Origin: Neelides folsomi | Lineage: Eukaryota > Arthropoda > Collembola > Neelipleona > Neelidae | Assembly: GCA_034687125.1 (NCBI GenBank) | Contig: JAQGBZ010000217.1 | Coordinates: forward strand, 44,224 to 108,223 | Direction: 5' to 3' | DNA: 64,000 nucleotides | Shown: in pieces, positions 1 to 64,000 of the stretch | How the letters are laid out: each line of letters starts with the position of its first letter | How positions within the stretch are numbered: the stretch's first letter is position 1 | The notes under the pieces: generated by a model | What the model was told of the DNA's origin: nothing | The model's input: the letters and a program-made list of their open reading frames with translations, nothing else | Databases searched by the model: none | Position numbers and translations under genes: made by a program

Positions 1-249
1 CGGTCCGTGAGGAGAATCCAGCCAAGTGGTCCTGAAGCAGAGACACCGGAAAATGGGCCTTTGACACGTCTCCACGAACTCACCGCCATTGACCTCCAAA
101 CTCACAACTCATCACGTCCACAAATTCCAGTCAGAGGACTTGAAACTATTATTTACTACTACAAATCTCCTCTCGGTTTTATTCACTCAATCCTTGAACA
201 TTGGACACATCTTCCACTTGCACCGATCCTTAATCCTCATTGGCAATGA
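1..249 (+). CDS. Possible 3' coding exon of a gene cut by the left edge
   Basis: Frame 1 is open from the first base to a stop at 247-249. Its first 40 or so codons are richer in G and C than the surrounding AT-rich DNA and read as a plausible hydrophilic protein (rich in Pro, Glu, Thr, Ser). From about base 130 the composition drifts to ordinary non-coding AT-rich sequence, so any exon may end earlier than the stop. I recognise no domain. It could equally be chance, since short open frames are common here. The upstream sequence is outside the window. Confidence 0.25.
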   Translation, partial: RSVRRIQPSGPEAETPENGPLTRLHELTAIDLQTHNSSRPQIPVRGLETIIYYYKSPLGFIHSILEHWTHLPLAPILNPHWQ

Positions 250-3180
250 CAATGAATTTAAATGCACAAAAGAAACATTTGAGAGCTCTATGCAATAATT
301 TGATTATCTATCCGCTAATCAGAAGTTATTGATTCATGTTAAGTTCAAGCTTTACTTTATGTTAAATGTCATGATAGAAAGTGAAAATAAAGACATCGTG
401 AAATTCCAGTCTGAATTACAGGTGTAAGGTTGAATTAACCAAATGGGCTCTCAGGTGTTTAAGGTTTCCATTACAAAGAAGGCTTAAAGTTTATAACAAA
501 AAACACGGGCCGTTCCGTTGTAGTTTCAAGTAGTGGAACTTCCAATCCAACCAATACAACATGATATCCCCAAATGTACAGAGTAGTCGCTTATATTTAT
601 TATATTAAAATAGAGATATAAGAAAATATCTCTGAACTGTTCAAGCGTGTTTGGTCTCCGTTGTGAGGGAAAGTACGAGAAAAATGTAATTGATCCTTTT
701 CATCCCGTTTGTGGGGGAGGAAGGCGAGAAGGTGAGAAATGTTGAAGCTCCCGTTTGAAAACAAGAGCGGAGTCTAAAATTACTCCCAAAGTGTGAGATG
801 AAACGGAGCCATAAAGAATCCTGATTCCTCCAATCCACCTCTAAGCTCACGACTTCTCGGAGGCTAAGGGGAATTTGATGGGGGACAGGTGTTCTGATTT
901 CCATGGAGGAGAACGAGCTGCTGCAGGAGCCACCTGAGCAGGGAAGAATGCCTTTATTGCTGCCATGAGATTATTCAAATGAGGGACGTTCCCCTATGGC
1001 GTCGAAGGTGAGGGGATTCTCTCCTGGTTGGCTGCTGCTCCGCCTTGGAGGGCCGAGTCGAGGGAATTTTGGGCGGACCCCGCTTTCGGGACTTTTGCAC
1101 TCCGACAGCCCAACCAAATGGCACTTCCCAGTACGACGTCGGATCTTCTCCTTTCCATTTCAAATTCACCGTTCGACCCTTCCTAAAACACCACTTTTAT
1201 TTTTAAAAACATTTATATAACTTCATATTGTTAGCTAATTAGCAAAACTATCCCCGAGTCCCACTAATTCTTACCCGTTTTAAAATAATTTACTCTTTAG
1301 ATCAGTTAATAAGATAAATTCAAAGCTTGACAATTATTACTTTTAAAAGATTCTTTAAATGAAGATCCTATAATAGTTCTATTGCTGGTGAAAAAATCAT
1401 TTATATATCATCTTGCAAATGAGCAAAGTCGGCAATTATTTAATAAATGGTAAGCTCACTTTTGTAATTTTCAAATTAACTAATCCTAAGTTTATCTCTT
1501 TACAAATATAACATATTATTACCATATATCGTACATAGAGTATCACTACAGCGGTATTATTTAACTAAAACTAAGGATCATTCTCCATCTAATTTTTAAC
1601 GGGATCAGATTTTAATTTATTAACTTTTTAACAAATAATTATGTGTCATCGTTGAATTTTCAATTTGAGTCTGTATCAAGAATCAATCAATCTCAAAACT
1701 TTTGTTCATATTGTTTAGTATAGGAAATAGCATGTTTAATAAGAATTATGTATTCAATGATTTAGTCACGACCAATTAGTTTCGGTAAATTATTGCCCTA
1801 TTTAACGAATGTAACAAGGCAGATAAAGATCGCTTTACTAAACGGTCCTTTTGTATAATATGAATAGCTAGTGTAAACTCCCAGAAGTTCTCCGTCTACA
1901 AATATTTCCTTCTTGGCGAAGACGAAATGTCAACGTGAGGGAACCGGAGTCGAACCCGGAATTTGTTATCATAGTGCCGGAGAAAGTGTAGGATGTCAGG
2001 GAGGAATAAAGTTGATCTATTGGCTTGGCAGATGTACGAACATGAATTCCCACAACCAAATTCCTCCTTGACTCCTCTCGGAAGAAATTATGAGCCCAAG
2101 TGCAAGCAGATCTCTCTCCAACCCCTCCGAGCAATAAAGAGAGAGAAAAACAAAGGAAATAATTTATTTCCTTCAATCCTCTTTGAAAAATGGAGCGGTA
2201 GTGGCCAACTCATCACGTTTCCTCTTAAAACTTCCTCAAACTCCTCTCCACTTCACTCCCACATAATATTAAACTTAAATATGCTCATATTATCATTCAA
2301 TGAGTAATCCTATGCACAGATCTCTTATATTTCCACATGTTTTTCCATCTTTGCCCACACTAAAAATCCTATCCAGCATTTAGCAACTAAATCTTATGCA
2401 CTTTTAATTGTAGTTTAAAGACGTCCATAAGGGAATAAAAATCAGAAGCATGAATTGGAAACAGATACGTCTTTGATGGTTAAACAGGGCCCTTAAAAGC
2501 TACTTCAAATGAAACGGCCAACACTTTTACATTATTTGCTTACATCCTTGCTAAACACATTTGTGTGTATAAATATTCAAAAGGAAATCCGCTAGTATAA
2601 TCTTACCCAATTTATTCACTAATTTATCACTCACATCTTGACACCTCAAGTAGGAGCAGAAGCCTCGAATTTGCCCACACCAATGTTAGCACCAAACCCT
2701 TGTCCATCTGCTTGTAAATGGTCACTTTCAACTTCTAAGGACTTGTGAATGAAATTGGAGTGCTTGGGGATGGTCTTGTATACATTCTGTCAAAGAACTC
2801 AACTCGGCCCATTCATTTTCGTGGTAGACCAGCTCAGAACTACTGCAATTACACGCATATGTAAACACTATTCATTTCAATGAGTGGACATTGTTAAATG
2901 GACAGTCTGCGTTTATATTTGCCTATGAAAGTGTCAATGTTATTGCAATGACTTAAAGTCTTTTTTTATATTTAAACATTACCTTTGTATGTTTCATAAA
3001 ATATAAATACTTATCAATTCAATGTCTTACATACAGATATGTCATTCTTATTGTATTTTTTGCAAGGACCATGATAACTTATTCTTAATAGTAATAAGTG
3101 TAGTTTTGATAGTCTTATTAAAATGTATTTTTTTATATTATGTATTTTTACGTTTTATATGATATGTTTTATTTTTATAG
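250..3180. other. Upstream region of sim, no gene supported
   Basis: This is mostly AT-rich DNA with two stretches of higher GC, about 640-1170 and 1890-2240, that have no convincing reading frame or splice signals. The second contains a tRNA B-box-like motif on the minus strand (separate entry). A pyrimidine-rich tract ending in AG at 3179-3180, just before the sim start codon, suggests that a 5' untranslated exon lies somewhere in this region, but I could not locate it. The GC-richer blocks are candidates for promoter or enhancer DNA by inference only. Confidence 0.4.
1936..1965 (-). other. tRNA B-box-like motif (tRNA-derived fragment or chance)
   Basis: Read on the minus strand this stretch contains GGTTCGACTCC, an exact match to the eukaryotic RNA polymerase III B box (GGTTCGANTCC). 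The predicted T-arm is imperfect (two of five stem pairs fail) and no A box, anticodon arm or acceptor stem at the right spacing is convincing. A working tRNA is therefore unlikely; a decayed tRNA-derived repeat or a coincidence fits better. Confidence 0.2.
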
Positions 3181-3191
3181 GTAATTGAACG

Positions 3192-10397
<7,206 letters not shown>

Positions 10398-11863
10398 AGA
10401 TTTTCTTTATTATTATTGTTTATGATGTTTAGAATATTAGGATTGGAAATGTTTTAAAAAACTTCTTGTTTTTTACTTGATTTTAAGCTATGACTTTTAA
10501 GTATAAGATTAGAGCGTAATTATTCAATTACATTCTAATACTGTAAAGATAAACATTAAGTATAAATAATTAAATATACAATGTTTAAGGATGAAATTAA
10601 CATCATACAATTGTATTGTAGATAGTAATGATAATAAATGTTATTTCAGTATTAGCGTTCAAGTAACGTTCAAGCCAAAGGGTAAAAAGAGACACGCTGT
10701 CGGATTTTTAGATCTTTTCGAAATGTTGACAATAATAATAATCGACGGATTGCTTAATATAATAATATTGATTAATATAATAAGATTAAAATATAAAATG
10801 TAGTTTAGTTATGAAGTAATAAAGAATGCCATTTGTTTCCTATTAATGATAGAATGATATTTAAAATGTAATTATATTGTACAATATTATAGTTTGAGCA
10901 CGTTTCATCAATCTTGTATATTTTATACGCTAATTCAATTAACAAGTAGTTAAATAAAATCAGTATTATTGAAATGTTATTCAAATTGTATAAAATTTAA
11001 CCTTCGTTTTATTACGAACTTTAAAATAATTTATTCATACGTTTTATTTTAGAATTATTGTGTGATCTATAAATGAAATAAAAGAATAATTAATTCAATT
11101 TGATCTATTCAAATATTTTTTATCCATTCAAACATTTTTTATATGAAACAGAGTGAAGTTTGAGGTTGAATGTTGGAGGAGGCGAAAAGTGAATGAAATG
11201 CTATCAATGAAGGTCTTTGGATCTGAGAACGCGTGCCTAGTTGTAATGGTGGCAATTTGATCGCCAATTATTTTGGAAGGTCGGGTCGGGGAGAGTTTTC
11301 CCCATTGAATGGCTCTGTGGGGGCTCTTGGCCTCCTCTGGAGATGAAACAAGGGATGAATTCCACCCCGACACTCCTCGACACATTACAATTGACATCAG
11401 ACTTGGTAAACCCTTGAATGGGAATCCTCTCCCTATTATGTACAACTATTATAAAAGTATTGGAGAATATTCCGCCGCGCCCTTTTGGTTTTTGTTCCCT
11501 CGGTGCGTGTGAAGACGTCGTCGAGTGACCTTACAAAGATTCACTAATTACTCCGCCTAGTACAAATTGTAATACCATAAAAACTTTTTAATGATCATCT
11601 TTCTCATTCAACGAATAAATTGAACAAACGACCAGCACGCGCTCACTAACACCACAAATACTAAAACTTATTGTTAATTCTATTCTTGAATCACTTCATG
11701 ATTATACTATTGTATATGGTGTATTGCATAAAAAGCTCATTCAAGTTTAAAAATCTACAGGATTAAAGATTTCCATTAGTTTAAAGATTTAAAGCTTTTA
11801 TTAGTTTTTCATATAAAATTTTATATATTGGTATTAGTTATATTTTAATTGTATAAAAATATT
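10398..11863. other. Intergenic, sim 3' flank
   Basis: The region holds the presumed sim 3' UTR, with AATAAA at 10818-10823, then very AT-rich DNA. A GC-richer block lies at about 11150-11530. It is open on the plus strand for 67 codons from 11309 but shows no known domain and no clear splice context. No gene is supported. Confidence 0.35.
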
Positions 11864-12579
11864 TTAACATAAGCTTTCAGTATTCCGATTAGTCATTTCA
11901 TTGATGAAAATGACTCTTGGATTCTCAATGCTTTCGATTAATGGTTTATTTGTAGTTTCGAGAAGGATTTGACAAGATGATCTTCGTTCCTCTTTGTATT
12001 TTTTAAAAAAGTAATCAGCCAATTCGGCAATGCTTGTATGGGACATCTTACCTTAATTCCAAATTAATTTATATTTTCATCTTTTTAAATATAATATAAT
12101 TATTAAATAATTATAAAGTTAAGGATAAACCGTATATGCTATACATGCTAATTAAACTTAAAGTTAGTTAGATGTTAAATTTAAATTACGTAATTCTACA
12201 ATGTTTTCATTTAAATCTTCTTGAAATTCTGATACGTTTTCCCAAATGTCTTCAGCTTCAGTCTCACAAGTTGGATAGACGATGACAGAAAGAGATTTTC
12301 TTCTATCCAATTCATTTCCATTGTAAAATCTGATTGACTCGATTGACGAATTTCTATTATTATTATATCTTGCTCCTAAGAATATTTTCATAGGTAAACT
12401 ATAAAATTTCCAATTTAATAAAGTGTAAACTCACTTGATTTTGAGCGTGAAAGCCTCCATTTGAATGATCCATGAAGACCTTTAGCACAACAAAAAATCA
12501 TTCCAAATATGATAAATGCCAGTGAACCTTGAAGAATATAATTTAGCATGATAATATTGGATCGAAAATAAAGGACCAT
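11864..12579 (-). CDS. Unrecognised small single-pass membrane protein
   Basis: Three open segments on the minus strand join in phase at GT..AG sites: 12435-12579, 12190-12375 and 11864-12051 (introns of 59 and 138 bp), giving 172 aa. Residues about 9-33 (from NIIMLNYILQGSLAF) are hydrophobic and look like a signal-anchor or transmembrane segment, ending in two cysteines. A basic stretch (KWRLSRSKSRARY) follows and suggests a cytoplasmic tail. The remainder is acidic and hydrophilic, ending TESLC. I do not recognise the family. The second donor (GTAATT) is weak, so the last segment could be a separate short frame; the exact phase closure is the main argument for one gene. The gene lies tail-to-tail with sim. 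Confidence 0.42.
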
Positions 12580-12959
12580 TTTATGAAAAAAATTGTATGA
12601 ACACAATTGTATTACATTAAATATTGCATTTTCTGTTTTGATAACTAAATAATCATTTTAGTTAGAAAAGAGCTGACTCTCTTCTCCCTATCTAAAACAT
12701 AAAAGAATCAAAAGAACATTTAGTGAGCAAAGCGATAAAAAACATGAGCAGAGAAATCAGACAATGATTTTAAACACATATTATATTTAGTATCATTTTT
12801 ATGCATTCAAGGTGGGTGTGTAAGTAATAATGAGTAAAATACTTGCTATTTTAATCGAAATTTAGTTAAATGATTTGAAGACCTCATTTGATGACCAAAT
12901 TCATTGTAAATTAAACACAAAAGTTAGTTTTAATCATTCTGATAGGCCATATCAATACA

Positions 12960-13800
12960 ATTTGTTAATATCAACTACATACTTACTACTATTGTTTACC
13001 TTTATTTTTACACTAATGATGAAGCGCTTTATCTATTATATGATACATTTCAATGGATCACTGTCAAAATCTCTACAAAAATAAGACCTACGCTAATAAT
13101 CTCTATAGTCAAAATATATACATTAAAAATCACTACCAGTTAAAAAGACCTTCAAGTTAAAAATCACTTTATAAATAATTTCTCTAAGCCATAATTACTT
13201 TTAGTCTTAAATGAGAAAAGGGTATATAATATGTATAATTAAAAAACTACCGATTACTTTATGCCGTTTTTGGGTTATGCTATGTGGAGGATGACTGATT
13301 TGCCCATAACAAATAAAATATTGAAGGCACAATAGGTTCTATTCCATTTTGCGATGTGATCATCATTCAATCTGGAAACTTATTTCAGCATTAAATAATG
13401 AGCATAATTTTAATCACTCAAATTTTCAAAATTTCTATTGTCTGTCGAGGGAAACACTATTGGGGAAGAAGATTTAATTGTCAACAATCAATATTGTGAT
13501 TTTAACTTGGAGAAATTAATTATAAAGTGATTATTAACTAGCAGATATTTTGAACTGGGAGTGATTTTTAATGTAGGGAATTTTACTATAGAGATTATTA
13601 GCGTAGGGATAATATTTGTAGGGATTTTGAAGGGATACCCATTTCAATGCATTTATAACTACTATCGATAAAATTGATAATTTTGTTTTATATTTTTCAC
13701 ATAATGGATATTTACAACAATGATCCAATACGTTCACTTCAACAAAAGAAAACAAAACTATTCCAAAAATTTCACTAGCCTTAGTGTAAAAACTTGTCAA
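12960..13800. repeat. Long imperfect inverted repeat (foldback or MITE-like)
   Basis: The stretch at about 13040-13200 is matched in inverse orientation by about 13485-13660, at roughly 75-80 percent identity by eye. Shared blocks include TACGCTAATAATCTCTATAG, ATTAAAAATCACT and AATCACTTTATAA. Similarity fades outward toward 12960 and 13800. The arms flank about 280 bp of unrelated AT-rich DNA. I could not define sharp ends or a target-site duplication. An old foldback element or an inverted local duplication both fit. Confidence 0.55.
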
Positions 13801-13835
13801 AATATTAGCAAGTTGTTAAAATAACAATTTTTCAA

Positions 13836-15050
13836 TTATTCGAAATCATATTTTTTGATTTCTGGATACTTGAGTCCAGTGTCGTTGAGAACTGTAACGA
13901 CCCAAGCGTCCTTTGGCAGTTTCCCAGATTTCAGAAGTTTAACACAAGCAGCCACATTCGCCCCGCTGGTGTATCCCAAATAAAGGCCTTCTTTTGTTCC
14001 CAAGAGTCTCTTGTACTTCACGGCCTCTTCGTCGCTCACAGCAATTGCTTCATCAAAGGTGTCATATTTGAAAAGCTCCGGAACAATTCCATAGCCAGAT
14101 CCCTGAAGCAAATGCATTGGCTTCGTCACTGGCTTCTTGTTGATCACTTCGGCCCCTTCCGGTTCGACCACGATACATTTGATTTTTTCATCCTTCTTCT
14201 TCATGAACCTTGAAACGCCCATAAACGTCCCACCTAGTCAGAATAAATCCTCAAGTTACATAAAACAGTGTCAAAAAAGGCTTTCAAGGTAAACCTGTTC
14301 CAATAGTCGCAAGGAATGCGTCGACTCTCCCTTCGGTCTGTCGCCAAATTTCTGGCCCTGTTGTTTCTTCATGGGCGGATGAATTATTGTCATTGTTAAA
14401 CTATGTAATAATAAAAATTCTTTAGCTATAAAATTCTAACCTGTAATTTCATTATATGTTTGTATACTGTATACATTACAATACAGATGCAGATATATGT
14501 ATATTCCAAATATTAGCACACATATTGGTATATGTTAACATTAAATATTATATTACATATAGTGTATAAGATTAACTGAATTACAGATACTTACTTGATT
14601 CACATAATATGCTCCAGTTTCTTTAATGAGTTCCATTGCATGGGATTCTGCAGCTAAAACATCATTTAAAGTGACATTGCCCGGTGAACCTTCGACTTGA
14701 TCCACAAGAACGACATTAGCTCCCAAAGCATTCATCATTGTGGCTCGTTGTGGACTGTTCCCTTTGGACATTGTGACCGTGAAAGGATGACCAAGGACCG
14801 CTGTGACCATTGCTATGCCACAGCCCTGATTTCCACTTGTAACTTCTATGACCTTTTCGCCTGGGCTCAACTTTCCTTCAGCAATTGCTGTCTGAACCAT
14901 GTGGAGAGAAGAGCGATCTTTGATGGAACCTCCAGGGTTCATGAATTCACATTTGGCCAAAATTCTTCCTGGACCGGGCCAAATTCGGTCTAATGCCACA
15001 AGCGGCGTATTTCCCACCAATTCCAACGCACTTGCTTTAATTTCAGCCAT
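13836..15050 (-). CDS. Cysteine synthase / beta-cyanoalanine synthase-like PLP enzyme
   Basis: Three exons on the minus strand, 14595-15050, 14295-14400 and 13836-14233, give 319 aa, the usual length of bacterial CysK-type enzymes. These fold-type II PLP enzymes make cysteine from O-acetylserine and sulfide, or beta-cyanoalanine from cysteine and cyanide. Visible hallmarks are the PLP-lysine motif NPGGSIKDR (Lys44), the TSGNQG loop (71-76) that binds substrate carboxylate, the phosphate-binding loop GTGGT (186-190), and NDTG near the C-terminus. It lacks the heme-binding N-terminus and the regulatory CBS pair of animal cystathionine beta-synthase. The blocks YYVNQFNN and [10 protein letters not shown] are typical of the bacterial/fungal branch. 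Both introns (194 and 61 bp) are normal GT..AG, so the gene is integrated in this genome and not contamination. Which reaction it favours cannot be read from the sequence. Confidence 0.85.
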
Positions 15051-15966
15051 TTTCCAAAAAGTATAAACTGGAGACTTTCAATGCTCGAGAGACTCTTAAC
15101 AACTGAAAACTTTCCGCCCTTAATTCTTAATATATATGCAAATTCAGTTTTGTGTATCCAGAATATATGAAGCTTAAAGTTCAATGCTTAAACCAGTTAT
15201 GTAGGTAAACGATATCTTTGACAAGCAAACTTGGTTGGTCTGCTCGTCTTCAGAATATTTGTAATACATATGATACACATATGGTCAACATCAAGAGGAA
15301 TAATGTTGTAAAGCTGTTTTACATTTATCTAATCTAAAAGTTCACTCGAGTTTGAACACACAAGTAATAAAGTCATAACGCAAGAATTTACAAGTGTTAA
15401 TGAATAATTCTTAATTCTAATAGTTAAATGGTATTTCAAAAATATTTAAATAAATTACATTTTTATTCAAATACTCACATTACCAATATTAAATTACAAT
15501 TCCAGGTTTTTATTATTTATTTATTACTTATACTGAGGGTGATGCACTGGATTTGAGAATGGGTTTATTTGATCTTTCAAGATTAATTTTCTTCCCCATT
15601 ATAATAAAAATCAACTGAACCTTTTCTAAAGTTAACAATAATGTAAAGAATAAACAATAGAATATTTGGCGACTAAAATTTGCATATTAATATATGAATA
15701 ACGACAAGATGCCACACCATTCTCAAATCCAGTGCATCAACCTCAGTAGATAATAAACGCGTTTAAAAGGAGAAAGTAAGATTTACATTTAAAAGATTTT
15801 CTTAAATCACATGTGCACTGCACAAGTGTAAGGTTAACGCAGGTAAATGCAGGGCTGATGAGCTTCAAGTGCTTGGACTAAACTACACATTTTGGACCAA
15901 CATTGATCAAAAGGGAACAAAGACTAAAATTGTAATTGTATTCATATTTGCTCAAGATTCCTTTTT
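15051..15966. other. Intergenic between two minus-strand genes
   Basis: This is presumed promoter DNA of the cysteine synthase-like gene, followed by the 214-bp MITE at 15533-15746 and the 3' flank of the filamin-repeat gene. No reading frame is supported. Confidence 0.4.
15533..15746. mobile_element. 214-bp MITE with TA target duplication
   Basis: The left end, CTGAGGGTGATGCACTGGAT and onward, is repeated in inverse at the right end with one mismatch in about 30 bases. The element is flanked by TA on both sides (15531-15532 and 15747-15748). TA duplication with short inverted repeats and no coding capacity fits a non-autonomous Tc1/mariner-type element. Confidence 0.8.
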
Positions 15967-18900
15967 TCATTTGTTTGCCGGTTGCTTGATTCTTTCTCCG
16001 ACGATTTTGCAGGTGAAGGGCGAGGCTCGAATCCGCGAGGCGTCGTGTTTAATGTGAATGGTGTACGTCCCTGGTTCATAGGGTTTGAATGACACTTCCA
16101 CGTTGTTGTCCCGACTCGTCAAATTGATATCTGGCTCGGATGGGCCGTCGAATGCCACGGTCACCGGCAATTTGGCAAGCTCCTTACCAAGTTGAGACGT
16201 GTAGACAGTGAATTTATTGAATTTACCTGATGAGCCAAAAATATTAATTAAATATTAATTATAAATTAATTAAATTGATAAAAAATATTAGCAGAATTGT
16301 GATAGTGTCCATCAAATTGGTGAGTAAATTTGGTTTTAAGCGTTAATTAAGCATTTTTGGACGCTAACTTTAAGTAATGTTAACAATTGAAAATGTTTGA
16401 TATTTTATTCAACATCCCACTTTCGTTCAATCTCCCTCCCACGCATCCAAAATAGAGAAAGGGAAGAGGAAAAACACCTTTTTTGCCCAATAAAAGTAGG
16501 GCAAATGTGAAGAGGTAAAAGAAATGATGAGAGCTATCCAACTCTTTTTTTATGTACTTTTCTCTCAACTCAACTTTCAAAACACTCTAAAGTTAAAGAA
16601 ATTGAAGGAAACGATTCGGATGTAAATTGGATTGATGAGGATTTTTGATAAAAAAATAAAAGTTTGATGATTTGAGCCGCAAAAAAATTTGAGAACATTT
16701 AAGTATGTAACACACTCCTATTAGTTCCACGGTCGCGCAAATTAAGAATTGGGTTTCTTTATCATTTTGGCACATCCAACCATATCTTTTCTCAATTTTT
16801 GTAGGATTTCATATACACATGTCTTATATAACATATTAGGATTCTTTATACAACATTGTATTAAATGATAATTATGTACATAGATCAATTAATTTGTCTA
16901 TCAATATTAATTTATAAAATTATTTTAATCATTAAGCTTATGAAGGGAAGTAGGTCGGTATAATCTGCATCTTCAAACTCTACAGCATACGAAATATTAT
17001 ACATAGAGTTTAATAAAATAAGCCAAACTTTTCAAGACACATTTTAATATCCGAATATCATCAAAAGATGAAAAATTTTTAGAAAAAAGTGCGAGAAAAA
17101 TGTGCGTGAATAAATAAAGTGAGGTCATATTTAAGAAGTTGAGCTTACCAGTAATTCCGTTATGGAGCCCCGTCCCTCCCGCTTCTACGACTGACATCTT
17201 GAGCTTGATCTGATCTCCTTCGACCTACGAAATTCTTTATCTCTCATTTTACCACTCTTTAAAGCAATTACGGGGGCTGTGAATGCGAGTCGTGAATCAA
17301 TCGTTAGGTTCCTTTCCTCATTATTAAATAGGCTTATTTCCATCCTACGCCTCCGTAAGAGATGACATTGGGGATTGGAGACGATTTTGTACGCATTCAC
17401 TCATTCAATCACTCCTACCAGTAAAATGAGACTCGAACTTACAAACCCCAAACACCCAACACAATCTCAAATTCCTATCTCTCATATGCAATAATTAGAA
17501 CTCCTAACATTTATTTACTATTAGAATATAATCAGATATAATTTCATACTTATTATACCATATGTATGGTATTATGCTTAATTATGCATAATATTCCAAA
17601 GGTCTAGTTCGAGGCTTTTAACACATTAAACTGCATTCCTCTATTTTAATCTAATATATTTATAATCTTGCTATTATCTATAATAATCTAGCTATTTTTA
17701 AATTGATACAAAATATAAGATTTATACATTAAATGCAGTATGGTATTATTTAAATATGAGATTCATTCATTGAATGAAAGTATTTCTTTTTATAGTGCCC
17801 TTATATTTTTATATGAAATTTTGCGTAAAAGGTTGGCATTATTTTTAAAAGCTGTGCCGTTCATTCATTACGTAATTTTTATATTTATAAAGATGTTGGA
17901 ACTGAAGAACTACCGGAGTGAGATAATACGAAGAGGAAGAAGACAATTTCTTCAGTTGGCTCTCATAAATATTGTGAATTTGAACTGGGGGAGAAAAAGT
18001 GGGAATTCCTCTCTTCACTCTCTCTATTTTATCCGTATCTAATTCCTTGAATGTGAACAGAGGAGTCTGTTCATTTTTCCTTATTAAAAATAGCCTTCTC
18101 TCCTCGCATCACGCTTCACATTTAATGTTTCGATTCATAATTGTGTCCTACTTCGAGTCATTGAATAAGAAAATCATATGGGGTGTTATAGGGCGGAAAG
18201 GATATGACTCTCACTTGATCAAAACTGTCCAGGAGATGAAGAAGCAGACGAGAATTTCCTGAAGGTGAATGAATAATAACTTCGTGTCTTTTTATTTATT
18301 GACGAAAATTAAACTCCTTCTACCTTCTCTCATTCTGATGGAATTTTAAATTGAGAACTCTTCTTTGCCCTCCATATCGTGCCAAAACCAAAGACTTCGC
18401 TATTCCCAATATAAACTTTTTTATTATCTTTCATAGTTGGAAAAGATGTGATAATGGAGATAGAAGGAGAAGATGCATAAAAGTGAATTTAACCATTTAT
18501 TATTATAATAAAAAATCCTAACTTTTTTGAATTTGAACGAGCCTAATTTTTAATTGTAAATCATAATCTAAACAACTTTCAAAAATTACCGATTTTATCC
18601 ATACAAAATTTATAGAGGCATGGACTTTTTTGAAATCTATAAAGTATAAGAATTTAAATTGTTAAAAGTATTTGAGAAAAAAAAAACCGGCATATCGATC
18701 ACAGAACCTAACTTTTTAATTTATACCGGTTTTAATTTATACTGGTACATACTTGATGTATATGTATATTTTATGATAATAAAAATAACATTAATAATAG
18801 AAATAATACTACATAATTATCGTAAGTACGTAATTATACAGGTTTATCTACTTATCTACTCTGTTTACAAAAAAGTTGTAATTGGGTGAAATTGTTACCT

Positions 18901-19102
18901 TCTTTCTTGTCGAAGTTTGTCCTAGGTGTGAGGGAAGGTCTCGTTCTGTTCGGAGTTTAAATAGGGCGGGAGTGGGAGTGGAGGAATTCGGTGCGGAGAT
19001 GAGGTGTGAGATTTCGTGGCTCCTGCCAGCCCCACCTGCTCCCGACTGATGAGGCGGGGAAGAGCCTGGTAAGGGAAAGAACCCATCGACCACATCATTC
19101 AT
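15967..19102 (-). CDS. Small protein with a single filamin repeat
   Basis: Three exons on the minus strand, 18899-19102, 17149-17224 and 15967-16226, close in phase to 179 aa. The first 68 residues are low-complexity (Ser, Pro, Gly, His). Residues about 69-170 form one filamin/ABP280 immunoglobulin-like repeat, seen in GKFNKFTVYT, LPVTVAFDGPSEPDI, VEVSFKPYEPGTYTIHI and RASPFTCKIVG. The protein ends soon after with a lysine. Filamins cross-link actin and carry many such repeats after two calponin-homology domains. None of that is present here, so this is either a stand-alone filamin-repeat protein or a short isoform whose further exons I missed. The first exon is assigned because its AAG|GTAACA donor is in phase with the next exon; it is the weaker part of the model. 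Confidence 0.7.
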
Positions 19103-21148
19103 TCCTGGATAATGAGACGACGGTCTAATGGCTAATCACACCCACGGATCAAGCATAAATAGAAGAACGCATTACATATTTATTTATTAAGAACCCACTA
19201 ATGTAATTTTCGAGAATTCCTTACGACATCCCAATCATTTCAATTATTTTTAAAACTTATCGTTTATTATCAGTATTTATTTATACACATCTAATAGCTC
19301 ATACTTAAAATAAACAATAAAAAATATTTGCAAATTAATTAAATCAGTTCAATAAGAATCAACCCATTTGAATTATTAGTATGTTGCTCGTATGAAGGTT
19401 TGAGAAATGAAAAAACTTTGGATCTTTAATCATTTGGAATCGACAGGATATTTTAAAGAATCCATATCTTGGCAAGCAAATTACAAATGCGAAAGGTCCA
19501 TTTACTCCACATTGTCAATTTGTCAAGTTGTGTGTAGTGGCATGAGAGGAAACTTTTTCCAATCTTTCCCACAGCCTTCCTATAAAACTCAAATCTGTTT
19601 CACTCACTCATTACAAACCCCACTTGGCATTTAAATATATGCGACGAATCTTAAATATTTATTTAATGTAGTTTTTTTTATCTAAATGTCTTCTAAAACC
19701 CGGAGAAGGACAAACCCAGCATGAGTGATCTTATGGAAAAGGTGATGCATTCTGTAGGCGTGTGAAGTTATTGCAATTTCTTCAGTCCACCTACCTATCT
19801 CACTAAATTTTACTCTTGTCTAAACATTAGTCTTCCGTTTTAACCTTTCACCACCAAATAAAACGAATTTACCTTTAAGATTATTATCCTAATAATTTAA
19901 ACCTACAATTAATATTATAGGAATAAATTATAGCCATAATTCCTATATACAAATACAGATAGTTAACTCAGAAATTCAGCTTGATGCATAGCGGAGTAAA
20001 TCTAAGGTTATGGCATTGGATTAACACATGGTTTATTAAAATTACAATATTGCTTTTAATCCAGATTGTACAGTATGATATAAATATTTTCTAATGTTAT
20101 ACTATCATATATATAAGCAAACCTAAAAACATGTACATTTTTTAACTCATATCAATTTTTTAACTTTGACATTGAATTGATTAAATAGCCAATTTAAACT
20201 TTATTTCATTTTGTGATGTAATTGAGATTTGACTGTATAGCTTTGGTTGAGTAGGAAGGTTAATATAAACTCCATTGGAGTTGAATTAGAGTTAAGATCT
20301 TAAAAAGAATAATTTGAGTATTTCTAGAATAAGTGAGATAAATGAAGGAGCGAGTGAAGCGGAGGCGTATAATATTGTTGCTAAAATTAAGACATTTCTT
20401 GACATTTTTATTTACTCTGAGGGAGAGAGGAAAGTCGGAGACTCATAACTCACTCGGTGGACCATCGATAAATCCACATTGGAGACTCCCAAGATTTATT
20501 CGATTATTCCCCGGTGAGACTTGCGGGCGAGGATCTTCGAGCCCAAGAAACCGACCTGAAAAAAGTCTCCATTAGCTCAACTTCACTGACTCATAAATAG
20601 AACGAGGAGATAATTTGAAAGGACACATACACACATATTATTATTACATCTATCTCCTTATCTCTCTTTCCATATTTACCTTCCACAGATACTGATATAT
20701 CATATCTTTTTTTAAATACACAAATACAATCTCCATTATACCAATATGTAATCATGAGTCTATGCTTTGTAAAGTTGATTTTTAATATGATTATCGCAAT
20801 TGTATTTGTAGACTATGTATACAATAAATGGGTTGTTATTATTACAAGTTGAATTGTAATCAAATATATTTTGGGCATTGGTTTCTCATTAAGTGTTTGT
20901 ATTGGAGTATAACAATCTCCTATTCTCACTTACTTTATCATCACACTTCCTTTAATAACCCTTAAAAGAGTTTCGACGCAATTCAATATCTGTGAACAAC
21001 AAAGCTCAAAGAACAAATCTCAAGTTCATTTCATTTTGACGCATTTTAAATAATTTCCTAACCTTTAATTTAATTTAATTACAATTGAGTTGAGTTTATA
21101 TTTAAATTAGAATTAAGGGTTTCAACTAAACAAATCCAATATAATAGA
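19103..21148. other. Intergenic, nothing recognised
   Basis: This AT-rich stretch separates the divergent filamin-repeat and CARD genes and must hold both promoters. A GC-richer patch at about 20340-20580 is open on the plus strand for 77 codons, but its basic, compositionally biased translation resembles no domain and lacks splice context. Confidence 0.35.
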
Positions 21149-23768
21149 ATGCCATTTCCTTCGGATTTCCTCTTTAAGAAGATGTTCACATCTACGGGCG
21201 ACGTGAGGAGGCGGATGAAGAATCATGGGAAGTTCTTGTCAGAGAATACGAGAGACTTGGCAGAAGTGACGCGGCTTCTCTTTGAAAAAGATGGAATCAC
21301 CATCGCAGAAAGACAAAGAATTGTAATTTTATCCAATTTTATTGCTTCCCCACTTTTACTTTCAATTAGACAATTCTCATTAAAATACAACACATGTTAA
21401 GCACGAAGCCGTTGAGAATGTAAAGAAATAAATGATTTAACATAGTACAACACAGTTGTCATATTTCCCGATACACACTAATTTCCCCTTATTAAATTCT
21501 TATAATTTCACACTTTGAATTCATTCAATGATTTATGCAATTTTTTGTAATCCATTGTAATGTTTTTCCCTTGTAGCTGAGCCAGGAAAGCGAGTATGAG
21601 CAGAACATTCTTTTTTACATCCTTATGGCCAGACGCCCTGAAGTTACCAAGAAAGTTTGAACACATTAATTAATAGCTCCAAATTCTTCTTGCTTTATTA
21701 ATAATTCTCTTACTCATATCATAAGGCGTATTTGAATACGCATTCTAATAATAAGTATGACCCAAAGTTCAGTATTAATTAATGTATAATAAAATGTTAC
21801 AAACTAAGCTATTTAATGAAGTGTGCAATAAGCAACATATGGGATATATCGATATATAGGGTGGGGTTTAAATAACTGTTTTTTTTGGTTGAAGACAAAT
21901 ATTTTAATTCCAAACCGATTTATCTCATATTAAGGAATTATTATCTTTGTACATCATATATTAAGTAAATTAACTTTAATTTGCCACTTGAGCTCCATTA
22001 GCTTCGATGCAGCGCTGCAATCTCCCTTCAACAGCTTCACAAGCTCTTTTACACATTGCCACCGAGATTTCTCCAAATGATTGAATTATTTCTGTTCTCA
22101 GCTCCACAAGAGTCGATGAGTTTTTGGAGTAAACTTTATTTTATTTTAATGTATTCCCCATCAAGTGGCATCAATAAAAGATTTTTACCATTGATCATTT
22201 TGTGAGTAAAATTAGCCCCAAAAAATCAGTTATTTAAGCCCCACTCTGTACTATTGTATTTGTTTGTATGGGACAAGTTTTATGGGAGTGGGAGCTTATA
22301 TGGGTTATAGTGCAGAATAAAAGGAATTTGCGAATAAAAGTGATGTTGATTCGTGAAGGTCTTGGAGTCACTGGAGGAGAGCGGAGGTGCAAACTGCCAA
22401 GTAGCCGCATTCCTTCGAAATAAAAACCGAGGGCTAGGCTCCACCGAATCCCGCCATAATTTTTCACTTGGCTTCCACGAACCGGAAAATGAGTCAGAGC
22501 GGCGGAGCATCAGTTCCGATTCTTCAACCAACAACAATGAAGAGGAGGAGGAGAAGCAGACCCAAAATACAAACCCAACCAAATCCAAAAATCACCTAGA
22601 ATTCCTCACATTTGATACAATTGGGGCTCAAAGGCTAACCAAATTGCATCTCTCGAATGTCTCATTTGTGGCCTCAGAGCTCCTCATGGGAATCAAAGAC
22701 TCGCCGCTCGAGTCCATCAAATTGAACTGTGTGGATGTAATTGGAGAATTTAATGGGAAAATTGATCTTCCTCTTCTCACTTACTTCTCTTACCATCAAA
22801 ATGTGAGGGAGAAATGTTATCGGTCTCAACTGAGAAAAAAACTTGGGCTAAAGACACTCGCTGACATTTTATTTTTTATTAAAGTTAAGAGAGGAGAACT
22901 TGAGTTGATACATTTAAAAAAAGCATCAATTTACATCATGGTGGCTTTGGGAGATTGGCGAGCTTTGGAATTCGATCCCAAAATCCCAGAAAAAAGGGAT
23001 TTAATATTGAATTTAAATAATGTGTTTGGGATTGAATTGGGAGAATACACAGAAGAATTTTTAAGTTTGTCACTTCGTGATTGTGAAGTTTTTTGTAGAA
23101 CGAATGGGATTGTATTTAAGAATAATATTCTCAATTATTTGAATTTATATGATGTTGTAATTACGGGTTTGGATGTGAGGAATTTATTGCAATCTGCGAG
23201 AAAATTGAAAACTTTCATTTTATGGCCAAACTTGTTCAATGATTGTAAATTTTTCTCTGTGGATCTTCATCTGGAAGATCTTCCCAAAGGGTTGGAAATC
23301 ATGTCTCTTCGTCTGGTTAATGTTTTATATGAAAATGGGTTAAGTTTGAGGGAAACTGTTTTTGAGTCTCTCACTTTTGACAATTGCAGATTTCCACCCA
23401 ACTTTACAGAAAATTTCATTAATTTGTTCACTGCTAAAAGAATTCACTTTTTGGGTGGATTGTTTAAACCAAATTCTTTCATACTGGAGAACATTGTAAG
23501 ACCGGCTGAATTAACCGAAGAAATTGCTTTTGAATCCTTTGTCTTTGCTGAACCAGTTACAAGGACATTTCTACTCACATTATTTCGAAGTGTAGAGAAC
23601 AAAATGAGAGATTTTTTGAAAAGTTCTCTGTTGGAGGATGATGTTGAGAATTTTTTCCTTAAGAAAAATAGTGAAGGAATGTGGACAGGAGAAGAATTGA
23701 CTGATGAACAAAGAGAACGAATCTGGGATCGATACTTTCAATACAATAAATTCAATTACCTTATATAA
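21149..23768 (+). CDS. Probable CARD plus irregular leucine-rich-repeat protein
   Basis: Proposed exons are 21149-21322, 21577-21654 and 22359-23768 (58, 26 and 469 aa; 553 in total). Residues about 20-110 fit a caspase-recruitment domain: a basic helix 1 (RRMKNHGKFL), then DLAEVTRLLFEKDGITIAER, then NILFYILMARRPEV, and across the second junction KKVLESLEESGG...CQVAAFL. This spacing matches the LLDIL..RGP..F..FL.SL pattern of RAIDD and CED-3 CARDs. A Ser/Glu/Asn-rich linker follows, then about 370 residues of leucine-rich, irregularly repeated units (for example LTKLHLSNVSF, LSLSLRDCEVF and LEIMSLRLVNV). I see no NACHT, NB-ARC or caspase domain. CARDs join CARD partners in apoptosis or immune signalling; LRRs usually sense ligands. 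The second donor (AAA|GTTTGA) is weak and the acceptor tract is poor, so exons 1-2 and the long exon might be separate genes. AATAAA is at 23781-23786. Confidence 0.52.
21857..22248 (-). mobile_element. Decayed Tc1/mariner (IS630-type) element, internally deleted
   Basis: Inverted ends read GTGGGGTTTAAATAACTG on the left (from 21861) and GTGGGGCTTAAATAACTG on the right (reverse complement ending near 22243). The element is flanked by TA (21855-21856 and 22249-22250). On the minus strand about 51 codons ending at the stop 21976-21978 resemble the C-terminal tail of a DDE transposase (CKRACEAVEGRLQRCIEANG). Nearly all of the transposase is missing, so the copy is not autonomous. It lies inside the proposed second intron of the CARD gene. 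Confidence 0.75.
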
Positions 23769-24091
23769 TTTAAAAAATGGAATAAATAATTTTTTATATT
23801 ACATACAGTCCAATCTCATTGTATCATATAAATTAAAAGGAAGAAGATTACTTACCATTAAAAGTAACTAATCCCATTAAATTAAAAAGTTTAGCATTGA
23901 CCATGAGTGAAGATTATGAGAATTCTCCCAATGCAATGCAATGAAGATTCAGATGCAGAATCATAATCTAATCTAACCAACAAACTAAACCATGATCATT
24001 TGAAAAAGGAAGTTCAAATTGTATTATCAAATCTCATTGAAGAACTTTCATTTCCCTTTTCTCCCTTTTATTCATAAATGTGTAATGTGAA
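23769..24091. other. Short intergenic region before Arl5
   Basis: About 320 bp between the CARD-LRR stop codon and the Arl5 start, on the same strand. It carries AATAAA at 23781-23786, so polyadenylation is close to the upstream stop. The Arl5 promoter and 5' UTR must fall within the remainder. Nothing else is seen. Confidence 0.4.
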
Positions 24092-25022
24092 ATGGGACTG
24101 TTATTTAGCAGAATTTGGAAACTGTTTGGAAATGAAGGTAATCTACATTTATATTTAGCTCATAATTAACATTTTGGAAATATTGTTTAATCTGTTGTTG
24201 AATTAATATAATTGTTTTTAGAACACAAGATTGTGATATTAGGACTCGACAATGCTGGGAAGACTACAATTCTTTATCAATTCCTTATGAACGAGGTTGT
24301 CCAAACATCTCCAACAATCGGGTCAAATGTGGAGGAAGTCACATGGAAGAATATTCATTTTATCATGTGGGACCTCGGAGGTCAAGCGAGTTTGAGAGCC
24401 AGCTGGGCCACATATTTTGTAAATGTTGAAGTAAGTCAGATGTTTTTGAGTGCTGATAAAAGAGAAAGTTTATCTTATGCTAAATTTTATTTCTTTATAT
24501 TTGCATTAAGATGTTTTGTTTATATTATTATAATGGATTTCATTTATTTATTTTTTGATTAGTTTGTGATTCTTGTCGTTGACTCAACCGACTCTGAGCG
24601 GCTGACAATTATAAAAGAAGAGTTGGAAAAGTTAACAGCTCATGAAGAACTCGCCAATGCTTCAATACTCATCTATGCAAATAAGCAGGATGTGAAAGGA
24701 AGTTTAAGTCCATCGACTATATCTAAAGAGTAAGAAAATAATTAAAAATCATAAATAACAATAACTAATATTAAAAAGTTCTTTTATTGATTTTATGTTC
24801 TTCAATACAATTATTATAAAACTATGCATTCTAAAGGTTTATGTAATATTATGTAATTCAATGCATAAATCAATATTTATATTTTAATTTTAATTTTCTT
24901 TGTTCAGATTGAATTTAACTTCAATTCGGACGAGATATCAAATTCAACCCTGTTGTGCATTGACGGGTGAAGGTCTATACCAAGGATTAGAATGGATTGT
25001 GAGTCTAATAAAGAAAAGATAG
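24092..25022 (+). CDS. Arl5: ADP-ribosylation factor-like protein 5 (small GTPase)
   Basis: Four exons, 24092-24137, 24222-24430, 24563-24729 and 24908-25022, give 178 aa against 179 for human ARL5A. ARL5 is a Golgi-associated Arf-family GTPase that recruits the GARP tethering complex to the trans-Golgi. Gly2 is the N-myristoylation site. The P-loop GLDNAGKT is at 23-30, switch I covers [12 protein letters not shown], the G3 motif WDLGGQ ends at Gln70, and the guanine-specificity motif NKQD lies in exon 3. The final exon carries [15 protein letters not shown], nearly identical to the vertebrate ending. All catalytic residues are intact. All four exons agree with the family alignment, so boundaries are well supported. 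Confidence 0.96.
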
Positions 25023-25868
25023 CGGTGAGGTATATTGAATGTTATTTAAGTATATTTTTATACACCTGTTTATCAAAATGACAATTCTCCGTCTTTGTAA
25101 GATAACTATATAAGTCTATTAAGTCGTAAATAATTACAAAATTACAGATATATACAATAATGTATTATACCATATGCCTCAATTTTTTAAACTAATTAAT
25201 TTAATTTAATCTAATTATATTATAATTAAATAATGTTTTACAATAAAAGATCAATATAATTTGTAAAATTTTTGCATTTATTCACATCTGCTTAATTAAT
25301 TGTTTGATTCGAGTCATTTAATGAAAATTTTTCTTCGGAATGCTCGTTAGTTAATTGGAGTATTTGTACTATTTGTAGTAAGAGATTAGGTAGTAATAAT
25401 TATATTTGTTAGTTTTCCAAAAATTTTAATAAAAGCCACATACCTACTGGCAGAATTTTATCAAAATTATTAGAAAATTACAATTTGAAGAGTTCAATTA
25501 TCAATTATTTTCCTAAAAAATGCCTTTAATATAAATAATACTAAATGGTACATTCAGAATAATCATATCATACAGATATTTTATATCTATACCTTCCTCA
25601 CTTAATTATAGCATCAATATACATAAGAGTACAGATATATCCAAGTATCCACGCAATTGTTTTCATTTTCTCAAGTTTAATCAATAAAAAAGTTCTAACT
25701 CTCATCCACATTCACATACAAACATCACCTTCAAGTAAAGTGGTATTCATTGAACTGACATTAAGCCAATATTGTGCATATTGAACAAACAGCTATAAAT
25801 CCATAAAATTAAACCAACTCACATTTAAACGCAAAGATCTTTATTTTCAAGTCCAACACTTGAATATA
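25023..25868. other. Intergenic between Arl5 and CCDC148
   Basis: AT-rich DNA of about 850 bp. It contains several AATAAA-like sites that could end Arl5 transcripts, and presumably the CCDC148 promoter. No frame, repeat or RNA gene is supported. Confidence 0.4.
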
Positions 25869-27867
25869 ATGAAGTCAACTAGAAATGAAGTGAAGAGATT
25901 CGGAGCTGTTCATGTTCGGTCAACAAGTTGCGTTCTCTCAGGTTGCAAATCCGACTCAAAGCTCGTGGCGATGAATCCAGAAAGATTTTTTTCTCTTGCG
26001 CTTCCCAAATACGAGGAAGTTGAACAAATGGAGAGGATCATTGAAGGAGTTCGTGAGAGCAACAATGAGCATTATAAATCCTTAATGGCCAAATTTGAAA
26101 ATAAGCAAAATTCTTCCAAATCTCGTTCTCTTCTCCTTTCTCTCTCTGACAGCTTCACTCCAGAAATGGTTCAATGCACAAATGACGACGAAGTGATTGA
26201 CAAGTACATCCAAGGAATTTACGAAGCTGATAAAGAAGAAATTATAGAATGGCTCAACAAGTAAGTTTATAGGAGTTTAAAAATTTTTAATTTTTACAAG
26301 TATATTTTATGATTTTATGTAATGTTATTGTATTTATCAAAGTGGGGATGAATGTGTGTTTTACTAGACTTTTTACTTTTTTAAGTTTTACACCTATAAA
26401 TTTTAATTTAAATTATTAATTTATTTTTTAATAAACGACCTTTTTATTTCATTTAAGTGTAATGAGAATTGACAATTTGAGTCTTCCTTGCGGATTGCCA
26501 TCAAGTTTAAAAATGGGGAAAAAATATTTTAAAAAGTGCGAAGCCTTCCGGAATTTTTATGTTTCATCAAGCGATGAAGTTATGCTCCTTGATGGCGAAT
26601 ACATAAGCAAGCTTGAAGAAGCCGAGAAGAAATTTGATCATTTATCTCAAGAAATCCACAATATGACTTGGAGCGTAGAGGAAACAGCTTTACTTTATTA
26701 TGCCATTCTCTATTACGACGCGTCGTCCAAAACACCCAGACTCATCTTGGAACTCTGTAAACGTCTCTTCCCTCAAAAAGCCATCCAAGATATTCGGGAT
26801 CAAAAGTATCGACTTAAATTCAGGTGTGTTCTTGAGCAGAGAGTTAAAGGGATCCTCAACAGTTGGATTCGAGACAGGGAAGAACTGGACAAGAAAATTC
26901 ATTCAGGCTGGGCTGATTTGAATAAAAAATTTGCACAAGCAACGGCAAGGAAAATCGCCTTTGAGGAGCAAAATGACATTTCCGCTTGTCTTTCATATGA
27001 ACTTACGAAACTCCGCAAGAATAAAAATTCAATTGTAAAAGCATTAACAATTGCCAAATCCTCCCTCCAAACCATCCGAGATCACATCCAGAAGGAAAAA
27101 GAGGCGAAGGAAGAAGCAAGAAGGGAAAAAATCAAAGAAAAGATTCAAATGTACAAGGTGGATAAAGACAAACAGCTTTGGAGAGATATTTATAAAAGTA
27201 AAATTGAGGAGTTGGAGAAGAAGAAGAAATTGAGAGAGCAAATTGTCCAAAACAAGTGAGCTCCATTAAATAAAAACATATTCAAATAAAAAATTTAATT
27301 TTTTAATATTAGTGAGCGAATCAATTTCCGTCGTGGAAAAGAAGAAGAAAAGAAATTGTCGGCTGAAGAAAAACGAAAAGCTAAAGAAGCCGAACTTGAG
27401 AAGCGACGTGAAACACTGGAAAAAATGAAAGAGAAAGTCAATTTGGATTACAATCCTTCTAATTTCCTTTTGCAGACTTATGTAAACCATTAAAAAAAAT
27501 ATTTATTATTTATACCTTTATCTGAAATTAAAAGATAAAAGATAAGTCGATATTATAGGCATATCCATGAACATGATTATTCCAAAGATCTAACATAAAA
27601 TTATTTTAGTCATCAACATCGCGAAAATTCGACACTTCGAAGGTCGGAGTTTGCGAAGACGATGAGAAAATGATCAAATTCTTCTCAGAGCGCTATTCGT
27701 TCTCGGCTGATACAATTTGGGGAGACAGAAGAGTTAAATTGGAGAGCAAATTGAGAGACGCTGGTCTCATTGAATCCAACTACGCTCGACAAGTTCTTGA
27801 TGCCATGCAAAAAGCTCCGCCATCGCATCTCAGCTCCCAAATTAAATTTAATGATAATGACAGTTAA
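25869..27867 (+). CDS. CCDC148: Coiled-coil domain-containing protein 148
   Basis: Four exons, 25869-26260, 26458-27255, 27313-27481 and 27610-27867, join in phase to 538 aa (human about 590). Recognition rests on two blocks. One is ETALLYYAILYY...LCKRLFPQK...HEL-type spacing to NSWIRDREELDKK, matching the human segment EDHWIYQAI...RYFPHKS...SNWNKNRKDF. The other is the C-terminal GDRRVKLESKLRDAGL, matching DPRLRFELALREAGL. Long Lys/Glu-rich coiled coils fill about residues 290-450. The protein is poorly characterised; its distribution across species suggests a cilium or flagellum link, which is known of the family only by association. The start at 25869 is the first ATG in the frame. Retention of the 27482 intron would give an alternative ending at 27493. 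AATAAA lies at 27965-27970. Confidence 0.85.
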
Positions 27868-28811
27868 TGAAGAAAATTTCTTAATTATGAATTCTTTTAA
27901 TTGAGAAATCGGAGAGGAAAAAACTAACCAACGCTGAAACTAAAGTTGTTAAATAATGTAGATGAATAAATGCCTTTTCACTCTCATTGACGGCTTGACC
28001 TTTGTTTCAGGTATCATTACACAATTATTATAAATATCTTATAGTGATTGAGACCAAACGGGACAGTTTATTGTAGAGTGGTAACTGTATTTTTATAATT
28101 AGCAATTAGCCTAACGAATCCCCTCAACAGATACAATTCATTTGTACGAGTATTCGTACATAATGAAGTTGAATGAATTTGTAGGAACTGATAACTAATT
28201 CTATGTAAAAGTTAAATAATAGGACAAGGAAATTCGTGCATTTACCCAAATAACAGCTAATTAGACCACTTTATAAACGTTATCGTAGTAGTCAAATGGC
28301 TTCAACCACGTAGCTTCAATTAGCTAAACAATACAGAGGTGAATTGATTAAAGAGATAATTGATAGCGTTGAAGGCTCTTTGGATTGAAGGATTATGATT
28401 TCCCATAGTTGTCCATTGTGTTCCCAATACATGTTCGTAGCGACCAGCCCAAAGAACTGCACTTGTTGTTATTGGACTACATGGATAGTCAAAATGATAT
28501 CATTTATCTTCCCTCAAAAATCCCTTCATCTTTACTCTCAATACCTGAGGTTTAGAAAGGGTGAAGAAGGAAGAGAGAGCGGAGGCTGCCGTTGGGGTGA
28601 ACTGGGACCAATTCATCTTGCGTCACACGAGGATAAATATCGGGCCGGGGTGAATTGCGGGCTCTTCGAGGGATCGTGGGAGGAGGGCGATTGCTCTCCA
28701 TCGATCCGAATTGATCCTCTCGACCTCGAACGGATCGGAGGAGCAACAGGGGAATTTTCGGCCCCCGCCGCGCCCCTAAAATCGCCCAAAACACGCCATG
28801 ACATCCTGAGA
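27868..28811. other. C3G upstream region with GC-rich 5' block
   Basis: The first part is AT-rich and holds the CCDC148 polyadenylation signal. From about 28550 to 28811 the sequence is GC-rich and open in the C3G frame, but with no ATG in good context before 28812. I read it as promoter plus 5' UTR of C3G. If translation started at an upstream ATG in the same frame (from 28395), the protein would gain a low-complexity leader. Confidence 0.45.
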
Positions 28812-30140
28812 ATGTCGGCGGGGAAGCAGTCAAATTCAGTCGAGAAGCCGCCAAGTACGTTAAAACATCCGAATTAAATTAATATTCCAAATAACAAATG
28901 CTTGATTGTGAGGTGGAGGGAGTTATACATTTTTAAAGTAATGTTCCCCTTTCCGTAATTTAATAACTTTAATAAGAGGAAATTTAATGTTGAACATTTT
29001 TTCTGCGGTTCCGCTCTTATGATCCAATTCTCTTTCTGCATGCTTGACTCCGTCGACTCTCTCTTTCTTCTAATCTCATTCATTGGTGTAATAAATGTTG
29101 GAGATCAGACGAGTGAGGTTAACCCTGGGTTTTGGATGTCTTGTACAGAGATCCGAGGGCTCGTGAAGCGATGCAGGTCGTTCAAAGAAGATATCATGTC
29201 GCGGCTGGCGAGGAGTCGGAAGGAGGATCGCGGGGCGAGTCCGACTTGGACAAACGACCCACCAGCCGACATACCCCTTGGTCACAGAATCAAAGAAGCG
29301 TACCTGACCCTGCAGTTTGTAGAGAGCCTCATACGGAAAAATTGCATCGACCTTTTAGGAGGTTCATCAAACCTCATGTTGGACCTCATTGGGGCACTTC
29401 TCACTGACCTCAAGAAATCTTCGGCTTCTGATAGGTAATATTTTAGTAATAATAAACCTTACCTGTACAACCAAATTTTAAATTAAAAGTAAATTTTGAA
29501 TTATTTTAAAATTTATCAACAAATTATTTTAATACCCGGAATTTAAGATATTTTAGGGAGTGAATTTAAAAATTTATTTTCTAGCGTCGCATATCAATCG
29601 GCTATTTCGCATGTAAAGGCTGCTCTTTCGGAATTTTTAACAGCCGTTGACGTTCTGCTTCTTAAAGAGAAGGCTGACGACGCTCAAAGAGAAATTTACT
29701 TTGAAAAGGTTTTAGACACTCTAAAACCAACAAGAGAAGCATTGACGGTTAGTTTTAATGCCATTTAAAATATCAAACATTGAAAAATGAAATCCTCGAA
29801 TTTATAATATCATATTTTATTTAAATTATAGAAATTAAAGAATCTCATCGAAGCAAAGGAAAATGGACACAGTCAAGTTAAAACATATAGTTTACCTGGT
29901 CAACCTCTGTTAAGTTCAACGCCAAAGAAGCCACCGCGTGGGCAGAGTCAAACAAGAGTCCCTGAAGAGACGAAGAAGGAAGAGAAGCGACCGCCACTTC
30001 CACCCAAATTGAAGCATTGGGGTGCTAAAAGCTTTGACTTGGGTTATGCATCTCCTCCTTCTTCCTCAACCGACTTCTCGACTCCGCCAGAGAAACCGCC
30101 AAAATTGAAGCAGCAAGCTAGAGTCGCAGCTCAACAACTT

Positions 30141-30171
<31 letters not shown>

Positions 30172-32985
30172 AGTTGCATGTCCATAATCATCCAGATCAA
30201 AGGAATTTGCCACCACAGCGTGGAGACGATAGTTTGTTAAGCCAATGGCTTGAAGACTCTCACGCTGGACATGCTGGGCAAACTCGCCATTCTCGTGGAA
30301 GCCAAAGTAGTCAAAATCTCGAGGGAAGTTTACACGGGAATGAATCTTCCTCTTCAAGATCATCAACAGTTTGGACGGATTCGAGCATTTATACCCCTTC
30401 TGGGAAAGTGAAAAAACAGAGGAATTTCTCTGATTCCTGTTCTTACGGACCGCCACAGCTGAGAGGAATTGGAAGCCAGGAATCGATCCCGTGTGAATTT
30501 GGAGAATGCCAAAGTCAAAGTTTATCGCTGGGATCATCTTTGGATAATTTGCTACTTGTGGACTCTTCGAGCCCCAACTCAAGTCATAGGCTGAATGAAG
30601 ACGTATTTGAAGAGGAACCTCCGCAGATTCCTGCAAAATCGAGACATTTTCTGTTAGCTCAACAAGAACGAAGTCCTTCACCATATGATAATGTGGATGA
30701 TGTGCGGCACAGCTATACTTATAATATGGTCAGATATTTTTTACTTATTTTTTTAAATTAAAATGATGAGGAAAAAAATAAAAGATGATGAAGAAGAGGA
30801 AATAAAATATTAAGATATCGCCCATTATAATTTTTTTATTTATATTTAGGTTTACTCGGAATCAGGTCAAACGCTAGTTGATTTCGACAAGCCGCCTCCA
30901 ATTCCACCTAAAAAGAAGCATAGTCTTATTGCAGCATATGTAGAGTTTTTTGCTAACAATACTCAAACAACAGAAGGGAGCTTTCATCATCATCACTTTC
31001 AAAATCATAATTTCGTGTCAATGGGTGGGATGGAAGGACGGCCGAGACAAAGTTATTCTTATCATCATTTCGCCTCTTTCTCAGCTGGTTCTTCCTCCGT
31101 CTTCCCAGAAGAATCCTCCCCTGAAGAACTTCCCTATGCTCCACTCCACAATCCCCCACCGGCCCTCCCTCCGAAAAAGAAAAGAAGCGGAATTCGACAG
31201 TCCATCAGTGAAGTTGGTCACATGTCCAGTTTCCCTCCACATGACTTTCATTATCCAACTCAATCATCTCATTATTCTCATATTTCACCTTCGCCTTCGT
31301 CCCATGAAGAAACAAGTGTTGTTCCTATTTCAATTCCAACTCCTCCGCCAACCTTCCCGCCGAGTCCAACGCGTGAACCTTCCCCGCCCTCGCCACCGCC
31401 CATCGATGAAACAGAAATGGAACTGATGGTCCTTGACGTCAGCGCCGAACTTGTTATGACCGGAACTGGAGGAAAAGATGGGCCGGAAGTGAAAGGAGGA
31501 GATCCGTTGACTCTTTTAATTTACGCTGCCTCTCCGACCCTCACCGACCCGAAGTTTAAAGAAGTGTTCATCCTCACTTATAGGAATTTCTTAAGGCCTC
31601 TCGATGTCGTCGCTTTGCTCTGGCGGAGATTCGAGTACTTGGAAAAAAGAACAAGTGAGAGGAATAACGTGGTTCATTCAAGAGCAACTTTGGATCTCTA
31701 TGTTGATGTGGTCAATTCCCTCACTCCGATGGATCTCGATGATGAAATGATTGGGAAAGTGCGAGAATCAATTTATCATTTGGTCAATACTGGAGAATTG
31801 CTCGCAGCTCTCAAAGCGAGAAAAGGAATTATTGTGAAATATGAAGTGAGAACGAAACTTCTCAGCCCTAAACCAACGCCTGTTTCACTTGCCATTACTG
31901 TCGAGTAAGTATTATATTATTTTACATTAAATAACATTGTTTAATTAATTTATTAGATTGTTGTGCACTTCTCGAGTACAGTGAAATCATTTTAATTGTT
32001 AAAATATTTTTATAAAGGGCTCAGTCGCTTCTTCAATGGAGTGCTTCAAGTATCGCACAACAAATGACACTTTTGGATTCTGAACTCTTTCGTCAATTGG
32101 AACCAGCCGAGCTTCTCTTATGGGCAAGAGAACAACTCGAAGATGCTTGTCCGGCTCTAAATAATTTCACAGAGCATTTTAATAAAGTTTCTTACTGGTA
32201 AGTTGATTAAATTCCGCTCCAAACCAATCATTGGTGTTCAATATTTAATATTTGGTTCAATATTTAACAGGGCGAGATCAAGGGTTCTTCTTTGCGGGAA
32301 TTCCCGAGAGAGAAACCGGACGATGAAGAAGTTGATCGAAGTGATGCGAAAATTGCGCGAGTACGGGAATTTCAATTCTCTCCTTGCTGTTCTCGCTGCT
32401 TTGGATTCAGCTCCCATCCGACGACTTGGATTTTCTCGACGACTCACTGAGGCTCTCAAACCTCACGCTGCTCTCACTGACTCTTCAGGCTCATTTAGGA
32501 ATTATAGGCAGGCTCTTTCTGAGACAAAGACTCCTTGTATACCTTACATGTAAGTTGGCATTATTATTAATTAATTTAATCTTAATTTCAATAAATATCA
32601 TAGTAAATTTTAATTTCTTAATTTTGATTTTATAGTGGCCTTGTATTACAAGACTTGACATTTGTTCATATCGGAAATGCGGATTTCCTCCAGGATGGTA
32701 AAGTAAATTGGGTGAAACGCTGGCAGCAATGGCTTGTGCTCGAACCTATTAGAAGATTTCATTCTTGGTAATAACACCATTTAAATACGAACAATTAATA
32801 TTAACAATTTAATTAACAATCACCATTTAATATGAACAAGGATTATTAAATTTTTTCACCCTAGCCATTACAACTTTGTTCGCAACGAGTCGCTCCTCGC
32901 TTTCCTCAATAACTTTGATGAATCACTGAATGACGACGAGCTCTGGCAATTGTCGGAGTCGATCAAACCACGAGGAAAGAATTAA
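28812..32985 (+). CDS. C3G: C3G / RAPGEF1, Rap1 guanine-nucleotide exchange factor
   Basis: Nine exons: 28812-28854, 29149-29434, 29585-29747, 29832-30728, 30850-31904, 32018-32197, 32271-32549, 32636-32767 and 32865-32985. They close in phase to 1051 aa. C3G is recruited by Crk adaptors to tyrosine-kinase complexes and loads GTP on Rap1. The helical N-terminal region (about 60-170) matches the conserved N-terminus of human RAPGEF1. The middle is proline-rich with Crk-SH3-type sites: RPPLPPKLKH, PPPIPPKKKH and PPPALPPKKKRSG. It also has a glutamine tract at about residues 265-280. The Ras exchange motif (about 650-790) precedes the CDC25 domain (about 825-1045), which shows SIAQQMTLLDSELF, FTEHFNKVSYW, ALDSAPIRRL, GLVLQDLTFVHIGN and ELWQLSESIKPR. 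The N-terminal exon pair is assigned by phase and is the least certain. Two ATGs upstream in frame could extend the protein. Confidence 0.94.
30130..30176 (+). repeat. C3G: CAG/CAA microsatellite encoding polyglutamine
   Basis: A run of CAG and CAA codons inside C3G exon 4 encodes a nearly pure glutamine tract of about 15 residues, followed by a short His-rich stretch. Codon mixing (CAG with CAA) reduces slippage. The tract lies in the proline-rich linker outside the catalytic region and probably varies in length between individuals. Confidence 0.85.
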
Positions 32986-33573
32986 TTCATCTTATTTAGT
33001 AAATTTATTCTTGACGTAATATATGGTAATTTTGAAACCCGTGAAACCCTTCAACTAATGTCAATTGTCTATTTACGTACGTATTATATATAAGTATGAT
33101 AATTATCCTCATATGTAACAATACTTCTGTTTGTGTCTTTACATTAACGCTACAAATACAAACCATACCTATTACTCACAATAATGTGCTACAAGATGTA
33201 TCTCTCTATTTCAATTGTCTCAATTTATTACTACGCTTTATTACTTAAATTGTGTTATTTTTTTGTAATTATTTGTATTTTTAATCCTTTTGGAATTATG
33301 TATTTACTCATTATCTTAAGATGAAAGTAGATTCGAATAATTTTCTAAAGATTTCTAGATTTATTTTCCTAGAATGGGTAAATTGATGTCGATGTTAGTT
33401 ATATTTTTTGTCGCCTGAAAATATAACATAACATAAAGTATTTAAGATTTTTCAGTATTTACTGTTGTGGCTAGTTTAACTTACTAAGAAAGGACAAGGA
33501 TTTAACAAAATTAATAAACCTTTTAAGTTTTTTTAGATTTAACGGAATGTGTTTTTGTAATTGAGTACATATA

Positions 33574-33867
33574 CCAGGTGAGTACAAAGAGTTGGCAAGT
33601 TTAGAAAAGTTTAATTATTTGAATTTAATTCCATTTAATTGTATATTATATATTTGATTATGACTTTATATTATAATATTAGTATATATATATATATATA
33701 TAGTATAAAGTGATTGTAATTATGATTGTTTTCATTCATTCTGTTGTTCTGTGCATAAAATTTTTCTTCAACGATGAAAATCTTATCCGTGAAAAGCACT
33801 TTGTACTGCGAAAGTAATCGAGAAATACAAAAATTTACTCCGACGCCTACTCTTTGTATTTATCTGG
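33574..33867. mobile_element. 294-bp MITE with TA target duplication
   Basis: The left end starts CCAGGTGAGTACAAAGAGTT; the right end in reverse complement starts CCAGATAAATACAAAGAGTA. They agree at roughly 80-85 percent over about 24 bases. TA flanks the element at 33572-33573 and 33868-33869. There is no coding capacity. This fits a non-autonomous Tc1/mariner-type element, older than the MITE at 15533. Confidence 0.7.
33683..33703. repeat. TA dinucleotide microsatellite
   Basis: About ten tandem TA units within the MITE at 33574-33867. It is simple sequence with no other signal. Confidence 0.8.
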
Positions 33868-36038
33868 TATACTTTAATTAGAATAGTATTGAATTTGCAT
33901 GATTTAAAAGATGATGTTTTGATTTTTAATTTAAAAGTATTTTGATTGTTTAATTTTATTAAGATTTTATTTAAGTATGATAATTTTAAAACTTCTAAAT
34001 TAACGTGGATATTAAGTACTTAAAGCTTTTTCGTGTGCAATGTGCTACGCAATAATGAGAATATTTAGGGTAATTCAATGAGCCAGACCTTAAAAATATA
34101 ACATGAACAAAAATGCAATCATAAAAAAGCCAATTTGAAATATACGATATTTTTAGACTACTTAAGCCTACAATTGTCACAAACTGCGACTTATACGAAG
34201 TTCAATTTTTCGAAAAATTCTAAAATAATGCAATTAACTTCAGACTGAAAGGCTGAAGGGATAAAAACTTATAGTTTAATTTTACCATTTTGAATAACTA
34301 TCATATAACTAAATGAAAAGTCAATATAAATAATACGAAACCAAACATATTCAAAACTTTAACTACATAAATAATATTTAACTACATAATTAAATACGAT
34401 AGGCTGACACATAAACTAAACAATGCAAGTTTTATTTTTACAAAACGGATTCAAAATTATTAAGAATTTTAAAGAGTATCAAGTTACCATTTTCTAATAA
34501 GCTTTTAAAAATTAGAACAAATTTTAGCGACTTTCAAAAGATTCCAATGAAGATTATTCCACTTTCAGCAAATTTCATACTTTTCCATTTTCCTAAAAAA
34601 ACATTTACCTACTAATAATGCAAAGTACTTAATTAGATATAAGAATTTCAGTTTGATGCTTGTAATTTATTCGTTTATTAAAAGTATTACTAATCTGTAT
34701 TACATTATGAAATATTATTTTAATTAATTGTAATATAGTTTTTTATTAGGGTTAAACTTTGGTTGTAGTATCTGTAGATTTCATAGGTGGTTTATTGTAA
34801 AATATTTGAGATGATTTGAAAACACTGTTGGTGTTAGCTAAACGCAAGATATTAGTATTACTAATTGTTACTAATTTAACAATTGATTAATCTTCCTAAT
34901 ACAAGAAACGATGTTGTGTACCATTTATTGTGCAAAGAGCATATATTACAAATTATACTATAGAACTGAACCGCTTTTATCGCGAATTGCTTTAAGCTAT
35001 GTATATGATGATATATGATAATTGAGCGGTGTAATTTACATTTATGAACCATGTATCCTAATTATGCCTCTAATGTTTCCAGAAGTAAACTGGACATAAA
35101 ATGTTGTTCTATAACTCTTAAAGGTTTTCCTATCTCCATTTTTGATGTATGTACCTAACCAATTTTTATTACCATTTACTTGACTAACCAATCTCATTTA
35201 TTTTGAAGTCAACATAAATATACCCGATAAACGAAATACAAATTAAAATTCATTCGTGTTTAAAAATCTTCTTTTACCATTATAATACACTTTATTGCAT
35301 ATTTATTTATTTAATAATTGCATACTCACACCTAAGGCATATTCATCTCATCTTCTTTAACTTTGCTCACTTTTAATCAATGTAAAGATAGATCGACAAG
35401 AATAAAAATATTAAATTATTTCTAATTATGCATATACAGGTAGTGCATGAGGGCAAAGTCGTTACCTTTTTAGTATTTAGAGAGAGTCGAAGCGAGCTAA
35501 TTGTGAGTTAGAGGATACCTATTCATATTTGCATAAACAGAAATATGATGCTCATGCTTATGAAAGGTAAAGGTATCATTTGAATTTTTGCATAGTCGCT
35601 GACTGAAAGTGGGTGAGTAAGTGAGAGTGAGTAGAAATGCATTATACGAGTATACATACATAGTAAGTAGTATAGTATATGCAAAATCATCGAAAGAGCA
35701 AGAGCGCAGTTTTCGCCCACACTTCCACGTGGTTCCTTATCATTTAAGGTTATTCAGGGACTCGCTATTTACTTTTATAGTCAATCCCTTTTGATTTAAT
35801 AGCCCGTGGTTCAAAGCTGATAACCTCCTTTATTATCAAATCTCTAATATTAATAAGGTAAAGTGGCTCACAAATTCATTTATAGTAATTTGCATTCGCA
35901 TGCATTTATACATAATTTAATAGTCTTATTGAACATACTTGCATCATGCTGTAAATATATTTTGTCTCTTAATTATTCAATACATCTTGTATTAAATCAC
36001 AATGTTGACATTTAAAAGGGAAAGGGGCAGCTTTTGGC

Positions 36039-37194
36039 ATGGAATTCAAACCCAAAAATGAAGCAATTCGAACCACTGTTGAATCATATTTCTTGAATCA
36101 GAATAAACCAAAATGCAAATGCAAAGGTTTAATAGCCTCAAGTCTCGCGTTTTTACGTTGGAGTCCTCGGAGATGTCCGGAATGCAAATACCAAGACTTA
36201 AAGAAATCCCCGAGTTCTGAGCAGCTTGAAGAATTCAACACCATTGAATTTGACATAGAGAAATTGTTGCTTCAGACAGAGGTCATGAGTCTGCGAGCCA
36301 AAATTGCAACTCTCGAAATTGAGCTTGAAATGGAGAAATCAAAGCTGAAGGAAGCCAACAAAAGGCATGAGGGAGAAATTGAGGATTTGGTGGAAACGGC
36401 ATCTTCGGAATTTTACGAGTTTCGTTTAGTGCAAGAGAGACTTCTTGATCAAATCATTCGAGAAATCCTCTTGAACCTTGGAGAAAAAGTAACGAGTTGG
36501 AAAAAGGAATATGAGATTGAAAGCTCATCGGATCCAAAGACCCCAGAAAAGAATAAACTTGTGGCATTTTCACTGCTCGAATCATTTCATGGTTAGATCT
36601 TACAATTTAACGTTAGAATACAATACATATCCTATATTAATGATTTACTCAATATATATGTACATAACTTCTTGCAATAACTTTTAAAATCTTTTATAGG
36701 TTTAGAAAATGGAACGATAAAAGCTGTAGTCGTGGTTGGAATTGTCATCTTGGCCGTTATTTTCCCAAGATTTTTAATTAGTTGGAATTTTATTGAATGG
36801 GGTAAGTAAAATATCCTACTGATAAATAGCACATACTCATATATAGGTATAGAAAAGTATAGGAAAATATAATACAAGACAGTTTAGACCAAAATTAATA
36901 TAACGTTAGAGTACATAAGAAAAAATAAAGGGATGTTTCATTAATCAGTTATATATTTTTATATCTATTCCAGCATGGCCAAGATTGCTCATTTTTGCAA
37001 GAGGAATTGATAACGTGGGTATTCTTAATTGGGTAATGAAATTTGCAGACTCTACAGATTACAAAAATTTTGTCAAAGCATGGGAGAATGGCGAACCATT
37101 GACACCGAAAGTCATCGATATGTTCAACTCCGAAACTGTAGCGTTTGTCATTACAAACTTTGCAGCATTTTTGTTAAAGTCCAAGAGAAAGTAA
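36039..37194 (+). CDS. Unrecognised protein: four-cysteine cluster, coiled coil, membrane segment
   Basis: Three exons, 36039-36591, 36700-36801 and 36974-37194, close in phase to 291 aa. Near the N-terminus Cys26, Cys28, Cys46 and Cys49 (CKCKG and RRCPECK) are spaced like a small zinc-binding site. Residues about 68-155 form a heptad-like, Glu/Lys/Leu-rich coiled coil. A hydrophobic run at about 191-212 (IKAVVVVGIVILAVIFPRFL) looks like a transmembrane helix. The last 75 residues (from AWPRLLIFARG) include a second short hydrophobic patch and end KSKRK. I do not recognise the family. A membrane-anchored, self-associating adaptor is a guess from layout only. All three junctions are standard and in phase, which argues for a real gene. 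Confidence 0.62.
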
Positions 37195-38133
37195 TTCGAG
37201 ACAATTTAATATTTATGAGATTTTGCAATATTGTAAATGATACAAAAACTGATAAACATAATCGGTATTAAATAATAGGATTTATTTTTCTAAATACCAA
37301 TATAACAAAATATGTGCTGTCATGTATTACTAATTCATAAGTATCATAAGTTCATAAATGTATAATTTAATTAATTTTATTTACTATTTTAAGCTTTTTA
37401 AAACTAATTTTATGTTAGGTTAGTTTAGGTCAACCTAACCAAACCATTACAATTTATTTATTATAAGACAAGTCCAATTTATCTTGCCAATATGCCAATC
37501 TTGCCAATACTGTGCATAATGACTTTGTATTAATTACATTAACTATACTGTATATTTTAATTATAACTTTAATCATGTTAAAGGTGCAATATTTATATTA
37601 TTTTTGCTGATTCCAATTGACTTATGATTTAAATAATCATATTTTTAAATATATAAATATAAATACACTGTATAAGAATAAATTTTAAAGATCAACAACC
37701 TTATGTTTATGACCTAAAAAGTATGATGTTCGTAAATAATTATAAATAAATGAGTTTAATTACATGGGGGTAATTATGGGGACACTATTAACTTCTTAAT
37801 TATGAATTAAAAACTAATTCACATATACTTTGTAACAATTACGAGATCTTCATACGGATCTAATTAATAATGATTTTAATTAAATGCAATCAATATACGT
37901 AATGAATATTACAACACTAAATCGTGCTCAAAACGTTATTTAAAATTTAAATTTACCGCATTTTCTTTAGCATACACAACAAGACTTTTCTTTCTCTTTT
38001 ACTTTCTCTTTGGGTTTTTTGTAGGCTGAGCGATAAAGTGGAAGATTAATTTTTTGCCAATTAAAATCTTTATTTTAAAAAATTAAATAAAATCAATAAA
38101 CTCATAATTTAATTAACCTTCTACCTTTGAAAA
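37195..38133. other. Intergenic, nothing recognised
   Basis: About 940 bp of very AT-rich DNA between two plus-strand genes. A small imperfect hairpin built on TTAGGTTAG and its complement lies near 37417-37446. It is too short to call an element. No reading frame is supported. Confidence 0.35.
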
Positions 38134-40009
38134 ATGAAGATTTGGACAGATGTTAAAGGGGATTTCCAGTCAGTATATACAAATCTTGAATTTGAGCTAT
38201 TCGTTCTATTTTCTTTTATCCAAATTACAATTTTTTCATGTTGCATTTTGAAAAAGCAAACACGTAAGTTCACAACTTTGCATCAGAAATATGAATAAAG
38301 ATAAAGGAACCAAACATTATAAACATATTTAATTTGTATCATCTTTTGTATAAGGATTCATTAACGTAATTTTTGGAAACAGATCTCACAGTAATTTGTG
38401 GCTTGCTAAGTTTTCCAGTCAAAATTTCGACTTGTATATGGACATTGTGTTTTTCTGCATATTGTTCCCAAATTAAGTTTCTTAAGATTTATGAAATTGA
38501 CATTTCAAATACTCAGCTTGAAATCACTTGGGTTATACTTAAATATTCCGGACATGGAAAAATCGAGTAAGTCAGCATATTACAAAAATAGTATATTAGA
38601 GTATATATTTAATACAATTAAAACAATCCATATAATAGTTACATTTAGTAAAATATTTTGTGTCGTACAATAAAGAGGAAATAGAAAAATATATTGTATA
38701 CCTACAATCATTTTTGTTCACCCTAGACCTTTGACGATTTTTCGTCTTTTCTATTCCTTTTTCTTCACTTATCTTGGACTACCCAATTTCTTCGTTGAGG
38801 TAATATAATTAAATGCAAAACTACAAAATGCTTACATAATGTTTGTTTTATACATCCATAAATATTTTTTCAATTATTGCAGGCATTGTGGATTTTATTT
38901 CGACTCAAAGACCTTGTATTCCTCTTTATGGTTGTCGAAGTGTTTATGCTTAAAATTCAATTTGTCCAAGATATCGTGAAGGTTTTGAAAGAGAGACTTT
39001 TCATGAGTAAGAACAGAATACACTTAAAAATTATTAAATCCTCATTCATCATGATTCATTCAAGCAATCCAAATAATCCAAATGATAATATGATAGTTGA
39101 TACAAAATAATTAATTTATTATTTAGCTGTTTTAACTTCGAATGCTACTAAAAGTTTTCTTCGCCTAATCGGCTTTCAAGAAACATTACAGCCACCAATT
39201 TATGATACAACCGTTTTAGAGGAAGATTCTTTAGCTACAGTGATCAATGAAATCCATCAAGTAAACTAACTAATTCTAATTAGAGTTGTAATTTGTTTTG
39301 TTGTATCACTCTATACATATATTGCCCATATGATATGCGTATTCCTACATAATTTAAATGCATTTAATTAATATTGACTTTAATATTATTAAATTAGCTT
39401 GAACTCGATATGGGTGGAGTCAATTCAATTCATAATATTAATAATCGAAGTTTCAACAGAGGTAAATAACAAAATATACTATATCTTTTTTTAGTATTTA
39501 TTGGTTAATATGACATACAATTAGTAATTTGTTACAACGTCAAAACTCTTTTTGATCCAGTTAGAAGACGTCTAGGATTATATACAAGGTCAAGAATTAG
39601 GACAAATGTTGAAACATTCGGGAATCCTTATGAAATTCAAACAACTGCAATAGGAAGAACTAGATTTACTCAATGTTTGGCTAATGTCACTAACCACAAA
39701 ATCGTCAAAAGCGATGGAGGTAATTTAAAGTTTGATACCTTTTTAAATAATAATGTGTAAAATTAACTAAATGTAAGACAAATTTTCAGAGGCAGAATGT
39801 GCAATTTGCTTAGATAGTTTCACAATTGGCGAGAATTCCTTTAAGATCCAAAAATGTTCTCATTTGTTTCATCCGAGTTGCATATTGCAATGGCTCAAAA
39901 TGGTATGAAATTAACTTTTTATTTTATCTTACTGCTTGGGCTTATTTCTTGGAATTTTTCTTAGCAATCAACTTGTCCATTGTGCAGATGCGATATAACT
40001 CGAAACTAA
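38134..40009 (+). CDS. Multi-pass membrane RING-H2 E3 ubiquitin ligase
   Basis: Nine small exons join in phase to 341 aa: 38134-38263, 38383-38566, 38727-38799, 38883-39006, 39127-39260, 39398-39461, 39561-39719, 39790-39902 and 39965-40009. Four hydrophobic segments at about residues 20-39, 45-67, 107-128 and 130-152 suggest a membrane-embedded N-terminal half. A basic, hydrophilic stretch (about 240-288) follows. The C-terminus is a complete RING-H2 finger with Cys293, Cys296, Cys312, His314, His317, Cys320, Cys331 and Cys334, with the typical CPLC ending. RING-H2 proteins bind an E2 and pass ubiquitin to substrates; a membrane-spanning one probably works at the ER, Golgi or endosome. I cannot match it to a named orthologue. 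AATAAA is at 40145-40150. It is convergent with TRAPPC1. Confidence 0.8.
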
Positions 40010-40344
40010 TTTCAAGCTTCTGCAACAGCTTACAAAATGCTTATTAATTTTTAGAAGATAATTACCATGCTTTGCATGAATAACTATACAGCAGATGATT
40101 CTCAAATAACAATTTTCTTTCAATTTATTTACGAAATGGAAAGAAATAAAATTTTAAATCTATATTAAAATCAAAATAATTTTTGAGTAATTTTTTTAAA
40201 ACTATATTGATCTAAATGTAAATAAGTTAGTTTTAATTAACTTATTAGTTAAAGCTGGCATATTCTCTTAAGTGCATGCCCAATTTTGATATTTTAAATA
40301 TAAAATTGTAGGCTAAAATATTTAACAATAAATCCTTATGTTTA

Positions 40345-41732
40345 TTATTTAAAGTAAATTGAGCTCCGACAAATCTCATCAACTTTACTTTGGAATAGCT
40401 CGCTCTGAATGTAGTCTTGTTGGATCATTGGGTTCTTCATGACATATTCGACATATGCCTAACAAAAATAATTCAATTATTAACAATCCAATGTATAGTA
40501 ATCTGTTATCTTGATCATGCTAGTTAAGTTGTAAGAATATTTTTTAAGTTATTTTTTAAAGCAGTAGGATAGTAATAGGTAATTAACAGGGCTGTGAAGT
40601 TTAGATATGAAAATCGAGAAAATATGTATGTAAATATGTATGAAAAATGAGAAAATAGATTTTTCGAGAATTTTAGCAGTTTATATCAATTATACATGTT
40701 TTTGAGACAATTCATAATGGCAAACAACCCACATCTCTAAGTTTTCAGTAGTAAAAGACATTCGATTTCGAGCTAGAACAGATTTATGAATAGAGAAACT
40801 CAACATCGACAGATGTTAATAGGGCAAACTTAAAATGGCAAATATGATTCGGATCAGACAAATTACATTAGGAATCAACTCCAGACAATATTTTAGAATA
40901 TTTGCGTATTATTTCCAAATCAGAATTCTTTTGAAAAACCATATTAAATTTCTCCAATACAGCAAATCCAAAGGCAAAATATGACATGAAGCAGATAGTT
41001 TTCAAATTTTTACATAAAGTGAGCATCATCAGAGAGAAAAAGTAGAAATCGATCACTTTTTGTTTTTGAGAACATCAAATATTACATATAAATTAATATT
41101 TATTATAATTCTTCTATAATTTAATTAAATAAACTATATATCATTTCTAAAAGTTGGAAAATATGTATGAATACATATTTTTATGTGCGAATATGTACGA
41201 ATATGTATGAATATGTAAAATATGTACAGATTCCTAAATATGTATGAAAAACTAGGTCTTTGAGGCATAGAACGTGTACAGCCAAAACCTTCGCCTTCAA
41301 TTTTAAGGAATAAAAAATATGTATGCACCTAAACTTCACAGCCCTGGTAATTAAATTAAACTTACATCTTTGTAAATGGATTTAATTAAATCGAAGGTCT
41401 GAGTGTTGCCGGTGTTGAGATCAGTGTTAAGGATGATCTTGACCTTGCTTGGACTCTCCCAATAATTGAGCTTGTACTTGCTTGTTTTAAAGTTGAATGA
41501 ATTTTCCTTCATGTCCAAAGGAGAGATTTTATCCAAAAATGAGCGAAGAGAGAAAAGCATTCCGTATACCAATTTCCCCTCCTGTCAAAGTAAAATTAAT
41601 TAATATCTGCAACAATTAATTAGTCCCACTTACTTCTTCTCGACTCATCGTTCTCGCTTTCTTTCGGTTCCATTCTGAATAATAAACCAACGTTCCTTTT
41701 CGATCAAAAATGTACAAATTATGGATTGTCAT
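40345..41732 (-). CDS. TRAPPC1: Trafficking protein particle complex subunit 1 (Bet5)
   Basis: Three exons on the minus strand, 41634-41732, 41366-41581 and 40345-40458, give 142 aa (human 145). TRAPPC1 is a longin-like core subunit of the TRAPP complexes, which tether ER-to-Golgi vesicles and act as exchange factor for Rab1. Matches to the human protein include [64 protein letters not shown] and, in the last exon, [10 protein letters not shown]. The stop codon overlaps a polyadenylation signal (AATAAA on the minus strand, 40341-40346), so the 3' UTR is probably very short. Intron 2 (40459-41365) has been enlarged by a hAT element. The start is the first ATG and fits the family exactly. Confidence 0.94.
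40587..41346 (-). mobile_element. 760-bp non-autonomous hAT element in TRAPPC1 intron 2
   Basis: Perfect 18-bp terminal inverted repeats CAGGGCTGTGAAGTTTAG occur at 40587-40604 and inverted at 41329-41346. They are flanked by an exact 8-bp target duplication GTAATTAA (40579-40586 and 41347-41354). The CAGGG ends and 8-bp duplication are diagnostic of the hAT superfamily. On the minus strand a 62-codon relic (ending 40868) contains [20 protein letters not shown], reminiscent of the hAT transposase region before the dimerisation domain. Repeated AATATGTATG motifs lie just inside both ends, possible transposase-binding sites. Most of the transposase is gone. Confidence 0.88.
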
Positions 41733-44700
41733 TTTTGCAAGATTAGCAAAATCTGTGAAATTCCTTCAATTTTATACTTTTGGATCAGCATTTAACAGTT
41801 GCTCCATCTTGTTTGTCTAAGTTGGCCCCTTTCCATATTCAGAATTTTCATTCCCCATTTCATCTCATCTTCATCAGAGTCTCATAGCCATTTAATAAAG
41901 ATCATTAGATAAAAGTCATTATACTTGTCTTGTGCATGCATCATGCTGTGAAGTTTATTATGGAAACTTCTATTATGGATTAAGTTAGAGATTTCATATG
42001 GCAAGTCAGCTTAATAGATAATAGAATTGAGGTCAGATATACAGATACCTACATAAAGCTAGTCAAATGTGACTACCTAATATGTATTCTTTTATCCTTC
42101 TGGGGAATAATTAATCTTCTGATGTAATTAAGCAATTTTAAGACATCCTCTAGATGAAAGATATCAATGCTCAGTTTGCTCAGCTGAGAATTATTTTGCG
42201 TCTAAACTCTCTATTTCCTCACTAAAATATTCTAATAAAAAGTTTTTATTTATTTAATTAAATTATTTATTAATAAGGGATAAGAAATAGGAATTTTATC
42301 AAATATCTCGAATAACGGTCTTTCGAATATGACTAAAAAGACATATATCAAATAAATGATATTCAAATAGTGAAGGTTTTATTTCATAAATAGTTATTTA
42401 AAGTTGGAATAGCCGGAAGGTTTCATATGAGCCAACTCATAATTGATGTCATTAAGAATTTCTTTCATGAGGAATGTAAAGTAATAAACAAACTTTCCAG
42501 CTCCAAGTTTGTTCAAAGAGAAGTCCATGGAGGAAGGAAACTCCTTTGTTAGCTTATGATGAAGGTGAACGGCTCAAACTTCGTTACCTCTTAGTTTATT
42601 CCTTCTTACAGAGTTGGTGAAATTATTCAAGACGGATGTCTCGGCCGAATTGTAATGGAATCATAAATAGGGTTTAATATGTATGCCGTATTTGATGACT
42701 CAATATGAAAAAGGCCTGTAATTAGAAATGCAAATACATTCCCTCTCGCCTAATTTCCTCATTTCCTTTTCATCTCTCGTTCTTGGTTGATTCTTCTCAT
42801 CTTCCAACACATTGTTTCTCCAATTCTTCCACTCTTCTCCAATCTTAATCATCAATTCGGTTTTGCTCATGACTCACAAATTCCATTATTTCCCCATCGG
42901 CAGTCAGACATTGGAAGTCTTTAGAGAAGTCATGGGGAAATCATTGAAAGTTAAACAATAAGTGAAAGCCGCGTTGTTGAATTTGAGCGAATTCTTCCAT
43001 CTTCTTCTCTTAATTATTCAACCAGAAGTCTTAATAGAGAACTCATTTTATTACAAATACAAATTAAGGGTTCTTCCAAACACAAGTTTTTCCAAATTGT
43101 AAGTTTAAAATTAATTCTGCTTTTTATTGTCCTTTTCATTCGTTTTTATTTTTGTTAAATAAATAAGGAAAACTACATTATTTATTTAATATATTATATT
43201 AAATATTTGTAAGAGTTTCCTATTCTTACTCTACGGGTTTGTTTTTAATTAATTTTCCAACCAAATAAAATATCCTATAATTTTGGTATTTTCAGGATAT
43301 GGAATTTTCATATTTAATTCCTATCTGTAGTATGTTAGAATAAATAGCGTGTATACCCTTCATCCAACTTGTAGCAAGATCCTTAATAAAGAATAAGTGC
43401 GAGATTAGAAGTGGGGAGTTGACAAAAATGATATAGCAAGCGTGCTTTAGGATTTGGGAATTTGGGAATTGGGTCGAGAAAGAATAGAAGGGGGGAATGG
43501 AATAAAAACTTAATGATGAAAACAAGAGAGAAAAGAAAAGAAACTTATCATGATCAAAGAACCGGAGATCGTTTATTACCTTTATATACTTAAGTATGAT
43601 GTCACCTTAAGGGAAAGTAAGTTGATGTCATGTAAGTAGTTGAAATATGTACTACTCCCTATCCTAGTTCAAAGTATTAAGTATACAAGAGTGAACCATC
43701 ATTTGCCATATACTTAATGTTAGTATTTTATATAGAATTTCAAGCTAACAAATAATGGCTAGAGTATACTAGACGTATAAAACAAAGTTAACAGAAGTAT
43801 CCGAGAAAGTGTGAATAGGAGTTTGATAATTGAGTCAAGAGCCTGTGATAGACAAAGGGTGATGGGAAGACAAAAGCACCATTTGTTAAAATATTATTAT
43901 ATTGAACACTACAATCCCCTTAAATCTCATATTAATGTTTTATCCTCCCTCTAGTCATATTACAAGTAAAAGCAAAAAAACAAAATAACAATTTACATAA
44001 TTATTACATCTCCGATAATATTGTTCTCATATTACAACTTTTTTTTGTAAGAAACAGGAAACAAATTGTATAAAAACAAAAGACCTAATTAACTGTTCAT
44101 TATCCTCTTATAAGTAAAATATGGGAAATGGTTAAAGAGCTAGTTTGGGTCTGTATGTGCTGGATAATATAAATTATAGGGATCCGAGCCGAACCCCGAA
44201 CCCGCATGAGCTTTAAGCCCCGTTCTTCCCGTAAACCTACCGTGTTCTCCTCTCGGGGCTTCACTTCCACTCCAGTGTTTCGTTGAAAGACTACCGAATT
44301 TGGAATCCTCTTCCGGTAATCTTCGTTTCACATTACTTACTTATATCTTATACATGCACAGGCCCATTTCCCTGTTCTTTATTATCTCCTCTTTGAAGTT
44401 TTTAAGTGCCTGTACATGAAATGGAGAGATTCAGTCAAGGCATACCAGACGAGTTGATCAAAGACATTCAGCGTTTTTTTCTCCTTGACTCGTATTTCAA
44501 CTGTTGCATTTGCCCGTCTGTTGCGTCTCCCATTTCTCCGCATTTCGGGCAGTATTTTAATGAGCTTTCTTTTACAACTCGGAAAGTAGTACGGGTTAAT
44601 GCATGCCGTGAAAGCGAGTTTGCGCTAACTCTTGGTATTTAAACGATATTTACTGACTCTGACTCAGTTTGCACAATTCTTGGAATTCTTTCATTTTTCG

Positions 44701-45554
44701 TGACTGGATTTTGGCAGAGTTCAAAGGACACGCCATCGAGAGTGTTGTAATCTCATGCTTTATTGGATTCCACTCCTCCTTCTTTCTTTATTAATCCCAA
44801 ATTAGTATTTCTTTGAACTAATATTACTTGAAGGCTCGTCACTCACCATTGGTTTTTGTTGAATTTAGTTAAAATTATTGACCGTTGTTGTAATAATATT
44901 GTATTTAAGGCAAAATAATTAAATTGAGGGATAATTTGTGGTTTAAGGATGGAAGTCGTGACTTTAATAATTTTGATAACTTTGTCTTGAATATTTTCGA
45001 TCAAGGAAAATAGGTAATTATGAGCCGCTGAAGAGGAAGTGTGACTAATGAACAATTTTGTATAAAGGCTTCTTAAATTACCATTTCTACTTAATGAACC
45101 AATTTTGAGAGAATTTGAGATAATTAGCTATGGAAGAAGGATCGAATTTTAGCCAAAATGCTGATAAATAGGTTGAAAATGCGAAACTACAAAATAACAT
45201 TCGTTGATGAGAAGTTGGCGAATGGAAATTATTAATTAGTTTACATCTCCGTTCTACATTTTCAATTAAAGTTAAAGTCATCAAAATTGGAATTTGAGGC
45301 TTATATCGTTTTTAGCATCTCGCGAAATTCTGAATTTCACTTGAGTGAAAATAAGGTTTTCCTTTCCCATCTTAATGATCCTTATCCTGCCAGTAGCAGA
45401 AAATCCGAGAGAATTTAAGGGTAGAAGAGTTGAGAGGAAGAGTATAAAGTCTAAATTGGCTTGTTTGTGGGACAATTTTCTCATTTAATTGCCTCATCAA
45501 GTTTGTTGAGAATTTCTTCAATAATCCGAGTTTCGCAGAGGCTGTTTGAAGAAA
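41733..45554. other. Intergenic between TRAPPC1 and RSK
   Basis: Nearly 4 kb between divergent genes. Most is AT-rich. A short minus-strand frame (42394-42528) and a GC-richer patch around 44150-44640 are described elsewhere. The promoter of RSK presumably lies in the last kilobase. The minus-strand frame over 45372-45797 overlaps RSK exons 1-2 and is a shadow. Confidence 0.4.
42394..42528 (-). CDS. Candidate small ORF, 44 aa
   Basis: An ATG-initiated frame on the minus strand encodes 44 residues with an even mix of amino acids (GAGKFVYYFTFLMKEIL in the middle, ending GYSNFK) and a hydrophobic patch. The frame stays open for about 15 codons upstream before a stop, so it could also be a terminal exon. 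I recognise no family. Its support is only that its composition is more protein-like than neighbouring frames. Confidence 0.2.
   Translation of the reverse strand: MDFSLNKLGAGKFVYYFTFLMKEILNDINYELAHMKPSGYSNFK

Positions 45555-64000
<18,446 letters not shown>

Follow-up and report, generated by a model that had tools for sequence, protein, structure and literature searches.

The window, the whole 64,000-nt stretch of the Neelides folsomi contig analysed here, contained a predicted three-exon gene on the forward strand whose product would join an N-terminal caspase-recruitment domain (CARD) to a C-terminal LRR module. The features of this gene and of its neighbours are listed in Table 1. The three exons joined to an open product of 553 aa, all in phase 0, and the introns ran from GT to AG. 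Met12 (21182) was an alternative start and, judged by eye, lay near the start of the paralog L007. Rfam and tRNA scans of the window found nothing. The Arf and RasGEF_N genes of the window, and a CARD caspase elsewhere in the assembly, are in keeping with an animal genome.

Table 1. Coordinates of the modelled CARD-LRR gene and the neighbouring genes in the window.
Feature	Positions	Strand	Content and basis
PLP-dependent enzyme gene	13839-14237	-	
Exon 1	21149-21322	+	Start codon and predicted CARD helices 1-3; open frame with a GT donor after 21322; matches exon 1 of L007, and its join was the best of 56
Exon 2	21577-21654	+	Predicted helix 4 of the CARD and the beginning of helix 5 (LSQESEYEQNILFYILMARRPEVTKK), with helix limits placed by analogy
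Intron 2	21655-22358	+	Holds an inverted-repeat remnant; weak splice sites; junction ranked first of 117
Exon 3	22359-23768	+	Remainder of the predicted CARD (VLESLEESGGANCQVAAFLRN), followed by an acidic linker of low complexity and the LRR module up to the stop codon
Low-complexity linker	22422-22589	+	About 56 aa, at the place of NB-ARC or NACHT in NLR or Apaf-1 proteins
LRR module	22590-23765	+	392 aa; found at 6 other genome loci; Pfam and PDB LRR families
Arf-family GTPase gene	24212-24559	+	
RasGEF_N protein gene	31000-31908	+	

Exon 3 lay inside a stop-to-stop frame of 472 codons. No frame exceeded 144 codons when the window was shuffled 30 times by mononucleotides; the exon 3 frame was therefore far beyond chance. 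The exon junctions were examined by scoring every candidate join against a CARD profile from which the window sequence had been left out. Junction 1 (21322/21577) ranked first of 56 candidates with 28.1 bits (runner-up 21.5 bits). For junction 2 (21654/22359), there were 117 candidates, comprising 116 joins (2 donors × 58 acceptors) and the read-through. The modelled join ranked first with 28.1 bits, a modest lead over the runner-up join (25.0 bits), and the read-through to the stop near 21659 scored 21.1 bits. The donor (AAA/gtttga) and the acceptor (gtgaag/GTC, without a pyrimidine tract) of intron 2 were both weak, and the alignment of the window protein with L007 ended 9 residues beyond junction 2, with 2 of these 9 residues identical. 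The remnant in intron 2 had 34-nt inverted ends (21855-21888 and 22217-22250, 85% complementary) and was presumably mariner-like. The sequence-only reading had proposed these exon coordinates, this frame and the 553-aa product, with the last CARD helix completed only by the splice to the long exon; the open frame and the rank of junction 2 supported both points, and the locus held up as an open three-exon gene model.

A Pfam search of the 553-aa model returned no family at E ≤ 10; the domain assignments of the window protein come from its paralogs. As a single sequence, the first 109 aa retrieved no CARD from PDB, and weak matches of the model to S100, dystrophin and nanobody in single-sequence searches were set aside as chance. 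The window CARD did not exceed the curated cut-off of PF00619, which is a threshold for naming and not a structural definition. However, the first 109 aa matched the first CARD of L007 (CARD1) with 29 of 78 residues identical (37%) and 44.7 bits, starting in exon 1, and of the CARDs compared, the one that CARD1 resembled most after the window CARD was that of a caspase (gene L043, contig C17). None of 400 shuffles scored as well in either comparison. The caspase CARD passed the PF00619 cut-off (33.1 bits, cut-off 23.9), while the L007 N-terminus remained below it (14.0 bits). For the two L007 CARDs, Pfam gave CARD at E 0.052 and CARD_2 at E 0.036, with matches that spanned almost the entire profile; both were sub-threshold and ranked behind other sub-threshold families. 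By this homology chain rather than by a direct Pfam match, the N-terminal domain of the window protein is predicted to be a CARD; the direct profile search suggested earlier thus gave nothing, and the assignment stood through L007 and a caspase CARD that passes Pfam.

A PDB search with a profile of three CARDs (window, L007 CARD1 and L007 CARD2) gave 11 matches with RAIDD at the top (E 0.017), a likeness that had already been read from the sequence, and the VLESLEE of exon 3 aligned with FLDSLQE of RAIDD. The RAIDD segment used for a shuffle comparison was taken from this PDB match, so that comparison is not independent of it. Gene structure pointed the same way. Intron 1 was located at the helix 3/4 boundary in phase 0, as were the introns of L007 CARD1, L007 CARD2 and the caspase CARD, which is likewise N-terminal and encoded in two exons; the helix 4 core, counted by eye, was equidistant from the intron in all four. 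A separate Apaf-1-like gene (L035), with a CARD and then an NB-ARC, had a phase-0 CARD intron two or three codons off (by eye). A six-frame PF00619 search of the genome found no match, which is uninformative because an intron splits the CARDs in this genome: the Apaf-1-like CARD reached 34.4 bits once spliced, yet was missed by that search.

The genome searched was the window's own assembly (75.1 Mb, 840 contigs). With exon 3 as the query, three paralogous loci were found besides itself, and in all the LRR module was present at seven loci: the window, C522, C173, C758 (two in tandem), C182, C5 and C19. The weakest-supported of these was C19 (E 2.6e-5, with two stops inside the match), and C321 was dropped (E 0.98). 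The C-terminal F...W-x-G...F positions were invariant across the seven aligned modules. The profile built on seven modules, which came from six loci with C19 left out, had 20 PDB matches at E ≤ 10 (best E 0.0061), of which 19 were LRR proteins, counting Tn4-22 and the uncharacterised 4fcg, which we take to be such; the other match was NurA. In Pfam, the C758 protein (L009) exceeded the cut-off of the FNIP repeat, an LRR-like repeat, with 24.8 bits (cut-off 21). The window module alone had a single match, to an LRR family (12.8 bits, cut-off 26.9), and the other modules matched sub-threshold LRR families alongside unrelated ones. The C-terminal region of about 390 aa is therefore best described as a predicted LRR module, recognised at the family level only, and the LRR region that had been read after the CARD was upheld by the PDB matches.

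The window gene was one member of a small family, and the member closest in layout was L007 (C522). When the upstream exons of L007 were joined, a 620-aa CARD-CARD-LRR protein was obtained, whose CARD exons directly preceded the LRR exon and were compatible with it in phase. The two proteins shared 27% identity over query positions 85-469, with both frames open. A CARD scan of the family covered the window and eight loci, using a profile that included the window and L007 sequences; matches to these two were therefore expected. Significant CARD exons were present in the window gene and L007 only, that is, in 2 of the 7 LRR-module loci. The five others had no significant CARD in the stretches scanned, which at C182, C5 and C19 comprised flanks of about 1.5 kb that may hide exons. 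Apart from the window gene and L007, the strongest match was at C5 (L020/L024; E 1.1) and was taken as chance. C458, found with the L007 N-terminus (E 0.046), was dropped, its best CARD-profile match having an E of 2.8. The seven-module tree had supports of 51, 41 and 48; only the two C758 copies grouped (95), and a sister relation of the window gene and L007 was not recovered. The tandem modules of C758 (L009 2272-4957, - strand; 831 aa joined) followed a signal-peptide-like exon, as judged by eye.

No NB-ARC or NACHT was found by Pfam between the CARD and the LRR module in the 553-aa window model, nor in the L007 stretches scanned. The linker of about 56 aa at this place is far shorter than NB-ARC (profile length 248) or NACHT (profile length 167). 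The same genome yielded 19 NB-ARC matches (12 over the cut-off) and 4 NACHT matches (3 over the cut-off), so the lack of either in the window gene cannot be put down to the profiles. That the window gene is a piece broken off an NB-ARC gene was considered and rejected, since the seven NB-ARC genes examined besides the Apaf-1-like one (L036-L042) looked unrelated to it by eye. The short linker, with a paralog built likewise, accords with the earlier proposal of a CARD joined straight to LRRs without a nucleotide-binding domain, and the caspase-CARD homology chain, the RAIDD match and the common intron position sustain the CARD-to-LRR structure itself.

Several known systems resemble this layout in part. 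PIDD1 (LRR-ZU5-UPA-death domain) likewise combines LRRs with a death-fold domain without a nucleotide-binding domain and feeds a CARD partner (RAIDD/caspase-2); however, its order is reversed and it has a death domain in place of the CARD. No ZU5, UPA or death domain was found in the window model by Pfam, which also missed the CARD, and the CARD, linker and LRR module fill the 553 aa, leaving no stretch for them. The CARD-type NLRs (NOD1, NOD2 and NLRC4) share the C-terminal LRRs and the N-terminal CARD, of which NOD2, like L007, has two, while the window protein lacks the NACHT and has a divergent LRR module. Apaf-1/Dark (CARD-NB-ARC-WD40) shares the N-terminal CARD, and the CARD intron of L035 lies near the same place, but neither NB-ARC nor WD40 was found in the 553-aa model by Pfam. 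RAIDD (CARD-death domain), whose CARD was the best PDB match of the three-CARD profile, has a death domain where the window protein has LRRs. Many animal intracellular death-fold sensors need a STAND ATPase to convert recognition into assembly. If the present reading is true, a CARD-LRR family in an arthropod genome that also encodes a CARD caspase and an Apaf-1-like protein would provide an alternative way of linking recognition to the recruitment of a caspase, one that needs no ATPase.

In the sections of PMC2575513 available, amphioxus is described as having LRR-caspase and other hybrid proteins; these likewise couple LRRs directly to the apoptosis machinery in one protein, but with the caspase domain itself and not a CARD, and the same sections make no mention of a CARD-LRR layout. 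According to PMC11508797, arthropod NLRs lack an N-terminal effector domain, and arthropods were therefore left out of the phyla with a possible inflammasome. NLR, NOD-like and CARD were not mentioned in the text examined of PMC4833078, and PIDD and CARD were mentioned in other settings in the excerpts of PMC8195603. The layout had been proposed from the sequence to be unusual in invertebrates; searches of the open-licence literature found no report of a CARD-LRR protein without NACHT.

On these features, the likeliest reading, whose chances we judge to be about even, is that the window protein is a cytosolic LRR sensor or scaffold that recruits a CARD partner such as a caspase. We infer the expression, cytosolic location, ligand binding, oligomerisation and caspase recruitment of the protein. 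The LRR module would bind a ligand or partner and gather copies of the protein, the CARD would pair with the CARD of the caspase (L043) or of the Apaf-1/Dark-like protein (L035), itself the likely partner of that caspase, and the proximity of the gathered CARDs would promote or tune caspase activation. By analogy, PIDD1 could serve as the model, with LRRs and a death-fold domain and no ATPase. A caspase/Apaf-1-like CARD circuit is favoured because L007 CARD1 resembles the caspase CARD, and the role in apoptosis or as an immune sensor, raised from the sequence, is plausible. The wider view, that an arthropod-lineage sensor family without a nucleotide-binding domain combined an initiator-caspase-related CARD with the LRR module into a one-step, ATPase-free LRR-to-caspase switch, is tentative and somewhat on the doubtful side. 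Elsewhere in the genome, the same LRR module occurred with no visible CARD, and in one case it followed a signal-peptide-like start.

The main rival to the caspase-recruiting sensor is a decoy or brake, in which the CARD caps the caspase or Apaf-1-like CARD and the LRR module merely anchors or targets it. Competition for the same partner would equally predict the likeness of L007 CARD1 to the caspase CARD, and the protein has no room for NB-ARC or NACHT; however, known CARD decoys are usually CARD-only, and the large conserved LRR module and the two CARDs of L007 look like a sensor or scaffold, which makes the decoy unlikely. Less probable again is a CARD adaptor that serves NF-kB- or MAVS-like signalling instead of a caspase pathway, with the LRRs as a protein-binding arm. 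It draws on the match of L007 CARD2 to CARD_2 (PF16739), a family associated with RIG-I/MAVS, but this match does not discriminate, since the caspase CARD (E 0.02) and the Apaf-1-like CARD (E 0.003) match CARD_2 too, and the CARD nearest to L007 CARD1 is that of the caspase.

The gene model itself may be wrong, with exons 1-2 being either a short gene of their own or pseudo-exons, and the LRR exon part of another transcript. The weak splice sites of intron 2, the in-frame stop right after exon 2, the transposon-like remnant and the scant identity to L007 beyond junction 2 would fit this, but the first rank of junction 2 with the window-free profile and the CARD exons adjoining the LRR exon in L007 in compatible phase render it quite improbable. 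Slimmest is the chance of a decaying or unexpressed copy, a CARD-LRR arrangement without present function, to which the same remnant and splice sites and the lack of the second CARD of L007 could point, against a stop-free frame far longer than in any shuffle and an identity to L007 kept with open frames in both.

Trypsin-like genes adjoined two of the LRR-module loci. A trypsin-like gene (L007:2045-2278, 48.1 bits) stood tail to tail with the CARD-CARD-LRR gene. At C182 (L018 477-1372, 1450-2760), a trypsin-like gene (25.0 bits against PF00089) had its final exon just upstream of the LRR-module exon in compatible phase, and a trypsin-LRR fusion is possible there.

The Death profile had 8 matches in the genome, 7 of them over the cut-off. 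The NB-ARC genes L036-L042 (C341, C829, C824, C369, C235 twice, and C305) had a death-domain-like N-terminus by eye, with a sub-threshold Death_3 match in L039 (E 0.1), and a C-terminus that was long and helical, perhaps TPR-like. Two caspase-like loci (L044 and L045) had upstream stretches that looked similar by eye.
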